Shown here piece after piece: positions 1 through 64,000 of a stretch of 64,000 nt of DNA (its first letter is position 1; each line of letters starts with the position of its first letter). Under the pieces are notes generated by a model. The model saw nothing but the letters and a program-made list of their open reading frames with translations, was not told the DNA's origin and searched no databases. A program made the translations under genes and the position numbers. Origin of the DNA: Cryptosporangium arvum DSM 44712 (GTDB taxonomy: Bacteria; Actinomycetota; Actinomycetes; Mycobacteriales; Cryptosporangiaceae); the NCBI RefSeq assembly GCF_000585375.1, contig NZ_KK073874.1:682001-746000 (forward strand), read 5' to 3'.

Positions 1-1313
1 CGCAACAGCCGCCACTGCGCCGGGTGCATGTCCTGGACCTCGTCCGCCACCACGTGCGCGAACGGCTTCTCCGCGCGTTCCTGGAGCAACGCGGCGGCCC
101 GGTCGGCGATCGTGAGCGGAGTCCAGACGCCGGTGGCGAGCAGCACCCGGCTGGCTTCGGCCAGCGCGGGCCAGAGCTGCTGCTTCTGGCCGGTGCTCAA
201 GCGCCGGCCCCGGCCCCGCCGGTCGGCCGCGAGGTAACCGTCGAGGTCGGCGACGTCGTGGGCGAACACGACGCTCTCCCACTCGCGGCGGACGAACGCC
301 GGCCCGTACGTGCCGCCGGTGCGCCGTGAGACGTCCGCCCAGAGCCGGGCGTACTCCTCGTCGGTGAGCAGGCGCAGCGCTCCGTAGCGCTCGCTGACCA
401 GTTCGGACGCGAACTGGTTGACGCTCGCGACCCGGACGGCCACCCGGTGCCGCTCGTCGAGGATCTGGGCCAGGTCACGCTCGGCCGCGACGCTCAACTC
501 GTCGGAGAAAGTCACGAACAGCACCGGCGACGCTGGGTCGCGCAGCACGAGGTGGCGGACGCGGTGGAGCGCGGTGACGGTCTTGCCGGTGCCGGGACCA
601 CCGAACATCGTGGCCGGTCCGGCGAAACCGGACCGGTAGGCCACGGCTTCCTGCTCCGGGTGCAGGAACGCGCGCTGCCGCGAGGGTGCGATCGAGAGCA
701 GCGTGTCGACGTCGTCGACGAGCGCGATCCGGCCCTGCGAGCGGTGGATCGCCGCGGCCAGATCGTCGGGGTCGAACTCCTGCGCGGCTGCGGCCGGCGG
801 GAGCCCGTCCCCGAGCAGGTGCAGGGTCGCGTACTGCGCCTCGGGCAGGACGCCGGCCAGGTCACGCAGCTGATCGAGCGTGCGGATCGTGCGGGCGACG
901 GCGAGCGTGTCGGGGCTGATGCCCGCACGGCCGAGCTGGGCGTCGCTCAGCCGGGCGAACAGGAGCGCCGGCGCCTCCTCGGCGGCCTTGCGCAGGTCGG
1001 GGAGGAGCCGCTCCACCGCGTCGGCGTCGGTGATCTCCAACACGCCCGAGGCGGTGTTGACCGAGAGCACGTGCGACTTCGCCCAGTCCTCGGCGTCCGC
1101 GCGGACGCCGAGGAGCAACTGGACGTCGTCCGGAGCCGTGACGACCGCGGAGAGCCGATCGGTGAGCCGAGCGACCTCGATCCGGGGATCCCGAGCGCCC
1201 GGGACGGTCCGCGGGGTGAGCTGCGAGAGGGCAGCGCGGACCTGGGCACGTTCGTCCGGTTCGAGTCGGCCGAACTCGCCCAGGAACTCGACGTGTAAGG
1301 CCAGCTGTGCCAC
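1..1313 (-). CDS. UvrD/Rep-type superfamily 1 helicase with RelE/ParE-like N-terminus (3' end outside window)
   Basis: Only the first 437 codons are present; the gene runs off the left edge without a stop. I start it at GTG 1313, which has GGAGG six bases upstream. Residues about 1-100 look like the RelE/ParE mRNA-interferase fold (pattern RLTDRLSAVV then LLLGVRADAEDW). The Walker A loop GGPGTGKT is at residues 238-245 and a Walker B-like VVADEVQD near 420-427, as in UvrD helicases (usual total about 650-750 residues). UvrD-like enzymes unwind DNA with ATP. The RelE-like front end is known in some actinobacterial UvrD-like proteins, but its role is unclear. It is divergent from the DUF262 gene across a 75-bp gap. 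The helicase call is firm; the RelE-like call is by pattern only. Confidence 0.85.
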   Translation of the reverse strand, partial: MAQLALHVEFLGEFGRLEPDERAQVRAALSQLTPRTVPGARDPRIEVARLTDRLSAVVTAPDDVQLLLGVRADAEDWAKSHVLSVNTASGVLEITDADAVERLLPDLRKAAEEAPALLFARLSDAQLGRAGISPDTLAVARTIRTLDQLRDLAGVLPEAQYATLHLLGDGLPPAAAAQEFDPDDLAAAIHRSQGRIALVDDVDTLLSIAPSRQRAFLHPEQEAVAYRSGFAGPATMFGGPGTGKTVTALHRVRHLVLRDPASPVLFVTFSDELSVAAERDLAQILDERHRVAVRVASVNQFASELVSERYGALRLLTDEEYARLWADVSRRTGGTYGPAFVRREWESVVFAHDVADLDGYLAADRRGRGRRLSTGQKQQLWPALAEASRVLLATGVWTPLTIADRAAALLQERAEKPFAHVVADEVQDMHPAQWRLL

Positions 1314-1388
1314 GAGATGCCTCCATCCGCTCCTTCTGTGCCCAGTCTGATAGACCAGGGGAGCCAGGCGAACACCCGGGGGAGACCG
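1314..1388. promoter_or_regulatory. Shared divergent promoter region, helicase / DUF262 gene
   Basis: This 75-bp gap separates two head-to-head start codons, each with its own ribosome-binding site (GGAGG for the helicase, GGGGGA for the DUF262 gene). Promoters for both genes must lie here or just inside the coding starts. I see no clear -35/-10 pair or long dyad. Confidence 0.4.
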
Positions 1389-3644
1389 ATGGCGAGATTG
1401 AGCACGATCCTCGATCAGATCGATGCCGGGTCGATGCTCCTGCCGGAGTTCCAGCGTGGGTACGTGTGGAACCGCGACCAGGTCCGCGGGTTCATGCGGT
1501 CGCTGTACCTGGGGTATCCGGTGGGGTCGCTGCTGGTCTGGGAGACCGACACCACCGACAAGGCCGTCCGCGGCGGCCCCGGGGGCGGCGTGCGGCAGCT
1601 GCTGCTCGACGGGCAGCAGCGCGTCACGTCGCTGTACGGCGTCACGCGTGGGCGTCCACCGGCGTTCTTCGAGGGCGACCCGGCCGCGTTCACCGGCTTA
1701 CGCTTCCACGTCGCCGAGGAGTCGTTCGAGTTCTACGCCCCGGTGAAGATGAAGGACGACCCGCTCTGGATCGACGTCACCGAGCTGTTCGTCCACGGCG
1801 CGGAACGGCAGATCGAACGGCTCGCGTCCGACGCGAAGAACTGGCAGTACGTCGGCAAGTTGATGAAGCTGCAGAACCTGCTCGAGAAGGACTTCCACGC
1901 CGAGCAGATCACCGGGCCCGACAAGACGACCGACGTCGTCGTCGAGATCTTCAACCGGGTCAACTCCGGCGGCACCAAGCTCTCCAAGGGTGACCTGGCG
2001 CTGGCGAAGATCTGCGCCGAGTGGTCGGGCGCCCGTCCGACGATGCGCTCGTACCTGCGGCGCTGGGCCGACGAGGGCTACGACTTCAGCCTCGACTGGC
2101 TGCTGCGCAACGTCAACGCGGTCGCGACCGGGCGGGCGCCGTTCTCCGCGCTCGACGCCGTCTCGGCCGACGAGTTCGAGCAGGCCCTCACCGACGCCGC
2201 CGACCACATCAACCTGACGCTCGACGAGATCGCCTCGCGCCTCGGGCTCGACCACGCCCGGGTGCTGCCGGGCCGTCCGGCGATCGCGGTGCTGTCGCGG
2301 CTGCTGTCGGAGAACGGCGGCGAGTTCACCGATCCGTTCGAGCGCGACAAAGCGCTGTACTGGTACGTGCACGCTGCGCTGTCCGGGCGGTTCGCCGGCT
2401 CCACCGAGACGTACCTCAACCAGGACCTCGCGACCGTGTCCGGACCGCGCGGCGTCGACGACCTGATCGGCCGGCTGCGGCGGTGGCGCCGGTCGCTCGT
2501 CGTGAAGGCCGACGACCTGCAGGGTGCCGGCAAGGGCGCCCGCTACTACCCGCTGGTCTACCTGGTCAGCCGGGTGCTCGGCGCGCGTGACTTCGCGACC
2601 GGCGAGACGGTCGGCGATTTCCAGGTGCAGCCGTTGTTCGGCAAGGGCCTGCTGTCCCGCGCCGGGTACCGGCCCGCGGAGATCAACGCGATCGCGAACT
2701 ACGTGCTGGTGACGCCGGAGTCGGCGGCCGAGGTGGCGCGGCGGCGGCCCGAGGACTACCTGGGCGGGGCCGAGGAGATGTTCCCCGGGCTGCTGGCGTC
2801 CCAGTGCCTGCCCGACGACCCTGCGCTGTGGTCGGTGGACCGCTACCGCGACTTCCTGGCGGCGCGGCGGAAGCTGCTCGCCGCGGCCGCCAACGAGTTC
2901 CTCGACGGGCTGCACGCCGGGGCCAGGGTCGACGCGCCCCGCCTGCCGCGCGTCGCCGTCCGCTCCGGCGGCGACGACGAGATCGACATCCGCGCCGAGG
3001 AGGTGAGCGCCCTGGTGGAGGAGCTGATCCGGCTCGGGCTGGCCGCTCCGGAGCGCGACGCCGAGATCCCCGACCCGGAGACCGGCCGGGCTCTGTCGGT
3101 CGCCGAGGCGGTCTGGCCCGACGGCCTGCAGCCGGGCCAGGGTGCCCCGGTCGTGCTCGAACTCGACCCCGACGAGGCCGACCTGCCGCGGATGGCCGAA
3201 CTCGGCTACGAGGTGTTCACGTCGGTCGAGGCCCTGCGGGGCTACGCGCTGCGCCGCCGCCGGGAGGCCGGCGGCGAGCCTCCGCCGGAGGCACCCGTCT
3301 CACCGGCCGTCGGCCGGGTGCCGGTCGCGGCGGCGGCCACCGCGACCGACCCCGAGCAGGAGCTCCACCAGGCGATGGCCGCGATCTACCAGAAGGCCCG
3401 CGACGAGACCGGGTACAACGCCACCTACCTGCTGTCGATGCTCGCCGAGGACGGCGCCGTCGAGACCGCGCGGCGCCTGCTGGCCTCGGCCACGGTGAGC
3501 ACCGGTTTCACCGCGCTGTGGAACAAGGGGCGCCTCGACCTGACCGTCGAGGCACTGGTCCTCGATCCCCGCTTCGCGGGCCTCTTCACCACCGACGAAC
3601 TCGACATCGCCCGCACCCGGCTGGCCCAGTTCGACTACGCGTGA
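1389..3644 (+). CDS. DUF262 (GmrSD N-terminal-like, ParB-fold) protein
   Basis: 751 residues from ATG 1389 (GGGGGA five bases upstream; an in-frame ATG at 1317 lacks a comparable site). Residues 1-210 match the DUF262 pattern: LLPEFQRGYVW near 17-27, the signature DGQQR at 74-78, and FNRVNSGGTKLSKGDLALA near 185-205. DUF262 proteins share the ParB/sulfiredoxin-like fold, often hydrolyse NTP, and include the GmrS part of the GmrSD restriction system for modified phage DNA. No HNH (DUF1524) motif is visible, so this is not a complete GmrSD fusion. The last about 95 residues (YNATYLLSML, LWNKGRLDLTVEALVL) form a separate alpha-helical module. Its 3' end overlaps the convergent MMPL gene by 10 bp. 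A defence role is plausible, not shown. Confidence 0.85.
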   Translation: MARLSTILDQIDAGSMLLPEFQRGYVWNRDQVRGFMRSLYLGYPVGSLLVWETDTTDKAVRGGPGGGVRQLLLDGQQRVTSLYGVTRGRPPAFFEGDPAAFTGLRFHVAEESFEFYAPVKMKDDPLWIDVTELFVHGAERQIERLASDAKNWQYVGKLMKLQNLLEKDFHAEQITGPDKTTDVVVEIFNRVNSGGTKLSKGDLALAKICAEWSGARPTMRSYLRRWADEGYDFSLDWLLRNVNAVATGRAPFSALDAVSADEFEQALTDAADHINLTLDEIASRLGLDHARVLPGRPAIAVLSRLLSENGGEFTDPFERDKALYWYVHAALSGRFAGSTETYLNQDLATVSGPRGVDDLIGRLRRWRRSLVVKADDLQGAGKGARYYPLVYLVSRVLGARDFATGETVGDFQVQPLFGKGLLSRAGYRPAEINAIANYVLVTPESAAEVARRRPEDYLGGAEEMFPGLLASQCLPDDPALWSVDRYRDFLAARRKLLAAAANEFLDGLHAGARVDAPRLPRVAVRSGGDDEIDIRAEEVSALVEELIRLGLAAPERDAEIPDPETGRALSVAEAVWPDGLQPGQGAPVVLELDPDEADLPRMAELGYEVFTSVEALRGYALRRRREAGGEPPPEAPVSPAVGRVPVAAAATATDPEQELHQAMAAIYQKARDETGYNATYLLSMLAEDGAVETARRLLASATVSTGFTALWNKGRLDLTVEALVLDPRFAGLFTTDELDIARTRLAQFDYA

Positions 3645-5683
3645 CGGCTGGGCCACCAGAAGCGGCGGCCGGTGTGGAGGGCCAGGGCCGGTACCAGGAG
3701 GGAGCGGACGACGAAGGTGTCGATCAGGACACCGACGGCCACGATCACGCCGAGTTGCAGGCTCGGGGTCAGCGGTAGCACGCACAGGGCCGAGAACGTC
3801 GCCGCCAGCACCACGCCGGCGCTGGTGATCACGGTCCCGGTGCTCACCAGCGCGCGCGGCACCGAACGCTCCTCGCGGGCCCGGGTCATCAGGAAGATCG
3901 TGTAGTCGACGCCCAGCGCCACCAGGAACAGGAACGTCGTCAGCACGATGCTGTACTCCAGCCGCGGATACCCGAGCAGGTGCAGCACCCCGGCCGCCGC
4001 GCCCAGCGCCGCCGCGTAGGAGAGCACGACGCTGAGGATCAGCAACAGCGGCGCCACCAGGGCGCGCAGCAGCACGACGAGGATCACGAACACCACGCCG
4101 AGGATCAACGGCATGAGCAGGCGGTGGTCCCGGTCGGTCGCCCGTTCGGTGTCGAGCTGGCCGGCGGTCTGGCCGCCCACCAGCGCGCCGGTGCCGTCGA
4201 CGGCGTCCCGGAGCCGCTCGATCGTGTCCTGGGCGGCTCGGCTGTCGGGCGGGTCGGTGAGCGTGGCCGAGATCAGCGCGGTGTCCCCGGAGACCTGCGG
4301 CGCACCGACCGCGGTGACGCCCTCGACACCCCGGGCGGCGGCCGCGGCGTCCGGAGCGCGACCGGCGTCCACGACGATGTCGGCCGGTGCCGAGGTGCCG
4401 GCGGGGTAGTGCTCCGCGACCAGGCGTTGACCGGTCACCGAGCCGACCTCGTCGGTGAAGGTCTCGTCCGCGGGGATGCCGAGGCTGAGCGTGCTCGCGC
4501 CGACCGCGATCCCGGCCAGGACCACCGCCGTCGAGACCCACACCCGGGCCGGGCGTCGCCCGACGAACCGCGCCACCGCGCTCCACACCCGCGAGTCACC
4601 GGTGGTGTCCCCGACCCGGGGCACGAACGGCCAGAACAGCCACCGCCCGCACACCACGAGCAGCGCGGGGAGCAGCGTCACCATCGCGACGAACGCGGCG
4701 CCGATGCCCAGCGCCGCGACCGGTCCCAGCGAGCGGGTGCCGTTGAGGTCGGCGAACACCAGGCAGAGCAGGGCGAGCGACACCGTGCCCGCCGACGCCA
4801 GGATCGCCGGGAACGACCGGCGCAGTGCGACCGCCATCGCCCGGTGCCGGTCCTCGTGACGACGCAACTCCTCGCGGTAGCGGGAGATCAGCAGCAGCGC
4901 GTAGTCGGTACCGGCCCCGAACACCAGGATCGTCAGGACGTTCTGCGCCTGCAGGTCGACGCTCAGCCCGGCGTTCTCGGCCAGCAGGTAGACGACCGCG
5001 CTCGCGACCTGGCTCGCGACGGCCACGGTCAGCAGCGGGATCAACCAGAGCACCGGGCTGCGGTAGGTCACCAGCAGCAGGATCGCCACGACCCCGGCGG
5101 TGACGAGCACCAGCATGACGTCCATGCCGTCGAACGCGTCGAAGATGTCGCTGTCGGCACCGGCCGAACCGGTGAGCGCGGTGTCCAGGCCCGCGGGTTT
5201 GCCGGCGTCCAGCGCGTCGCGGATGTCCGACGTCGCGTCGGACTGTTCGTCGGAGTCGCCACGCAGCGGGAACGACAGCAGCAGCGCCTGGCCGTCCTCG
5301 CTCGGCGCGGCGGGCGGAACCGTGCGGTCGATCGCGTACCGCACGAACGACGCCCGGTCCGCCTCCACGGCCGCGCGATCGGCGTCGGTGAGGCCGCCGT
5401 CGCGGGCGTAGACGGCCACCGCGACGAGCGCGTCCGCGTTCGGGAACGCCTGCTCGACGCGCTGCTGCGCCCGATAGGCCTCGGACGAGTGCGGTGCCGA
5501 CGTCAGCGAGTCGTTGTCCTGGACGGTGGTCAGGCTGATCGCCAGCGGTGCCGCGACCCCGGCGAGCACGAGCCAGAACACCAGCACCAGGAACTTCGAG
5601 CGCGGCCCGACGAGCCGGCGCCAACCGGGTGGGTCGGGCTCCGCGGTGTGCGTTGCTCCGGATGATTCCAGTCGAGTGGTCAT
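3635..5683 (-). CDS. MMPL/RND-family transporter
   Basis: 682 residues from ATG 5683; GAGG lies upstream at somewhat long spacing, and an in-frame upstream ATG at 5722 has no support. The layout is typical of MMPL proteins: one N-terminal membrane helix, an extracytoplasmic loop, five to six helices, then the same pattern again. Repeat-1 motif FGAGTDYALLLISRYREEL and repeat-2 motif VALGVDYTIFLMTRAREER carry the GxxxDY signature used in proton coupling. The family exports lipids, siderophores or drugs across the membrane. No regulator is adjacent; the upstream SARP gene is separated by a 34-bp palindrome. The substrate cannot be told from sequence. It is one of three MMPL genes in the window. 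Confidence 0.9.
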   Translation of the reverse strand: MTTRLESSGATHTAEPDPPGWRRLVGPRSKFLVLVFWLVLAGVAAPLAISLTTVQDNDSLTSAPHSSEAYRAQQRVEQAFPNADALVAVAVYARDGGLTDADRAAVEADRASFVRYAIDRTVPPAAPSEDGQALLLSFPLRGDSDEQSDATSDIRDALDAGKPAGLDTALTGSAGADSDIFDAFDGMDVMLVLVTAGVVAILLLVTYRSPVLWLIPLLTVAVASQVASAVVYLLAENAGLSVDLQAQNVLTILVFGAGTDYALLLISRYREELRRHEDRHRAMAVALRRSFPAILASAGTVSLALLCLVFADLNGTRSLGPVAALGIGAAFVAMVTLLPALLVVCGRWLFWPFVPRVGDTTGDSRVWSAVARFVGRRPARVWVSTAVVLAGIAVGASTLSLGIPADETFTDEVGSVTGQRLVAEHYPAGTSAPADIVVDAGRAPDAAAAARGVEGVTAVGAPQVSGDTALISATLTDPPDSRAAQDTIERLRDAVDGTGALVGGQTAGQLDTERATDRDHRLLMPLILGVVFVILVVLLRALVAPLLLILSVVLSYAAALGAAAGVLHLLGYPRLEYSIVLTTFLFLVALGVDYTIFLMTRAREERSVPRALVSTGTVITSAGVVLAATFSALCVLPLTPSLQLGVIVAVGVLIDTFVVRSLLVPALALHTGRRFWWPSRHA

Positions 5684-5725
5684 GCGCGGCAGCCTCGCCG
5701 CGGCCACGCACGAACGACGCACGCG

Positions 5726-5759
5726 CCGCTGACGGCGCCCCGCGGGGCGCCGTCAGCGG
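5726..5759 (-). terminator. 34-bp perfect palindrome, probable terminator of the SARP/AfsR-like gene
   Basis: The sequence is self-complementary over all 34 bp (centre between 5742 and 5743), with core GGCGCCCCGCGGGGCGCC. It lies 10 bp past the stop of the regulator ending at 5769 and 43 bp before the MMPL start, both on the minus strand. A GC hairpin without a U tract is common for actinobacterial termination. As a perfect dyad with no loop it could also be a protein-binding site for the MMPL promoter. Confidence 0.6.
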
Positions 5760-5768
5760 ACGGAAAAA

Positions 5769-8700
5769 TCAGCGACGGCGGCCCTGCCGGCACGTCCCTC
5801 CACGACGGACACCTTCGGGTAGCTCACTCGGTGGACGACGCAGGAGTTCGGTCGCCTCGTCCCGGGAGAGCGCCGCACCGAGGCCGTACGCCTGGTCGTA
5901 CGCGGACGGGCCGAGCGCCTCGCGCGCGGCGTCGGCGGTCGGCGGCAGCCCGGGGAAGCTCGCGACCAGGCCGCCGCGCAACGCCGGAACCAGCCCGAGC
6001 AGCGTCGCGGCGGTGGTGGGATCACCCTCGGCCAGCGCGGCCGCGGCCAGCCCTTCCGCGACGTCACCGGCGACCGGCGAGTACGACTGGACGCCGCTGA
6101 CCAGCGCCGACCGGTGCCGCTCCCGGGCCAGGGCCGGGTCGCCGGTCGCGTACGCCACCCAGCCCAGCCCGATCGTCAGCAGCGCCCGGATCTCGTTCGT
6201 GAGGTACCCGGCGCCGGTGAGCTCGGTCAGCCCCTGCTCGTACCGCCGCCGGGCGCCCTCGACGTCGCCTCGCAGCCACCGCACGTGCGCGTGGCCGGCC
6301 AGCGCCCGGGCCTGGACGTCGGACGCGCCGGCCCGGCCACCGAGCTCGGCCGCGTGCCGGTACAGCGCGTCGGCGGTGTCCAGGTCACCGAACCGGGCGG
6401 CGTTCGTGGCCCGGCGGCAGAACAGGCCGCCGCGGTCCTCGTCGGACTCCAGCTCGACGGCGAGCCGCATCGCCTGCTCGTTCAGCGCGAGGAAACGGTC
6501 CTGCTCACCGCGGGCTTCGGCGAGGTCCGCGAGTTCGGTGAGGGCCATCGTCTCGCCCCACCGTTCGCCGATCGCCCGGAACCCGGCCATCGAGGCTTCC
6601 AGGCTCACCACGGCCCCGGCGAGGTCCCCGCTGTTCATCGCGCGCATGTAGGCCAGGCCGAACTGCTGCAGCGCCGCGGTCCACGGATCGAGCTCCGAGG
6701 CGCGGTACCAGTTCTCCAGCTTGGTGTACTCGCTGTCGGCAGGCGGCCCGGCGCTCAGCGCGGTCAGCGCGTTCAGGAACGGCAGGCGCGGCGGCCGGTA
6801 CAACTCGTTCGGGTTCGCCGACCAGGCCGCACCGCCGGACGACCAGTTCCCGTCGTGCCCTCCGAGCCGGGCGGAGAGGACACAGATCGCGTGTTCCTCC
6901 TCCAGGCCGTGCGGGGGCCGGGGCCCGACCGACTCCAGGAGGTCACGGGCCAGCGCGGCGAATTCGCTGCGCCGGCCTCGGATCCAGGAGTACATCGCGA
7001 GCGCGGCGGTCAGGCGCAGCCCGGACGCGGGATCGGCGGTGCCGGACCACCGGGCCGCGGAGTGCAGGTTCTCCCGCTCCCGGTCGAGGACGGCGGCCCA
7101 CCGCAACTGGTCGGCGGTACGCAGAGCGGCGTCCCCGGTCAGCGCCAGCTCGAGGAAGTACTCGGCGTGGGCCCGGCGCAGCCGCTTGAGTTCCCCGGAC
7201 TCGGCGAGCCGCTCCTCGCCGAACACCCGGATCGTGTCGAGCATCCGGTACCGGCCGTCGGCGAACTCGACGAGCGACTTGTCGACCAGGCCGGACAGGG
7301 AGTCGGCGTCGGTCGGTCCGCACACCTGGTCGATCGCCTCCAGCGTGGCGCCGCCGACGAACACGGTGAGCCGCCGGGCCAGCGTCCGCTCGTCGTCGGC
7401 GAGCAGTTCCCAGCTCCACTCGATCGCGGCGCGCAGCGTGCGGTGCCGGGCCGGGGCGGTGCGCTCGCCCCGGTTCAGCAGCCGGAACCGGTCGTCGAGC
7501 CGGGACGCCACCTCGCCGAGCGCGAGGCTACGGAGCCGGGCGGCGGCCAGTTCCAGGGCGAGCGGCTGTCCGTCGAGCGTGCGACAGATGCGGAGGACGT
7601 CCGGGGCGTTCGTGGCGTCGACCGAGAAACCGGGGAGAGCCGCGGACGCGCGCTCGGCGAACAACCGCACGGCGGGTGCGCCGCGGATCCGCTCCGGCGG
7701 ATCGCCGTCGGCCGGCAGGCCGAGCGCGCGGACCGGCAGCAGGTGTTCGCCGGTGATGCCGAGCGGTTCGCGGCTGGTGGCCAGCGCACGCAGCGACGGG
7801 CAGCGGCGGAGCAGGTGGTCGACGAGCGTGGCGGCGGCGTCGATCAGGTGCTCGCAGTTGTCGACGATCAGCAGGGCCGGTCGGTCGGCGAGCGCGGCGA
7901 CCAGGCGATCCAGCGGGTTCGCGGCCGGAGACGCCGGCCGCAGACCGCTGTCGCGCAGGCCGAGGGCGTCGAGCACGACCTGTTCGATCTCGGCGCCGGT
8001 GGTGACCGTCGCGAGTTCGACCAGATGGCTCTCGGCCGGGTGCCGCTCGGCGGCCTCGATCGCCAGGCGGGTCTTCCCGGCGCCGCCGGGGCCGGTGAGC
8101 GTGACCAGGCGCTGAGTACCAAGCAGGTCGGCGAGGCGGGCCAGCTCGTGCTCCCGGCCGACGAAGCTGGTGAGCTGAGCGGGCAGCCGCCGGGGTGCCT
8201 GCGCGCGCGGTTCCGGCCGGCGCAGCAGGGCCAGGTGCGCTTCGCGGAGCTCGGCCGAGGGGTCGACGCCCAGCTCGTCGGCGAGCGTCCGGCGGGCGTC
8301 CTCGAAGGCGAGCAGGGCGGCGGCGCTGTGGCCGGTCGTGTGCAGCGCCCGCATCAGGTGGACCCGGAACGACTCGCGCAGCGGGTGTTCGGCCACCAGC
8401 GCCCGCACCTCGGCGACCAGGTCGTCGGAGGCGTGGCCGAGCTCGAGGCGGGCGGCGATGCGGGCGTCGAGCGCGGACAGCCGGGCGTCGTCCAGTTCGG
8501 CGGCGGCGGCCCGGATCAGCGTGGTGTCGCCGGCGTCGGCGAGCGCAGGACCGCGCCAGAGGCCGAGCGCTTCGTCGAGCAGCGCCACCGGGTCGGCGAC
8601 GCGCGCGGCCTCGGCGACCAGACGACGGAACCGATGGGCGTCGACGTGGTCGGGGTCGACGGCCAGCCGGTAACCGGCGGGGTGGAACTCGACGACCGCG

Positions 8701-8930
8701 GCGCCGCCGAGCAGCTGGCGGAGCCGGGAGACCTGCGACTGCAGCGCGTTCGTCGCGCCCGCCGGAGGAGCGTCACCGTAGACACCGTCGATCAGGCGCT
8801 GGGCCGGGACGATCCGGCCGGCCTCGGTGAGTAACACGGCGAGCGCGGCACGCAGCCGGGAACCGCCGACGGGAACCGTTCGCCCGTCGGCCGTCTCGAC
8901 CTGGATCGGCCCCAGGATCCTGAACCGCAC
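5769..8930 (-). CDS. AfsR/SARP-type regulator: BTAD + NB-ARC ATPase + TPR
   Basis: 1053 residues from GTG 8930 (MRFRILGPIQVE, the canonical start of this family; the Shine-Dalgarno is weak). Residues 1-95 are an OmpR-like winged helix (Trans_reg_C), about 100-240 the bacterial transcriptional activation domain, and about 255-560 a STAND NTPase with Walker A GPGGAGKT at 280-287, ALLIVDNCEHL as Walker B, and ATSREPLGITGEHL further on. The remainder is TPR-like helical repeats. Such proteins activate secondary-metabolite or developmental genes by binding direct repeats at promoters, with ATP hydrolysis as a switch. No biosynthetic cluster is visible nearby, so the target is unknown. It is divergent from the SecD-P1-like gene across 51 bp. 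Confidence 0.92.
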   Translation of the reverse strand: MRFRILGPIQVETADGRTVPVGGSRLRAALAVLLTEAGRIVPAQRLIDGVYGDAPPAGATNALQSQVSRLRQLLGGAAVVEFHPAGYRLAVDPDHVDAHRFRRLVAEAARVADPVALLDEALGLWRGPALADAGDTTLIRAAAAELDDARLSALDARIAARLELGHASDDLVAEVRALVAEHPLRESFRVHLMRALHTTGHSAAALLAFEDARRTLADELGVDPSAELREAHLALLRRPEPRAQAPRRLPAQLTSFVGREHELARLADLLGTQRLVTLTGPGGAGKTRLAIEAAERHPAESHLVELATVTTGAEIEQVVLDALGLRDSGLRPASPAANPLDRLVAALADRPALLIVDNCEHLIDAAATLVDHLLRRCPSLRALATSREPLGITGEHLLPVRALGLPADGDPPERIRGAPAVRLFAERASAALPGFSVDATNAPDVLRICRTLDGQPLALELAAARLRSLALGEVASRLDDRFRLLNRGERTAPARHRTLRAAIEWSWELLADDERTLARRLTVFVGGATLEAIDQVCGPTDADSLSGLVDKSLVEFADGRYRMLDTIRVFGEERLAESGELKRLRRAHAEYFLELALTGDAALRTADQLRWAAVLDRERENLHSAARWSGTADPASGLRLTAALAMYSWIRGRRSEFAALARDLLESVGPRPPHGLEEEHAICVLSARLGGHDGNWSSGGAAWSANPNELYRPPRLPFLNALTALSAGPPADSEYTKLENWYRASELDPWTAALQQFGLAYMRAMNSGDLAGAVVSLEASMAGFRAIGERWGETMALTELADLAEARGEQDRFLALNEQAMRLAVELESDEDRGGLFCRRATNAARFGDLDTADALYRHAAELGGRAGASDVQARALAGHAHVRWLRGDVEGARRRYEQGLTELTGAGYLTNEIRALLTIGLGWVAYATGDPALARERHRSALVSGVQSYSPVAGDVAEGLAAAALAEGDPTTAATLLGLVPALRGGLVASFPGLPPTADAAREALGPSAYDQAYGLGAALSRDEATELLRRPPSELPEGVRRGGTCRQGRRR

Positions 8931-8981
8931 GCCCGCGATTGTTCCGTAAGGCGGTCAAATTCGGCGGGCGGTGGGAAACGG

Positions 8982-9608
8982 GTGAAACGAAAGTGCAGGA
9001 TGGGATACGTGGAGCAGACGAACAGCGTGCTGGTTCCCGCGCCCGAGCGAGATCCGGCCCAGAACCGCATCGGCCCGCGCCCGGGTAGTGGCCGGCGGAC
9101 GATCGTGGCGCTCGCCGGCGTCGCGGTCGCGATGCTCGTCGTCGCGATGTCCACGATCCTGCTGGCCGGGCTCGCGTTCTGGCGCTCGTCGGAGCCCGCT
9201 TCGGCGCAACCGGTGGCGAAGAGCTACTCCGGCAACCTGGCCGCGGACCTGCGGATCGCGCCGGTGGTCGAGGCGACCGGAACCGGTTGCTCCGACGGCG
9301 GCACACCCGGCCGCTTCGCGGGGTGCTTCACGCTCGGCGAGGGCGGCATGGTGGTGACCGTCGTCGAGTCGGCGGACACCGCGGTCCAGGACGGCAAGTG
9401 GGTCCTGCGGCTGCGTTTCTCCAGCGCCGACACGGTGGCCCTGCGCGCGCTCACGACGCAGAGCCAGCGGATCGCGCTGGTGCTCGACGGCACCGTGCTC
9501 ACCGCTCCGACGGTGAAGAAGCCGATCACCGGCGGCGAGGTTCAGATCGCCGGTGACTTCACCAAGAAGGACGTCGACGCGATGTTCGCGGAGCTCACGA
9601 CGCGGTGA
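8982..9608 (+). CDS. Membrane-anchored protein with SecD P1-head-like domain
   Basis: 208 residues from GTG 8982; ATG 9000 or GTG 9009 are also possible (AGGATGGG precedes the last). One membrane helix spans about residues 40-64, giving a cytoplasmic N-tail and an exported C-terminal domain. Residues about 125-208 resemble the head of the first periplasmic domain of SecD: IALVLDGTVLTAPTVKKPITGG and a following IAGDFT. In SecD this segment binds translocating polypeptide, but here all SecD channel helices are missing. The two cysteines at GTGCSDG and FAGCFTL may form a disulfide. Function is unknown. The 3' end overlaps the convergent gene at 9595 by 14 bp. Confidence 0.7.
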   Translation: MKRKCRMGYVEQTNSVLVPAPERDPAQNRIGPRPGSGRRTIVALAGVAVAMLVVAMSTILLAGLAFWRSSEPASAQPVAKSYSGNLAADLRIAPVVEATGTGCSDGGTPGRFAGCFTLGEGGMVVTVVESADTAVQDGKWVLRLRFSSADTVALRALTTQSQRIALVLDGTVLTAPTVKKPITGGEVQIAGDFTKKDVDAMFAELTTR

Positions 9609-9999
9609 GCACGCGGTCCAGCTCGCCGGAGAGCACGCGGTCGAACGTCGAACGGGTGCTGCGTACCGGGCGGTGGGCCCGGGCCGGTGCCACGACGTCG
9701 CCGGCGACCACGATGCCGACGTCGGCGTAACCGCACTCCAGCCGGCACAGCTCGCTCGGCGCTTCCGGGAGCACCAGTGCGACCGGCGCGAACGCCAGGC
9801 AGGCCCGCGCGATCGAGAGCGCCTGACGCCACGACCCGCGCACCGGGACCAGCACGCCCGCGAGCGTCGGAGCTCCGCCGTCGCCGCCGGAGACCACCAC
9901 GGTCAGGTCGGTGTCGCGCACACGGACACCGTCCACAGGTGTTCCGTGCCACCCGAGCGCCGTGACGACGCTCTCCTCACACGTAGGACTCGCGGTCAC
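9595..9999 (-). CDS. Hypothetical protein, unknown family
   Basis: 134 residues from GTG 9999, chosen because AAAGGAG stands four bases upstream; an in-frame ATG at 10128 has no such site. The protein has no signal peptide or clear membrane helix. A hydrophobic stretch (ALSIARACLAFAPVALVLPE) near residues 73-92 and DVGIVVAGDVV near the end suggest an alpha/beta fold. Three cysteines are present. I do not recognise it. It is divergent from the GH6 gene, with a 175-bp gap that holds a 13-bp inverted repeat. The strong ribosome-binding site argues that it is real. Confidence 0.6.
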   Translation of the reverse strand: MTASPTCEESVVTALGWHGTPVDGVRVRDTDLTVVVSGGDGGAPTLAGVLVPVRGSWRQALSIARACLAFAPVALVLPEAPSELCRLECGYADVGIVVAGDVVAPARAHRPVRSTRSTFDRVLSGELDRVLTAS

Positions 10000-10045
10000 G
10001 ACGCTCCTTTGTTCGTACGGGTTCGCGGGCAATGTGCCGAATTGG

Positions 10046-10091
10046 CCGGTCGGTGGCGCAGCGGCTACCGGACGACCACGCCACCGACCGG
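10046..10091. promoter_or_regulatory. 13-bp perfect inverted repeat in divergent promoter region
   Basis: CCGGTCGGTGGCG at 10046-10058 is repeated in inverse at 10079-10091 with a 20-bp spacer. It lies between the start of the minus-strand orphan (9999) and the GH6 gene (10175). It could be a paired operator or an RNA stem in a leader. Its position fits control of either gene. Confidence 0.45.
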
Positions 10092-10143
10092 TAATCGGCA
10101 CTACGTGGCGGAGGGCACGGACGTTCACGTTAAACCGTTAGCG

Positions 10144-10162
10144 GGTTGGAGAGTTCCCAACC
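10144..10162. promoter_or_regulatory. GGTTGG-N7-CCAACC dyad before GH6 gene, weakly CebR/LacI-operator-like
   Basis: A 6-bp inverted repeat with a 7-bp spacer ends 12 bp before the GH6 ATG, so a bound protein would block transcription or initiation. Read on the minus strand, TGGGAACTCTCCAA matches 10 of 14 positions of the CebR operator (TGGGAGCGCTCCCA) that governs cellulase genes in streptomycetes. The match is partial and no cebR gene is in the window. Confidence 0.35.
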
Positions 10163-10174
10163 GGGGGGAAGTGC

Positions 10175-11161
10175 ATGCGGCGGCATCGAATTGTTCTGCT
10201 CGCGACCGCGGTGGTCGTGATGCTCGGAGCGGGCGTCACCACGCTGTTACTGCGGGGCGGTTCGGAGCCCGAACGTCGCTCGATCTCGGTGCCGAAACTG
10301 CAGGGCTCGCTCTACGACGACGGGGGCCAGGCGGCGGCCTGGGTGAGCGCGAACCAGAGCGACCCCGACGCCACCGTCATCAGCGAGAAGATCGCGAGCG
10401 TGCCGCAGGCGGTCTGGATCACCGGTGGCGACGACGCGGCGAAGGCCGGCACGCAGGTGACGCGCACGGTCGCCGCCGCGAAAGCCGCCGGTGAGGTGCC
10501 CGCGCTCGTGGCGTACGCGATCCCCGACCGTGACTGCGGTGGGGCCGCTGCCGGTGGCGCACCCGACGGCACCGCCTACCGCGCCTGGATCGACGCCGTG
10601 GCCACCGGCCTGGGACCCGACCCCTCGATCGTCGTGCTCGAACCGGACGCGCTGGCGCAGGTCGACTGCCTCGACGCGGCCAAGCGCAGCGAACGCAACG
10701 AGCTCATCACGTACGCGGCCCGCACGATCACCGAGAAGGCACCGCGGGCGCAGGTCTACTACGACGCAGGCAACTCGAAGTGGAAGCCGGCGGCGGAGAT
10801 GGCCGAACGGCTCCGGGCGGCCGGTGCGGACGACTACGGGTCCGGCATCTCGCTCAACGTCTCGAACTTCCGTCCGACGAAGGACGAGGTCGGGTACGGC
10901 AAACGGATCCTCGACGGGCTCGGCGTCGACGGCAAGAAGATCGTCGTCGACACCTCGCGCAACGGTGCCGGTGCGGCCACCGACAACGAGTGGTGCGACC
11001 CGGCCGGCCGCAAGCTCGGGCAGACGCCGACGCTCGACACCGGGGACGAGGACGTGGCCGCGTTCCTCTGGGTGAAGCGCCCGGGCGAGGCCGACGGCTG
11101 CGCCGCCAACGCCGGCACGTTCGTCCCCGACCTGGCGACCGCGCTGGCCGAGGGCGTCTGA
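10175..11161 (+). CDS. Glycoside hydrolase family 6 (endo-beta-1,4-glucanase/cellobiohydrolase), membrane-anchored or secreted
   Basis: 328 residues from ATG 10175 with GGGGGGAA upstream. Residues about 7-27 are a hydrophobic signal or anchor segment. The rest is a GH6 catalytic domain: [11 protein letters not shown] carries the catalytic-acid aspartate, VVLEPDAL follows, then [20 protein letters not shown] and a final [14 protein letters not shown]6 enzymes cut cellulose beta-1,4 bonds with inversion. There is no carbohydrate-binding module, unlike the paralogue at 39881. The lack of a clear cleavage site leaves open whether it stays in the membrane. It sits downstream of a possible carbohydrate-type operator. 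Confidence 0.9.
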
Positions 11162-11219
11162 CCTCAGTTTTGGTCCGATCAATTCCTCACGCTGGGCCGC
11201 CTGCGGTCGATGGGACGGC

Positions 11220-13247
11220 ATGCGTGACGCTCCGGTCGGGCTGCGCCCGGTGCTCAACCTGCTCGATCGCCTGCGCACGACGGCCCGGCTGACGCTCGTC
11301 ATCGTTCTGCTCGTCGTGCCGGGCGCGATCGCGACCGTCGAGTACGCCCTCCGGGAGGGCAGTCAGATCGCGTTCACGACCGCGGAGCGCGACGGTGTCC
11401 GCGTCCTGCGGCCGACGTTGCACGCGATGGCGGCGGTGGTCGGCGGACGCGACGTCGACCTGACCGCGATCGGATCGGAGGTCCGGTCCGAGTCCTCGCT
11501 CGGCCTGCGCGACGAGTTGACCGCGGTGAGCGACGCGGTGTCGGCCGGCGTCACCACCCCGGCCGGGCGGCTGGCCGCAGCCCAGGCGTTCAGCGCGCTG
11601 ATCACCGAGACCGGCAACGCGTCGAACCTGATCCTCGACCCGGATCTCGACTCGTTCTACGTGATGGACACCCAGGTCGTGCAGGTACCGCGGATCCTCG
11701 AGGCCGCTGCGGCCGCGGCCGCGGCCACCGGCGCGACCGGCAGTTCGGAGCTGGTCGCGGCCAGGGCGGTACTGGCGGGTCAGCTCTCGACCGCCGCCGA
11801 GGCGCTCCGGACCGACGTGGAGACCGCCGTCGCGCAGACGAGTGCGACCGGCCTCGAGCCCCGGCTGGCCGACCTGCGGCGACTCGCCGACGAGGCCGCC
11901 GCGCTGGCCGGACGTCTGACGGCCGCGCTGGGCACACCGGGCGCCGACGTCACAGGGGTGGCCGCGGCCGCCGAGGACGCGATCGACGCTTCGGAGCAGG
12001 CGCTCGACGGTCTGCTCCGGACCCGGGCCGATGGCCTGAAGGACGACCGGACCCTCGTTCTCGCGATCACGATCGTCGGGTTCGCGCTCGCGTTCTGGCT
12101 CGCGGCCGCGGTCTGGTGGCGTAGCCGGCACGACGTGGCGCTGGCCCTGCGGGGCGTGCGCGCGATCGCCGATCGCGACTACGGCGACCACGAACTCCCC
12201 GGTGGCCGGGACGAGTTCGGGGACATCGGCCGAGCGCTGCTGCAGGCCCGGGAGCGCCTGATCGAGCAGGACGAGGCGCTGAAAGCGGCGCAACTGCAGC
12301 AGGAACAGCAGGTCCGGGAGAACTTCGCCCAGCAGCGGCGGGCGGAGAAGCAGGCCAGGCAGTTGGCCCAGCAGCTCATCGAGGAGAGCGCCGAGGCCCT
12401 GACCACCGAGCTCAACGACGTCGCCGCGGCGGTGGAGGCGGTACGGACGTCGGCCGGGACGATCCACGAGCGCGTCGACGCCGCCGACGGGGTGCTGCGG
12501 TCGCTGCTGGCCGACGCGAGCAACGCCGACGCGGTGACGACGGCGCTCGGGGAGCGGCTGCAGCGGGTCGCCGGGATGGCCAAGATCATCGCGTCGGTGG
12601 CCGACCAGACCAAGCTGCTGGCGCTCAACGCGACGATCGAGGCCGCGCGGGCGGGCGAGGCGGGCCGGGGGTTCAGCGTCGTGGCCGACGAGGTCAAGGA
12701 CCTGGCCGCCACCACGGCCCACTCCACCGACGAGATCACCGGCACGATCCAGGCGCTGGAACGCGAGGCGACCGCGGTGTCGAGCACGATCACCGCGATG
12801 ACGGCCGGTATCGGCGGCGTCGACGAGGCCACCGGTGCGCTCCTCGGCGTCGCCGACGAGCAGCGGGCCACCGTGGTGGGCATGGAGCAGCGGCTCACCA
12901 ACGCACTGGACCGGGTCCGGGCGATCGCCGACCTGCGCAACATGATGGAGCGGCGCGGGGACGAGCGGGTGCCGCTCACCGGCACGCTCGTGTTCTCCGG
13001 CGGCGGGCGCCGGCTCGAACTGCGGATCAAAGACCTGAGCCAGGGCGGCGTGCGTGCCCTGCCGGTTCCCGGCGAAGCCCTTCCCGCGGGGGCCAGCGGC
13101 CAGGTGGAGCTGCCCGTCCCGGGCGTGCCGCCGCTCGACGTGGACCTGCTCCGGCAGACCGACGACGAAATCGTCTTCCGGTTCCGGGCGCTGCCCCCCG
13201 CCGCCGCGACCGCGCTCCATGACTTCCTGCAAGCGCAGCTGGTCTGA
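11220..13247 (+). CDS. Methyl-accepting chemotaxis protein with C-terminal PilZ domain
   Basis: 675 residues from ATG 11220 (GGGA upstream). A membrane helix near 20-42 and a second at about 277-300 bracket an extracytoplasmic ligand-binding region rich in Ala. The HAMP-like linker and coiled coil follow, with the signalling tip around [20 protein letters not shown] and VKDLAATT. After the MCP domain, residues about 578-673 form a PilZ domain: RRGDERVPL (the R-xxx-R c-di-GMP contact) and DLSQGGV (D/NxSxxG). PilZ domains bind c-di-GMP, so this receptor probably adjusts CheA signalling or its location to c-di-GMP levels. The GGDEF-EAL gene at 22315 could supply or remove that signal. No che genes are nearby. 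Confidence 0.9.
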
Positions 13248-13310
13248 GGTGTCACGAAGTCGTCCGCTGCTTCGTCCAACAGGAGAAATCCCGAACGAGG
13301 AGGACTCACG

Positions 13311-14093
13311 ATGGACGTTCTGGTGGTGGGCGGCACCGGCGCGGCCGGGCGCGCGGCGGTGGTCGCGCTCGTCGAACGAGGGCACACGGTCCGGGCGCTG
13401 AGCCGGTCGGGCGCGACCGACGTACCCGGCGCGGTCGGCTACCGCGCCGACCTGAGCACCGGAGCCGGTCTGGCCGAAGCCGTGGCCGGTGTGGACGCGG
13501 TCGTCGACGCGTTCAACGTCACCAGCCAGTCCTACGAGGTAGCGCGGAAGGCGTTCGTCGGCACCACCGAGCGGTTGCTGGCGGCCGAGGTCGAGGCCGC
13601 CGTCGGGCACCACGTGCTGCTCTCGATCGTCGCGATCGACGGATCCACGTACGCGTACTACCGCGCGAAGGAAGCGCAGGAGCAGGCCGTCATCGCCGGC
13701 TCGGTGCCGTGGACGATCGTCCGCGCGACCCAGTTCCACGAGTTCGCCGGCCAGTTGGCCGCGCAGACGAAATTCGGTCCGTTCGTGGCGATCCCGACTT
13801 TCCTGACCCGCCCGGTCGCGGTCGCCGAGGTCGGCGGAGCCCTGGCCGACGCGGTGGAGGCCGGCCCGAGCGGGCGGGCGCCCGACCTGTTCGGACCGAA
13901 GGTGGAGAGCGTGCCCGACATGGCCCGCCGGACGCTGAAGGCACGCGGGGTGCGTGCGGTCGTCGTGCCGGTTCCGCTGCCGGGGAAAGCCGGGGCGATG
14001 ATGCGCTCGGGGGTGCTCGGCGGCAACGGCGTCGGTCAGCAGAGCCATGAGACGTTCGACGAGTGGGTCCGGGGGGAACCGAGGAGGGCATGA
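13311..14093 (+). CDS. NAD(P)-binding SDR-family (NmrA-like) protein
   Basis: 260 residues from ATG 13311 with a strong AGGAGGA site. The Rossmann nucleotide-binding loop GGTGAAG occurs at residues 7-13, followed by a basic residue pattern (ALSRSG) typical of NADPH preference. The motif YYRAKEAQE near 115-125 resembles atypical SDR active sites (YxxxK). Such proteins reduce quinones or other small molecules or act as redox sensors. Its stop overlaps the start of the next gene (ATGA), so the two are translationally coupled, suggesting one redox pathway. The substrate is unknown. Confidence 0.85.
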   Translation: MDVLVVGGTGAAGRAAVVALVERGHTVRALSRSGATDVPGAVGYRADLSTGAGLAEAVAGVDAVVDAFNVTSQSYEVARKAFVGTTERLLAAEVEAAVGHHVLLSIVAIDGSTYAYYRAKEAQEQAVIAGSVPWTIVRATQFHEFAGQLAAQTKFGPFVAIPTFLTRPVAVAEVGGALADAVEAGPSGRAPDLFGPKVESVPDMARRTLKARGVRAVVVPVPLPGKAGAMMRSGVLGGNGVGQQSHETFDEWVRGEPRRA

Positions 14094-15157
14094 CCGTCTA
14101 CGGCGTGCACGCGTCCCACGAACAGCTCCACCCGTCCGACCTGCTCGCTGCAGTGGCCAAAGCCGAACGACTCGGCTTCACCGCGGCGATGTCCTCCGAC
14201 CATTTCTCGCCGTGGAGCGCCCGGCAGGGCCACTCCGCGTTCGCGTGGTCGTGGCTAGGCGCCGCGCTCCAGGCCACCGACCTTCCGTTCGGCGTCGTCA
14301 ACGCGCCCGGCCAGCGGTACCACCCGGCGATCATCGCGCAGGCGATCAGCACACTCGGCGCGATGTTCCCGGGCCGTTTCTGGGCCGCGCTCGGATCGGG
14401 TGAGGCGAGCAACGAGCACATCACCGGTGACCCGTGGCCCCGCAAGGACCTGCGCAACGCTCGGCTGCGCGAGTGCGTCGACATCATCCGGGCGCTGCTC
14501 GCCGGCGAGGAGGTCAGCCACCAGGGGCTGGTCACCGTGGACCGGGCGCGGCTCTGGACCCGCCCGGAGGTGGAGCCGGCGCTCGTCGGTGCGGCGGTGA
14601 GCGAGGAGACCGCACGGTGGTGCGCTTCCTGGGCGGACGGCCTGATCACCGTCGGGGCTCCGGTCGAGAAACTGCGCCGCATGATCGACGCGTACCGCGA
14701 CGCCGGTGGACGCGGTCCGATCAACCTGCAGATCCACCTCAGCTGGGCGGAGACGTCGGAGGAAGCCGAGGCGATCGCGCTCGACCAGTGGCGGAGCAAC
14801 GTGTTCGACCCGCCGGTCTGCTGGGACCTGGACATGACCGACCACTTCGACGTGGTGTCGGAGGAGGTCGGCATCGACCAGGTGCGCCGGGTCGTGAACG
14901 TCAGCTCCGACCTCGGTCAGCACACCGCGTGGCTCGCCGAGTACGCCGCGCTGGGTGTCGACGGGATCTACCTGCACCACGTGGGGCAGGACCTCGACCC
15001 GTTCCTGGACGCGTTCGGGGCCAAGGTCCTGCCGCAGCTCGACGTCACGAAGGCGCCGGAGGCACGGTCCCTGCACGAGAAGCCGGAAGAGGCCGGCGCC
15101 CCCGGCGGCCTGCCCTCCGGTGAGGGCCCCCAGCCCACCGGCCAGCCCGTCGACTAG
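14090..15157 (+). CDS. LLM-class flavin-dependent oxidoreductase (TIGR03885-like)
   Basis: 355 residues from ATG 14090, which overlaps the upstream stop as ATGA and has GAGGAGGG before it. The TIM-barrel luciferase-like pattern is clear: YGVHASHEQ, MSSDHFSPW, LGAMFPGRFWAALGSGEASNE, and ADGLITVG. It resembles the TIGR03885 group of probable non-F420 flavin oxidoreductases. The last about 35 residues are Pro/Gly/Glu-rich and likely disordered. Coupling to an NAD(P)-binding protein is consistent with a two-step redox unit. It ends in a CTAG shared with the stop of the convergent gene. Confidence 0.87.
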   Translation: MTVYGVHASHEQLHPSDLLAAVAKAERLGFTAAMSSDHFSPWSARQGHSAFAWSWLGAALQATDLPFGVVNAPGQRYHPAIIAQAISTLGAMFPGRFWAALGSGEASNEHITGDPWPRKDLRNARLRECVDIIRALLAGEEVSHQGLVTVDRARLWTRPEVEPALVGAAVSEETARWCASWADGLITVGAPVEKLRRMIDAYRDAGGRGPINLQIHLSWAETSEEAEAIALDQWRSNVFDPPVCWDLDMTDHFDVVSEEVGIDQVRRVVNVSSDLGQHTAWLAEYAALGVDGIYLHHVGQDLDPFLDAFGAKVLPQLDVTKAPEARSLHEKPEEAGAPGGLPSGEGPQPTGQPVD

Positions 15158-15708
15158 CGACGTCGCGCCGGCGTCTTGCTGCGTTTCCCGGTGGGGAGCG
15201 CGGGAAGACGCCGGTGGGCGGGCCAGGTGACGGTGAGTTCGGCGCCGGCCGGGAGGGCGCGCCAGCGCTCCTCGGCTCGGTGCAGGGCGGCCACGGCCAG
15301 CTCGATCGCCGGGAGGTCCGGGGCGTCGGGCTGGGTGGCGAACCACTGGCGGCGCAGAGCCGGGAGATCGCCGTCGGCCTTCGCGGCGGCCTCGATGAAG
15401 CCACCGATCAGCTCGGCGCGCTGCAGCCGGTCGCGGTTGGCCCGGATCAACTGCGCCGACCGGTCCGCGGCGTGCGGCGGACGGCGCCCGGAGACGTGCT
15501 TCATGCTCTGGAACACCACTCCGGCGGCGATCGCGCCCCAGATCCCGTCCTCGATCCGCAGCGCGTCCTCGACCGTGAAGTGCACCAGGTCATGCGGAAG
15601 CGCCGCCGTGACCGGGCCGCCGTGCATCCGGTACACGACGTGGTCGTCACGCTCGATCAGAACGTCACCCCACTCGTGGTCGGGCAGCCGTACAAAAGTG
15701 ACCTTCAC
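15154..15708 (-). CDS. Conserved hypothetical protein, downstream partner of ATP-grasp gene
   Basis: 184 residues from ATG 15708. The protein is soluble with an alpha/beta start (MKVTFVRLP) and a helical middle, ending in a basic tail (TGKRSKTPARRR). I do not recognise the family. The start lies 10 bp after the stop of the ATP-grasp gene on the same strand, so the two are likely one operon. Its stop codon shares the palindromic CTAG at 15154-15157 with the convergent oxidoreductase gene. Confidence 0.7.
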   Translation of the reverse strand: MKVTFVRLPDHEWGDVLIERDDHVVYRMHGGPVTAALPHDLVHFTVEDALRIEDGIWGAIAAGVVFQSMKHVSGRRPPHAADRSAQLIRANRDRLQRAELIGGFIEAAAKADGDLPALRRQWFATQPDAPDLPAIELAVAALHRAEERWRALPAGAELTVTWPAHRRLPALPTGKRSKTPARRR

Positions 15709-15718
15709 TCCCCAATGG

Positions 15719-16576
15719 TCACCCGGCGAGCAAGTCCTTTACGGCGGTCAGCAGCCGGTCGGCGGCACCGGGCCCGTGCTCCAGGAACAGGTGGGGCTCG
15801 ATCAATTCCGCCTCCATGACGATCGGCGAGCCGGTGTCGTCGAGCACCAGGTCGATCCGCCCGTAGAGCGGCGCCTCCGGTGCGACCGCCAGCGCGGCCA
15901 GCGCGACCTCGCGCTCGGCGGCCGTCGGCTCGTACGGCCGCACGTCGGGGTGCGCGTGCTCACCACGCACACCGGTCACCGACGAGAGCACGGCACCCTT
16001 GACGATCGCGTGGCTGAACTCGCCGCCGACGTGGACGAGCGCCCGCTCCCCGTCGGTCTCGACCCGGTACTGGAATGGCTGCACCATCGCGGTGTGCCCC
16101 TCGGCGTGCAACCACTTGACGTGCGCGGTCGCCGCCGACAGCGTTCCGCCGCGGAACCGCCGGGCCTTCCGCGCGCCGGAGCCGACGGTCGGCTTCACCA
16201 CGATGTCGGCGTAGCCGGGGAGCTCCACCGGCTCGCCGGGCGCCAGGTAGGTGGTCGGGACCGTGGGCACACCGGCCGCGTGCAGGTCGCCGAGGTACGT
16301 CTTCACCGAGTTCCAGTGCACGATCGCCGGGCCGTTCACCAGGCGCGTCACGGCCGCGGTCGCGTCCACCCAGGCCTGGAAGCGCTCGAGGTGGCTCGGG
16401 TAGTTCCAGGTCGACCGGAGCAGCGCCAGGTCGTAGCCGGCCCACTCGATCGCCGGGTCGTCCCAGCAGGCCACGTCCGCGGTCAGGCCCGCGCGGCTCG
16501 CGGCGGCCTGCAGCACCGGCAGTTCGACGTCCTCCGGGACCGGCAGTTCGGTGGCGGTGACCAAGACGATGCGCAT
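15719..16576 (-). CDS. ATP-grasp family protein (DcsG/RimK-like)
   Basis: 285 residues from ATG 16576 (MRIVLVTATELP). The sequence follows actinobacterial ATP-grasp proteins of the cycloserine-synthetase-like type: an N-terminal strand-loop, DLALLRSTWNYP, a lysine-bearing strand VVKPTVGSGA, then the metal-binding YGRIDLVLDD and VMEAELIEPHLFLEHGPGAADRL. ATP-grasp enzymes join a carboxylate to an amine or thiol through an acyl-phosphate. Substrate unknown. An open frame continues far upstream antisense to hrpB but is a shadow; the conserved start is at 16576. The ribosome-binding site is poor and only 15 bp separate it from the hrpB start, suggesting leaderless transcripts. Confidence 0.82.
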   Translation of the reverse strand: MRIVLVTATELPVPEDVELPVLQAAASRAGLTADVACWDDPAIEWAGYDLALLRSTWNYPSHLERFQAWVDATAAVTRLVNGPAIVHWNSVKTYLGDLHAAGVPTVPTTYLAPGEPVELPGYADIVVKPTVGSGARKARRFRGGTLSAATAHVKWLHAEGHTAMVQPFQYRVETDGERALVHVGGEFSHAIVKGAVLSSVTGVRGEHAHPDVRPYEPTAAEREVALAALAVAPEAPLYGRIDLVLDDTGSPIVMEAELIEPHLFLEHGPGAADRLLTAVKDLLAG

Positions 16577-16591
16577 GGAGTCGACGTTACG

Positions 16592-19081
16592 GTGCGAACT
16601 GTGGGTGACTTCCCTGACCTTCCGATCCGTCCGGCGCTGCCGCACATCGTCGACGCGCTTGCCGACGGTGGTGCGGCCGTGCTCGTCGCGCCGCCGGGCA
16701 GTGGCAAGACGACGCTCGTTCCGCTCGCGCTGGCCGAGCGGGTCGAGGGCCGGATCGTGGTGGCCGAGCCGCGCCGGGTGGCCGCGCGGGCCGCCGCGTC
16801 GCGGATGGCGTCGCTGCTGGGTGAACCGGTCGGCGAGACCGTCGGGTACACGGTCCGGGGCGATCGCAACGTCGGCCGGCGCACGCGCGTCGAGGTCGTC
16901 ACGACCGGGGTGCTGGTGCGGCGGCTCCAGCGCGACGCCGAGCTGCCGGGAACGAACGTCGTGATCCTCGACGAGTGCCACGAGCGGCACCTGGACTCCG
17001 ACCTCGGGTTGGCGTTCACGCTCGACAGCCGGGCCGCGCTCCGCCCCGACCTGGCGTTGCTCGCCACCTCGGCCACGGCGGCGTCCGAGCAGCTGGCGGC
17101 GGTGCTCGGCGGTGCGCCCGTGCTGGAGGTGCCCGGCTCGCCCTACCCGGTGCGCACCGAGTGGTGCCCGCCGCCGGCGCCGCTCGTCGGCCGATCGGAT
17201 CCGCGTCTGCTCGATCACGTGGCCGCGGTCGTGCGTCGGGCTCTCGGCGAGGCCACCGGCGACGTGCTGGTGTTCCTGCCGGGGATCTACGAGATCACCG
17301 CGGTGGCGCGCCGGTTGGCCGGCACCGACGTTCCGGTGGTGACGCTGCACGGCCGGCTGCCCGCTCGTGAGCAGGACGCGGTTCTGCGGCCCGGGTCGGT
17401 GCGGCGGGTCGTGCTGGCCACCGCGGTCGCGGAGAGCAGCCTGACGGTGCCCGGGGTGCGGGTGGTCGTGGACGCCGGGTTGGCCCGGGTGCCCCGGCTC
17501 GACCAGGGACGCGGGCTCGGGACGCTCGTCACCGTGGCGGTGTCGCGTGCCGTCGCCACCCAGCGGGCCGGCCGGGCGGGCCGCGAAGCGCCGGGGACGG
17601 TGTACCGCTGCTGGTCGGAGTCCGATCACGCCCGGTTGCCGGCGTGGCCGGAGCCGGAGATCGCGTCGGCCGACCTGACCGCGTTCGCACTCGACCTCGC
17701 GTGCTGGGGCACGCCGACCGGGGAAGGGCTGGCGTTGCCCGATCAGCCGCCGGCCGCCGCGATGGAGGTGGCGACGAGCACGCTGCGGGCGCTCGGCGCG
17801 GTGGGGACGGACGGCCGCGTGACGCGGCGGGGCCGGGTGCTCGCCGGGATGGGTGTCCATCCGCGACTCGCGCGAGCCCTGCTCGACGGCGCGCCCGCGG
17901 TGGGGGAGCGCCGGGCCGCCGAGGTCGTGGCCCTGCTCGCCGACGACACCCTCACCGGCAACCGGGGTGACCTGATCGCCGCCCGCAGAGCCCTCCGCGA
18001 CGGCTCGCTCCCGGCGCCGGCCCGCCGCTGGCGCGACGAGGTGAAGCGCCTGACCCAGGCCCTCCCCGCCGACGCGCGGAGTGCGGAGGGACGGCGGAAC
18101 GACCGCGCGCTCACCGACGACCTCGCGGCCGGGCTGATCGTCGGGATGGCCTATCCGGAGCGGCTGGCCACGGCCCGGCAGCCGGGCGGACGCACCTATC
18201 TGATGGCCGGCGGCACAGCGGCCGACCTGGGCGAGGGAGCCGGGCTGAGCGGGGCGGCGTGGTTGGCGATCGCGGTCGCCGACCGGTCGCTCGGGCACGC
18301 CAACGCGCGGATCCGGCTCGCGGTCGCGATCGACGAGGCCACCGCGGTCGAGGCCGGGGCCGCGCTGCTGGCCTCCGAGAACGAGGTCCGCTGGCACGAC
18401 GGCGAGCTCGTCGCCCGCACGGTGGACCGGCTGGGCGCGATCGAGCTCGCCGATCGGCCGCTGGATCCGGCGGCCGACGTCCGGGCCGAGGCCGTCCTGG
18501 TCGGCGTCCGGAAAGAGGGGCTGAACCGGCTGCGGTGGGACACCGATGCGCGCGCGCTGCGGGAGCGCCTGGCGTTCTGCGCCGCGGCCATCGGGCCGCC
18601 GTGGCCGGCGATGGACGACGATTCGCTGCTCGCGCGGGCGGACGAATGGCTCGGCCCGGACCTGATCTCCGTGCGCCGCCGCGCCGACCTGCAGAAGATC
18701 GACGCCGGCACCGCGCTGCGCCGTCTCCTGCCCTGGCCGGAGGCCGCCCGCCTCGACGACCTCGCGCCGGAGCGGATCCAGGTGCCGAGCGGGTCCAGGA
18801 TCCGCGTGGACTACCGCGATCCGTCCGCGCCGGTGCTCGCGGTGAAGGTGCAGGAGGCGTTCGGCTGGGCGGCGACCCCCACGGTCTCCGGCGTGCCGGT
18901 GCGTCTGCACCTGCTCTCGCCGGCCGGCCGCCCGGTCGCGGTCACGTCCGATCTGGAGTCGTTCTGGCGCACCGGCTACCCGAGCGTCCGCGCGGAGCTA
19001 CGCGGACGCTACCCGAAACACCCCTGGCCGGAGGACCCCACCACGGCGGTGGCCACGCGCCGGACCAACGTCAGGCGGTAG
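16592..19081 (+). CDS. hrpB: ATP-dependent DEAH-box RNA/DNA helicase HrpB
   Basis: 829 residues from GTG 16592 (GTG 16601 is an alternative); an in-frame extension far upstream is antisense to other genes and rejected. Motif I PPGSGKTT is near residue 33, motif Ia EPRRVAARAAA near 58, motif II DECHERH near 127, motif III SATAAS, then VATAVAESSLTVPGV and motif VI QRAGRAGR. The C-terminal half has the HrpB-specific end (PWPEDP near the stop). HrpB is a widespread bacterial DEAH helicase of uncertain role. Length is normal for the family. It overlaps the convergent TetR gene by 11 bp and is divergent from the ATP-grasp gene across 15 bp. Confidence 0.95.
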   Translation: MRTVGDFPDLPIRPALPHIVDALADGGAAVLVAPPGSGKTTLVPLALAERVEGRIVVAEPRRVAARAAASRMASLLGEPVGETVGYTVRGDRNVGRRTRVEVVTTGVLVRRLQRDAELPGTNVVILDECHERHLDSDLGLAFTLDSRAALRPDLALLATSATAASEQLAAVLGGAPVLEVPGSPYPVRTEWCPPPAPLVGRSDPRLLDHVAAVVRRALGEATGDVLVFLPGIYEITAVARRLAGTDVPVVTLHGRLPAREQDAVLRPGSVRRVVLATAVAESSLTVPGVRVVVDAGLARVPRLDQGRGLGTLVTVAVSRAVATQRAGRAGREAPGTVYRCWSESDHARLPAWPEPEIASADLTAFALDLACWGTPTGEGLALPDQPPAAAMEVATSTLRALGAVGTDGRVTRRGRVLAGMGVHPRLARALLDGAPAVGERRAAEVVALLADDTLTGNRGDLIAARRALRDGSLPAPARRWRDEVKRLTQALPADARSAEGRRNDRALTDDLAAGLIVGMAYPERLATARQPGGRTYLMAGGTAADLGEGAGLSGAAWLAIAVADRSLGHANARIRLAVAIDEATAVEAGAALLASENEVRWHDGELVARTVDRLGAIELADRPLDPAADVRAEAVLVGVRKEGLNRLRWDTDARALRERLAFCAAAIGPPWPAMDDDSLLARADEWLGPDLISVRRRADLQKIDAGTALRRLLPWPEAARLDDLAPERIQVPSGSRIRVDYRDPSAPVLAVKVQEAFGWAATPTVSGVPVRLHLLSPAGRPVAVTSDLESFWRTGYPSVRAELRGRYPKHPWPEDPTTAVATRRTNVRR

Positions 19082-19796
19082 GCGGCTGGTAGTCCGCTCC
19101 GACCCCGAGCATGTCGCCGAGCGCGCGGAGCTCCGCCTCGAACATCGGGCCGGCGTCGGACAGCGCGAACTTGAGCTGCCCGAACACCTCCATCGAGACG
19201 GTTCCGTACAGGCGGATCCAGCTGGTCAGGAACACCTGGGTGACGCCGAGCGGCAGCGGCTGGGGGAAGCAGTCGTTCCACTCCTGGAGCTGGTCCTTCA
19301 GCGGGCCGTCGATCTCGTCGTCGGCCGGGATCGGGAACGGCTGGGTGAGGTAGAGCTCGGTGATCAGCTCACCGAAGACGTTGCCGAACCGTTCGCCGGT
19401 CGGGTCGACGCTGCCGTCCTCGCGCGGCCGGTCGAGCCCGATCGCCGACGCGGTGAACACCAGCGTGAACTCGGCCGGGTTGGTCATCGCCCAGCGGCGG
19501 AACTCCCGGCTGCACTCCAACAGCTTCGAGACCAGGTCGGGCTGGGCGTCGCGCACTTTCTCGAGCGCTTCGCTGAGCTCGACCTTCAGCTCGTCGACGA
19601 GGGCTGCGATCAGATCCTCGCGGCTCGCGTAGTAGCGGTACAGCGCCGGTGCCGACATGCCCATCGCCCGTGCGATGGCGCGTAGCGACAGCCCGTCGTA
19701 CCCGTCCGAGACCAGCATCCGGCGAGCCGTGCTCTGGATCTCCTCGACCGTTTCGGCCCGGAGCCGTTCCCGCCGGGTGAGCGGTGCGGTGGTCAT
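19071..19796 (-). CDS. TetR-family regulator, divergent to MMPL transporter
   Basis: 241 residues from ATG 19796 with GGGAGGACC upstream. The N-terminal TetR helix-turn-helix is typical: ARRMLVSDGYDGLSLRAIARAMGMSAPALYRYYASREDLIAAL. The C-terminal ligand domain resembles TetR_C WHG-type domains. The divergent MMPL gene begins at 20001, and the 204-bp gap holds a 7+3+7 palindrome 22 bp before that start. It very likely represses the transporter and itself until an exported compound or lipid binds. Its 3' end overlaps hrpB by 11 bp. Confidence 0.92.
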   Translation of the reverse strand: MTTAPLTRRERLRAETVEEIQSTARRMLVSDGYDGLSLRAIARAMGMSAPALYRYYASREDLIAALVDELKVELSEALEKVRDAQPDLVSKLLECSREFRRWAMTNPAEFTLVFTASAIGLDRPREDGSVDPTGERFGNVFGELITELYLTQPFPIPADDEIDGPLKDQLQEWNDCFPQPLPLGVTQVFLTSWIRLYGTVSMEVFGQLKFALSDAGPMFEAELRALGDMLGVGADYQPPTA

Positions 19797-19851
19797 CCGG
19801 TCCTCCCTTCGTGGCGCTGAACCCCGTGGTGCAGACCCGCAGCTTAACGCG

Positions 19852-19962
19852 AGTGCGAACACCTGTCATGCAGCGAACGATAATCGCCTTGCGAACGGGA
19901 TTGCTTCTGTTAACGATGTATGCAAGATTAGCAGCAGCACAGCGGCTTACATTGTTCGCACT
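19852..19962. promoter_or_regulatory. Distant 10-bp inverted repeat AGTGCGAACA / TGTTCGCACT
   Basis: AGTGCGAACA at 19852-19861 recurs inverted at 19953-19962, 91 bp apart, with related GCGAACG copies at about 19873 and 19890. The region is clearly less GC-rich than its surroundings. These may be half-sites for the TetR protein on either side of both promoters, allowing looping. Confidence 0.4.
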
Positions 19963-19978
19963 GCGATCAGGGATCGCA
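19962..19978. promoter_or_regulatory. TetR operator: TGCGATC-AGG-GATCGCA
   Basis: Perfect 7-bp arms around a 3-bp centre end 22 bp before the MMPL start codon, overlapping the expected transcription start or -10 element. Size and symmetry fit a TetR dimer site; the TetR gene is divergent next door. Confidence 0.65.
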
Positions 19979-20000
19979 TTTAGTGCCCGAGGGGGCAGTG

Positions 20001-22181
20001 ATGTTCGAGCGTTTGGGACGGACGATGGTCCGCCGGCGGTGGTGGGTCCTGGGTCTGGCCGTGGCCTTCATCGCGTTCGCCGGCATTTGGGGCACGCAGG
20101 TCTTCGGCAAGCTGGTCGGCGGCGGGTTCGACGACCCCGCGAGCGAGAGCTCCCGGGCACTGACCCGCGCCGAGGCCGAACTGGGGCGCGACGGAAACGA
20201 CGTGGTCGTGCTGTACCGGAGTTCGACGCTCACCGCCGACGACCCGGCCTACCAGCAGGCGGTCACGTCGACGCTGGCCGACCTGCCGTCCGACGTGGTG
20301 ACCGGCGCGGCGACCTTCTGGTCGACGAAGAGCCCGACGTTCGTCAGCAAGGACAAGCACGAGACGTTCGCCGTGCTGACGCTCGCCGGCGACGACGAGG
20401 AGACCCGCACCGACCAGCTCGAACAGATCGAAGGGAAGCTCGCGGCCCCCGGTCTGGAGTCGGAGGTCGGCGGTAACACCGCGATCAACCGGGACATCAA
20501 CGAGCGGGTGTCGGCCGACATCGCGAAGGCCGAGACGCTCTCGATGCCGGTGCTGCTGATCCTGCTGGTGATCATCTTCGGCAGCCTGGCCGCGGCGAGC
20601 CTGCCGCTGGCCGTCGGCGGCCTCGCGATCCTCGGTGCGTTCACCGCGCTGCGCGGGCTGAGCTACCTGACCGACGTGTCGATCTTCTCGGTGAACGTGG
20701 TGACGATTCTCGGGCTCGGCCTGGCGATCGACTACGGCTTGTTCATGGTGGGCCGGTTCCGGGAGGAACTCGCCCGGGGGCTCTCGGTCGAGGACGCGGT
20801 GGCCCGGACGATGGGCACGGCCGGTCGTACGGTCGCGGTCTCGGGCGTCACGGTCGCGGTCTCGCTGGCCGGACTGCTGATCTTCCCGATCACGTTCCTG
20901 CGCTCGATGGGCCTCGGTGGTCTCTCCGCGGTGCTGATCGCGATGATCGCGGCACTGACCGTGCTACCGGCGCTGTTCGGGGTGCTGGGGCACCGGGTGG
21001 ACGCGCTCTCGGTGCGCCGGCTCTTCAGTAAAAGGCGGCAGAGTCGGCGGAAGCCGCAGGCGAACTCGGAGGTCGAGCACGGCTTCTGGTACCGGCTGGC
21101 GCGCAGCATCATGCGCCGCCCGGTCATCTACACGGTGGGTGTGCTCGCGGTGCTGCTGATCGCGGCCACGCCGTTCCTGCGGGTCGAGTTCGGCGGTATC
21201 GACGCCAGGGCGCTGCCGGCCGGCACCGAGTCCCGGGTCGTCTCCGAGACGCTCGACCGCGACTTCGTGCCGAACAGCCAGTCCCCGATCGACGCGATCG
21301 TGACGTCGTCGTCCTCGGGCCTGGACCAGTACGTGGCCGACGTCCGGACGGTCGACGGCGTCACCGGTGCGTCGGTGACCGCTCAGTCGGGAGACACCGC
21401 GCGGGTCTCGATCACCTACGACGGCGACCCGATCTCGGCCGAATCCCGCGAGCTGGTGTCCCGGATCCGCGAGGTTCCCGCACCCTCCGGCGGCGAGGTG
21501 CTCGTCGGCGGACAGACCGCGGCGCTGGCCGACCAGCTGAAGACCGTTGGTGACCGGCTCCCGTGGATGGCGCTGATCGTCGTCTCCGCGACGTTCGTGC
21601 TGCTGTTCCTCGCGTTCGGTTCGCTGGTGCTGCCGGTGAAGGCGATCATCATGAATGTGCTCTCGCTGGGAGCCTCGTTCGGTGCGCTGGTGCTGATCTT
21701 CCAGGAGGGGCACCTGTCGGGGCTGCTGAACTTCACCTCGACCGGGACGCTCGAGGCGACCCAGCCGATCCTGGTGCTCGGGATCGTGTTCGGCCTCTCG
21801 ATGGACTACGAGGTGTTCCTGATGTCGCGGATGCGTGAGGAGTACGACCGCACCGGCGACAACACCCAGGCCGTCGCGGTCGGCCTGCAGCGCAGCGGCA
21901 GGATCATCACCAGTGCGGCGCTGCTCATCCTGGTCGTGATCGGGCTGTTCTCGATCTCCGGCATCACGTTCATCAAGCTGATCGGCGTCGCGATGCTGAT
22001 CGCGGTGCTGGTGGACGCCACGATCGTGCGGGCACTGCTGGTGCCGGCCACGATGCGGCTGCTGGGGAACCTGAACTGGTGGGCACCGGGCCCGCTGCGC
22101 CGCTTCTACGCCCGCTACGGCATCCACGAGGAGGGCACCCCGACCCCGCCCGCTCCGGTTCCGGCCGGCGTCGGCACCTGA
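20001..22181 (+). CDS. MMPL/RND-family transporter under TetR control
   Basis: 726 residues from ATG 20001 (GAGGGGG five bases upstream; an in-frame GTG at 19983 would place the site inside the gene). The N-terminal helix (WWVLGLAVAFIAFAGIWGT) is followed by an extracytoplasmic domain and two blocks of membrane helices. Signature GLGLAIDYGLFMVGRFREEL and GIVFGLSMDYEVFLMSRMREEY carry the proton-relay DY pairs. A cytoplasmic basic stretch (KRRQSRRKPQ) separates the halves. The substrate is unknown, but regulation by a divergent TetR suggests an inducible export system for a toxic or self-made compound. A GC hairpin terminator follows 17 bp after the stop. Confidence 0.93.
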   Translation: MFERLGRTMVRRRWWVLGLAVAFIAFAGIWGTQVFGKLVGGGFDDPASESSRALTRAEAELGRDGNDVVVLYRSSTLTADDPAYQQAVTSTLADLPSDVVTGAATFWSTKSPTFVSKDKHETFAVLTLAGDDEETRTDQLEQIEGKLAAPGLESEVGGNTAINRDINERVSADIAKAETLSMPVLLILLVIIFGSLAAASLPLAVGGLAILGAFTALRGLSYLTDVSIFSVNVVTILGLGLAIDYGLFMVGRFREELARGLSVEDAVARTMGTAGRTVAVSGVTVAVSLAGLLIFPITFLRSMGLGGLSAVLIAMIAALTVLPALFGVLGHRVDALSVRRLFSKRRQSRRKPQANSEVEHGFWYRLARSIMRRPVIYTVGVLAVLLIAATPFLRVEFGGIDARALPAGTESRVVSETLDRDFVPNSQSPIDAIVTSSSSGLDQYVADVRTVDGVTGASVTAQSGDTARVSITYDGDPISAESRELVSRIREVPAPSGGEVLVGGQTAALADQLKTVGDRLPWMALIVVSATFVLLFLAFGSLVLPVKAIIMNVLSLGASFGALVLIFQEGHLSGLLNFTSTGTLEATQPILVLGIVFGLSMDYEVFLMSRMREEYDRTGDNTQAVAVGLQRSGRIITSAALLILVVIGLFSISGITFIKLIGVAMLIAVLVDATIVRALLVPATMRLLGNLNWWAPGPLRRFYARYGIHEEGTPTPPAPVPAGVGT

Positions 22182-22198
22182 CCCTCGTCCCCACCGAC

Positions 22199-22225
22199 GG
22201 CCCCGCGCTCGCCGAGCGCGGGGCC
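22199..22225 (+). terminator. Terminator hairpin after MMPL gene
   Basis: GGCCCCGCGCTC, loop GCC, GAGCGCGGGGCC: a perfect 12-bp stem starting 18 bases after the stop codon. No U tract follows, as is usual in actinobacteria. A second small hairpin (CTTCG-TGCG-CGAAG) follows at 22227-22240. Confidence 0.75.
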
Positions 22226-22314
22226 GCTTCGTGCGCGAAGTACTCAGATCGCGAGGCGGGCGGACGAACGGGGGAGATGAGGGGCGTACCGCCCCTACGC
22301 AGGCGGGAGGGTGG

Positions 22315-24735
22315 ATGAGCTCGCGACCCTCGGCCGAGGCCGAGGCCGCCCCCGCCGCAGTGTGGCCGGTTCCGGCCCCGGCGGCGACCGGGTGGACCGC
22401 GCAGCGACCCGTGCCGGTCACGGTCGCCTGGTGCCTCGGCGCCCTGGTGATGGGTGTCCACGCGATCTGGGTCTACGCCGGTCACGTCGAAGCGTCGCCG
22501 GCGCGGCTCTGGTCGAGCGGCGCCCCGTTCGCGGTGACGCTCCTGCTGGCGGCCGCGGTGCTCGCCGCCCGCGCGATCACGGTCGGCTACCAGCGCCTGG
22601 CCTGGACGTTCTTCGCCATCGGCGTCGGCCTCAACGGCGCCGGTTACTTCGTCTACGACGTCGTGAGCTGGGTCGGCCGGGTACCGTCCGCCTCGCTCGC
22701 CGACGTCGTCTGGTTCCCGGTGCTGCCCTGCTTCACCGCCGGCATCTGGACGCTGGCCCGGGCGAGGGTCGGAGCACTGCGCCCCGACGTGTACGTCGGT
22801 GCGGCCGCGGTGGCGCTGCTCTCCGCGTCGCTGGTCGCCGCCGGGGTGGGGCACGACGTGCTCGCCTGGGACTCCGACGGGCTGCGCGCCACGATCGTCA
22901 ACCTGTACTACCCGACCGTCGACATGGTCATCGTCGGCTCGGTCGCCGCGGTGACGACGCTGGCCGGTGGCCGGCTCGGCCGCGCCTGGGGCCTGATCCT
23001 CGTCGCCGTGTTCCTCACGGTCCTCGGCGACGCGCTGCTGGCCCGGATGGTCGCCGAGGGCGGAACCGGGGTGGAGGTCCTCGACCCGATCTGGTCCTTC
23101 GCCGGCCTGCTCATCGCCGCGTCCGCCTGGCAGCGTCCGCGCCGGCTCACCCATCGGCCGCTGGGCCTGCCCGAGCTGCTGACCCCACTGGTCAGCATGG
23201 TGCTCGCGGTGCTGGTGCTGGTGGTCGCCGAGTTCGCGCACCTGCCGTCGGCGGTGCTGCTGCTGGCGGCCGGCTCGATCCTGCTCTCCACGCTCCGGAT
23301 CGCGCTGAGCCTGCGCTCGATGCTCGTCGCGGCCGAGTTCCACCGGCTCGCGCTCTCCGACGACCTGACCGGCCTCTACAACCGCCGGGGTTTCCTGCGT
23401 GGCGTCGAGGAGGCGCTGGCCGGGCGGGCCCCGACGGCCGGTTTCCGGGCCGTGCTCATGCTCGACCTGGACCGCTTCAAGGACGTCAACGACGGGCTCG
23501 GTCACCAGACCGGCGACCGGGTGCTCTCCGCGGTCGGGGCCCGGCTGTCCGGCGCGCTCGGCCCCGAGGATCTGATCGCCCGGCTGGGTGGGGACGAGTT
23601 CGCGATCCTGACCACGGTGCCGGCCGGGCAGTCGTTCGAGGCGGTCGTCGCCGGGCTGTTCCAGGCCGTGCGTCAGCCGCTGCAGGCCGGGCGGATCTCG
23701 CTGCCGATCGACGCCAGCATCGGGGTGGCGGTCGAGTCGGACGCACCGGACGGGACGCCGTCGGAGCGCGCGCTGGAGCTGCTGCGCTGCGCGGACATGG
23801 CCATGTACCGGGCCAAGGCCGATCGGGGAGGCTGGGCCCGCTACGACCCGCTCGGCTCCGATCAGCAGCGGGACTCACTCGAGCTGGCCGGCGAACTGCG
23901 CGCGGTGCTGACCGGCACCCCGACGACGCCGGCGGTGGCCGCCGACCCGGAGCGGTCGCTGGCGCCGCACAGCGCCGACTGCGGCTGGCTCGAGCTGCAC
24001 TACCAGCCGCTGGTCGCGGTGTCGGGGGCCGAGGGGATCCGGGCCGAGGCGCTGATCCGCTGGGTGCACCCACGCTACGGAATGGTGCCGCCGGACCGGT
24101 TCGTCGGTCTCGCCGAGCGCATCGGGCTGGTGCCGTACCTGACCCGGCACGTGCTCCAGCTGGCGCTCGACCAGGTCGCCCGCTGGCGGGCGGAGGGTGC
24201 GCCGGTGACGGTGTCGGTGAACCTGTCGGCGTCCGACATGGCATCGCCGACGCTGATGGACGAGGTGCTCGACGGGCTGACCGCGCGGGGATTGCCGCCG
24301 GAGGCGCTCACGGTCGAGATCACCGAGCAGACCGCGATCGGTGACCTCGACACCGGCCGGGACGCGCTCGCGGTGCTGCGCGCGGCCGGTCTCGGCGTCG
24401 CGATCGACGACTTCGGCACCGGGTACTCGGCGCTGTCGTACCTGCAGCGGTTGCCGGCCACCGAGCTGAAGCTGGACCGGTCGCTGACCACCAAGATCAT
24501 CGAGGACCCGGCCGCGGCGGCGATCGTCCAGGCCTGCATCGACCTGGCGCACACGCTCGGACTCGAGGTCGTGGCCGAGGGCATCGAGACCCAGGAGCTG
24601 GCCGACGCGCTCGTCGATCGCGGCTGCGACTGGCTCCAGGGCTGGCTCTTCGGCCGTCCGACGCCCGCCGGCCCCACGCCCGCGACGCCGGTCTACACCC
24701 GCGCGGTCCCCGGCCCCGTCCCGTCCCGGGCTTAG
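22315..24735 (+). CDS. Membrane-bound GGDEF-EAL protein (diguanylate cyclase/phosphodiesterase)
   Basis: 806 residues from ATG 22315 with GGGAGGG upstream. About eight to nine hydrophobic segments fill residues 40-340. Then comes a GGDEF domain (DDLTGLYNRRGF, LMLDLDRFKDVNDGLGH, intact RLGGDEFAIL near 422-431). The inhibitory RxxD site is missing: the place holds GPED. The EAL domain has every key motif: EALIRW near 578, SVNLSASD, ITEQT, DDFGTGYS, ELKLDRSL, AEGIETQE and QGWLFGRP. Both synthesis and breakdown of c-di-GMP are possible; in such hybrids one activity often dominates. It may feed the PilZ chemoreceptor at 11220. It stands alone as a single-gene unit. Confidence 0.95.
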   Translation: MSSRPSAEAEAAPAAVWPVPAPAATGWTAQRPVPVTVAWCLGALVMGVHAIWVYAGHVEASPARLWSSGAPFAVTLLLAAAVLAARAITVGYQRLAWTFFAIGVGLNGAGYFVYDVVSWVGRVPSASLADVVWFPVLPCFTAGIWTLARARVGALRPDVYVGAAAVALLSASLVAAGVGHDVLAWDSDGLRATIVNLYYPTVDMVIVGSVAAVTTLAGGRLGRAWGLILVAVFLTVLGDALLARMVAEGGTGVEVLDPIWSFAGLLIAASAWQRPRRLTHRPLGLPELLTPLVSMVLAVLVLVVAEFAHLPSAVLLLAAGSILLSTLRIALSLRSMLVAAEFHRLALSDDLTGLYNRRGFLRGVEEALAGRAPTAGFRAVLMLDLDRFKDVNDGLGHQTGDRVLSAVGARLSGALGPEDLIARLGGDEFAILTTVPAGQSFEAVVAGLFQAVRQPLQAGRISLPIDASIGVAVESDAPDGTPSERALELLRCADMAMYRAKADRGGWARYDPLGSDQQRDSLELAGELRAVLTGTPTTPAVAADPERSLAPHSADCGWLELHYQPLVAVSGAEGIRAEALIRWVHPRYGMVPPDRFVGLAERIGLVPYLTRHVLQLALDQVARWRAEGAPVTVSVNLSASDMASPTLMDEVLDGLTARGLPPEALTVEITEQTAIGDLDTGRDALAVLRAAGLGVAIDDFGTGYSALSYLQRLPATELKLDRSLTTKIIEDPAAAAIVQACIDLAHTLGLEVVAEGIETQELADALVDRGCDWLQGWLFGRPTPAGPTPATPVYTRAVPGPVPSRA

Positions 24736-24806
24736 GTCGTGTTCGAAAGCGGTTCGTGGTGATCTGACGAAGCCCGGGTGGTCGGCTGCCGCTTCCGCGG
24801 CGGCAG

Positions 24807-24831
24807 GTCGGCCCCGCCGGCGTGGGCCGAC
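24807..24831 (+). terminator. Hairpin downstream of GGDEF-EAL gene
   Basis: GTCGGCCC (24807-24814) pairs with GGGCCGAC (24824-24831) across a 9-base loop, about 70 bases after the stop and 58 before the next start. It may end the upstream transcript; there is no U tract. Confidence 0.45.
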
Positions 24832-24889
24832 GGGTGGTCCGGCCGCGCGCTACCGTGGGTGACCGGACGACGGACGCCGAGGAGACCGC

Positions 24890-27223
24890 GTGGACCACCT
24901 GGTCGCCCACGTGCGCGGCCTCGACCGGGCGGCACTGGCCGAACTGATCGCCGCGCGCCCCGACGCCGTGTCCTGGCCGGAGCCGCGGTCGCTCACCGAC
25001 TTCGCCGAGCGCCTCGGCGCGGTCCATTCGGTGCAGCGGGCGCTCGCCCGGGTCGACCGCGCCGGGCTGCAGGTGGCGGAGGCGATGGCGGCGCTCGGCG
25101 GCGCGGCCCCCGAACCCCGCCTGGCCGAACTGCTCGATGTGGACGACGCCGAGCTGTTCCGGCGGACGCTGGCGTCGCTCGCCGCGCTGGCCCTCGTCGT
25201 GCGGGCCGACGACGGGTCGCTGGTACTCGTCGCGCCGTTGCGTCTGCTCGCCGAGCCGCTCGGGCTCGGGGTGCGGCTCAGCGGGGTGCTGCCGCTGCTC
25301 ACCGTCGACCGGCTCCGGGCGATCGCCGAACTGTGGGTGCCGTCGCCGGCCCGGCGCCGGACCGAGCTCGTCGATCAGGTGCTCGACGCGGTGGCCGACC
25401 CGGCCCGGGTGCGCGACGTCGTCGACGGGCTTCCCCCGGATGCGCGTGAACTGCTGCGTGACCTGGCGTGGAACGGCCCGCGGGCGGCGGCGTCGTCCGA
25501 CCGGTCCTACCACTGGTGCGTCGAGCGCGGTCTGCTCACCCAGATCAGCTGGGACTACGTCGAGCTGCCCGGGGAGATCGGGCTGGCGCTGCGTGGCCCC
25601 GACTACCGCGCTCCGTTCAGCGTGCCGCCGCCGTCGCCGGTGTCCGGATCGATCGGCGAGGACGACCTGGTGGCCGCCGGGACCGCGGCGACCACCCAGG
25701 TGCTCGCGGACACCGAACGCCTGCTCGAGCTGTGCGAACGGACGCCGCTCGCGACGACGAAGAGCGGACGGGTGACGGTCCGGGAGGCGAAGCGGGCCGA
25801 GAAGGCGATCGGGGCCGGGGTCGGGACGCTGCTGTCGGTGGCGTCCGCGGCCGGGCTGCTCGGCTCGGCCGACGGCGCCGTGACGGTCACCGAACGGGCC
25901 GACGCCTGGCGGGACGCCGAGCCGGCCGTGCGGCTCGCGACGCTGCTCTCCGGATGGTGGAGCGAACCCGACGGCGCGGTGCTCCGGCAGCGGTTCGTCG
26001 GCTACCTCGCGGAGCTGCCCGACGGCGCCAGGACGGACGACGTCGACGCGGTCGCGGCGGCGCTGTCCTGGCGTCATCCGATCGCGGTCGCGCCGACTCC
26101 GGTCGACCAGGAGACGGTCGCGGCCCGGACCGCGGCCGTCCGGGCCGAGGCGGAACGCTTCGGTGTGGTCGCGCTCGGCGCCGCGACGCCGGTCGCCCGG
26201 GCACTCGTCGCCCGGCCCGCGTCGGTGGCGGCGGCGCCGGGTGCGCCGATGGTGGCGCCGGACGCGTTGGTGACCGCGGCGGAGCGGGTCGTGCCGGCCC
26301 CGGTGACGACGGTGACGTTCCAGTCGGACCTCTCGGCGGTGGTGGCCGGTGTGCCGACGGCCGAGCTGGCCGGCCTGCTCGACGGTGCGGCCGACCGCGA
26401 GGCCGCCGGGGCGGCGTCGATCTGGCGGTTCTCGGCCGCCAGCGTCCGCGCCGCGTTCGACGGCGGCGCCACCGCGGACGCGTTGCTGGCCGAGCTCTCC
26501 GCGGTGGCGACCGGGGAGCTGCCGCAGGCTCTGGGGTACCTGGTCGGGGACGTCGCCCGCCGCCACGGGCACGTGCGTGTCGCACCGGCCGGGAGCGTGG
26601 TCTGCGCCGACGACGAGGCGCTGCTCGCCGAGCTGGTAGCCACGAAGTCGCTGCGAGCACTGCGGCTGCGTGCGGTCGCGCCCACCGTGCTGCTGTCGGT
26701 CGCCGACCCGGACGAGACGCTGGCCGCGCTGCGGGCCGCCGGGTACGCCCCGGCCGGCCTCACCGAGGACGGTGTCGCCCGCGTCGAACGGCGGGTCCAC
26801 CGGCGGGCGAACGCGCCGCGGCCCTGGAGCCCGCAGCCCGAGGCCTCGGACGTCGATCCCGGCGCGATCGCCGACCGCCTTCTCTCGGCTCCGGAAGCGC
26901 CCGTGCGTCCGAGGTCCGATCCCTGGGTCGGTCTGCCCCGAACCGTCGCCGAGGCCCGGGCCGACCTGGCCGCCCGGCACCCGGGCGTGGTCGTGGACCG
27001 CCAGGCCGACGCGCTCTCCGCGCCGGAGCGCGCCCTCCTGCTCGACGCGATCGAGACCGGAGCTCCGGTGCGCATCGACTACGTCGGCGCGACCGGTAGC
27101 GCCACCTCCCGCGTGATCGAGAACGCCGAGCTCGCCGGCGACGCCGTGATCGCCTGGTGCCACCTGCGCGCCGCCGAGCGGATGTTCATTCTGTCCCGGA
27201 TCCAGACAGTTTCCCCGGCCTGA
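24890..27223 (+). CDS. Helicase C-terminal-like (XPB/Ssl2 N-terminal-type) protein with WYL-like end
   Basis: 777 residues from GTG 24890 (GAGGAGA upstream). The helical repeats at the start (HLVAHVRGLDRAALAELIAARPDAV, LLDVDDAELFRRTLASLAALALV) match actinobacterial proteins annotated as helicase-associated or Helicase_C_3 domain proteins, related to the N-terminal region of XPB/Ssl2. There is no Walker motif, so it is not itself an ATPase. The last about 70 residues (LLLDAIETGAPVRIDYVGATG, MFILSRIQTV) look like a WYL-type Sm-fold domain. In many relatives the XPB helicase gene lies close; here the following gene is an unrelated PadR. Probably a DNA-repair partner. Confidence 0.8.
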   Translation: MDHLVAHVRGLDRAALAELIAARPDAVSWPEPRSLTDFAERLGAVHSVQRALARVDRAGLQVAEAMAALGGAAPEPRLAELLDVDDAELFRRTLASLAALALVVRADDGSLVLVAPLRLLAEPLGLGVRLSGVLPLLTVDRLRAIAELWVPSPARRRTELVDQVLDAVADPARVRDVVDGLPPDARELLRDLAWNGPRAAASSDRSYHWCVERGLLTQISWDYVELPGEIGLALRGPDYRAPFSVPPPSPVSGSIGEDDLVAAGTAATTQVLADTERLLELCERTPLATTKSGRVTVREAKRAEKAIGAGVGTLLSVASAAGLLGSADGAVTVTERADAWRDAEPAVRLATLLSGWWSEPDGAVLRQRFVGYLAELPDGARTDDVDAVAAALSWRHPIAVAPTPVDQETVAARTAAVRAEAERFGVVALGAATPVARALVARPASVAAAPGAPMVAPDALVTAAERVVPAPVTTVTFQSDLSAVVAGVPTAELAGLLDGAADREAAGAASIWRFSAASVRAAFDGGATADALLAELSAVATGELPQALGYLVGDVARRHGHVRVAPAGSVVCADDEALLAELVATKSLRALRLRAVAPTVLLSVADPDETLAALRAAGYAPAGLTEDGVARVERRVHRRANAPRPWSPQPEASDVDPGAIADRLLSAPEAPVRPRSDPWVGLPRTVAEARADLAARHPGVVVDRQADALSAPERALLLDAIETGAPVRIDYVGATGSATSRVIENAELAGDAVIAWCHLRAAERMFILSRIQTVSPA

Positions 27224-27238
27224 CCCACTCGTCTGCGA

Positions 27239-27285
27239 CTATTCACTGAGTTAGTAGTTGCGCTTTCTATTCACTCAGTGAATAG
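27239..27285. promoter_or_regulatory. Tandem PadR operator (two 19-bp dyads, 28 bp apart)
   Basis: The perfect palindrome CTATTCACT-C-AGTGAATAG sits at 27267-27285. A degenerate copy, CTATTCACT-G-AGTTAGTAG, sits at 27239-27257. Dyad centres (27248 and 27276) are exactly 28 bp apart. The perfect copy ends 7 bp before the PadR start, so binding would shut off the operon. Confidence 0.75.
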
Positions 27286-27292
27286 TAGGGCC

Positions 27293-27835
27293 GTGTCCAC
27301 GCCACAGGTACTGCTCGCACTGCTGGCCACGGGGCCCCGTCACGGCTACGACCTGAAGCGGGCCTACGACGTCCGGTTCCCGAAAGCACGTCCGCTCGCG
27401 TTCGGGCAGGTCTACTCGACGCTCGAACGTCTCACCCGCGACGGCCTCGCCACCGAGGCCGGCGTCGAGCGCGTCGACGGTCCCGACCGCACGGTGTTCG
27501 CGATCACCGACGCGGGCCGGGAGTCGCTGCGCGAGTGGCTCGACGTCGTCGAACCGCCGACCCCGCACGTCACGAACGCACTGTTCACGAAGGTCGTGGC
27601 GGCGTTGCTGGTGGACGAGTCGCCGGACGGTCTGGCGGTCACCTACCTGCGCGCACAGCGCCGGGCGCACCTCGCCCGGATGCGTGACTTCACCCAGGTG
27701 AAGACCGCCGACGGAGTCTCGGTCGGCGAAGTGCTCGCGGCCGACTACGCGCTGGCCCACCTCGACGCGGACCTGCGCTGGATCGACCTCACCCTGTCCC
27801 GGATTTCCGCACTGCGCCAGGAGGTACTCGCATGA
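27293..27835 (+). CDS. PadR-family transcriptional regulator
   Basis: 180 residues from GTG 27293; an in-frame GTG at 27278 lies inside the operator and is unlikely. Winged helix: STPQVLLALLATGPRHGYDLKRAYD, GQVYSTLERLTRDGLA, then FAITDAGRESLREWL. The C-terminal helical part is the dimerisation region. PadR proteins usually repress an efflux gene and themselves. Its stop overlaps the ABC ATPase start (ATGA), so it is the first gene of a PadR-ABC-permease operon. The dyad just upstream is probably its own operator. Confidence 0.92.
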   Translation: MSTPQVLLALLATGPRHGYDLKRAYDVRFPKARPLAFGQVYSTLERLTRDGLATEAGVERVDGPDRTVFAITDAGRESLREWLDVVEPPTPHVTNALFTKVVAALLVDESPDGLAVTYLRAQRRAHLARMRDFTQVKTADGVSVGEVLAADYALAHLDADLRWIDLTLSRISALRQEVLA

Positions 27836-28623
27836 CTGCCACTGTCCTCACCGGCACCGATCTGGAGCGCGCCTACGGCAAGACGCCCGCGCTCCGTGGA
27901 GTTTCCTGCGCGGTGCGGGCGGGTGAGATCGTCGCGATCACCGGCCCGTCCGGGTCCGGCAAGTCGACCCTGCTGCTCTGCCTGGCCGGCGTCCTGGTCC
28001 CGGACGCCGGAACCGTCACCTACGACGGCCGGCGCATCGACACGTTGCCGGAGGGCGAACGATCCCGGCTGCGCCGCACCGAGCTGGGCGTGCTGTTCCA
28101 GTTCGGGCAGCTGGTTCCCGAACTTCCGGTGGCGGAGAACGTCGCGCTCCCGCTGTTGCTCTCCGGCGCGCGCCGGAAGGCGGCGCTGGCGACCGCGACG
28201 GAGTGGCTCGACCGCTTCGGCGTGGCCGACCTGGCCGCCCGTTACCCCGGCGAACTCTCCGGGGGCCAGCGGCAGCGGGCCGCGGTTGCCCGCGCTCTGG
28301 TCACCGACCCGCGCGTGCTCTTCGCCGACGAACCGACCGGCGCGCTGGACTCGCTCGCCGGTGAACAGCTGCTCACCCAGCTCACCCGGGTGGCCAGGGA
28401 GAACGGCACCGCGGTGCTGATCGTCACGCACGAGGCCCAGGTGGCGGCCTACGCCCAGCGCGAGATCGCGCTCTGGGACGGCTCCGTCGTCGACGACGGA
28501 CTGACCGACGCGCCCACCGCCGGTGCGCGCCCCGGCTCCCGGCTGGTCGCCGGGGACGAACCGCAGCCGGTGGCCACCTTCGACGAATCCGACGCTCCGC
28601 TCACCGACCAGGGGAAGGGCTGA
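27832..28623 (+). CDS. ABC transporter ATP-binding protein (LolD/MacB type)
   Basis: 263 residues from ATG 27832, overlapping the PadR stop by 4 bp. Walker A GPSGSGKST lies at residues 38-46, the Q-loop in LFQFGQLVPELPV, the signature LSGGQRQR, Walker B VLFADEPTGALD and the H-loop IVTHEAQVA. The LFQ...VAENVALPLLLSG pattern fits the MacB/LolD/FtsE subgroup that works with FtsX-like permeases. About 40 extra residues at the C-terminus are loosely structured. It should pair with the permease 3 bp downstream to export a drug, peptide or lipid. Confidence 0.95.
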   Translation: MTATVLTGTDLERAYGKTPALRGVSCAVRAGEIVAITGPSGSGKSTLLLCLAGVLVPDAGTVTYDGRRIDTLPEGERSRLRRTELGVLFQFGQLVPELPVAENVALPLLLSGARRKAALATATEWLDRFGVADLAARYPGELSGGQRQRAAVARALVTDPRVLFADEPTGALDSLAGEQLLTQLTRVARENGTAVLIVTHEAQVAAYAQREIALWDGSVVDDGLTDAPTAGARPGSRLVAGDEPQPVATFDESDAPLTDQGKG

Positions 28624-28626
28624 ACC

Positions 28627-30042
28627 ATGCGACTGCCCGTGTTGCTCCGACTGGCCGTCACCGGCGGCCGGCTCGACGGCCTCCGTATCGCGCTCACCGC
28701 GTTCGGCGCGGTGCTGGCGACACTTCTACTCCTGTCCGCGGCCACCGTCCTCGCGATCGAGGGCGACGCCGACTACACCAACGGCCTGCTCGCCGAGCCC
28801 GGTCTGCGCCCCGGCGTCGTGACCGCGTTGATGCTGCTCGGCATCCCGGTGCTGTTCTTCGTCGGTCAGTGCGTCCGGGTCGGCGCTCCGGCGCGTGACC
28901 GGCGGCTCGCCGAATACCGGATGGCCGGCGCGACGCCCGGCCAGGCCATCAAGCTCGCCGCAACCGAGACCGGCGTGTCCGCCGCGGTGGGCATGGTCAT
29001 CGGGTTCGCGGTGTTCCTGCTCGGCCGGGTCGTGCTCGACCGGTCCGACCCGCCGCGTCCACTGCCGACCGACGTGCTGCCTTCCTGGTGGGCGCTGCTG
29101 CTGATCGCCCTCGTGGTGCCGCTGGGGGGTGCGGCGCTGGCCGCGCTCGCGCTGCGCCGGAGCACGCTCAGCGCGTTCGGCGTGGTGCGCAACCGGCCGG
29201 TCAAGGCACCCAGGATCGCGCCCGCGGTGATGTTCTTCGGCGGGGGCACGGCGCTGGTGAGCCTGGTCTACCTCGACCGGTTCGTGAACGAGGGAATCAG
29301 CGGGTTGGTGGGGCTGCTCGTCTTCCTGCTGCTGATCGTGACCCTGCTCGGGCTGGTCCTGGGGGGTGCGGCGCTCTCGGCCTGGATCGGCGGGCGGGTC
29401 GCGTCCCGGGCGAAGAGCCCCGCGCTGCTGCTCGCCGGGCGGCGGCTGGTGGCCGACCCGTGGGCGGCGAGCCGGACGCTGCCCACCGTGTTCGCCGCGG
29501 TGGTGATCGGCGCGGGTGCGCTGACGATGCGCGCCGGGTGGGCCGCGGACCGGGCCGCTCAGGCGCGGCTCTACCCGTCGGACAGCGGCGCGGAGAATCC
29601 GTTCTACGACCGCGCTTTCGCGCTCACGCAGCTCGCCGTGTGGGTGGCGGTGGTGGTCGCGGCCGGCGGGTTGCTCGTCGCCACCGCGGAACAGATCCTG
29701 GAGCGACGTCGGACGCTGGCCGCGCTCACGGCACAGGGCACACCGACCGGCGTGCTGGCCAGGGCCCTGCTCTGGCAGACCGCGCTGCCGCTGATCCCCG
29801 GCGTGGTCCTGGCGACGGCGGTCGGGGCGATCACGGCCCGCGTCGTGGCGTCCCCGGTGAGCTCGTACTCGCAGGAGGACGCCACCGGCCGCATGGTCGA
29901 GGTGCACCTGGAGAACCTGACGCCCTGGCTCGGTCTGGTCGTGCTCGTCGTCGGCACCGTGCTGGTCACGATGCTGGTCTGCGCGCTCGGGTTGCTCCTG
30001 CTGCGGCGGGCCACCGCCGTGGACGAGCTGCGCACCACCTAG
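28627..30042 (+). CDS. FtsX-like ABC transporter permease
   Basis: 471 residues from ATG 28627. It shows about ten hydrophobic segments and the FtsX/MacB pattern with two similar halves; the soluble region between helices is short. QILERRRTLAALTAQGTPTGVLARALLWQ near residues 355-385 is the usual FtsX-type coupling segment. It is the last gene of the PadR operon. Its stop shares the palindromic CTAG at 30039-30042 with the convergent enzyme gene. Substrate unknown. Confidence 0.9.
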   Translation: MRLPVLLRLAVTGGRLDGLRIALTAFGAVLATLLLLSAATVLAIEGDADYTNGLLAEPGLRPGVVTALMLLGIPVLFFVGQCVRVGAPARDRRLAEYRMAGATPGQAIKLAATETGVSAAVGMVIGFAVFLLGRVVLDRSDPPRPLPTDVLPSWWALLLIALVVPLGGAALAALALRRSTLSAFGVVRNRPVKAPRIAPAVMFFGGGTALVSLVYLDRFVNEGISGLVGLLVFLLLIVTLLGLVLGGAALSAWIGGRVASRAKSPALLLAGRRLVADPWAASRTLPTVFAAVVIGAGALTMRAGWAADRAAQARLYPSDSGAENPFYDRAFALTQLAVWVAVVVAAGGLLVATAEQILERRRTLAALTAQGTPTGVLARALLWQTALPLIPGVVLATAVGAITARVVASPVSSYSQEDATGRMVEVHLENLTPWLGLVVLVVGTVLVTMLVCALGLLLLRRATAVDELRTT

Positions 30043-30713
30043 AACGAGCGCAGAGCCCGGCTCACGGCGACCAACTCGGGGGTGGTCGGCGCGGTGCGGC
30101 GGAAGAACGTCGTGAGCGCACCGACCGGGTCGTCGGTGGAGGCCGTGGCGGCGAGCACCCGCTCGCCGCCCGGCTTCAGCCACGGGGAGAAGATCGGCGG
30201 GCCGCCGTCCGGGCCCGGCAGGTTGCTGCCGGTGAGCACGAGCGCGGCCTCGTCCGGCGGGATCACCCACTCGGCGCCGGTGGCTTCGGCCAGGTCCCGG
30301 CCGTGGATCAGGATCTCGCCCAGGATCACCGAGCTGACCGGCGTCACCGTCGTGCGGGTGCCGCCGTGGAACCGGAAGCTCAGGTCGGACGGGAAGCCGC
30401 GGAGCACCGCGAACCCGGCCGTCCCGTCCCGGTCGAGCAGGTCGGCCAGCCTCGTCAGGTCGCGCTCGGGCGTCTCGGCCAACACCGTCGCGTTGAGGGC
30501 CGCGGTCTCCTCCGGCGACGAGCTGCGGCGCCGGTCGCCGAGCGCGCGGCGGTAGACGGTCAGGACGTGGGCGGCCAGCTCGGCGACCGACCACTCCGGA
30601 GTCGCCGGCACGGTGCGGTCGGCGTGGTCCGGATCGATCCGGCGCACCAGATCCACGAGACGCGAATTCGCGCGGGGGAGTGCTTCCTCGAGCTCGGCAC
30701 GCACGTCGGACAC
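30039..30713 (-). CDS. Maleylpyruvate isomerase-like, mycothiol-dependent (MDMPI/DinB fold) protein
   Basis: 224 residues from GTG 30713 with GGAGGAACC upstream. The N-terminal four-helix MDMPI domain (RANSRLVDLVRRIDP, TPEWSVAELAAHVLTVYRRAL) holds a conserved histidine of the metal-binding set; a second histidine appears in ILGEILIHGRDLAEATG. The C-terminal SCP2-like part follows. Relatives use mycothiol, the actinobacterial low-molecular-weight thiol, in detoxification. It is divergent from a PadR gene and the tandem dyad between them probably controls both. Confidence 0.85.
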   Translation of the reverse strand: MSDVRAELEEALPRANSRLVDLVRRIDPDHADRTVPATPEWSVAELAAHVLTVYRRALGDRRRSSSPEETAALNATVLAETPERDLTRLADLLDRDGTAGFAVLRGFPSDLSFRFHGGTRTTVTPVSSVILGEILIHGRDLAEATGAEWVIPPDEAALVLTGSNLPGPDGGPPIFSPWLKPGGERVLAATASTDDPVGALTTFFRRTAPTTPELVAVSRALRSF

Positions 30714-30724
30714 GGTTCCTCCGA

Positions 30725-30769
30725 TACTCCAGAGTTGAGTAGTGTCAGCCTCTACTCAACTCTGGAGTA
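30725..30769. promoter_or_regulatory. Tandem PadR operator: two TACTC-N7-GAGTA sites, 28 bp apart
   Basis: Two 17-bp sites, TACTC-CAGAGTT-GAGTA (30725-30741) and TACTC-AACTCTG-GAGTA (30753-30769), are inverted with respect to each other. Together they give an 18-bp perfect inverted repeat with a 9-bp spacer. Centres lie at 30733 and 30761. GAGTAGTGTCA is also directly repeated (30737-30747, 30765-30775) with a 28-bp period. They fill the gap between an MDMPI-like gene and a PadR gene. Confidence 0.78.
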
Positions 30770-30782
30770 GTGTCAAGCGGCG

Positions 30783-31433
30783 ATGCCTACCGAACCCACC
30801 ACCAGCTCGTACGCGCTGCTCGGCCTGCTCGCGCTCCGTTCGTGGACCGCGTACGACCTCACCCGCCAGGCGAAACGCAGCATGCGGCTGTTCTGGCCGC
30901 GCAGCGAGGCCCACATCTACGGCGAGGTCAAGCGTCTCGTGCGCTGGGGATACGCCACCGCGGCCACCGAGCGGACCGGCAACCGCGAGCGCACGACGTA
31001 CGCGATCACCCCGGCCGGCCGCGACGCGCTGCGGGACTGGCTCGCGACGCCGCCGGCCGGGCCGCAGCTGGAGATCGAGGGCCTGCTCCGCCTGCTCCTG
31101 GCCGACCAGGGCGACCGCGGCGACGCCCTGCAGGCGGTGCGAGCCACCCGGGACGCGGTCGCCACCAGCTACGGGATCGGCATCGACCAGATGCGGGCCT
31201 ACGTGGAGGGCGAGGGCCCGTTTCCGGACCGGGTGCATCTCGTCGCACTGCTCGCCCGCTTCTACGCCGACTTCGCCGAGGCGATGCTCGATTGGTGCGA
31301 CGCCGCCGAGGCCGAGATCGAGGCGTGGCCGGACGTCCGCGGGGTCGGGCTCACCGACGTGACCCGCCGAGGGTTGGAGGACGCGATCGCGCGGTACGAC
31401 CGCCGTGTGCTGAGCGCTCGTCGGATGACGTAA
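30783..31433 (+). CDS. PadR-family transcriptional regulator with long C-terminal domain
   Basis: 216 residues from ATG 30783; no good ribosome-binding site is seen and the operator ends 13 bp upstream, so the transcript may be leaderless. The winged helix is YALLGLLALRSWTAYDLTRQAKRSMRLFWPRSEAHIYGEVKRL with TTYAITPAGRDALRDWL. The C-terminal half is the helical Vir-type dimer domain. It likely represses itself and the divergent mycothiol-dependent-type enzyme in response to a small molecule. Confidence 0.92.
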   Translation: MPTEPTTSSYALLGLLALRSWTAYDLTRQAKRSMRLFWPRSEAHIYGEVKRLVRWGYATAATERTGNRERTTYAITPAGRDALRDWLATPPAGPQLEIEGLLRLLLADQGDRGDALQAVRATRDAVATSYGIGIDQMRAYVEGEGPFPDRVHLVALLARFYADFAEAMLDWCDAAEAEIEAWPDVRGVGLTDVTRRGLEDAIARYDRRVLSARRMT

Positions 31434-31462
31434 ATTCTCGCTCGTCGCAAGGCGGCGAACTC

Positions 31463-31477
31463 TGGTAGTGCATACCA
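31463..31477. promoter_or_regulatory. TGGTA-N5-TACCA dyad upstream of giant helicase-nuclease gene
   Basis: A 5+5+5 inverted repeat lies in the 175-bp gap after the PadR gene, about 130 bp before the chosen start of the helicase gene. It could be an operator or promoter-proximal element. Weak evidence on its own. Confidence 0.3.
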
Positions 31478-31608
31478 TCCAGCGTTGGTCAGTCAGGCGG
31501 CCCACGCCGACCTCATCCGGGCGGACGAGGAAGCGCTGGACCCCTGCCGTCCGGGCGGGGTTCACCGGTACGGTCGGCCGGAGGCCGGTGGGGGATCGAG
31601 AGGCGCTA

Positions 31609-34600
31609 GTGACGGCGGTGTTTCCAGTGGCGGCGGCGACCGACCGGATCGAGTCATTGCGTACTCGCGTATCCCGTTTTTCCGACTACCTATCCGCTGT
31701 CCGTGCGCTCTCCGCCCGTCCGGCCCGAACCCTCGAGGCCGCCGAGACGGTCGTCTGGCAGGCCGCGCTGCCGGTGGGCAAGCCCGGCTGCTGGATAGCC
31801 GGCGCCGAATCGTCGGCGCCGGTCGCGTCGGCGTCGGTCGACGACGTCGAGGACCCCGACGAGACGGGCACCGGCGCGCGGGCCGACGAGTGCTGGCTCG
31901 AGCTGCGCCGGCCGCCCCGGCCGCGGCCGCCGGACCTCCCGGCCGTCGTGCGTTCGCTGCTGGACGGGCCGGTCGACGACCCCCGTCGCGAACCCGCCCT
32001 GCGCGACGGCTGGCGCGAGATCGCCGCCGAACGGGACGCCGACCTCGACCTGGACGCCGTGGAGCCGGCCGTCGACGAGTGGCTGCAGCGGCTCTGGCGC
32101 CCGTGGGCGGTGACCGCGGCCGAGGCCGACGCCGTGCGCGGTGCCTACTCGCGGCTGGTGGAGCTGCGGCAGGCCGCGGTGCGGCTGGAGGCCTCGCACG
32201 AGCTCGTCTGGGGCTTCGGCCTGTTCACCGGCGTCATCGGTGACGTGCCGGTGGAAGACCCGCTGCTCGCCGCGCCGGTCGGCATCGACGTCGACCCGGA
32301 GAGCGGCGCGCTGACCGTCGTGCCGACCGGTGAACTCCGGCTGCAGACCGACGCGTTCGAAGCCTTACCCGACGGGCCCGACGCCCGGCTGCACGATCTG
32401 GCCGGTCCCGGCGGAGCCGTGACGCTCGACCCGTGGGAGCAGTCCGGCCGCACCGAGTTCTACCGCTCCGCGCTGCGGCGGCTGGGGTTGCCGCCCCGGG
32501 TCATCCGCGAGGACGCCCAGATCGAGGAACCGCACGTCCGCGACACCGGTGTGATCCTGCTGCGCCCGCGTCGCACGGCGCTCTCCGGATTCCTCGCCGA
32601 CCTGCGCGCCTCGCTCGCCGCCGGTCACGTCCCGTCCGGGGCCCTGGCCGCGCTGCTGGCCGACGACCCGTCGACCCTCGACCTGCCCGACGACCCGCCC
32701 GAGCAGTGGCAGCCCATCGGTGAGCGCCTGCTGTTCCCACTGCCGGCCAACCTCGAGCAGGAGACGATCGCGCGCCGGCTGGCCCGCCAGCGCATGGTCG
32801 CGGTGCAGGGGCCGCCCGGCACCGGCAAGACACACACGATCGCGAACCTGATCTGCCACCTGGTGGCCCACGGCCGGCGGGTGCTCGTCGTGTCGCATCG
32901 CGACGAGCCGCTCGCCGAGGTACGCGACAAGCTGCCCCCGGCGCTGCGTCCGCTGGCGATAAGCGTGATGGGCTCCAGCGCGAAGCAACTCGGTCAGCTG
33001 GAGACCGCGGTGCGCCAGCTCCAGGCCGAAGCCGGAGCGCTCGACCAGGACGTGGCGGCCGAGGCCGTGGACGAGCTGTGGGCCGCGCTCGACACCGCGG
33101 AGCAGGACCTCTCGGCCAAGTACCACGCGCTGCGGGCCGTCGCCGACCGCGAGAGCGGCACGTTCCTGCTCGACGGCGTCGAAGCGACGGCGGTCGAGGT
33201 CGCCGAGTGGCTGTGGGCGAACGAGTCCCGGCTGGCGTTCGTGCCCGACACGATCGACCCGAACACGCCGTTCCCGCTCAGCGACGCCGAGCTCGCCGAA
33301 CTCACCGAGCTGACGAACACCTACCGGCCGGAAGACCTGGTCGACGCCCAGCGTCGGCTGCCGGAGCGGGAGTCGCTCCCGGACGGCAACCGGCTGGCCC
33401 GCGCCGACGAGCACGCGGAGGCGCTGCGTCAGCGGCTCGGTGCGCTGGCCTCGCTCGGCGTCGACGTCGCGACCGTCCGCGGCGCCGGGCGGCCGGTGGT
33501 CGCCGCGCTCGCCGACGAGATCTGGCGGATCGCGCACCGCGCCCGGTCGTACCAGCCCTGGCAGCTGCGCCTGGCCGGTCGGCTCGCGGTGTCGCCGGCC
33601 TGGCGCGAGACGTGTCAGGCCGAGGTCGCCGGGTGCGCGGAGATGCTCACCGAGACCGCCCGCTGGCGCAGCGTGCTCGCGGGGCGCGCGGTGCAGATCC
33701 CCGACGAGCTCTGGGCCGATCCCCGCCAGCTGCGTGCCGACCTCGACATGCTGCGGATCCGCCTGGTGGAGGCGCGCGGCGTCAGCCGGCTGATCCACCG
33801 GCGGCTGGCCCAGGTCCGCGACGACATCCGGGTCGACGGCGCGCCGCTGCGCACCGTGGACGACGTGGACGCCGCGCTGGCGACGGTCCGGCTGGACTGG
33901 GCGCGGCGGCGGCTCACCGAGCGCTGGAACCACTTCGTCGCCGAGCTGGACGGCCCGCAGGCGCCGGACGACCCCAGCACGGTCGAGGTGATCAGCGGCT
34001 ACCTGCGTGAGGTCGGCGACGTCGTCGACATCGGACTGCGCTACTGGCCGACGCTCCGCGAGCGGCTGGCGGTGTTCCTGCGGGCCGGCTCCCCGGGTGA
34101 GGCCGACTGGGCCGACCCCAACGCGCTGGCGGGCGCGGCCGGCCGGGCCGGCGAACTCGTCGCCGTGTTCGAGAGCGACGAGGCCGAGCGCGAGGGCATC
34201 CAGGTCCGCGCGCTGCTCGACGAGGCGCTCCTGGACGCGAACGCGTCGCCGTTGTGGCGCGAGCTCGACCGGTCCTGGGCCGTCGGCGACTACGCGGCCT
34301 GGGAAGCGGCGCTGGCCGGCGCCGACCGGCTGCGTGCGGCCGGCCCGGCGATGCAGCGCTGGCAGGAACTGCACGCGGGGCTCTCCACGATCGCGCCGCT
34401 CTGGGCCAGCCGCATCGCGCTCGAGGGTGACCTCCCGGACCCGGCGATCAGCCAGCAGGCCTGGAACTGGCGGCGCGCCGACACGTGGCTGCGCATCGTC
34501 ATCGGCGTCGAGGACACCGGCGCGCTCGGGCGGCAGGCCGACGCGCTGCGCGACCGCGCCCGCGAGCTCGTGGGTGAGCTCGCGACCCGGTCGGCCTGGC

Positions 34601-37600
34601 TGGCCGCGGCCCTCCGGATGGACGACCGCGCCCGCGACGCGCTGGCCGGATGGGCGTCGGCGCTGCGCAAGGTCGGAAAGGGCTCCGGACGCCGGGCCGC
34701 GGGCTGGACCGCGCTGGCGCAGCAGCACATGCGCGAGGCCGTCTCGGCGGTGCCGGTGTGGGTGATGTCGGTCGAGCGCGCGCTGCAGCAGTTCACCGGC
34801 GGTACGACGCCGTTCGACGTGGTGATCGTCGACGAGGCGAGCCAGTGCGGGCTGCTCTCGATGCCGGTGCTCTCGCTCGGCACCCGGGCCGTCGTCGTCG
34901 GTGACGACCGGCAGATCGGCCCGTACGCGATCGGCCTGGCCCACGACGACGTCGCCCGGCTCGGTCAGGAACACCTCGGTGACCTGCCGTCCTGGCCGCT
35001 GTTCGACGTGACGACGAGCCTCTACGACCACGCGGTGCGGCGGTCGCCGGAGCCGCTGATGCTCACCGAGCACTTCCGGTGCGTGCCGGAGATCATCTCG
35101 TTCTCCAGCGACCAGTGGTACGACGGCACCGTGCAGCCGCTGCGCGCGGACCGCGGCCGGTTGGACCCGGTGCGCGTGGTGCGCATCCCCGGCACGCGCG
35201 AACGGCGCGACCGGTACGGCGAGGTCAACCTGGCCGAGGCCGACGCTCTCGTCGCGACGATCTCCCGGCTGGCCCTCGACCCGGACTACGCCGGCCTGAC
35301 GTTCGGCGTCGTGAGCCTGCTGGCCAGCAGTGGGCAGGCGCAGTACATCAACGAGCAGCTGGTGCGGCACCTGGGCGAGCAGGAGATGGCCCGGCGTTCG
35401 CTGAAGGTCGGCGACTCGTACACGTTCCAGGGCGCCGAGCGGGACGTCATGTTCATCAGCCTGGTCGTGTCCGATCGCGACGATCACCGGGCGGCGTTCA
35501 CCGGCGCGGACCACCACCGCCGGGTGAACGTGGCCGCGTCGCGGGCCAAGGACCAGATGTGGGTCTTCCATTCGGTCGGCCCCGAGAACCTGCATCCGGA
35601 CGACGCCCGGGGCGCGCTGCTGCGGTACTGCGCGGCGCCCCGCCTGGGGTTGGCCGCGCTGGCCGCCGAGCCGGTTCCGGACGAGACGCTCTACGCGGCG
35701 TGCGAGTCGGAGCTCGAGCGGTCGGTGCTGCGTGAGCTGCTCAACATCGGGATCCGGCCCGCGGTGCAGTACCCGATCGGGCGGCACCGCGTCGACTTCG
35801 TGATCCCGACCGCGGACGGGCGGCGGCTCGCGATCGAGTGCGACCACGGGCGGTACCGCGGTGCGGCCCGGTGGGCCGAGGAGATGCGTCGCCAGGCCGT
35901 GTTGGAGCGGGTCGGCGGGTGCGTGTTCTGGCGGGTGCGGGGGACGCTGTTCGCGCGTGATCCCGACGCGGCGTTGGCCGGGCTGTGGCCGTTGATGGAC
36001 GAGCTCGGGTTGCTGCCCGAGGAGTACCGGGAGTATCTGCTCGGCGCGGAGTCCTTTGCGGAGCCCTTCGCCGGGGAGCCGGAGGAGCCGCAGCCGGTCC
36101 ATGAGGTGGCGGAAAGCCTCGAGGAGTGGGTCGAGGACGACGGGTGGGACGAGAACGGGGAGTGGGTGGAGGAGGTTCCGGCCGAGCCGGTCCGAGCCGG
36201 GGCGACCGATCTCACCGTGGTGCTGCCGTTCGTGCGCCTGCCGGAGGACGAGGCCGTATCCGAGGAGCCCGCTGGGCCTTCCGAGCCTGCGGAGGACCAG
36301 TGGGCCGGGGATGCTCCGACGATCGTCCGGTTGGAGGATCTGACCGGGGAGGTGCCGTCGCCCCTGAACCCCTGGGTCGGTGACGCGCCGACGATCCCGA
36401 CGATCGAGGATCTGCCGCTGGACCACCCGGCTCGGCGTTTGCTGCCCGGCCTGATGCCCCGCACCTCCACCGAAGCGCCCCGGCCCGTCTCGCCGGCGGC
36501 GCACCCGGTGTCGGGGGCGCCCGTCGAGGCGTACCCCGTGTCCCCGGCGGCCCAGGAGCCGTACCCGGTGTCCGCCACCGAGGAGGTGTACCCGGTGTCA
36601 CCGGCCGCTCAGGAGGCGTACCCGGCGGCACCGGAGGCGTACCCGGAGGCCTATCCGGTGTCGCCGGCCCCGGTGGAGCCGGATCAGCCCGTTTCGCCGG
36701 CCTACTCGGCGGCGCAGCCGGTCTACCCGGTGTCTCCGGCCGGGGCCGGGCCGGACGAGCCCGTGTCGCCGATCTACCCGGTGGCGTCGGTCTATCCGGT
36801 GTCGCCGGCGGGGGAGCAGCCGGAACAGCCCGTCTCGCCGGCGGAGGAGCCGGTTGCGCCGCCCGCGCCGGCGGCCGCACGGCTCGTGCCGCACCCGGCC
36901 CAGCGCGCCCGCCAGCTGGCGCAGCAGGCCGCAGCCGCGCCCCAGGCCCAGCCGGCCGCAGCCGCGTCCCAGGCCCACCAGGCCGCCGCGTCCCAGGCCC
37001 AGCCCGAGCAACCCACGCCGCTCGAGCCCCAACCGCAGCCGGAGCCGCACGGGCGGTTCGAGCCGCACGAGCAGGCGGAGCCGGACGGGCGGTTCGAGCC
37101 GCCGGGGCAGCCGGAACCGTACGCGCCGCCGCAGAGCGAGCCGCAAGCCCAGCGAGGGGTGTACGGGGTTCGGGTCGAAGAAGCGCCGGAGGCGCGCGCG
37201 CAGTCCGGTGTCCCCGGGTTGCCCACGCGCCGGCCCGTGGCGGTGCCGCCGCCGGAGGACCTCGAGCGCTTCGACCCAACCGCACCCGCACCCCACCCGG
37301 CCGCGGTGACACCGGCCGCGCCACAACTGCCACCCCAGCAGATACAGCCGCAGCCGCAGGCGCCCCAGCAGCAACCGCCGCTGATGCCGCCCCCGAGCGC
37401 GCAGACGCAGGGGGTCGCGCAGGTGGCGCCCACCTCGCCGGGCGGATCACCGGTCAGCTGGTGGAACGACGGGCCGACCACACCCGCCCCCACCCAGTTC
37501 ACCGAAGCCACCCGCCCCCTTCCGCTCGTCACCCCGCCCGAACCGGCCAACTACCAGGAGGTCGGCGCGATCCGTGCGGACGAGGCCCGAGCGGCCCTGC

Positions 37601-37893
37601 AGGCCTACCGCTCGGGTGTCGACACGCCGGTGCAGTCCGGCGGCAAGATCGTCGGCTGGGCGTGCTTCTACCCGGACGATTCCATCGAGGCGCAGCGCAA
37701 CCGGGCCAACGTCGAAGTGATGCGTCAGGAGGAGGCCCTCACCGAAACGGCCGGCTGGCTCACCAACTCGGAGGCCGCCGCGATCGTCGCCGCGTCCGAA
37801 CAGCGCCGGGACGTCCCGGTCGTCGATCCGGCCTACGGCGAGGTGGGCCTGGTCCGCTTCGCCGCGGACGCGCTGACTCTCCTGCGTCGGTGA
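31609..37893 (+). CDS. Giant SF1 (DNA2/NAM7-like) helicase fused to PD-(D/E)xK-type nuclease, with repeat-rich tail
   Basis: 2094 residues from GTG 31609 (GAGAGG five bases upstream; in-frame starts further 5' lack a site). SF1B helicase motifs: I GPPGTGKT at 401-408, II VDEASQ near 1074, III VVGDDRQIGP, HFRCVP, SYTFQGAERDVMF and VAASRAKDQMWV near 1305. A long helical insert separates motifs I and II. Residues about 1364-1465 are a restriction-endonuclease-like domain (YPIGRHRVDFVIP, IECDHG, D1396/E1410/D1412), like the REase_MTES_1575 type fused to such helicases. Then follow about 500 low-complexity residues (repeated YPVSPA units, later Gln/Ala/Pro-rich) and a folded-looking C-terminus from about 1980. 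Helicase-nuclease fusions of this type are candidate phage-defence or repair factors. It abuts the convergent MarR gene by 3 bp. Confidence 0.9.
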   Translation: MTAVFPVAAATDRIESLRTRVSRFSDYLSAVRALSARPARTLEAAETVVWQAALPVGKPGCWIAGAESSAPVASASVDDVEDPDETGTGARADECWLELRRPPRPRPPDLPAVVRSLLDGPVDDPRREPALRDGWREIAAERDADLDLDAVEPAVDEWLQRLWRPWAVTAAEADAVRGAYSRLVELRQAAVRLEASHELVWGFGLFTGVIGDVPVEDPLLAAPVGIDVDPESGALTVVPTGELRLQTDAFEALPDGPDARLHDLAGPGGAVTLDPWEQSGRTEFYRSALRRLGLPPRVIREDAQIEEPHVRDTGVILLRPRRTALSGFLADLRASLAAGHVPSGALAALLADDPSTLDLPDDPPEQWQPIGERLLFPLPANLEQETIARRLARQRMVAVQGPPGTGKTHTIANLICHLVAHGRRVLVVSHRDEPLAEVRDKLPPALRPLAISVMGSSAKQLGQLETAVRQLQAEAGALDQDVAAEAVDELWAALDTAEQDLSAKYHALRAVADRESGTFLLDGVEATAVEVAEWLWANESRLAFVPDTIDPNTPFPLSDAELAELTELTNTYRPEDLVDAQRRLPERESLPDGNRLARADEHAEALRQRLGALASLGVDVATVRGAGRPVVAALADEIWRIAHRARSYQPWQLRLAGRLAVSPAWRETCQAEVAGCAEMLTETARWRSVLAGRAVQIPDELWADPRQLRADLDMLRIRLVEARGVSRLIHRRLAQVRDDIRVDGAPLRTVDDVDAALATVRLDWARRRLTERWNHFVAELDGPQAPDDPSTVEVISGYLREVGDVVDIGLRYWPTLRERLAVFLRAGSPGEADWADPNALAGAAGRAGELVAVFESDEAEREGIQVRALLDEALLDANASPLWRELDRSWAVGDYAAWEAALAGADRLRAAGPAMQRWQELHAGLSTIAPLWASRIALEGDLPDPAISQQAWNWRRADTWLRIVIGVEDTGALGRQADALRDRARELVGELATRSAWLAAALRMDDRARDALAGWASALRKVGKGSGRRAAGWTALAQQHMREAVSAVPVWVMSVERALQQFTGGTTPFDVVIVDEASQCGLLSMPVLSLGTRAVVVGDDRQIGPYAIGLAHDDVARLGQEHLGDLPSWPLFDVTTSLYDHAVRRSPEPLMLTEHFRCVPEIISFSSDQWYDGTVQPLRADRGRLDPVRVVRIPGTRERRDRYGEVNLAEADALVATISRLALDPDYAGLTFGVVSLLASSGQAQYINEQLVRHLGEQEMARRSLKVGDSYTFQGAERDVMFISLVVSDRDDHRAAFTGADHHRRVNVAASRAKDQMWVFHSVGPENLHPDDARGALLRYCAAPRLGLAALAAEPVPDETLYAACESELERSVLRELLNIGIRPAVQYPIGRHRVDFVIPTADGRRLAIECDHGRYRGAARWAEEMRRQAVLERVGGCVFWRVRGTLFARDPDAALAGLWPLMDELGLLPEEYREYLLGAESFAEPFAGEPEEPQPVHEVAESLEEWVEDDGWDENGEWVEEVPAEPVRAGATDLTVVLPFVRLPEDEAVSEEPAGPSEPAEDQWAGDAPTIVRLEDLTGEVPSPLNPWVGDAPTIPTIEDLPLDHPARRLLPGLMPRTSTEAPRPVSPAAHPVSGAPVEAYPVSPAAQEPYPVSATEEVYPVSPAAQEAYPAAPEAYPEAYPVSPAPVEPDQPVSPAYSAAQPVYPVSPAGAGPDEPVSPIYPVASVYPVSPAGEQPEQPVSPAEEPVAPPAPAAARLVPHPAQRARQLAQQAAAAPQAQPAAAASQAHQAAASQAQPEQPTPLEPQPQPEPHGRFEPHEQAEPDGRFEPPGQPEPYAPPQSEPQAQRGVYGVRVEEAPEARAQSGVPGLPTRRPVAVPPPEDLERFDPTAPAPHPAAVTPAAPQLPPQQIQPQPQAPQQQPPLMPPPSAQTQGVAQVAPTSPGGSPVSWWNDGPTTPAPTQFTEATRPLPLVTPPEPANYQEVGAIRADEARAALQAYRSGVDTPVQSGGKIVGWACFYPDDSIEAQRNRANVEVMRQEEALTETAGWLTNSEAAAIVAASEQRRDVPVVDPAYGEVGLVRFAADALTLLRR
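36481..36860 (+). repeat. Degenerate in-frame repeats coding YPVSPA-like units
   Basis: Within the helicase-nuclease gene, about a dozen imperfect units encode variants of AYPVSPAAQE (for example PVSPAAHPVSGAPVEA, EEVYPVSPAAQEA, QPVYPVSPAG). The DNA copies differ at many third positions, so this is an old protein-level repeat. It is followed to about 37480 by a Gln/Pro/Ala-rich stretch. The pattern suggests a flexible, disordered linker. Confidence 0.75.
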
Positions 37894-37896
37894 GGG

Positions 37897-38343
37897 CTAC
37901 CCCCCGAGCAGCACGAGCAGGCGGTTCAGCGCCGGTAACGCGGCGGCCAGCGCCTCGACGTCGGCCTGGTCGAGTTGGTCGGCGGCGGAGATCGCGATCC
38001 GGCGTCGCCGATCCGTGTAGCCGTCGATCAGCTCCCCGGCACTCGGCGTCAGCGTGAGGCGTACCGCCCGCCGGTTCTGCGGGTCGGGCGTCCGGTCGAG
38101 GTAGCCACCCGAGGTGAGGTCACCGACGAGCGTGCTCACCGTGTTGGGTGCCGTGCCCAGCACGGCCGCGACTGCTTTGACGCCGATCCCGGGCTGCGCC
38201 AGCACCACCCGCAGCACCTCCATCTGAGCGGAGGGCAGCGGTTCGTCCGGCTGGTCGCTCCGGGCGGCTCGGCGCAACGTCCGATGTAGCCGACCGAGTA
38301 AGGCGCTCAACTCGTCGGCGACCGCTCCCGGGGTGGCCGCCAT
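37897..38343 (-). CDS. MarR-family transcriptional regulator
   Basis: 148 residues from ATG 38343 with AAAGGAG upstream. Winged helix: LPSAQMEVLRVVLAQPGIGVKAVAAVLGTAPNTVSTLVGDLTSGGYLDRTPDPQNRRAVRLTLTPSG-type wing with the conserved DxRxxR-like NRRAVRL. MarR dimers repress genes in response to phenolic or oxidising compounds. No obvious target is adjacent; it lies between two genes on the other side of terminators, and may be controlled separately. No clear operator was found upstream. Confidence 0.92.
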   Translation of the reverse strand: MAATPGAVADELSALLGRLHRTLRRAARSDQPDEPLPSAQMEVLRVVLAQPGIGVKAVAAVLGTAPNTVSTLVGDLTSGGYLDRTPDPQNRRAVRLTLTPSAGELIDGYTDRRRRIAISAADQLDQADVEALAAALPALNRLLVLLGG

Positions 38344-38476
38344 GGCACTCCTTTGTGGTCACGTGGCTGGCACGATCGCCGAGGAGCCCCCCGCCGACCT
38401 GCGAGAAGGAATGATGGCGGCAGTACGCGTCCACCCGCAGTCGTCCGTTCAGTCCAGATCGTCCGCCGGAACGCCA

Positions 38477-38509
38477 GCCGGCCCCGGTCCACAGGGGACC
38501 AGGGCCGGC
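38477..38509 (-). terminator. Terminator hairpin after rpf-type gene
   Basis: GCCGGCCC-C-GGTCC pairs with GGACC-A-GGGCCGGC around ACAGG: 13 pairs with one mismatch. It starts 11 bases after the stop codon of the Rpf gene at 38520, on the minus strand. Confidence 0.75.
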
Positions 38510-38519
38510 CGGGGACGGC

Positions 38520-39567
<1,048 letters not shown>

Positions 39568-39880
39568 CCGGGCGCGAGGTCCGCGGTGAACGGACGAAAA
39601 CGACAGAACCATAAAATCGGGCGAATGCCAAGTTACCGCACCGTGATACACGAAAAGTTTTGTATCCGGCCATAAAGGTTGCAGCTGCTGTAGACACTCC
39701 AACTTTCTCGAGCGTCAACGTGCGACACAGCGAATTGGATCGGTCTATAGGTTTCGTCCGAATCGGTCGAGTAACTCTCTGAGGTTGGTTCACTTCACCG
39801 AGTGAAGCTGCCTTAATACCTCACTAAGTGACGCCTGCGCCTCTGGGCGAGAGTTGTTTGCGCCGGTCAAGATGGCACCC
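39568..39880. other. AT-richer divergent intergenic region, Rpf / GH6
   Basis: This stretch of about 310 bases has no gene. It must hold the Rpf promoter (minus strand) and the GH6 promoter (plus strand). It is visibly less GC-rich than the rest. GATACA-N10-TGTATC near 39642-39663 is a small dyad on the Rpf side. Two TCAC-N3-GTGA dyads lie on the GH6 side at 39793-39831. I see no other structure. Confidence 0.6.
39793..39831. promoter_or_regulatory. Two TCAC-N3-GTGA dyads before GH6-CBM2 gene
   Basis: CTTCAC-CGA-GTGAAG (39793-39807) and TCAC-TAA-GTGA (39821-39831) share the same core and 3-bp centre. Centres are 26 bp apart. They lie 50-90 bp before the cellulase start, a place suited to a repressor or activator. 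Confidence 0.5.
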
Positions 39881-41371
39881 ATGACCGACGCTCCACGTGC
39901 CGGCCTGCTTTCCAAGGCCGGTCTCGACGCCGGCCCGTACCTCGCTCGGCACCGCCGTGAACGCGCGAACGGCCGAGCTCGCACCGCAGCAGTGGGCGCC
40001 GCAGCGCTCGGCTCCGTCGTGGTGATCGGTGGTACCAGCCTGGTTGCAGCCAACGCCACCGCCGACCCCGACCATTCCTGTGCGGCCGCCTACACGGTGC
40101 ACCGCTCGTGGTCGACGGGCTTCTCCGCCGAGGTGGCCGTGCAGAACACCGGCGAGGAGGCGGTGAAGAACTGGAGCGTCAACTGGTCGTTCAAGAGCGG
40201 TCAGGCCGTCGTGAAGGGCTGGGAGAACGGCGACTGGAAACAGGACGACGGTCTGGTGACCGTGCGTGCCAACGAGGACAGCGTCCGCCTGGAGGCCGGT
40301 AAGACGCTGACGCTGCGCTTCAGCGGCTGGCACCCGCAGGGCGACGCGCCCACCGCGACGGACTTCGCGCTCAACGGCGTCGAGTGCGGCGTCGAGAGCG
40401 ACGACAAGAAGGAACGGCCGACGGAGAGCGCTTCCCCGGAGGAGTCCTCGATCGCGTTGCCGCCGGGCTTACCCGGCCGTCCGGTGCCGAACCCGACGAA
40501 GAAGCCGCCGACGTCCGGTCCGCTCGGATCGCTGTTCGTGGACACCGAGGGCCAGGCCGTCGAGTGGGTCGAGGGAAACACCGGCGACCCGCGAGCCGCG
40601 GTCATCCGCGACCGCATCGCCGAGCAGCCGCAGGCGCACTGGCTGGCCGCGAACAACCCCGGCGAAGTCGGCGGCGACGTCCGCTCGTACGCGTCCAAGG
40701 CCCACTCCCGGGGCCGGGTGCCGGTGCTCGTCGCGTACAACATGACCAACCGTGACTGCGGCGGCGCGAGCGCCGGTGGCGCCGACAGTGCCGACGACTA
40801 CCGCACCTGGATCAGCAACTTCGCCGGCGGGCTCGGATCCGGCTCGTCGATCGTCGTGCTGGAGCCGGACGCGCTGGGGCACCTGACCACCTGCCTCTCG
40901 TCCGACCAGCAGCAGGAGCGGCTCGACCTGCTCCGGTACGCGGGCAAGGTCATCAAGCAGGCCAGCCCGAAAGCACGGGTGTACTACGACGTCGGGCACT
41001 CGGCGTGGATCGCCGCGAGCGAGGCCGCGGACCGGGCGCGCCGTGCCGGTGCCGCCGAGTACGGCGACGGCATCGCGCTGAACACGTCGAACTACAACGT
41101 CAGCAGCCAGGAAGTGTCATACGGCAAGCGGATCCTGGCCTCCCTCGGCCGCGGTCAGATGGTCGTCGACACCTCACGCAACGGGGCCGGCCCGGCCGGC
41201 GGCGAGTGGTGCGACCCGGCCGGCCGCAAACTGGGCCGCAACCCCACCACGGCCACCGGCGACGCCAAGGTCGCCGCGTACCTCTGGGTCAAGCGGCCCG
41301 GCGAATCCGACGGGTGCAGCGGCGCGGCGGGCCAGTTCATCCCGGACACCGCCTACGACCTCAGTTCCTGA
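39881..41371 (+). CDS. Secreted GH6 cellulase with N-terminal CBM2 domain
   Basis: 496 residues from ATG 39881; ATG 39872 and TTG 39854 in frame are alternatives and none has a clear Shine-Dalgarno. A long N-region precedes the membrane/signal helix at about 37-60. Residues 67-165 match a cellulose-binding CBM2: paired cysteines at both ends, and FSAEVAVQNTGEEAVKNWSVNWSF, LTLRFSGWHPQG. A Pro/Thr/Ser linker follows, then GH6 from about 205: PVLVAYNMTNRDCGG (catalytic Asp), [35 protein letters not shown]. It degrades cellulose outside the cell and is paralogous to the gene at 10175. Confidence 0.93.
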   Translation: MTDAPRAGLLSKAGLDAGPYLARHRRERANGRARTAAVGAAALGSVVVIGGTSLVAANATADPDHSCAAAYTVHRSWSTGFSAEVAVQNTGEEAVKNWSVNWSFKSGQAVVKGWENGDWKQDDGLVTVRANEDSVRLEAGKTLTLRFSGWHPQGDAPTATDFALNGVECGVESDDKKERPTESASPEESSIALPPGLPGRPVPNPTKKPPTSGPLGSLFVDTEGQAVEWVEGNTGDPRAAVIRDRIAEQPQAHWLAANNPGEVGGDVRSYASKAHSRGRVPVLVAYNMTNRDCGGASAGGADSADDYRTWISNFAGGLGSGSSIVVLEPDALGHLTTCLSSDQQQERLDLLRYAGKVIKQASPKARVYYDVGHSAWIAASEAADRARRAGAAEYGDGIALNTSNYNVSSQEVSYGKRILASLGRGQMVVDTSRNGAGPAGGEWCDPAGRKLGRNPTTATGDAKVAAYLWVKRPGESDGCSGAAGQFIPDTAYDLSS

Positions 41372-41425
41372 CGCACGCGCGGAGTACCGTGGTCGGTAGC
41401 GCGTCGACCAGGGAAAGAGGGGGCA

Positions 41426-42202
41426 GTGAGCAGCGACGCCCCTCTTCCGGCGATGTACTTCCTCGGCCACTCCACCGTCCTGGTGGAGACCGAGGGGGTC
41501 CGCGTGCTCACCGATCCGGTTCTGCTGCCCCGCGTGGCGAACGTCCTGCGCCGGGTGGCGGCACCCCTCGATCCGGCCCTCCACTCCGACGTCGACGTGG
41601 TCTGCATCTCGCACCTGCACGCGGACCACCTCGATCTGGCCTCGCTGCGGCGCCTCGGCCAGGACACGCTGCTCGTCGTGCCCGAGGGGGCCGGTGAGCT
41701 GCTGCACCGCAAGGGCTTCCAGGAGGTCGTCGAGCTCTCGCCGGGCAAGTTCCACGACGTCGGCGCGGTTCGCATCACCGCGACTCCTGCCGTTCATGAC
41801 GGCCTGCGAACGCCGTTCGGCCCGCGGGCCCTCGCGGTCGGCTACCTGATCGAGAGTCCGACGACCCGCGTCTACTTCGCCGGTGACACCGACCAGTTCG
41901 ACGAGATGGACGATCTGGGGGCCCTCGGTCTCGACGTCGCGTTGATCCCCGTCTGGGGATGGGGGCCCAACCTGGGCCCTGGTCATCTCGATCCGCGGGG
42001 GGCCGCCGAGGCCACCGGGCGGCTCCGGCCCCGGTTCGCGGTACCGATCCACTGGGGCACGTTGCACCCGTACGGCATCGGTCGCTGGATGCGTGCCCAC
42101 TTGATCGACCCGCCCCGCCGCTACGCGCAGGCGGTCACCGAACTCGGCCTGTCCACCCGTGTCCTGCACACCGAGCCGGGGCGCCGGGTGGAGGCACGAT
42201 GA
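41426..42202 (+). CDS. MBL-fold metallo-hydrolase (UlaG/N-acyl-PE hydrolase-like)
   Basis: 258 residues from GTG 41426 with AAAGAGGGGG upstream. The metal motif HLHADHLD is near residues 63-70, preceded by GHSTVLVET and TDPVL as in UlaG-type enzymes; VYFAGDTDQFDEM and a late VPIHWGT give the other metal ligands. These hydrolases act on lactones, phospholipids or phosphodiesters. It starts an operon: its stop overlaps the DedA start (ATGA). Together with a membrane protein and a phosphodiesterase this suggests lipid or envelope metabolism. Confidence 0.9.
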   Translation: MSSDAPLPAMYFLGHSTVLVETEGVRVLTDPVLLPRVANVLRRVAAPLDPALHSDVDVVCISHLHADHLDLASLRRLGQDTLLVVPEGAGELLHRKGFQEVVELSPGKFHDVGAVRITATPAVHDGLRTPFGPRALAVGYLIESPTTRVYFAGDTDQFDEMDDLGALGLDVALIPVWGWGPNLGPGHLDPRGAAEATGRLRPRFAVPIHWGTLHPYGIGRWMRAHLIDPPRRYAQAVTELGLSTRVLHTEPGRRVEAR

Positions 42203-42867
42203 CGGCCACCCTCGCGTCAGCCGAGGTGCTCGCCACCGCCTGGCCCGACCGCATCGCCGACGCCGCGTCCGCGAGCTACCCGGTGCTGGTGGTCGCGGTG
42301 CTGCTGGGCGCGATCGTGCCGGTGATCCCCACCGGCGCCGCGGTGAGCGCGGCCGCGGTGCTGGCCGTGCACAACGGCGGCGTGTCGCTGATCCAGGTGA
42401 TCGTGCTGGCCGCCGTCTCGGCCTGGCTCGGCGACTGCGTGGTCTACGCGCTGTTCCGCTGGGGGCGCCGCGGCGTGACACGGTTCATCGCCCGGCACCC
42501 GATCGACAGCCCGGAGGCGAACGACCGGCTGGAGGAGACCCGCCGCCGGCTGACCGAGAACGGCACCCAGGTGCTGGTGGTCTCCCGTCTCATCCCCGGC
42601 GGCCGCCTGCCGACGATGTTCGCCGCGAGCGCGATCCGCTACCCGTGGCCGCGGTACGTGAGCGGGGCGGGCGTGGCGGCGATCGTCTGGGCCATCGCCT
42701 ACGCCGTGATGGGGCTGCTCGGCGGAAGCCTGTTCTCGAACCCGCTGGTGGGAATCGCGGTGACGGTGGTCGCCACGCTGCTGGTGTCGCTGATCGCCAG
42801 ATACGTCCAGAGATGGCTGGCCAACCGGCAGTCCCGCGAGAGCTCAGCGGCCGGGCCGGTCGGCTGA
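42199..42867 (+). CDS. DedA-family (SNARE-associated, VTT) membrane protein
   Basis: 222 residues from ATG 42199, overlapping the previous stop, with GGAGG upstream. It has about five hydrophobic segments. VISRLIPGGRLP-like sequence (VVSRLIPGGRLPTMFAASA) near residues 115-135 is the conserved DedA core, and FRWGRRGVTRFIARHP follows the second helix. DedA proteins flip lipid carriers such as undecaprenyl phosphate or phosphatidylethanolamine. It fits with neighbouring hydrolase and phosphodiesterase genes. Confidence 0.88.
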   Translation: MTATLASAEVLATAWPDRIADAASASYPVLVVAVLLGAIVPVIPTGAAVSAAAVLAVHNGGVSLIQVIVLAAVSAWLGDCVVYALFRWGRRGVTRFIARHPIDSPEANDRLEETRRRLTENGTQVLVVSRLIPGGRLPTMFAASAIRYPWPRYVSGAGVAAIVWAIAYAVMGLLGGSLFSNPLVGIAVTVVATLLVSLIARYVQRWLANRQSRESSAAGPVG

Positions 42868-42873
42868 CCCGAC

Positions 42874-45021
42874 GTGACGTCCTTCCGGCTGCTGGGGAGC
42901 GGCGGACGCCGCCTGGTGCGCAGCGGCGGACGCCGTCTGGTGCGGGGCGGGCGCACCGCCACCCGGCTCGTGCTGGTGTGGTCGGTGGGTGCGGGTTCGG
43001 TCGGCGCGCTGTCGGTGACGCTGCCCGGCTTCGACATCGGGCAGCCGATAAACGCGCTCGTCGTCTCGGCCACGCTGAGCGCGCTGAACGCGATCGTCTG
43101 GCCGTTCCTGATGCGGTTCGCGCTGGCGATCTCGGTGCTGACGCTCGGCCTCGGCTCGTTCGTCCTCAACGGACTGCTGGTGTACATGGCGCTCGGCGAG
43201 ATCCCCGACGTGCGGCTGCCCGGGCCGCCCACCGGCGTGCTCGTCGCGTTCACGGTCTCGGCGGTCACCGGGCTCACGAGCAGCCTGGTCGCCGTCGACG
43301 AGGACGAGTTCTTCCACCGCCGGGCCCGCCGCCGCGCCAAGCGCAGGCTCGGTACCCCGACGAACGTCCCCGGTCTGGTGATGGTGCAGATCGACGGGCT
43401 CGGGCACGACGTACTGCAGCGGGCCATCCGGGACGGGGACGCGCCGACGCTCGCGCGCTGGCTCTCCGAGGGCAGCCACCGGCTGATCCCGTGGACGACC
43501 GACTGGTCCTCGCAGACCGGCGCCTCGCAGTGCGGCATCCTGCACGGCTCGAATCGCGACATGCCGGCGTTCCGCTGGTACGAGAAGGACCACGGCCGCC
43601 TGCTGGTCAGCAACCGCCCGGCGGACGCGGCCGAGATCGAGCGGCGGCACTCCGACGGCCGCGGGCTGCTGCACGACGACGGAGCCAGCCGCGGCAACCT
43701 CTTCACCGGCGACGCCGCCCACAAGAGCGTCACGCTCAGCAGCGCCGGCCGACGCAAGGGCAAACTCGGCGCCGGGTACCAGGGCTACTTCACGAACCCG
43801 TTCAACGCGGTCCGGACGCTCACCGGCGCGCTCGTCGACGTCGTCCGTGAGGTCGTCGCCGCGACCGTCCAGCGGCAGCGCGACGTGCGGCCGCGGGTGC
43901 CGCGCGGCGGGGTCTACCCGCTGGTGCGGGCGCTGGCCACGGTGGTCACCCGTGACCTGGTCGTCGAAGGCATCCTGGACGACATGATGGCCGGACGGTC
44001 GGTCGTCTACGCCGACCTCACCGGCTACGACGAGGTCGCGCACCACTCCGGGATCGAGCGGTACGACGCGCTCGCGGTGCTGCGCTCGATCGATCAGCAG
44101 ATCGGGCGGCTGGCCCGGGCGGCCGAGTTCGCGCCGCGGCCGTACCAGCTCGTCGTCCTGTCCGACCACGGGCAGAGCCAGGGCGCCACGTTCGCACAGC
44201 GGTACGGCATCACGCTCGAACAGATCGTGCAGACCTCCTGCGGTCAGCCGTCGCGCAGCATCGAAGACAGCGTGACCGGGCCGGAGGGCAGCGCGCTGGG
44301 GTTCGCCGCTCGTGCGCTGCGTCGCCTGGGGCCGGCCGCCGAGCACAAGCCCGCGATGGCCGGGGAACGGGTCCGCAGCGCCGAGGAGGAGGCCGCCGCC
44401 AAGGAGGGCGTCCTCGTGCTCGGTTCCGGCAACCTCGGCCTCGTCTACTTCACCGAGCACACCGAGCGGCTGACCGTCGAGCAGATCCAGGCGACCTACC
44501 CCGACCTGCTACCGACGCTCGTCGAGCACCCCGGCGTCGGATTCCTGCTGGTGAGCACCGAGTCGCGGGGCTCGGTGGTGCTCGGCCGCCACGGCGCCCA
44601 CTACCTCGACACCGGCGAGGTGCTCGGCGTCGACCCGCTGGAGCCGTTCGGGCCGCACGCACCGGCCCAGGTGCGGCGGGCCGACGCCTACCCGCACGTC
44701 GCCGACATCATGGTGAACAGCCTGCACGACCCGCAGACCGACGAGGTGGCGGCGTTCGAGCCGCTCGTCGGCTCCCACGGTGGCCTGGGCGGCCCGCAGA
44801 CGACCGCGTTCCTGCTCTACCCGGCCGACCTGCCGACGCCGGTGGAGCCGCTGGTCGGCCCGGAGGAAGTACACAAGGTGCTACGCGCGTGGCTCGCCTG
44901 GCTCGGTCACGACGCGTACGCCGACGCGGTGGCCGCGACCGCCGCGGTCGAGGAGCCCGGGCCACCGGTCGAGGCCCTCGAGCTGGGGTACCTGCCGATC
45001 GGTGACGCAAAGCTGCTGTAA
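42874..45021 (+). CDS. Holin-like (PF04020) membrane domain fused to alkaline-phosphatase-superfamily phosphodiesterase
   Basis: 715 residues from GTG 42874, 7 bp after the DedA stop. Residues 28-145 have four membrane helices like the superfamily-IV holin family. From about 165 the alkaline-phosphatase superfamily core follows: LVMVQIDGLGHD (metal Asp), WSSQTGASQ (likely nucleophile Thr), DLTGYDEVAHHSG and VVLSDHGQSQG (metal ligands). So a membrane-tethered phosphodiesterase or phosphatase, facing probably the outside. In actinobacteria these occur alone; here they are coupled to DedA and an MBL hydrolase. A substrate in lipid-linked wall precursors is a guess. No U-tract terminator follows on this strand, but a shared hairpin does. 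Confidence 0.87.
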   Translation: MTSFRLLGSGGRRLVRSGGRRLVRGGRTATRLVLVWSVGAGSVGALSVTLPGFDIGQPINALVVSATLSALNAIVWPFLMRFALAISVLTLGLGSFVLNGLLVYMALGEIPDVRLPGPPTGVLVAFTVSAVTGLTSSLVAVDEDEFFHRRARRRAKRRLGTPTNVPGLVMVQIDGLGHDVLQRAIRDGDAPTLARWLSEGSHRLIPWTTDWSSQTGASQCGILHGSNRDMPAFRWYEKDHGRLLVSNRPADAAEIERRHSDGRGLLHDDGASRGNLFTGDAAHKSVTLSSAGRRKGKLGAGYQGYFTNPFNAVRTLTGALVDVVREVVAATVQRQRDVRPRVPRGGVYPLVRALATVVTRDLVVEGILDDMMAGRSVVYADLTGYDEVAHHSGIERYDALAVLRSIDQQIGRLARAAEFAPRPYQLVVLSDHGQSQGATFAQRYGITLEQIVQTSCGQPSRSIEDSVTGPEGSALGFAARALRRLGPAAEHKPAMAGERVRSAEEEAAAKEGVLVLGSGNLGLVYFTEHTERLTVEQIQATYPDLLPTLVEHPGVGFLLVSTESRGSVVLGRHGAHYLDTGEVLGVDPLEPFGPHAPAQVRRADAYPHVADIMVNSLHDPQTDEVAAFEPLVGSHGGLGGPQTTAFLLYPADLPTPVEPLVGPEEVHKVLRAWLAWLGHDAYADAVAATAAVEEPGPPVEALELGYLPIGDAKLL

Positions 45022-45026
45022 AAAAA

Positions 45027-45046
45027 GCGGGCCCTTTCGGGCCCGC
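45027..45046 (-). terminator. Intrinsic terminator (bidirectional hairpin, U tract on minus strand)
   Basis: GCGGGCCC-TTTC-GGGCCCGC, an 8-bp perfect stem with a 4-base loop. On the minus strand the hairpin is followed by seven T residues (positions 45020-45026), a classic intrinsic terminator for the DUF4236 gene. It lies 5 bases past the stop of the plus-strand phosphodiesterase gene and may end that transcript too. Confidence 0.92.
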
Positions 45047-45051
45047 CTCGG

Positions 45052-45240
45052 TCAGCTGGCGCGACGCTTACGGCCGCCGCTGCGCCACGTGAACGGACCC
45101 GGCAGGTCGTAACGCTGCTCCTTGGTCCGGGAGTTCCACGACCAACGGCCCAGCTTGAACGACCACGACGACATGCCGTTCTGAGTCATGTTGATCTTGA
45201 ACGGCCCGAACGAATGCTGCTTCCGGTACTGAACGGGCAT
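45052..45240 (-). CDS. Small DUF4236-like protein
   Basis: 62 residues from ATG 45240 with AAGAGGAGAG upstream (in-frame ATG 45309 is not supported). The start MPVQYRKQHSFGPFKINMTQNGMS-like pattern matches DUF4236 proteins, with a basic C-terminus (RSGGRKRRAS). It is rich in Trp, Phe and Arg. DUF4236 has no known function. An excellent ribosome-binding site and a classic terminator show that it is a real, separate unit. Confidence 0.85.
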   Translation of the reverse strand: MPVQYRKQHSFGPFKINMTQNGMSSWSFKLGRWSWNSRTKEQRYDLPGPFTWRSGGRKRRAS

Positions 45241-45313
45241 CGGTCTCTCCTCTTCACGCCGCTGACTGACTTGAAGCGTCAGTACCCCGCGTCGCATGTG
45301 GCCGAACATGAGT

Positions 45314-45979
45314 TCAGGTCGTTGTCACCGTTGCCGTCACGGCGGCTGTGGTGGCGGCCATCAGCGCCACCTGAATGGCCTGGATCGCGTCCTTGATGGC
45401 CTTGGCCGCCCAGTCGCCCTCGGAGATCTGGGTGAGCCGCGCCTTGACCTCCTTGGCCGGCAAGTCGGGGAAGAGCTTCGGCCCGAGGTCGATCGCGTGC
45501 ACCAGCGACGCGAGCGCGGCGGTGTGACGTCCGGAGAGGTCGTTGTGCCGGATGGCGGCGTCAAGGCGGCCGTGCGCCGCGGTCTCGGGCGCCGGGTTCA
45601 GCGCCGGGTAGCGGACCGTCCGGAACAGGCCGAGCACCCGGCTCTCCTCGCGTTCGACGACGCCGGTTTCCACCAGCCGGTCGAGGATGCGGTTACGGAG
45701 CCCCTTGGTCAGCGGGGTCAGCCAGGTCCTGGGGTCGCGCTCCTTACCGGAGGCGCGGATCCGGTCGAGAGCGGCTTCGGCGACCGGGTCGTCGACCGGC
45801 GAAGGGTCGACGACCCGGACCTTCTTGCCCTCGACCGCGATCCGGCCGGCCAGGGCGAGCTCGACCAGGACGGCGCCGGCCAGCCCCAGGTCGAGCGTCG
45901 TGGTGGAGACCAGGGGTTTGCCGGCCGCGTCGTCGAAGGCGAGCAGCAGCAACTCGTCGGGCAGCGGAAGAACAGTCAT
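45314..45979 (-). CDS. GPP34 (GOLPH3/VPS74-like) family protein
   Basis: 221 residues from ATG 45979, 3 bases after the stop of the BTAD-ATPase gene. The start LPLPDELLLLAFDDAAGKP, then LDLGLAGAVLVELALAGRI and WLTPLTKGLRNRILDRLVETGVV, is the GPP34 pattern. Eukaryotic members bind phosphatidylinositol-4-phosphate; actinobacterial copies are common and may act at the membrane, as in conservon loci. The C-terminus is a hydrophobic Ala/Thr stretch (VALMAATTAAVTATVTTT) that could sit in a membrane. Its coupling to a large regulator suggests a shared role. Confidence 0.92.
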   Translation of the reverse strand: MTVLPLPDELLLLAFDDAAGKPLVSTTTLDLGLAGAVLVELALAGRIAVEGKKVRVVDPSPVDDPVAEAALDRIRASGKERDPRTWLTPLTKGLRNRILDRLVETGVVEREESRVLGLFRTVRYPALNPAPETAAHGRLDAAIRHNDLSGRHTAALASLVHAIDLGPKLFPDLPAKEVKARLTQISEGDWAAKAIKDAIQAIQVALMAATTAAVTATVTTT

Positions 45980-45982
45980 GGC

Positions 45983-48900
45983 TCACACGGTAAGTGGGGG
46001 AGGCCATCGGAGCCGCTCCCGGGCGGCTTCGGCCCAGTGCGGCGCCCCGAGCAGCTCCGCGACCCGCAGGGCGTCGCGGTGGTGCTCGCGGGCGGTGTCC
46101 GGCTCGCCGAGGAACGCGGCCAGGTCGCCGAGGATCCCCGCGGTCGGGCCGAGCGTGATCGAGCCGCTCGCCAACCCGGGAAGCGTCCCGGCGTACGGCA
46201 GCAGCGCCCGGTAGCAGTCCGCGGCGACCTCGGTGTGGCCGAGGCCGAGCGCGTTCTCGGCCCGGAACGCCATCCAGAGCAGCCAGTAGTAGTCCGGCGG
46301 GATCGCCGACGTCGGCTGCCACACGGCGCGTGCGTCGTCGACGCGTCCGGCGTGCAGCAGCAGGCGGGTGTACGGCTCGGAGGTCAGGTGGGGTTCCTGG
46401 GCGTGCAGCGCACCGATCGGCTCGACCAGGCCGAGCAGCTGCGCCTCGTCGTTGCGGGCGCGACCGACCGCGTAGAACGTCAGCTGTTCGACGCCGGTCG
46501 CGTTCGGCGCCCCGATCTGACGCATCTGCGCGATCACCGCCGCGTACGCGTCCGCCGCCTCGTCGAACCGGCCCGCGACGAGCGCGCGCAGCCCCCGGAA
46601 CATCCGCACGACGCCGAGCGCCAGCCCGAGCTGACCGGTGTCGGAGTACTCGACGGCCCGATCGGCCTCGTACTGGGCCGGCTCCAGGTCGTCGAGGTAG
46701 GGGCGGCTCAACGCGTGCTGGAACAGGATGTGGTGCGACTGGGCGCGGTAGCCGGTCAGGCCCGCTCGCACCGCGGTCTCACGCAGCTCCGCCCCGAGCT
46801 CGCCCAGGCGGTGCCGGCTGTCCGGCGCGACGTCGACGTAGTACCGCGCGCTCAACACCCGGCAGAGCAGTTCCGGATCGTCGAGCCCGCGCGCGATCGC
46901 GAGCGACTCGTCGCTGCTCCGCGCGGCCAGCCCGGCGTCCACCCCCTCGATCTCGACGGTGAGCGTGGCCAGGAGCTGAGCGCGCCGCTCGACCTCGGCC
47001 GGTGGGAGGTCACGGAGCACCGCCTCCAGACCGTCGACGAACGGCCGGTCGACGCTGCGGTTCTCGCGCACGCTCCAGATCACCGGGGCGTCGAACGACG
47101 CGTAGGCCTGCGCGAGTGCGGCGATCGTTCCGACCTCCCCGGCGACCGCGATCGCCCGCACCCGGGTGACCCTGGCCTCGATGACGTTGCCGGCGTACCC
47201 CTGCGCGGAGACGAGCGAGCACAGCAGGTCGAGCCGGAACCCCGGCTCGACCCGGGCGTCGGCCTGGTCGAGCACGTCGAGCGCACGTCGGAGCAGGGTC
47301 GCTGCTTCCTGATGGGCGAACAACGCCGACGCCGAACGCGCGGCGTCGGCGGCCAGCGACGCGGCCCGCACCGCGGTGGCCGGCGTGGCCGCCGCGAGCG
47401 CGTGGTGGGCCAGCCCGGCGCGGTCACCCGGGCGTACCCGGGCCAGCGCCTCGACCGCGCGGCCGTGCGTGCGGGTGCGCCGCAGCCGCGGTACGTCCTC
47501 GTACAGCGTGTCCCGGACCAGGGCGTGGGCGAACCGGACGGCGCCGGTCGAGGGCTCGACGAGCAGCCCGGTGAGCACGCCGGCCTCGAGCGCGTCGAGC
47601 ACCGTGTCCTCGTCGGTGTTCTCCAGCGCGAGCAGCACGTCGACGTCCACCTCGACACCGAGGACGCTCGCCGTGCGCAGCACCGCCCGCGCGGGGCCGG
47701 GCAGGCGGGCCAGTCGCCGCCGGAGCACGTCGCGCACGCCGGTGGGGACGCTGGTGGCCGCGGCGTCCGGCCCTTCGGCGGCGATCAGCCGCGCCGTCTC
47801 GCAGACGAACAGCGGGTTGCCGCCGGTGCGTGCGGTGACCAGCTGGACCAGCGCCGTGTCGGTGGGCGCGCCCTGGCGTCGAAGGAGTTCGGCGACGTCG
47901 TCGGCCGACAGTCCGGCCAGGTCGACGCGGTCGGCGGCGGAACCGGCGAGCGCGGCCCAGCAGGCGCTCAGGTCGTCGGTGACCTCGGCCGGCCGGTAGG
48001 TCGCGACCACCAGGACCGGCCGTCCGACCAGTTCGGACGCGACGTGCCGGAGCAGCTGCAGCGTCTCGCCGTCGGCGCGGTGGACGTCGTCCAGGACGAC
48101 GAGCAGCGGGCCGGCGGTGGTGAGCGTGGTGAGCAGTTCGGCGACGGCCCGGCCGAGCCAGAACGGGGGGACGTCCCGGGCCGGTGCGGCCGCCGCTTCC
48201 TGGTGCAGGAGCGGGCCGAGACGGGCGGTCAGGGCGTCGTCGACGCGGTCGATCGTGGCGTGCACGACCTCGCTCCAGGCCCAGGCCGGGGGCGCTCCGT
48301 CCACTTCGGGGCAGCGTCCGCGCAGCACCTGCCAGCCGCGTTCGGCGAGCCGGTCGGCCACCGCGCCCGCGAGCGTCGACTTCCCGGCTCCCGGATCGCC
48401 GCCCACCCAGGTGACCCGGAACTCCCCACCGGCCGCCCGTTCGGCCGCTGCGGAGAGCCGCGCCAACTCCGCTCGCCGCCCCACGATCACCCCGGAGCTC
48501 GGTGCCGGGGCGGCAACGGCGCTCTCGGAGGGTGCGGCGGCCGGGCGCTCCACGATCAGTTCGAGGGTGGGGGACTGGGCCAGCACGTTGGACTCGAGGG
48601 CGCGGAGGGCGGGGCCGGGGTCGACGCCGAGGTCGTCGGCCAGCCGGGTCCTGGCGTCCCGGAGGACGCTCAGTGCGTCCGCCTGACGTCCGGTGCGGTA
48701 GAGCGCGAGCGCCAGCAACGCGACCGCGTCCTCGCGCAGCGGATGTGCCCGCACGTGCCGATCGAGGTCGGCGGCGACCTCGGCGTCGCGCCCGGTGGCC
48801 AGCATCGCCCCGGCCCGCCGCTCGACCGCGACCCGCCGCAGCTCCTCGAGCCGCTCGGCCTCCGGGACGGCCCACGCCTCGTCCGCGAACTCGGCGTACG

Positions 48901-49312
48901 CCGGCCCGCTCCACTGCGCCAGCGCCTGATCGAGCAGGTCCGCGGCCTCCGCCGCCGGTGCGCCCGCCGCCCGCTCCAGCAGCCGCTCGAACCGCCACGC
49001 GTCGATGGCGTCGTCGTCGAGCCGCAGCGCGTACCCGGGTGCGGCGCTCACCAGCACCCGCGCGGGAGTCCGCGGCGCGCGCCCTGGCTCCAGGGCCCGC
49101 CGGAGGTGCGAGACGTACACCTGGAGAGCGGCGAGCGCCTTCGGTGGTGGCTCGCCCTGCCACAGGTCATCGACGAACCGTTCCGTCGACACCACGTGCC
49201 CGCGGGCACCGACCAGCCGCGCCAGCACGGCTCGCTGCCTCGGCCCGCCGAGTTCCACCGGCTGATCGGCGACCTCGGCCCGTAGCGTCCCGAGGACGCT
49301 CACCCGCACCAT
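45983..49312 (-). CDS. BTAD-domain transcriptional regulator with AAA/STAND ATPase
   Basis: 1109 residues from ATG 49312 (MVRVSVLGTLRAE; an in-frame upstream start at 49390 lacks family similarity). Residues 1-95 are an OmpR-like winged helix, about 100-245 the BTAD domain. Walker A GGDPGAGKST lies at 304-313, Walker B in LLVVLDDVHRADGETLQLL, with VLVVATYRPAE and the arm LARLPGPARAVLRTASVLG. The remainder is TPR-like. It belongs with LuxR-type MalT/AfsR-like STAND activators. It is the first gene of a two-gene unit with GPP34, and divergent from a TetR gene. Target genes are unknown. Confidence 0.9.
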   Translation of the reverse strand: MVRVSVLGTLRAEVADQPVELGGPRQRAVLARLVGARGHVVSTERFVDDLWQGEPPPKALAALQVYVSHLRRALEPGRAPRTPARVLVSAAPGYALRLDDDAIDAWRFERLLERAAGAPAAEAADLLDQALAQWSGPAYAEFADEAWAVPEAERLEELRRVAVERRAGAMLATGRDAEVAADLDRHVRAHPLREDAVALLALALYRTGRQADALSVLRDARTRLADDLGVDPGPALRALESNVLAQSPTLELIVERPAAAPSESAVAAPAPSSGVIVGRRAELARLSAAAERAAGGEFRVTWVGGDPGAGKSTLAGAVADRLAERGWQVLRGRCPEVDGAPPAWAWSEVVHATIDRVDDALTARLGPLLHQEAAAAPARDVPPFWLGRAVAELLTTLTTAGPLLVVLDDVHRADGETLQLLRHVASELVGRPVLVVATYRPAEVTDDLSACWAALAGSAADRVDLAGLSADDVAELLRRQGAPTDTALVQLVTARTGGNPLFVCETARLIAAEGPDAAATSVPTGVRDVLRRRLARLPGPARAVLRTASVLGVEVDVDVLLALENTDEDTVLDALEAGVLTGLLVEPSTGAVRFAHALVRDTLYEDVPRLRRTRTHGRAVEALARVRPGDRAGLAHHALAAATPATAVRAASLAADAARSASALFAHQEAATLLRRALDVLDQADARVEPGFRLDLLCSLVSAQGYAGNVIEARVTRVRAIAVAGEVGTIAALAQAYASFDAPVIWSVRENRSVDRPFVDGLEAVLRDLPPAEVERRAQLLATLTVEIEGVDAGLAARSSDESLAIARGLDDPELLCRVLSARYYVDVAPDSRHRLGELGAELRETAVRAGLTGYRAQSHHILFQHALSRPYLDDLEPAQYEADRAVEYSDTGQLGLALGVVRMFRGLRALVAGRFDEAADAYAAVIAQMRQIGAPNATGVEQLTFYAVGRARNDEAQLLGLVEPIGALHAQEPHLTSEPYTRLLLHAGRVDDARAVWQPTSAIPPDYYWLLWMAFRAENALGLGHTEVAADCYRALLPYAGTLPGLASGSITLGPTAGILGDLAAFLGEPDTAREHHRDALRVAELLGAPHWAEAARERLRWPPPLTV

Positions 49313-49388
49313 GGCCTGGAAGCCTACGGGCGGTTTCCGCACGTCGTCGCCCTCTGTCCGGTGCCGGACTGGGTGCGGCGGGCACATC

Positions 49389-49402
49389 ACCCCGAACGGG
49401 GT
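49389..49402. promoter_or_regulatory. 14-bp palindrome ACCCCG-AA-CGGGGT between BTAD and TetR genes
   Basis: A perfect 6+2+6 palindrome lies 77 bp from the BTAD start and 75 bp from the TetR start. GGACT-N6-AGTCC further on (about 49439-49454) is a second small dyad. One of these may be the TetR operator. Confidence 0.4.
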
Positions 49403-49476
49403 CTAGTACCCGCGCCGGGACTGTTGAAACACTGACCGGGACTCGTTCCAGTCCGGTGACCGCGTGAGGAGCTGTC

Positions 49477-50067
49477 GTGCCCTACGTTTCGTCCACGGTC
49501 CGCCGGCGGCAGATCGTACTGGCCGCCCGGGTGGTGGTGGACCGCGAGGGTCTCGCACACGCGTCCCTGCGTGCCGTCGCCGACGAGGCCGGTATCGCGC
49601 TCGGCACGCTCCAACACGTCTTCAAGACCCGGGAGGCGTTGTTCGGCGCCGTCGTCGAGGATCTGCTGTTCGGGCAGAGCGTCGCCCCGGTTCCGCTCGG
49701 CGGCCTGAACCAGCGCTTCGGTGATTGGCTGGGCGAGACGCTGCAGGCGGTCTGGCAACACGTGGTACGCCAGAGCGCGGAGTCGCACCTCGGCCGGCTC
49801 GAGGTGACGCTGTACGCGGTACGCACCGGGCTGACCCACGAGCTGGCGCGCTGGCAGGACGAGCGGATCCGGCTCTGGGCCGGGAAGACCGCGGCGCTCG
49901 CCGGCTGGAGCTTCCTGATCCCGGTCGATCAGGTGGCGCGCCTGGTGATGGCGATGATCGACGGCCTGCTGATCCAGTTCCTGGCCGATCCCAACCCCGA
50001 GCGGGTGAGCACCGACCTGCGCAGCGCCGCCCGCGCGATCGCCTACGTCGCCGAAGCCCCGGCCTGA
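49477..50067 (+). CDS. TetR-family regulator
   Basis: 196 residues from GTG 49477 with GAGGAG six bases upstream. The TetR helix-turn-helix is RRRQIVLAARVVVDREGLAHASLRAVADEAGIALGTLQHVFKTREALFGAV. The C-terminal domain (LEVTLYAVRTGLTHELARWQ) fits the TetR_C_6/BetI-like group. It is convergent with the serine-hydrolase gene, 2 bp between stops, and divergent from the BTAD gene. The target is unclear; candidates are itself, the BTAD gene and the MMPL transporter 1.2 kb away. Confidence 0.92.
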   Translation: MPYVSSTVRRRQIVLAARVVVDREGLAHASLRAVADEAGIALGTLQHVFKTREALFGAVVEDLLFGQSVAPVPLGGLNQRFGDWLGETLQAVWQHVVRQSAESHLGRLEVTLYAVRTGLTHELARWQDERIRLWAGKTAALAGWSFLIPVDQVARLVMAMIDGLLIQFLADPNPERVSTDLRSAARAIAYVAEAPA

Positions 50068-50069
50068 AC

Positions 50070-51011
50070 CTAGCTGGGGCGGATCACCGCGGGGGCCGGG
50101 GTGGCGCGGCCGAAGAGCGTCGCGGAGAGGTCGCTCAACGTGCGGGCGCCCCGCTCCAGCGAGTCCTGGCCCGGCGGCATCGAGTACATCTCGGCGATGA
50201 CGTAGCGCTCGTCGTCGCCGGCGAACCCGACCGAGCTGGTCAGCCAGTGCTCCCGGCCGTCGTCCTTCTCGACCGACCAGCCGTTCTTGTTGCCCGGGTC
50301 GACGTCGGGGCCGGCCGACCAGATGCCCCAGTGCTGGATGTCGTCGGTTTGGCGCATCCCGGTGACGACCAGGTCGCGGTCCGCCGGACCGAGCTTGTCC
50401 AGCATGTAGTCCATCAGCGTGACGAGGTCGCCGGGGGTGCACTTCACGAAGCCCCAGTACTTGTCGAAGCCGTTCACGTACGTCGCGTGGCTCATGCCGT
50501 AACGCGACTTGAAGCGCGTCAGCAGCGCCGAGCGGCCGTACTCGCGCCAGAGCGCGTCGGCGGCGTCGTCGGAGGAGAACGCCAGGATGTCGCCGATGCG
50601 CTGGGTGTCGGTGTCGGAGAGTTCCCGCACGCCGGTGCGCGACTGTTCGAGCGCGGTCGCGACCAGCCCGAGCTTGATCGTCGAACCGGTCCAGAAGAGA
50701 GTGTCGACGTCGCCGGCCTGCCAGCGGTCGCCGGTGCGGCGGTCGAGCACGACGACGCCGAGCTCGCCGGGTGCGTCCGCGGCGATCGCGCCGGCCGCGG
50801 CCAGACGGGGCGCCCACTCGCAGCCCCACCCCGCGCTGTCGTCGCAGCCCGAGGGGCTCGTGGCACCGGCGGCCGGCGCGACCGGGGCGCTCGACGCGCT
50901 CGGCGACGCCGGCTTCGGCGAGTCGGCGGTGCCCGCCGAACAGGCCGCCGGCGTCAGGAGCGCGAGCGCGGCGACGGCCACCGCGACCAGACGAGTCCGC
51001 ATGATCCGCAC
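50070..51011 (-). CDS. Serine hydrolase lipoprotein (beta-lactamase-like fold)
   Basis: 313 residues from GTG 51011 (AGGG six bases upstream; ATG 51002 possible). The start is a lipoprotein signal with lipobox LTPAACS, so it is exported and lipid-anchored. The SxxK motif appears as GSTIKLG near residues 110-116 and an SDN-like SSDDA near 146. The third motif is KNG where class A beta-lactamases have KTG, and no clear omega-loop Glu is seen. It is therefore more likely a wall-acting peptidase or esterase than a true beta-lactamase. Confidence 0.82.
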   Translation of the reverse strand: MRIMRTRLVAVAVAALALLTPAACSAGTADSPKPASPSASSAPVAPAAGATSPSGCDDSAGWGCEWAPRLAAAGAIAADAPGELGVVVLDRRTGDRWQAGDVDTLFWTGSTIKLGLVATALEQSRTGVRELSDTDTQRIGDILAFSSDDAADALWREYGRSALLTRFKSRYGMSHATYVNGFDKYWGFVKCTPGDLVTLMDYMLDKLGPADRDLVVTGMRQTDDIQHWGIWSAGPDVDPGNKNGWSVEKDDGREHWLTSSVGFAGDDERYVIAEMYSMPPGQDSLERGARTLSDLSATLFGRATPAPAVIRPS

Positions 51012-51200
51012 GCTAGCCCTGCGGTGAAGACCGCGATGCCCCGGTAGCGGTGTTCGGGCGAACCTCCGTACCGCTCGGTTGAATCGTCCCGAGGCGCCGG
51101 GCGGAACGCCCGGGTCGACTGGTCGCGCAGCTGATCGGGTTTCACCGTGGTCACGGCCAGAATGGAGCCACAGGGAGCACGACCAGATAACCGCACGACG

Positions 51201-51235
51201 ACGTCGGCCCGGTGCGAGGGGTACCGGGCCGACGT
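51201..51235 (-). terminator. Terminator hairpin after MMPL gene
   Basis: ACGTCGGCCCGGT (51201-51213) pairs perfectly with ACCGGGCCGACGT (51223-51235), 13 bp, around a 9-base loop. It starts 5 bases after the stop of the MMPL gene on the minus strand. There is no U tract. Confidence 0.8.
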
Positions 51236-51240
51236 CCGTG

Positions 51241-53406
51241 TCAGACCGTGGCCGGCTCGGGTTCCGGGGCCACCGGCGGTTCGACCGGTTCCGCGTGCGG
51301 CGCCACCGGTGGCAACACCCGGTCCAGCCAGCTCGGCAGCCACCAGTTCGCGCGCCCGAGCAGGGCCATCGTCGCGGGCACCAGGATCATCCGCACGATC
51401 GTCGCGTCCACCGCGATCGCCACCGCCATGCCGACGCCGACCATCTTCACGGTGACGTCGGTGTCCAGCCCGAACCCGATGAACACCGCCACCATGATCA
51501 GCGCCGCGCCGGTGATCACCCGGCCGGTCGAGGCCAGCCCGCGCACCACGCTGCCGTGCGCGTCGCCGGTACGCAGCCAGTCCTCGCGGATGCGCGAGAG
51601 CAGGAACACCTCGTAGTCCATCGAGAGCCCGAACAGCACCGCGAACATCAGCAGCGGCACCCAGGTGGACACCGGCACGGCGTGCGGCAGCCCGAGCAGC
51701 TCGGCGCCCCACCCCCACTGGAACACCACGGTCATCACGCCGTACGCCGCGGCGATCGAGAGCAGGTTCATCGCGGCCGCTTTCAGCGGAACGACCACCG
51801 ACCGGAACATCACCAGCAAGAACACCAACGACAAGGCCACGACGACGCCGACGACGTACCAGAGCCGCTCGGAGAGCAGCGCGGAGATGTCGCGGAAGAC
51901 CGCGGTGATGCCGGTGATCTCGACGCCGGCCGGGAGCACGTCCGCGCGGAGGTGATCGACCAGCTCGGAGGCGCGTTCGTCCTGCGGGCCGTACTTCGGC
52001 TCGACCGTGATCACGGCGGCGCGGCCGGACGGGGCGGTGACGGGCGGGGAGACGAGCGCGACGCCGGGGTCGGTCGCGAGCCGCGCGGTCAGCGCACCGA
52101 GGCTCGACGCGGGCACCTTCGTCAGGTCGACCGCGACCAGCAGCGGGCCGTTCGCGCCCGCGCCGTACTCGGCGGCGATCAGGTCGTAGGCCTGCCGGGT
52201 GGTGTTGCTCGTCGGTTGGCTACCGGCGTCCTGGGGCCAGGTACGCATCCCCAGCATCGGCGCGGCGAGCGCCACGAGCACCGCGAGCGCGACCAGCGCC
52301 CAGGGGAGCGGACGCCGACCGACCCGGGCCGCCCATCGGGCGGTCACAGCGGTGGGTGTGACCGGTTCACCGGCACTGGCCGTTCGCGCGGTCGTGCTGG
52401 GGGCGGCGTGGTTCTGATCGTGGCGGTGAGAGCGGGGGAGGGCACGACGGCCGGAGAGGGCACAGAGCGCGGGCACCAGCGTGATCGCGGCGATGACGAC
52501 GACCGCGACCACGAGCGCGGTGGCCGATCCGAACGAGCGGTAGATCGGGAGGCCGGCGAACGTGAGGCCGAACAGCGAGAGCAGCACGGTCGCGCCGGCG
52601 ACGACGACCGAGACGCCCGCGGTCGCGGTGGCGGTGGCGGCGGCCACCCGGGGTTCGAGCCCGGCGCGGACGCCCTCGTTGTAGCGGGTCACGAGCAGCA
52701 GGGCGTAGTCGATGCCGACGCCGAGGCCCACCATCGAGGCGACGGTCGGGGCCGTCGTACTGACGTCGGTGACCGCGGCGAGCAGCGTGATCGTCGCCGA
52801 CCCGATGCCGAGCCCGACGAGCGCGACCGCGATCGGCAGCCCGGCCGCGACCACGGAGCGGAACGCCAGCAGCAGGATGACGAGCGCCGCGACCACCCCG
52901 ATCGCCTCGGCGACACCGCTGATCGCCCCGATGTTCTCGGCGACCTGGCCGCCGAACTCCACCTGCAGACCGCGGTCGAGCGCGGGCTTCGCGGCGTCCT
53001 CGAGCGCGTCGACGCCCTCGGTGCCCTGGAAGTCGGTGACCGGAACCGTGTACGTGAGCGAGAAGAGCGCGGTGTCGCCGTCCGCGGACAGGCGGGGCGG
53101 GGACACGGTGCCGACGTGGTCGAGGGCGGTCAGGCGCTGGGAGAGCGTGCTCAGCAGCGCGGGGTCGAGGTCGTCGCCGTGGACGACGACCCGGGCGTCG
53201 GTGCCGGAGACCGACGGGAACGCGCGCTCGAGCAGGTCGATTCCGCGTTGGGACGGCGTTCCGGCGACGTGGTAGTTGTCGTGCGTCGTGCCACCGGCGA
53301 TCCCGGCGACGGCGAGTGCGGCGACGAGTGCGGTGAGCCAGACGGCGACGGTCCGCCACGGGTGAGCGGCTGCCGCACCGCCGACGCGGTACAGGAAGCG
53401 GGACAT
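51241..53406 (-). CDS. MMPL/RND-family transporter
   Basis: 721 residues from ATG 53406. The first helix (RTVAVWLTALVAALAVAG) is followed by an extracytoplasmic domain and five or six helices, then the second half. Signature motifs: GLGVGIDYALLLVTRYNEG and AVLFGLSMDYEVFLLSRIREDW. The Pro/Glu-rich C-terminal tail is typical. Substrate unknown. No regulator is directly adjacent, though a TetR gene lies 1.2 kb downstream and another 1.7 kb upstream. A 14-bp palindrome sits 60 bp before the start. Confidence 0.92.
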   Translation of the reverse strand: MSRFLYRVGGAAAAHPWRTVAVWLTALVAALAVAGIAGGTTHDNYHVAGTPSQRGIDLLERAFPSVSGTDARVVVHGDDLDPALLSTLSQRLTALDHVGTVSPPRLSADGDTALFSLTYTVPVTDFQGTEGVDALEDAAKPALDRGLQVEFGGQVAENIGAISGVAEAIGVVAALVILLLAFRSVVAAGLPIAVALVGLGIGSATITLLAAVTDVSTTAPTVASMVGLGVGIDYALLLVTRYNEGVRAGLEPRVAAATATATAGVSVVVAGATVLLSLFGLTFAGLPIYRSFGSATALVVAVVVIAAITLVPALCALSGRRALPRSHRHDQNHAAPSTTARTASAGEPVTPTAVTARWAARVGRRPLPWALVALAVLVALAAPMLGMRTWPQDAGSQPTSNTTRQAYDLIAAEYGAGANGPLLVAVDLTKVPASSLGALTARLATDPGVALVSPPVTAPSGRAAVITVEPKYGPQDERASELVDHLRADVLPAGVEITGITAVFRDISALLSERLWYVVGVVVALSLVFLLVMFRSVVVPLKAAAMNLLSIAAAYGVMTVVFQWGWGAELLGLPHAVPVSTWVPLLMFAVLFGLSMDYEVFLLSRIREDWLRTGDAHGSVVRGLASTGRVITGAALIMVAVFIGFGLDTDVTVKMVGVGMAVAIAVDATIVRMILVPATMALLGRANWWLPSWLDRVLPPVAPHAEPVEPPVAPEPEPATV

Positions 53407-53465
53407 CGGTGAGTACCCCTTGGTGCGAGATGGTGTCGCGGAGACGTTCTCGCGGGGTCCTTCAC

Positions 53466-53479
53466 AGCGACTTGTCGCT
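53466..53479. promoter_or_regulatory. 14-bp palindrome AGCGAC-TT-GTCGCT upstream of MMPL gene
   Basis: A perfect 6+2+6 dyad lies 60 bp before the MMPL start and 10 bp after the stop of the Pro-rich gene, both minus strand. It could be an operator for the transporter or a short terminator for the upstream gene. Confidence 0.4.
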
Positions 53480-53489
53480 CACTTGGTGG

Positions 53490-54632
53490 CTAGCTGGTCT
53501 TGAACGTGAAGTAGGCCGTGCAGCCGTGCATCTGTTTGGTGTCCCAGTCCATGATGCAGACCTTCGCGCGGCCGGTGGAGCCCTCGGCGTAGTTCTTGTT
53601 GCAGGCGCCGATCTTGCCGTTGCCCATGGAGTTGGCGCACTGGCCGGAGCGGTTGCCGAGCTCCCAGAAGACGACGGCGGAGTGGCTGTCGCCTTTGGTG
53701 TCGTAGACCCACCAGAGGTCGCCGTAGGTCTGGTAGCAGCCGTAGCCGCCGACGAGTTTGGCCGAGCACGGGCCGGCGCCGCGTTTTCCGGACTTGGCGA
53801 CGGCCTTGTCGATCTCCGGCGCTTTTTTGGCCGGGGCTTTGGTGGCGGGCGGCTTGGTGGCCGGGGCCTTCGTGGCCGGGGCCTTCGTGGCCGGGGCCTT
53901 CGTGGCCGGGGCCTTGGTGGTGGGGGCTTGGGTTTTCGGGGCCTCGGTGGCTTGCGGGGCCTCGGTGGGTTGCTGGGGTTCGGTGGGGTCCGTGCCTTCG
54001 GTGCGAGGTGCCGGCTCGACCGGGGCCTCCGACGTGGTGGCGCCTTCCCCGGGGTCCGTGGTGGGGCTGCCGGTCGTGGCCTTGTCGGAGTCGCGCTGGG
54101 GGCCGCTCGGGGCGGACCCCGCTTCGGGGCCGGCGTTCGACTCGGCGCCGAGCTGGGGCGGGTCGGAGGCCACCGGGCTGGATTCCGCGCGGAGAAGTTC
54201 CGGGTCGGTGTTCGGACGTAACGCGAGCGTCGTCGTGACTCCGGCCACCACGACGAGCACCGCCGCGATCACCCCGACCAGCACGGCGATCCGGGTCCGC
54301 CCCCGCGCCGGCGCCGGGGCCGACCCCGTCTGCGCCAAGAAGTGCGGCACCGGCGGCAGGCCCCCGGCCTGGGGCGGCAGCGCGGGCAGGGGCGGCGCGG
54401 GCCGGGGCGGTTCCGGCGGCCGCGCTCCGCCCTGAGGCGGCGGTGCCGTCAGGGCTGGCTCCGGCAGTGCCGTCAGGGGCGGCTCCGGCGGTGCGGCGGG
54501 GCGCAGGTCGAGCAGCGGGGCCGGCGGGGTGTCGTCGGCTTGGGGCTGCGGCGGACGCCAGGCGACGGACTGGTTCGGAAGCGGGGGCGTCGACCAGCCG
54601 GGCACCGGGTCTTCAGGCTGCACCCGCGTCAC
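53490..54632 (-). CDS. Pro-rich single-pass membrane protein with ATKAP repeats and six-Cys C-terminal domain
   Basis: 380 residues from GTG 54632 (GTG 54623 in frame is possible). Residues 1-110 are a Pro/Ala-rich cytoplasmic tail. A membrane helix (RIAVLVGVIAAVLVVVAGVTT) is near 113-135. Next is a Thr/Pro/Glu-rich stretch with ATKAP units near 245-270. The exported C-terminal about 95 residues (GPCSAK to the end) contain six cysteines, probably three disulfides, and many Trp/Tyr. No known family is recognised. It resembles wall-spanning actinobacterial surface or sensor proteins with a stalk and a small head. Confidence 0.8.
   Translation of the reverse strand: MTRVQPEDPVPGWSTPPLPNQSVAWRPPQPQADDTPPAPLLDLRPAAPPEPPLTALPEPALTAPPPQGGARPPEPPRPAPPLPALPPQAGGLPPVPHFLAQTGSAPAPARGRTRIAVLVGVIAAVLVVVAGVTTTLALRPNTDPELLRAESSPVASDPPQLGAESNAGPEAGSAPSGPQRDSDKATTGSPTTDPGEGATTSEAPVEPAPRTEGTDPTEPQQPTEAPQATEAPKTQAPTTKAPATKAPATKAPATKAPATKPPATKAPAKKAPEIDKAVAKSGKRGAGPCSAKLVGGYGCYQTYGDLWWVYDTKGDSHSAVVFWELGNRSGQCANSMGNGKIGACNKNYAEGSTGRAKVCIMDWDTKQMHGCTAYFTFKTS
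53859..53918 (-). repeat. 15-bp tandem repeat coding (ATKAP)n
   Basis: Three identical 15-bp units (GGCCGGGGCCTTCGT on the plus strand) at 53859, 53874 and 53889 are followed by a one-base variant at 53904, with degenerate units on both sides (about 53829-53933). The unit length of five codons keeps the frame. Near-identical copies suggest recent slippage, so copy number may differ between strains. Confidence 0.9.
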
Positions 54633-54684
54633 GCTACCGCCCAGCCGTCACTTGTCGCCCCTCCGTTAGCAGACCTTTAAGGCG

Positions 54685-55107
54685 TCAGCGGCCCTCGTCG
54701 ACCACATGGATCGCCGCTTCCTCGGCGCTGGCACCGGCCCCGTCGACCCCGGCGTCGACCGCGTAGGCCTCGGCCTCCTCGTCCTCGTGCGCGCCCTCGT
54801 CGGGCTCGACGAGCCGCCCGGCCCGCTCCTGCGTCGTCGAGCCGAGGTCCGCCGGAACGTCCTCGTCCTCGTCGTCGTACTCCGCGCTGACGTCGGGCTC
54901 CTCCTCGGCCAGCAGCTGGTCGAGGCTCTCGCCGCGGGCCTGCTCCTCGGCCGTGGTGCCGAACCGGTCCGACGCGCGGTACCGGTCACCGGCGTCGACG
55001 CCCCGGTCGAGCACGTCGCTGCGCAGGTCGTCGTCGTCCAGGCTGTCAGCCGGGTCGAGCACGCCGTCGTCCTCGGCGTCGTCGATGTCGGGCCGGGTTT
55101 CGCTCAT
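54685..55107 (-). CDS. DUF5709 family acidic protein
   Basis: 140 residues from ATG 55107 with AAAGGA upstream. It is extremely acidic and lacks membrane helices; motifs GVLDPADSLDDDDLRSDVLDRGVDAGDRYRASDRFGTTAEEQ and RAGRLVEPDEGAHEDEE are characteristic of DUF5709. The family is confined to actinobacteria, is probably disordered, and has no known function. It follows the TetR gene by 17 bp on the same strand, so may be co-transcribed. Confidence 0.9.
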   Translation of the reverse strand: MSETRPDIDDAEDDGVLDPADSLDDDDLRSDVLDRGVDAGDRYRASDRFGTTAEEQARGESLDQLLAEEEPDVSAEYDDEDEDVPADLGSTTQERAGRLVEPDEGAHEDEEAEAYAVDAGVDGAGASAEEAAIHVVDEGR

Positions 55108-55124
55108 GACGATCCTTTCGCGGA

Positions 55125-55760
55125 TTACGGTCGAGCGGATCGTACGACCTGCTCGTGCAGCCGGCTCAGCCCGTCCAGGAAGGCCGTGAGCGCCAGCTCG
55201 AAGCTGTCCCGGTCGATCTCTTCGTGGCCGGCCAGCAGGTGCGCCTGGCTCAGGTTCGGATACCGCCCCACGTACACCTCGACGTCGTCGGCGAACCCGC
55301 CGGAGAACGACGTCATCGCGGCGCCCACCACGAGGTACTTCGTCGAAGCGCCGATCATCGTCGCGTAGCGCGGCGGCCAGCCGGCGTTGGTGAGGCCGCC
55401 GTGCACGGCGTCGGCGTGCATCAGGGCTTGGGGGCGGCGGCCGGGGGAGTGGGCCAGGAACGGCACCAGGTTCGGGTGCGCGGCCAGCGCCTCCCGGTAG
55501 GAGCGGGCCCACACCGTGAGACCGGTGCGCCAGCCCGCACTGAACCCGCTGGTGTCGACGCCGGCCAGCACGTCGTCGGCCAGGTCGGTGAGCAGTTCGT
55601 CCTTGGTGGCCAGATACCCGTAGAGCGAGGCCGCGCGGACGCCGAGCTCGGCGGCGAGGCGACGCATCGACAGGCCGTCGAGACCGTCGCGGTCGATCAT
55701 CGCGAGCGCGGCGGTGCGAATGCGATCGCGTGTCAGCAATGGGCTGCTGGGGCGGGCCAC
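55125..55760 (-). CDS. TetR-family regulator (TetR_C_1-type) divergent to acyl-CoA dehydrogenase
   Basis: 211 residues from GTG 55760. Helix-turn-helix: TRDRIRTAALAMIDRDGLDGLSMRRLAAELGVRAASLYGYLATKDELLTDL. The C-terminal domain resembles TetR_C_1 (TetR class) but without further clues to ligand. The 43-bp gap to the divergent acyl-CoA dehydrogenase gene holds two dyads of the type GTTAGCC-N4-GGCTAAC, so it almost certainly controls both. An acyl-CoA thioester or fatty acid may be the inducer. Confidence 0.92.
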   Translation of the reverse strand: MARPSSPLLTRDRIRTAALAMIDRDGLDGLSMRRLAAELGVRAASLYGYLATKDELLTDLADDVLAGVDTSGFSAGWRTGLTVWARSYREALAAHPNLVPFLAHSPGRRPQALMHADAVHGGLTNAGWPPRYATMIGASTKYLVVGAAMTSFSGGFADDVEVYVGRYPNLSQAHLLAGHEEIDRDSFELALTAFLDGLSRLHEQVVRSARP

Positions 55761-55764
55761 AGGG

Positions 55765-55794
55765 GTTAGCCTAGCGGCTAACTAACACTGTTAG
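55765..55794. promoter_or_regulatory. Double TetR operator between TetR and acyl-CoA dehydrogenase genes
   Basis: GTTAGCC-TAGC-GGCTAAC (55765-55782) and CTAACA-C-TGTTAG (55782-55794) are perfect dyads sharing the GTTAG/CTAAC half-site and one base. They fill most of the 43-bp gap, so binding would block both promoters. Confidence 0.75.
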
Positions 55795-55803
55795 GAGAAC
55801 GCC

Positions 55804-56955
55804 GTGGTCGACTTCGCTCTCTCCGACGAGCAGCGCGCCGTCCGGGACTGGGTCCGGACCTTCGTCCAACGCGAGCTCGTGCCGCTGGAGCCCGAGGTGC
55901 TCCGCCGGGAGCGCTCCGGCGAACCCGGCATCAGCCGGGAAGAAGCCCGCGCGCTGCAGTTCAAGGCCCGCGAATCGGGTTTCTGGGGCATTCTGACGCC
56001 CGAGGAGTACGGCGGGATGGGGCTGGGCGCGATCACCGCTTCGCTCGTCGAAGGCGAGCTGGGCCGCACGTTCGTGCCGTTCCGGTTCGGCGGCTCGGCC
56101 GACAACATCCTGTTCCACGGCAACTCCCGGCAGAAGGAGCAGTACCTGCTCCCCACGATCGAGGGGGAGCGGATTTCCTGCTTCGCGATCACCGAGCCGG
56201 GCGCGGGAAGCGACGCGCGCGCGATCCGGACGTCGGCCCGCCGCGACGGCGACGACTGGGTGATCAACGGCGAGAAGACGTTCATCACGCAGGGCAACGA
56301 GGCCGACTTCGTGATGGTGTTCGCGGTGGCCGACGAGGGCGTCACCTGTTTCCTGGTCGACCGGGACATGGGCTGGAAGTCCGAGCCGATCCAGACCATG
56401 GGCCAGTGGGGCCCGGCCGCGCTGGTGTTCGACGACGTGCGGGTGCCGGCCGAGAACGTGCTGGGCGAGGTCGGCGGCGGGTTCGCGCTCGCGCTGCAAT
56501 GGATCGGGCAGGGCCGCTACCTGCTCCCGTCGCGCGCGATCGGGTCCTGCGAGCGGCTGATCGAGATGGCCGTCGCCCAGGCCAACTCCCGGACGACGTT
56601 CGGCGAGCCGCTGGCCGAGCGCCAGGCGATCCAGTGGATGATCGCCGACTCGGCCGTCGAGCTCCAGGCGTTACGGCTGCTGGTGCTGCACGCCGCCTGG
56701 CAGGTGGAGGCCGGCCAGGACTCCCGCCAGGCCCAGTCGATGGCCAAGCTGTACGGCGGCGTGAAAGCCAACGAGATCGTCGACCGGGTACTGCAGATCC
56801 ACGGCGGCATGGGTTACACCCGCGAGCTGCCGATCGAGCGTTGGTACCGGGAGCTGCGTCTGCTGCGCATCTACGAGGGCACCGACGAGATCCAACGCCG
56901 CACGATCGCCCGCAACATCCTGAAGGGCCACGTGCCGGTCGCCGCCGACTTCTGA
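55804..56955 (+). CDS. Acyl-CoA dehydrogenase (FAD-dependent)
   Basis: 383 residues from GTG 55804 with TAGGAG upstream. Family signatures: CFAITEPGAGSDARAIRTSA (the FAD/acyl site) near residues 127-145, GGGFALALQWIGQGRYLLPSRAIG, ANSRTTFGEPLAERQAIQ, and IHGGMGYTRELPIERWYRELRLLRIYEGTDEIQRRTIARNIL at the end. The conserved Glu in YEGTDE is the usual catalytic base. It introduces a double bond at the alpha-beta position of acyl-CoA. Regulated from the divergent TetR gene. Confidence 0.96.
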   Translation: MVDFALSDEQRAVRDWVRTFVQRELVPLEPEVLRRERSGEPGISREEARALQFKARESGFWGILTPEEYGGMGLGAITASLVEGELGRTFVPFRFGGSADNILFHGNSRQKEQYLLPTIEGERISCFAITEPGAGSDARAIRTSARRDGDDWVINGEKTFITQGNEADFVMVFAVADEGVTCFLVDRDMGWKSEPIQTMGQWGPAALVFDDVRVPAENVLGEVGGGFALALQWIGQGRYLLPSRAIGSCERLIEMAVAQANSRTTFGEPLAERQAIQWMIADSAVELQALRLLVLHAAWQVEAGQDSRQAQSMAKLYGGVKANEIVDRVLQIHGGMGYTRELPIERWYRELRLLRIYEGTDEIQRRTIARNILKGHVPVAADF

Positions 56956-56973
56956 GCGCTGGGGCGCCAGTTG

Positions 56974-57936
56974 TCAGGGGAGTAGCGTGCCCTCGCGCTT
57001 CAGGGTCCGGACGATCGGGTTGGTCTCGATGTGGTTGATCGCCGGGATCGCCGCGACCTTGCTGGTCAAGTAGCCGTACAACGCGGCCACGTCTCTGCAC
57101 ACCACGCTGGCCACCAGGTTCGTCGAGCCCGTGGTCGCGGCGACGAACGGCACCTCGGGGTGGCCGGCCAGGGTTTCGGCCGCCTCGACCATGCCGTGGG
57201 GCGCCACCGACAGCCACATCATCGCCGCCATCTCCAGGCCGAGTGCCGAGCCGGGTACGTCGACCTCGAAGAAGAGCGCGCCGCTGCGTCGCAACTCGGT
57301 GAGCCGGCGGCGGACCCGCGTCTCCGACCAGCCGGTGGCGGACGCGAGTTCCGGTAGCCCGGTGCGTCCGTCGCGGGCCAGTGCGGTGACCAGCGCCCGG
57401 TCGCCCGGCCCGATGTCCGGCACCTCCTCGTAGGGATCTCCGGCCCACGGCGGTAGCAGCGCGGTCACCTGGTCCTCCTCGAGGACCTGCACTTTCCGGA
57501 GGAACGACTCGGTGCCGCCGAAGTACATGTGGATCAACGCGTGGGCGCTGATGCCGACGATCCGCGGCGTCCGGTGGAGTTTGCCGAGCAGCAGCGCGTC
57601 GGTGTCGGCGCGGGAGCGGGAGCGGGTGACGCAGCTGATCTCCGTGCCGCCGGACGTCAGCCGCACCCAGGCGGTGTCGGACCGGCGGGCCAGCGCCTCG
57701 GCGATCGACAGCGCCGCGTCGGGCGTGCACTGCACCCGCAGGTACCAGGACACCGCCCCGATCCGCCACGTGTTGAGATTCCCGATGATGCGGACGTTCT
57801 CCTCGGCGCGCAGCCGCCGGTAGCGCCGCGCCACGGTCTGGTCGGAGACGCCGAGCACCTGGCCGATGCGGCTGAACGCCGCCCGGCCGTCGACCTCGAG
57901 CGCGTGCACGATCTGCCGGTCCAGTTCATCCAGCAC
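56974..57936 (-). CDS. Double-length Lrp/AsnC-family regulator
   Basis: 320 residues from GTG 57936 (an in-frame ATG at 58089 would overlap the divergent gene and lacks family homology). Two complete Lrp units occur in tandem: first helix-turn-helix LDRQIVHALEVDGRAAFSRIGQVLGVSDQTVARRYRRL, then a RAM-like domain, a second helix-turn-helix (RALVTALARDGRTGLPELASATGWSETRVRRRLTELRRSG) near 170-215 and a second RAM domain. Normal Lrp proteins are about 150 residues. This one may act as a pseudo-dimer. It is divergent from an MFS exporter and probably controls it. Confidence 0.9.
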   Translation of the reverse strand: MLDELDRQIVHALEVDGRAAFSRIGQVLGVSDQTVARRYRRLRAEENVRIIGNLNTWRIGAVSWYLRVQCTPDAALSIAEALARRSDTAWVRLTSGGTEISCVTRSRSRADTDALLLGKLHRTPRIVGISAHALIHMYFGGTESFLRKVQVLEEDQVTALLPPWAGDPYEEVPDIGPGDRALVTALARDGRTGLPELASATGWSETRVRRRLTELRRSGALFFEVDVPGSALGLEMAAMMWLSVAPHGMVEAAETLAGHPEVPFVAATTGSTNLVASVVCRDVAALYGYLTSKVAAIPAINHIETNPIVRTLKREGTLLP

Positions 57937-58070
57937 GGGGTGAGGGTATCCGGCGGAGAAAGCCGGAGAATGTCGAGATCCGGCGCTCAGAGGCGTCCTG
58001 GATGGCGAACCGGGTGGTGGGCGGCGAAGGTTGATCCCTGCAAGGGCATCGAACCAGAGGACACCGAGAC

Positions 58071-59576
58071 ATGCGTAAGTGGCTGCCACTGATCGCCATC
58101 AGCCTGGGCACCTTCATGCTGCTGGTCGACGTCACGATCGTGAACGTCGCCCTACCCGACATCGCCGCTGACCTGCGCACCGGCCTCGGCGACCTGCAGT
58201 GGGTGATCGACATCTACGCGCTCGCGCTGGCGGCGCTGATGCTCGGTGTCGGATCCGCCGCGGACCGGTTCGGACGCAAGCGGATCTACCTGATCGGCAT
58301 GGTGCTGTTCGCGCTCGCGTCGCTCGGTTGCGCGCTGGCCGACAGTTCCGGGGCGCTGATCACCGCGCGTGCCATCCAGGGCATCGGCGGCGCCGCGATG
58401 TTCGCGACGACGATCGCGCTGATCAACACGGCGTACACCGGTAAGGACCGGGGCATCGCGTTCGGGGTGTGGGGCGCGATCAACGGCTTCGCGGCCGCGG
58501 CCGGCCCGATCATCGGTGGCCTGCTCACCGAGCAGTACGGCTGGCCGTCGATCTTCGTGGTGAACATCCCGATCAGCGTCCTGGCGTTCGTGGTGGCGCT
58601 CCGGGTGATCCGCGAGTCGAACGACCCCGCGGCGAAGCTCGACCCGGTCGGCGTCGTCACGTTCACGGTGGCGGCCTTCGCGCTCACGTACGGCCTGATC
58701 CGCGCCGGTGAGGACGGTTGGACGGCCGCCCCGGCCCTGACCGCGTTCGCGGTCGCGGCCGTCAGCCTGACCGTGTTCGTCGCGGCCGAGCGGACGCGTG
58801 CCTACCCGATGCTGGACCTGTCGCTGTTCAAGCGGCCCGCGTTCACCGGGCTCATGGTCGCGGCGCTCGCGGTCAACATGGCGGCGTTCAGCGCGATGGC
58901 GTTCGCGTCGCTCTGGTTCCAGTCGGTGCTCGGGCTCGGGCCGATCGCGGCCGGTGCCGTCTTCGTGCCGCTCAGCCTCGCTTCGCTGGTCTGCTCGATC
59001 CTGGCCGGCCGGGTGCTGCACGACCGGGTCGCGCCGGGGCTGGTCATCGGCGGCGGTCTCCTGCTGATCGGCGTCGGCAGCGCGCTGCAGGCCCTGGTCG
59101 ACGGTGATTCGTCGTGGACCGTGCTCGTCCCCGGCTTGATCGTGACCGGCGTCGGCGTCGGCGTCGTGATGCCGACGCTCTCGGCGGCGGCCACCGCGGC
59201 GGCGCCCCGCGAGCGCGGCGGTATGGCCGGCGGCACCGTGAACACGTTCCGGCAGCTCGGGCTGGTCCTGGGCATCGCGATCCTGGGCGGTGTGTTCGCC
59301 GGCCGGGTCGAGAACGTGGTCGGCAACCGACTGCCCGACGCGCACCGGGTGGCCGACCTGCTCACCGGGGGCCAGGCGCGTGCCGTGACCGGTGCCGCGC
59401 CGGCCGAGCAGCGGGCCGCGGTCGACGAGATCGTGCACGCGGCGTTCGCGTCGGGCCTGCGCTGGTCGTACCTGCTGTGCGCGGCGGCCGCGTTCATCGG
59501 CGGCGTCCTGACGATCGTGTTGACGCGTTCACGCAAGCCCGCGACCACCCCGGAGCCGGCCCCCGCCCCGGTGTGA
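58071..59576 (+). CDS. MFS transporter, DHA2 (EmrB/QacA, 14-helix) family
   Basis: 501 residues from ATG 58071. The N-terminal LLVDVTIVNVALPDIAADL and the motif-A-like GSAADRFGRKRIYLIG, plus motif C (GPIIGGLL) and about 14 hydrophobic segments, identify a DHA2 drug:proton antiporter. The conserved LDVTIVNVALP equivalent is near residues 20-30. It exports toxic compounds using the proton gradient. Divergent from the double-length Lrp gene across a 134-bp gap with repeats of ATCCGGCG. Confidence 0.94.
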   Translation: MRKWLPLIAISLGTFMLLVDVTIVNVALPDIAADLRTGLGDLQWVIDIYALALAALMLGVGSAADRFGRKRIYLIGMVLFALASLGCALADSSGALITARAIQGIGGAAMFATTIALINTAYTGKDRGIAFGVWGAINGFAAAAGPIIGGLLTEQYGWPSIFVVNIPISVLAFVVALRVIRESNDPAAKLDPVGVVTFTVAAFALTYGLIRAGEDGWTAAPALTAFAVAAVSLTVFVAAERTRAYPMLDLSLFKRPAFTGLMVAALAVNMAAFSAMAFASLWFQSVLGLGPIAAGAVFVPLSLASLVCSILAGRVLHDRVAPGLVIGGGLLLIGVGSALQALVDGDSSWTVLVPGLIVTGVGVGVVMPTLSAAATAAAPRERGGMAGGTVNTFRQLGLVLGIAILGGVFAGRVENVVGNRLPDAHRVADLLTGGQARAVTGAAPAEQRAAVDEIVHAAFASGLRWSYLLCAAAAFIGGVLTIVLTRSRKPATTPEPAPAPV

Positions 59577-59629
59577 AGTTGTAAATCGGGAGCACTTAGG
59601 TCAGGGGCCCGGCCGCCGATCGGTGTCGC

Positions 59630-61774
59630 ATGCCGTCCTTCGTCCGAGCGTTCTCCGGTCTGCAGATGAAGCACCGACTACTCGCCCTCGGAGTGGGCGG
59701 CGTCGTCACCACGGCGATCGTGCTGGTCATCGTCGGTGCCTGGCAGACCAACGCGTTCAGCGAGCACGCTCGGGAGAACGTCTCGGCGTTGACGACGGCC
59801 GACCTTGACCACGTCGCCCAGGGCGTCGACCGGCTGACGACCACCGCGGGGAGCGGGATCCAGGCCCAGGTCAACCGGGGGATGACGGTCGCGCTGGCCG
59901 AACTCGGCCAGCGCGGCGGCGTCCGGCTCGCACCGGCCACCGCGAGCTGGACCGCGACGAACCAGACCACCCAGGCCAAGCGCAGCGTGACGCTGCCCAG
60001 GCTGCTGGTCGGCGGCACCTGGCTCGGCCAGAACCGCAACCTGAGCGTCCGGACACCGCTCGTCGACGACATCTACGGCATGGTCGGCGGCACCGTGACC
60101 GTGTTCCAGCGCATGAACAGCGCCGGTGACCTGCTCCGCGTCGCGACGAACGTCAAAGCCAAGACCGGCAACCGCGCGATCGGCACGTTCATCCCGGCCA
60201 CCGCGGCCGACGGCACACCGAACGCCGTCGCGTCCGCGATCAAGAGCGGCAAGCCGTACCGAGGGGTCGCGAAGGTCGTCGACACCTGGCAGGTCAGCGC
60301 CTACAACCCGCTGAAGAACTCCGCCGGCCAGGTCATCGGCGCGATCTACGTCGGGACGCCGCAGTCGGAGGCGACCGCTTCCCTGCGCGAGGCGATCGCC
60401 GCCACGAAGGTCGGGGAGAACGGCGGCGTGACGGTGTACAGCACGCTCACCGCCGACAAGGGTCGCGTGATCGCCGCGACCGACCCCGACCGGGTCGGCG
60501 CCGACGCGCTGGAGGACAAGGACGCGGACGGCAACGCGTACGTGCAGGACATCATCGAGCGGGCGACCGCGCTCGAACCGAACCAGACCACGAACGTGTT
60601 CTACCGCCTCCCCGGTATCAGCACCGACACGCCCGCCCGGACGCAGGTCGCGGTCTCCTACTACGCCGCCTACGGCTGGGCGATCGAGGTCGCGTCCTAC
60701 CTGCCCGACCATGCCGCCGCGATCGACGAGATCAACTCCGGCCGGTCCACGATGCTCTGGGCGTTCGTGATCGCCGGCCTCCTGCTGGCGCTGGTCGGCG
60801 GCGTCGTCGCGTGGGTCTGGGCCCGCAGCATCTCCGCACGGATGGAACGGCTGACCGCCTCGATCGTCGGACTGTCCCGCCGCGACCTGACCGTCGACGT
60901 GTCGGTCGACGGCGGCGACGAGATCGGCCGGATGGGCACCGCGCTGCGGACCGCGATCACCGAGCTGCGGGGCCTGCTCAGCGGCATCAGCGGAGCGTCG
61001 CTCGAGGTCGCGGGCGCGGCCGAGCGGGTGACGGTCGCGGGAAGCGCGCTCGCCGGCTCGTCGACCCGGGCCTCCGAGCAGACCGGCGACGCCACCCAGG
61101 CCGCGGCCGCGGTCAGCGAGAACGTCCAGCTGGTCTCCGAGAGCTCGGAGCAGATGGGGGCGGCGATCGCCGAGATCACCACCAACGCCCAGGAAGCCGC
61201 CGGTGTGGCCCGGGAGAGCGTCACGCTCTCGCAGCAGGCCGGCGAGGTCATCGCGAAGCTGGGCGAGTCGGGGAACCGGATCGCCGAGGTGGTCAAGGCG
61301 ATCAACGGGATCGCCGAGCAGACGAACCTGCTGGCGCTGAACGCGACCATCGAGGCGGCCAGGGCCGGCGAGTCCGGCAAGGGGTTCGCGGTCGTCGCCA
61401 GCGAGGTCAAGGACCTCGCTCAGGAGACCGCGCGCGCCACCGAGGACGTGACCGCCAGGGTCGAGGAGATCGCCGCCGACACCCGGCTGGCCGTCACCGC
61501 GATCGAGGGCATCTCGGAGTCGATCGCCCGGGTGAACGACTTCCAGACCGCGATCGCGGCGGCGGTGGAGGAGCAGACGGCCGCGACCGGCGAGATGAGC
61601 CGCAACGTCAACGTGGCCGCCGACCGCAGCAACGAGATCGCCCGCAACCTCGGCGAGGTGCTGAACACCGTCGACACGACCCGCAACGCGGTACAGGACT
61701 CGCGGCAGGCGGCCGAGGAGCTGAACGCCACCGCTCGTCACCTCACCGAACTGGTCGCCCGGTTCACGCTGTGA
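59630..61774 (+). CDS. Methyl-accepting chemotaxis protein with Cache-type sensor
   Basis: 714 residues from ATG 59630 (a later in-frame ATG is 12 codons on; no strong Shine-Dalgarno). Membrane helix near 15-38, then a large extracytoplasmic Cache_3/Cache_2-like region (VGGTVTVFQRMNSAGDLLRVATNV, YNPLKNSAGQVIGAIYVGTP) to about 375, a second helix (MLWAFVIAGLLLALVGGVVAW), HAMP, and the signalling domain with [42 protein letters not shown]. The tip is intact. It senses a small molecule outside and signals to a CheA kinase. No che operon is in the window. Confidence 0.94.
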   Translation: MPSFVRAFSGLQMKHRLLALGVGGVVTTAIVLVIVGAWQTNAFSEHARENVSALTTADLDHVAQGVDRLTTTAGSGIQAQVNRGMTVALAELGQRGGVRLAPATASWTATNQTTQAKRSVTLPRLLVGGTWLGQNRNLSVRTPLVDDIYGMVGGTVTVFQRMNSAGDLLRVATNVKAKTGNRAIGTFIPATAADGTPNAVASAIKSGKPYRGVAKVVDTWQVSAYNPLKNSAGQVIGAIYVGTPQSEATASLREAIAATKVGENGGVTVYSTLTADKGRVIAATDPDRVGADALEDKDADGNAYVQDIIERATALEPNQTTNVFYRLPGISTDTPARTQVAVSYYAAYGWAIEVASYLPDHAAAIDEINSGRSTMLWAFVIAGLLLALVGGVVAWVWARSISARMERLTASIVGLSRRDLTVDVSVDGGDEIGRMGTALRTAITELRGLLSGISGASLEVAGAAERVTVAGSALAGSSTRASEQTGDATQAAAAVSENVQLVSESSEQMGAAIAEITTNAQEAAGVARESVTLSQQAGEVIAKLGESGNRIAEVVKAINGIAEQTNLLALNATIEAARAGESGKGFAVVASEVKDLAQETARATEDVTARVEEIAADTRLAVTAIEGISESIARVNDFQTAIAAAVEEQTAATGEMSRNVNVAADRSNEIARNLGEVLNTVDTTRNAVQDSRQAAEELNATARHLTELVARFTL

Positions 61775-61790
61775 ACGGCGACGCGCGGCG

Positions 61791-63044
61791 TCAGCCGCCC
61801 GGCTCGAGCGTGGCCGCGCGTTCCTCGAACAGGGCCCGCTCGACGTCGTTGCGGGTCAGTTCGGCGGCCCGGCGGAACGCGGCGGCCGCTTCGGCGGCGC
61901 GGCCGAGCTGAGCCAGCAGCTCCCCGCGTACGGCCGGCAGGTGGGGGTAGCGGCGCAACTCCGCCGCGAGCGCGTCGGTGATCGCCAGGCCGCGGGACGG
62001 GTCGCCGGCCTTCCCCACCGCCACCGCGTGGTTCAGCCGGACGACCGGCGAGGGGCGCACGTAGGCCAGCACCTCGTACAACGCCCCGATCCGGGGCCAG
62101 TCGGTGTCGGTGGCACGCAGGGCCCGCGCGTGGCACGCCGCGATCGCCGCCTGCAGCGTGTACGCCCCACCGCCGAGCGACTCGGCCCGCTCCAGGGCGG
62201 CCAGCCCCCGGCGGATCAGCAGCCGGTCCCAGCGACGCCGGTCCTGGTCGTCGAGGAGCACCGGACGCCCGGCCGCGTCGATCCGCGCCGGGAGCCGGGA
62301 GGCCTGCAGCTCCATCAGCGCGACCAGCCCGTGCACCTCCGGCTCGTCGGGCAGCAGTCCGGCGAGTACCCGGCCCAGGCGCATCGCCTCCCGGCACAGC
62401 GCCGGACGGGTCCAGTCGGAGCCGCTCCTCGCCGCGTAGCCCTCATTGAACACCAGGTAGAGGACGCCGAGGACGGCGCCGAGCCGTTCGGCGGTCTCGG
62501 CCGGCGTCGGCATCGAGAACTCGACGCCGGCCGCGCTCAACGTCCGCTTCGCCCGCACGATCCGCTGGGCCGCGGTGGCCTCCGGGATCAGGAACGCCCG
62601 CGCGATCTCGTCCGTGCTCAACCCACCGAGCAGGCGCAGCGTCAACGCGACCTTGCCCTCGGTGGAGAGCACCGGGTGCGCGGCGGTGAACATCAGCCGC
62701 AGGAGGTCGTCGCCGATGTGGTCGTCGAGGTCGTCGACCAGGTCGTCGGTCCGGTCCCGCTCCGCCACGACGTCGGCGCCGAGCACCGCGAGTTTCTCCG
62801 CGTACCGCTGCCGCCGGCGCAGCACGTCGATCGCGCGGTGTTTCGCGGTGGCCCGCAGCCACGGGCCGGGCGCATCCGGAACACCGTCGCGCGGCCACTG
62901 TTCGAGCGCGATGACGAGCGTGTCCTGCGCGAGCTCCTCGGCCAGCCCGACGTCGCGGACCAGCCGGGCGATCCCGGCCACGACGCGGGCACCCTCGATG
63001 CGCCAGACGGCATCGAGGGTGCGGCGCACGTGGTCGTCGGTCAC
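61791..63044 (-). CDS. ECF42-like RNA polymerase sigma factor with C-terminal TPR-like domain
   Basis: 417 residues from GTG 63044. Sigma-70 region 2 is near residues 15-80 (LAEELAQDTLVIALEQWPRDGVP, GPWLRATAKHRAIDVLRRRQRY) and region 4 near 125-185 (LSTDEIARAFLIPEATAAQRIVRAKRTL). The long C-terminal part (RRWDRLLIRRGLAALERAESLGGGAYTLQAAIAACHA) is the TPR-like extension typical of ECF42. Members are paired with a YCII/DGPF protein gene, as here: its start overlaps the YCII stop by 4 bp. It lacks an obvious anti-sigma factor; the extension is thought to do that job. Confidence 0.9.
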   Translation of the reverse strand: MTDDHVRRTLDAVWRIEGARVVAGIARLVRDVGLAEELAQDTLVIALEQWPRDGVPDAPGPWLRATAKHRAIDVLRRRQRYAEKLAVLGADVVAERDRTDDLVDDLDDHIGDDLLRLMFTAAHPVLSTEGKVALTLRLLGGLSTDEIARAFLIPEATAAQRIVRAKRTLSAAGVEFSMPTPAETAERLGAVLGVLYLVFNEGYAARSGSDWTRPALCREAMRLGRVLAGLLPDEPEVHGLVALMELQASRLPARIDAAGRPVLLDDQDRRRWDRLLIRRGLAALERAESLGGGAYTLQAAIAACHARALRATDTDWPRIGALYEVLAYVRPSPVVRLNHAVAVGKAGDPSRGLAITDALAAELRRYPHLPAVRGELLAQLGRAAEAAAAFRRAAELTRNDVERALFEERAATLEPGG

Positions 63045-63409
63045 GGGGCGGGGAAGTCCTCCGGGCCGAACAGCTTCAGGACGTCGACGTCACCCTCCCA
63101 GCCGGGCCAGAGGTCGCGGTGGACCTTGAGGAAGCGCGACGCCCACTCCACCGCTTCCTCCTTCGCGTTGACCTCGTAGATCGCGTAGCTGATGACCTCC
63201 TTGGACTCCGCGAACGGACCGTCGGTGGTGGTCAGTTCCCCGGCGCTGAGCGACACCCGGGCGCCGGCGGAGCTCGGGGCGAGCCCGGAGTTCTCCAGCA
63301 GGGAGCCGGACTTCGTGGCCTCCTCGCCGAGAGCCATGATCGCGGCCATCAGCTCCGGCGGGGGAGGGGTCGTGGAGTGGGTACCGCGGAGCAGGGTCAG
63401 ATAGCGCAT
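63041..63409 (-). CDS. YCII-related (DGPF) protein
   Basis: 122 residues from ATG 63409 with AAGGAAA upstream. The motifs MRYLTLLRG, TTDGPFAESKEVISYAIYEV and KVHRDLWPGWEG match YCII-related/DGPF proteins that accompany ECF42 sigma factors. They have a ferredoxin-like fold with a putative active-site His/Asp but no firm activity. It overlaps the sigma gene by 4 bp and the DUF998 gene start region by 13 bp. Confidence 0.92.
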   Translation of the reverse strand: MRYLTLLRGTHSTTPPPPELMAAIMALGEEATKSGSLLENSGLAPSSAGARVSLSAGELTTTDGPFAESKEVISYAIYEVNAKEEAVEWASRFLKVHRDLWPGWEGDVDVLKLFGPEDFPAP

Positions 63410-63954
63410 CGGATTTCCTTCCAGAAGAGGATCGAGAGCCAGGCGGACGCGAGGATCACGGCGGCGGTGAACGCGAGCAGCGCCCAGCCCGCGCCGCCGG
63501 TGGCGGCCATCGCGACGAACGTGACGCCGAACAGGGCGCCGGTGAAGCGGGAAATGGCCCCGCGGACCAGGAAACAGGCGGCTACCAGCCCGATGAAGCC
63601 GATGCCGCCGCAGACGAAGTGCAGGATGCCGTGCGTGGTGACCTCGACGGTCTCGGGGGTGCCCACCGGGAAGCCCCGCCCGGGGTCGGCGGTGAAGATC
63701 CCGGCTCCGATCAGGCCCGCGCCGTACAGCGCGATCCCGGTCCGCACCCACCGGACCCGTAGCCCGAGCGCGCCCAGCACGGTCAGCGCTCCGGAGAGCA
63801 CCAGGTTCGCGCGGTGGATCCAGCCGAGGTCACCGTTGGCGAGCTGGCTCCAGGCGTGCCGCGTCGGGTCGAATCCGTCCCGGGTCGCGGCCTCGATCAG
63901 CGAGACCCCGACGTAGAGCGGGCCGGCCGCGAGTCCGGCGTACCCCAGCTTCAT
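63397..63954 (-). CDS. DUF998 family membrane protein
   Basis: 185 residues from ATG 63954 with GAAGGGA upstream. Six hydrophobic segments and the motif HAWSQLANGDLGWIHRANLVLSGAL identify DUF998, an integral membrane family of unknown function. It is the first gene of an operon with the YCII protein (13-bp overlap) and the sigma factor. A membrane sensor feeding the sigma factor is a possible role, not shown. Confidence 0.88.
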   Translation of the reverse strand: MKLGYAGLAAGPLYVGVSLIEAATRDGFDPTRHAWSQLANGDLGWIHRANLVLSGALTVLGALGLRVRWVRTGIALYGAGLIGAGIFTADPGRGFPVGTPETVEVTTHGILHFVCGGIGFIGLVAACFLVRGAISRFTGALFGVTFVAMAATGGAGWALLAFTAAVILASAWLSILFWKEIRCAI

Positions 63955-64000
63955 GCGTGTCCCTTCGAGAGGGGGCCGGTTGGCGGCCCTTCACTCTGTC
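63955..64000. other. Upstream end of the DUF998 operon
   Basis: The last 46 bases contain the ribosome-binding site GAAGGGA of the DUF998 gene and its leader. No promoter or other feature can be seen before the window ends. Confidence 0.4.

Follow-up and report, generated by a model that had tools for sequence, protein, structure and literature searches.

A helicase-nuclease with an altered nuclease motif and a defence-linked sister clade: possible roles of a stand-alone gene

Is the long gene at 31609..37893 (+) of the window, the whole 64,000-nucleotide stretch of Cryptosporangium arvum DSM 44712 that was analysed, a one-gene defence or repair system, as a sequence-only reading proposed? 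Its product of 2094 residues is composed of an SF1 helicase, a Vsr-type REase, a tail and a C-terminal module, as judged from the ORF call, Pfam, codon-position GC and alignment. The reading that we favour, with a probability of about 0.5, is a surveillance helicase-nuclease of a defence-associated clade that today persists in the window genus as a fixed, solitary gene.

The gene itself is as the sequence-only reading had described it. The ORF is uninterrupted from a GTG start, its codon-position GC is coding-like, and its start context is kept in four species. The same four-species comparison identified a conserved leader upstream of the start codon (31534..31608, +), with 74 of 80 positions invariant across 31534-31613. 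A structured leader RNA was ruled out (z-score 0.23). The N-terminal region, residues 1-375 (31609..32733, +), has no Pfam match. The Walker A motif GPPGTGKT with K407 was located by alignment at 32809..32832 (+) and the Walker B motif VDEASQ with D1075 and E1076 at 34828..34845 (+), and the second motor domain spans residues 1136-1320 (35014..35568, +; Pfam AAA_12). The motifs GDDRQ, EHFRC, SYTFQGAERD and NVAASRAKD are also present. All of the motor motifs excluding VDEASQ lie in stretches aligned with 35 homologues (36 rows with the window protein; the split homologue L023 was excluded). With this full motif set and the Pfam matches to AAA_11 and AAA_12, the motor is assigned from its sequence as SF1, Upf1/Sen1/DNA2-like, with Walker A, Walker B and the later motifs intact, which agrees with the DNA2/NAM7-type motifs claimed before.

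The REase domain covers residues 1370-1460 (35716..35988, +) and matches Pfam MTES_1575 with 64 bits against a gathering cut-off of 38.2. The structure model of residues 1355-1490 has a pLDDT of 89.7. Foldseek related this model to 3hrl and 3r3p with a probability of 1.00, at E-values of only 0.006-0.017, none below 0.001, and a profile comparison gave an E-value of 1.2e-5 to 3hrl. A PD-(D/E)XK-type fold of the MTES_1575 or Vsr/DUF559 type is thus predicted with confidence, and the absence of a nuclease fold, which would have refuted the earlier proposal, was not observed. D1396, E1410 and D1412 are present as that proposal had placed them, together with E1370. However, the consensus motif of the 36-row alignment, ECDGDxxHG...D, is not intact in the window protein. 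Four consensus positions close to these residues, within 1410-1425 (35836..35883, +; alignment), are changed in four of four genomes of the window genus, namely G1413H, D1414G, H1417R and D1425E. The consensus histidine is present in 28 of the 36 rows and the second aspartate in 31; the window protein and its three orthologues have R and E there. On the other hand, both residues are kept in a second copy that the congener G001 carries elsewhere in its genome with a canonical motif. E1410 is absent from three Actinoplanes/Symbioplanes homologues, and the homologue L074 has likewise undergone the H-to-R and D-to-E changes. Therefore, the REase domain is able to decay or change.

The sequence-only reading had also described a very long disordered tail. 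Residues 1480-1975 (36046..37533, +) are indeed a fast-evolving tail of low complexity (Pro/Gln/Ala) in which degenerate tandem repeats occur, but the low complexity stops near residue 1975. Residues 1976-2094 (37534..37890, +), the final 119, form an unnamed module of two similar units that is confidently folded in the structure model (pLDDT 92.8). Foldseek returned no match to the module at E 0.001, and the best Z of VIA-align, 4.1 over 56 residues, is not meaningful; this lack of matches is no proof of a new fold. The module occurs a single time in genome G000. On plasmids it had no match, and none of 36 pattern stretches in viral contigs was confirmed.

The gene stands alone between two regulators, as was noted earlier. 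The upstream neighbour on the same strand is a PadR-family regulator (30783..31433, +), which is present in three of four genomes of the window genus. A convergent MarR-family regulator (37897..38343, -) lies 3 bases past the helicase-nuclease stop. Defence profiles had no confident match among 20 window neighbours; the weak matches were a 28-bit WYL and an ABC-transporter ATPase matching mad3 and mad8. No MzaC/D/E operon was matched in the stretches around the window gene and its three orthologues, and the Mza, type IV and GmrSD references had no match in the stretches fetched beside the orthologues. The sole AIPR match of the genome is located at 6.39 Mb, and no Z1, DUF4420 or partner match was found in the 19.9 kb examined around it.

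The setting is different in the closest sister clade, which belongs to another genus (g16). Its genes have the motor followed by the REase as in the window, with 42-45% identity over about 1470 residues, and the core tree joins the window genus with four rows of this clade at an SH-aLRT of 99 in a quick search with long branches flagged. A complete restriction or defence gene (Mza-type operon, type IV enzyme or GmrSD) is present in the fetched stretch of 13 of the 15 sister loci. The sigma-like protein of a convergent Mza-type operon, which shares the C-terminal module, was found in six of them. When only the 12 in-clade loci from the genome survey of this genus are counted, the defence gene is found at 10 and the module-sharing partner at three. 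The 15 loci exclude G803, which is 34% identical, falls outside the sister clade and has none of the reference defence genes in its flank. Defence profiles were run on the representatives L102 and L069, and the remaining loci were assigned by BLAST. L102 was the one locus scanned for Mza; there, the operon next to the sister gene is matched by the profiles of MzaC, D and E, and five more loci match this operon by BLAST or tblastn. The C-terminal module is also found in 10 of the 15 sister genes; one additional C-terminal domain was counted in 10 of 15, and four of 15 end shortly after the REase. In contrast to the window gene, the sister clade has the canonical nuclease motif in 15 of 15 loci, a defence-gene setting and a patchy spread (13 of 61 genomes, with the search centre and one distant match included). 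The clade is strongly linked to defence genes. The label "one-gene" is not the rule in it, since 6/15 loci have the tag-sharing partner.

Inheritance in the window genus shows another pattern. The locus is syntenic in all four sampled genomes, and this same-place inheritance is unusual for a defence gene. Over all six pairs of the four species, dN/dS lies between 0.05 and 0.14 in the REase and between 0.07 and 0.20 in the motor; among the congeners it is 0.13-0.21 for the N-terminal region and 0.23-0.31 for the C-terminal module. The REase domain is under strong purifying selection despite its changed motif. A shift to host DNA or RNA quality control is the main alternative to weigh: a domesticated housekeeping gene, for DNA repair or as an RNA/R-loop helicase, whose fused nuclease is now a binding domain and whose defence role is lost. 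The single genomic place, the four changed positions in a constrained domain, the conserved leader and the canonical second copy of G001 all point in this direction. It also has a precedent in the DUF4011 gene, which PMC10250203 describes as a core gene in every P. aeruginosa isolate examined, flanking a defence hotspot. However, the gene is not conserved outside the genus. It was found in none of the one genome from the other genus of the family and in 30 of 200 genomes of the order, congeners included, with a patchy distribution outside the genus. These counts are lower bounds, with three first-look candidates scored per genome in the order survey and 10, up to 12 (g16) or up to 14 (partner core) per genome in the other searches. 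Ubiquitous housekeeping conservation, which would have refuted the defence proposal, was seen across the genus, while the order as a whole falls far short of it. Considering in addition that the sister clade sits among defence genes, domestication is a serious reading and a rather unlikely one.

A stand-alone one-gene phage defence like Hhe or ProA, in which the altered motif still cleaves, appears unlikely. The order of motor and REase is that of ProA and PDC-S37, and the four site residues are kept. Nevertheless, the family scores are far below the curated cut-offs, the histidine and second aspartate kept throughout the sister loci and in the second copy of G001 are replaced across the window genus, and the domain has decayed or changed in other homologues. 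A two-part relic, with the module left as a tag for a lost Mza-type sigma-like partner and the gene persisting with little function of its own, is very improbable: the module is common to both proteins at six sister loci and a search of the window genus (G000-G003) did not detect the partner core, but purifying selection acts on every folded part, the module included, and the module tree leaves gain in the sister genus versus loss in the window genus undecided.

The surveillance helicase-nuclease is consistent with the motor and REase matches, the predicted folded module, the synteny, the purifying selection and the defence setting of the sister clade. Counting against a defence role are the fixed locus, the loss of consensus nuclease residues, the partner core not found and the lack of confident defence neighbours. 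Of the original proposal, the nuclease fold and the link to defence through the sister clade stand, whereas the fixed position, the lack of confident defence profiles among the window neighbours, the family scores below cut-off and the altered motif do not fit it. Phage defence by the window copy is plausible. The motor would load on foreign nucleic acid that is single-stranded or otherwise abnormal, and translocate along it. Behind the motor, the Vsr-like domain would nick the substrate or, in view of H1417R and D1425E, bind to it while its cleavage is weakened or altered. The flexible tail may display the C-terminal module, which would serve as a tag on which a partner protein docks. In the sister genus, the partner is probably the protein of the Mza-type operon that is sigma-like and bears the module; in the window genus it is putative or absent. 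The net effect would most likely be the restriction of phage or plasmid DNA. We tentatively raise the possibility that the module is an undescribed matching tag by which an SF1 helicase-nuclease and the sigma-like protein of the Mza-type operon are physically coupled, and that the window genus retains the tagged, nuclease-retuned motor for a different partner. If true, a transcription-factor-like sensor and a motor-nuclease would recognise each other via a common domain in a two-part system, and a patchy defence-linked helicase-nuclease would have turned into a fixed genus gene with an altered nuclease. The modules of the helicase and the partner would also be a short, expressible domain pair for testing Mza-type recruitment of a motor-nuclease.

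Mokosh, Nhi and Hachiman had been suggested for comparison, and the profile searches place the window protein in none of them. Mokosh has a PLD nuclease in type II and a kinase-linked pair in type I. MkoC is matched at best over 671-949 of 1136, and Pfam detected no PLD or kinase domain, while Nhi and Hachiman are not among the 10 PADLOC families at E 0.01 or better. These families include MkoC, PDC-S37, MkoA and Hhe, and the matches are less informative because the library consists throughout of models for defence or candidate defence systems. Among the three best NCBIfam scores, ProA and Hhe are described as anti-phage and PLuB has no description; such scores arise largely from the common motor. 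Hhe (NF042953) scored 78.6 bits against a cut-off of 2000, with its best stretch at residues 1046-1457, the second motor domain and REase, and Pfam found no DUF4011 at E 0.1. ProA (NF058533) gave the best score, 152.2 bits against a curated cut-off of 1500, and aligned residues 373-1436 with model positions 643-1677; the first 642 positions have no match in the window protein. No source paper for ProA was among the matches listed, and the literature collection searched contained no paper with 'REase_MTES_1575'. On plasmids, megablast detected no close copies, and tblastn with the motor-REase stretch matched at least 100 records, all below 60% identity, the 20 matches listed being 34-39% identical. 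Two phage records match with 27-28% identity over about half of the query. The MTES_1575 protein is presented in PMC3710099 with HEPN, transglutaminase, an SF1 helicase, a Vsr REase and two wHTH. Compared with that description, the window protein has no HEPN, transglutaminase or DUF3320 match at E 0.1, and its low-complexity tail is followed by a C-terminal module of another kind. Both proteins have an SF1 helicase fused to a Vsr-type REase of one family. The order of motor and REase is also shared with PDC-S37, a PADLOC candidate whose model has no stated cut-off (122.7 bits in two stretches, the best being 918-1332 of 1550), and with the anti-phage protein ProA, in which an SF1 motor is likewise followed by a REase-containing region.

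The helicase-nuclease gene is a single open frame without interruption (31609-37893, forward strand, GTG start, 2094 residues) with the GC content by codon position of genes. All of the motor motifs were found: GPPGTGKT at residue 401 (K407), VDEASQ at 1074, GDDRQ at 1098, EHFRC at 1154, SYTFQGAERD at 1270, and NVAASRAKD at 1307. Those other than VDEASQ were seen in the alignment of 36 proteins. Pfam detected AAA_11 and AAA_12, together with an MTES_1575 REase at residues 1370-1460 (64 bits against a cut-off of 38.2). The helicase motifs are thus intact, as the sequence-only reading had claimed. Sen1, NAM7/Upf1, and SMUBP-2 are among the sequence relatives with a solved structure. The profiles class the protein as an SF1 motor joined to a REase of the MTES_1575 type. 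The dN/dS values from six pairs of four species were 0.13-0.21 for the N-terminal region and 0.07-0.20 for the two motor segments. The start context is kept in the three congeners. Before and across the start codon (31534-31613), 74 of 80 positions are the same in all four species compared, whereas the share at third codon positions is 52%. Because this stretch folded no better than shuffled sequences, a protein-binding or translation-control site would be likelier than a structured leader.

The nuclease fold, whose absence had been named as a refutation, is supported by three results. The model of residues 1355-1490 (36 sequences) had a mean pLDDT of 89.7. Foldseek gave a probability of 1.00 for 3hrl and 3r3p (the I-Bth0305I domain), yet E values of only 0.006-0.017, with no match better than 0.001. 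The profile from the same alignment matched 3hrl at E 1.2e-5. D1396 (35/36 rows), E1410 (33/36), and D1412 (36/36) are present as reported, and so is E1370 (36/36), but adjacent consensus positions are changed in the window protein and its three orthologues: G1413 (31/36) to H, D1414 (32/36) to G, H1417 (28/36) to R, and D1425 (31/36) to E. Despite these changes, selection on the REase is strongly purifying (dN/dS 0.05-0.14 in all six pairs of the four species). L074, a homologue outside the clade, carries the same R and E at positions 1417 and 1425, suggesting that the two changes may go together. Three Actinoplanes/Symbioplanes homologues (L022, L024, and L025) have lost the His and, through a change of ECD to ICD or VCD, the catalytic-type Glu; this is read as separate decay of the same domain.

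The "very long disordered tail" of the earlier description holds for residues 1480-1975 and fails for the end. Residues 1480-1975 are low-complexity, contain degenerate tandem repeats, and align poorly even between congeners (dN/dS 0.37-0.66, six pairs of four species). The last 119 residues, here called the end module, are predicted to be folded (19 sequences, mean pLDDT 92.8, pTM 0.85) as two similar strand-helix-strand-strand units, with dN/dS of 0.23-0.31 in the same pairs. No Pfam match was obtained for it at E 0.1, and no confident structural match with Foldseek and a VIA second look. It was found in at least 12 of 397 genomes and 2 of 85 genera of the order, in one, the window's own, of 396 genomes sampled across the phylum, and once in the window's genome.

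The gene is present in all four genomes of the genus, the other three copies being 88-89% identical. The shared order is an MDMPI-type protein, a PadR regulator, the helicase-nuclease, a MarR regulator, a transglycosylase, and a GH6 cellulase, so the position between two regulators is confirmed. In G003 the locus gave no match to the PadR gene or to three genes beyond it, and single-gene differences occur within the otherwise shared block in the other two congeners. The gene is absent from the one genome of another genus of the family. At 1e-20, matches came from at least 30 of 200 genomes of the order, spread over at least 16 of 60 genera, four congeners counted; the ubiquitous conservation named earlier as a refutation was not observed. 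Eighteen of 20 window neighbours had no PADLOC match at 1e-4. The mad3 (96 bits) and mad8 matches of an ABC-transporter ATPase (27832-28623) we take as its shared ATPase domain. A helicase-C/WYL protein 4 kb upstream (24890-27223, forward strand), kept in the congeners, matched weakly via WYL (28 bits). A second copy in the congener G001 (L066, contig C11, 9433-14646, reverse strand) is 54% identical, lies in a separate place among GAF/ANTAR and PAS/histidine-kinase signalling genes, and carries the module together with a nuclease motif of the canonical form; one of its five scanned neighbours matched a PADLOC model (oxidoreductase, 41 bits). Searches with Mza, type IV, GmrSD, and partner-core references were negative in the fetched stretches at this locus, in the window's genome as in those of the three orthologues, and likewise next to the second copy. 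The sole AIPR match of the window's genome (G000:C1:6387453-6387980) is in a 641-aa gene, and the stretch examined there holds neither Z1 nor DUF4420 nor the partner.

The sister clade lies in g16, another genus of the order. The core tree, a quick search without bootstrap and with long branches flagged, joined the window genus with the four g16 rows that it contained (SH-aLRT 99). Presence in g16 is patchy: at least 13 of 61 genomes, including the search centre G083 and a distant match, G803. The 15 in-clade loci comprise 12 from this search (G803 excluded) and three found through the module (G243, G330, and G358), which bias the set toward module-bearing loci. Canonical nuclease residues are kept in all 15 proteins. 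At six loci the gene faces a convergent operon for Z1, DUF4420, and AIPR proteins (in G083 the fetched stretch stops before Z1); the one scanned gave PADLOC MzaC 645, MzaD 79, and MzaE 297 bits. A complete type IV restriction-type gene lies at five other loci (the one scanned scored 911 bits against PADLOC mREase_IV), and GmrSD genes lie at two further loci, in G278 and G805. In G018 the type IV gene is present only as a short fragment, and no defence gene was found near the gene in G791, where the contig ends close by. By raw count, a complete restriction or defence gene thus lies within the fetched stretch at 13 of 15 loci (10 of 12 without the module-found loci); these are not independent events, because ancestry is common and some loci share a flanking gene. 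Five g16 genomes carry, close to the helicase-nuclease, genes of 386-394 residues that are 64-89% mutually identical (L129, L130, L131, L099, and L127), hinting at a common insertion place; the one scanned is an APH-type phosphotransferase.

The last gene of the Z1/DUF4420/AIPR operon encodes a partner of 911-994 residues, present at three of the 12 loci of the genome search, search centre included. Its C-terminus is the same module as in the helicase-nuclease (6/6). In the two partners scanned, sigma-70 region 4 was above its cut-off, and RNA-polymerase-alpha-CTD and HARE-HTH were below theirs. The excerpt of PMC9523054 describes mzaA as a sigma factor, with related operons also reported. Against the MzaA model, one partner scored 26 bits and the second was not listed; because this is far under the cut-off of 800, MzaA was set aside and the partner termed sigma-like. 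Since a partner core without the module adjoins Z1 and DUF4420 genes in G006, the partner is judged to belong to such operons, with the module as an addition or loss. In the module tree, the modules of the partners group apart from those of the g16 helicase-nucleases (support 99/98 and 94/99), which rules out recent copying between them. All 10 module-bearing g16 helicase-nucleases have an extra conserved C-terminal domain beyond the module (last ~110 residues, e.g. L069-L070). In contrast, the window protein is without it.

The motor, the retained fold, the selection, and the sister-clade setting argue for a surveillance helicase-nuclease that would be tied to defence. In the window genus the role has probably shifted, given the altered motif, the synteny throughout the genus, and the lack of the partner; we put a surveillance or restriction function there at a probability of about one half. 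The next reading, though an unlikely one, is that the gene has been fully domesticated for host repair or RNA processing. On its side, the excerpt of PMC10250203 reports for P. aeruginosa a DUF4011 gene that belongs to the core genome and lies next to a defence hotspot, so a gene of possibly related kind can be core; the window gene itself is scattered through the order. The stand-alone, active one-gene defence system of the sequence-only reading is more doubtful still. The motor is complete and the acidic residues are retained; the nuclease motif is altered, and the profiles used did not place the protein in ProA, Hhe, or the Mokosh, Nhi, and Hachiman systems named for comparison. The PADLOC candidate PDC-S37, whose model comes with no cut-off, scored 122.7 bits in two stretches, the better one spanning 918-1332 of 1550 model positions. 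A relic is highly improbable, given purifying selection on every folded part of the protein.

In the literature searched, where a nameless module is not searchable by name, no account was found of the motif change common to the whole genus, of the C-terminal module, or of the presence of this module in both helicase-nuclease and sigma-like protein. I-Bth0305I is assigned to the EDxHD class in the portion of PMC3943268 available, and the E...D...H...D order of the present REase family recalls that class name, a likeness that would be one of residue order alone. The fusion itself is known: in the available part of PMC3710099, the MTES_1575 protein is already described as an SF1 motor fused to a Vsr-type REase, as in the window protein.
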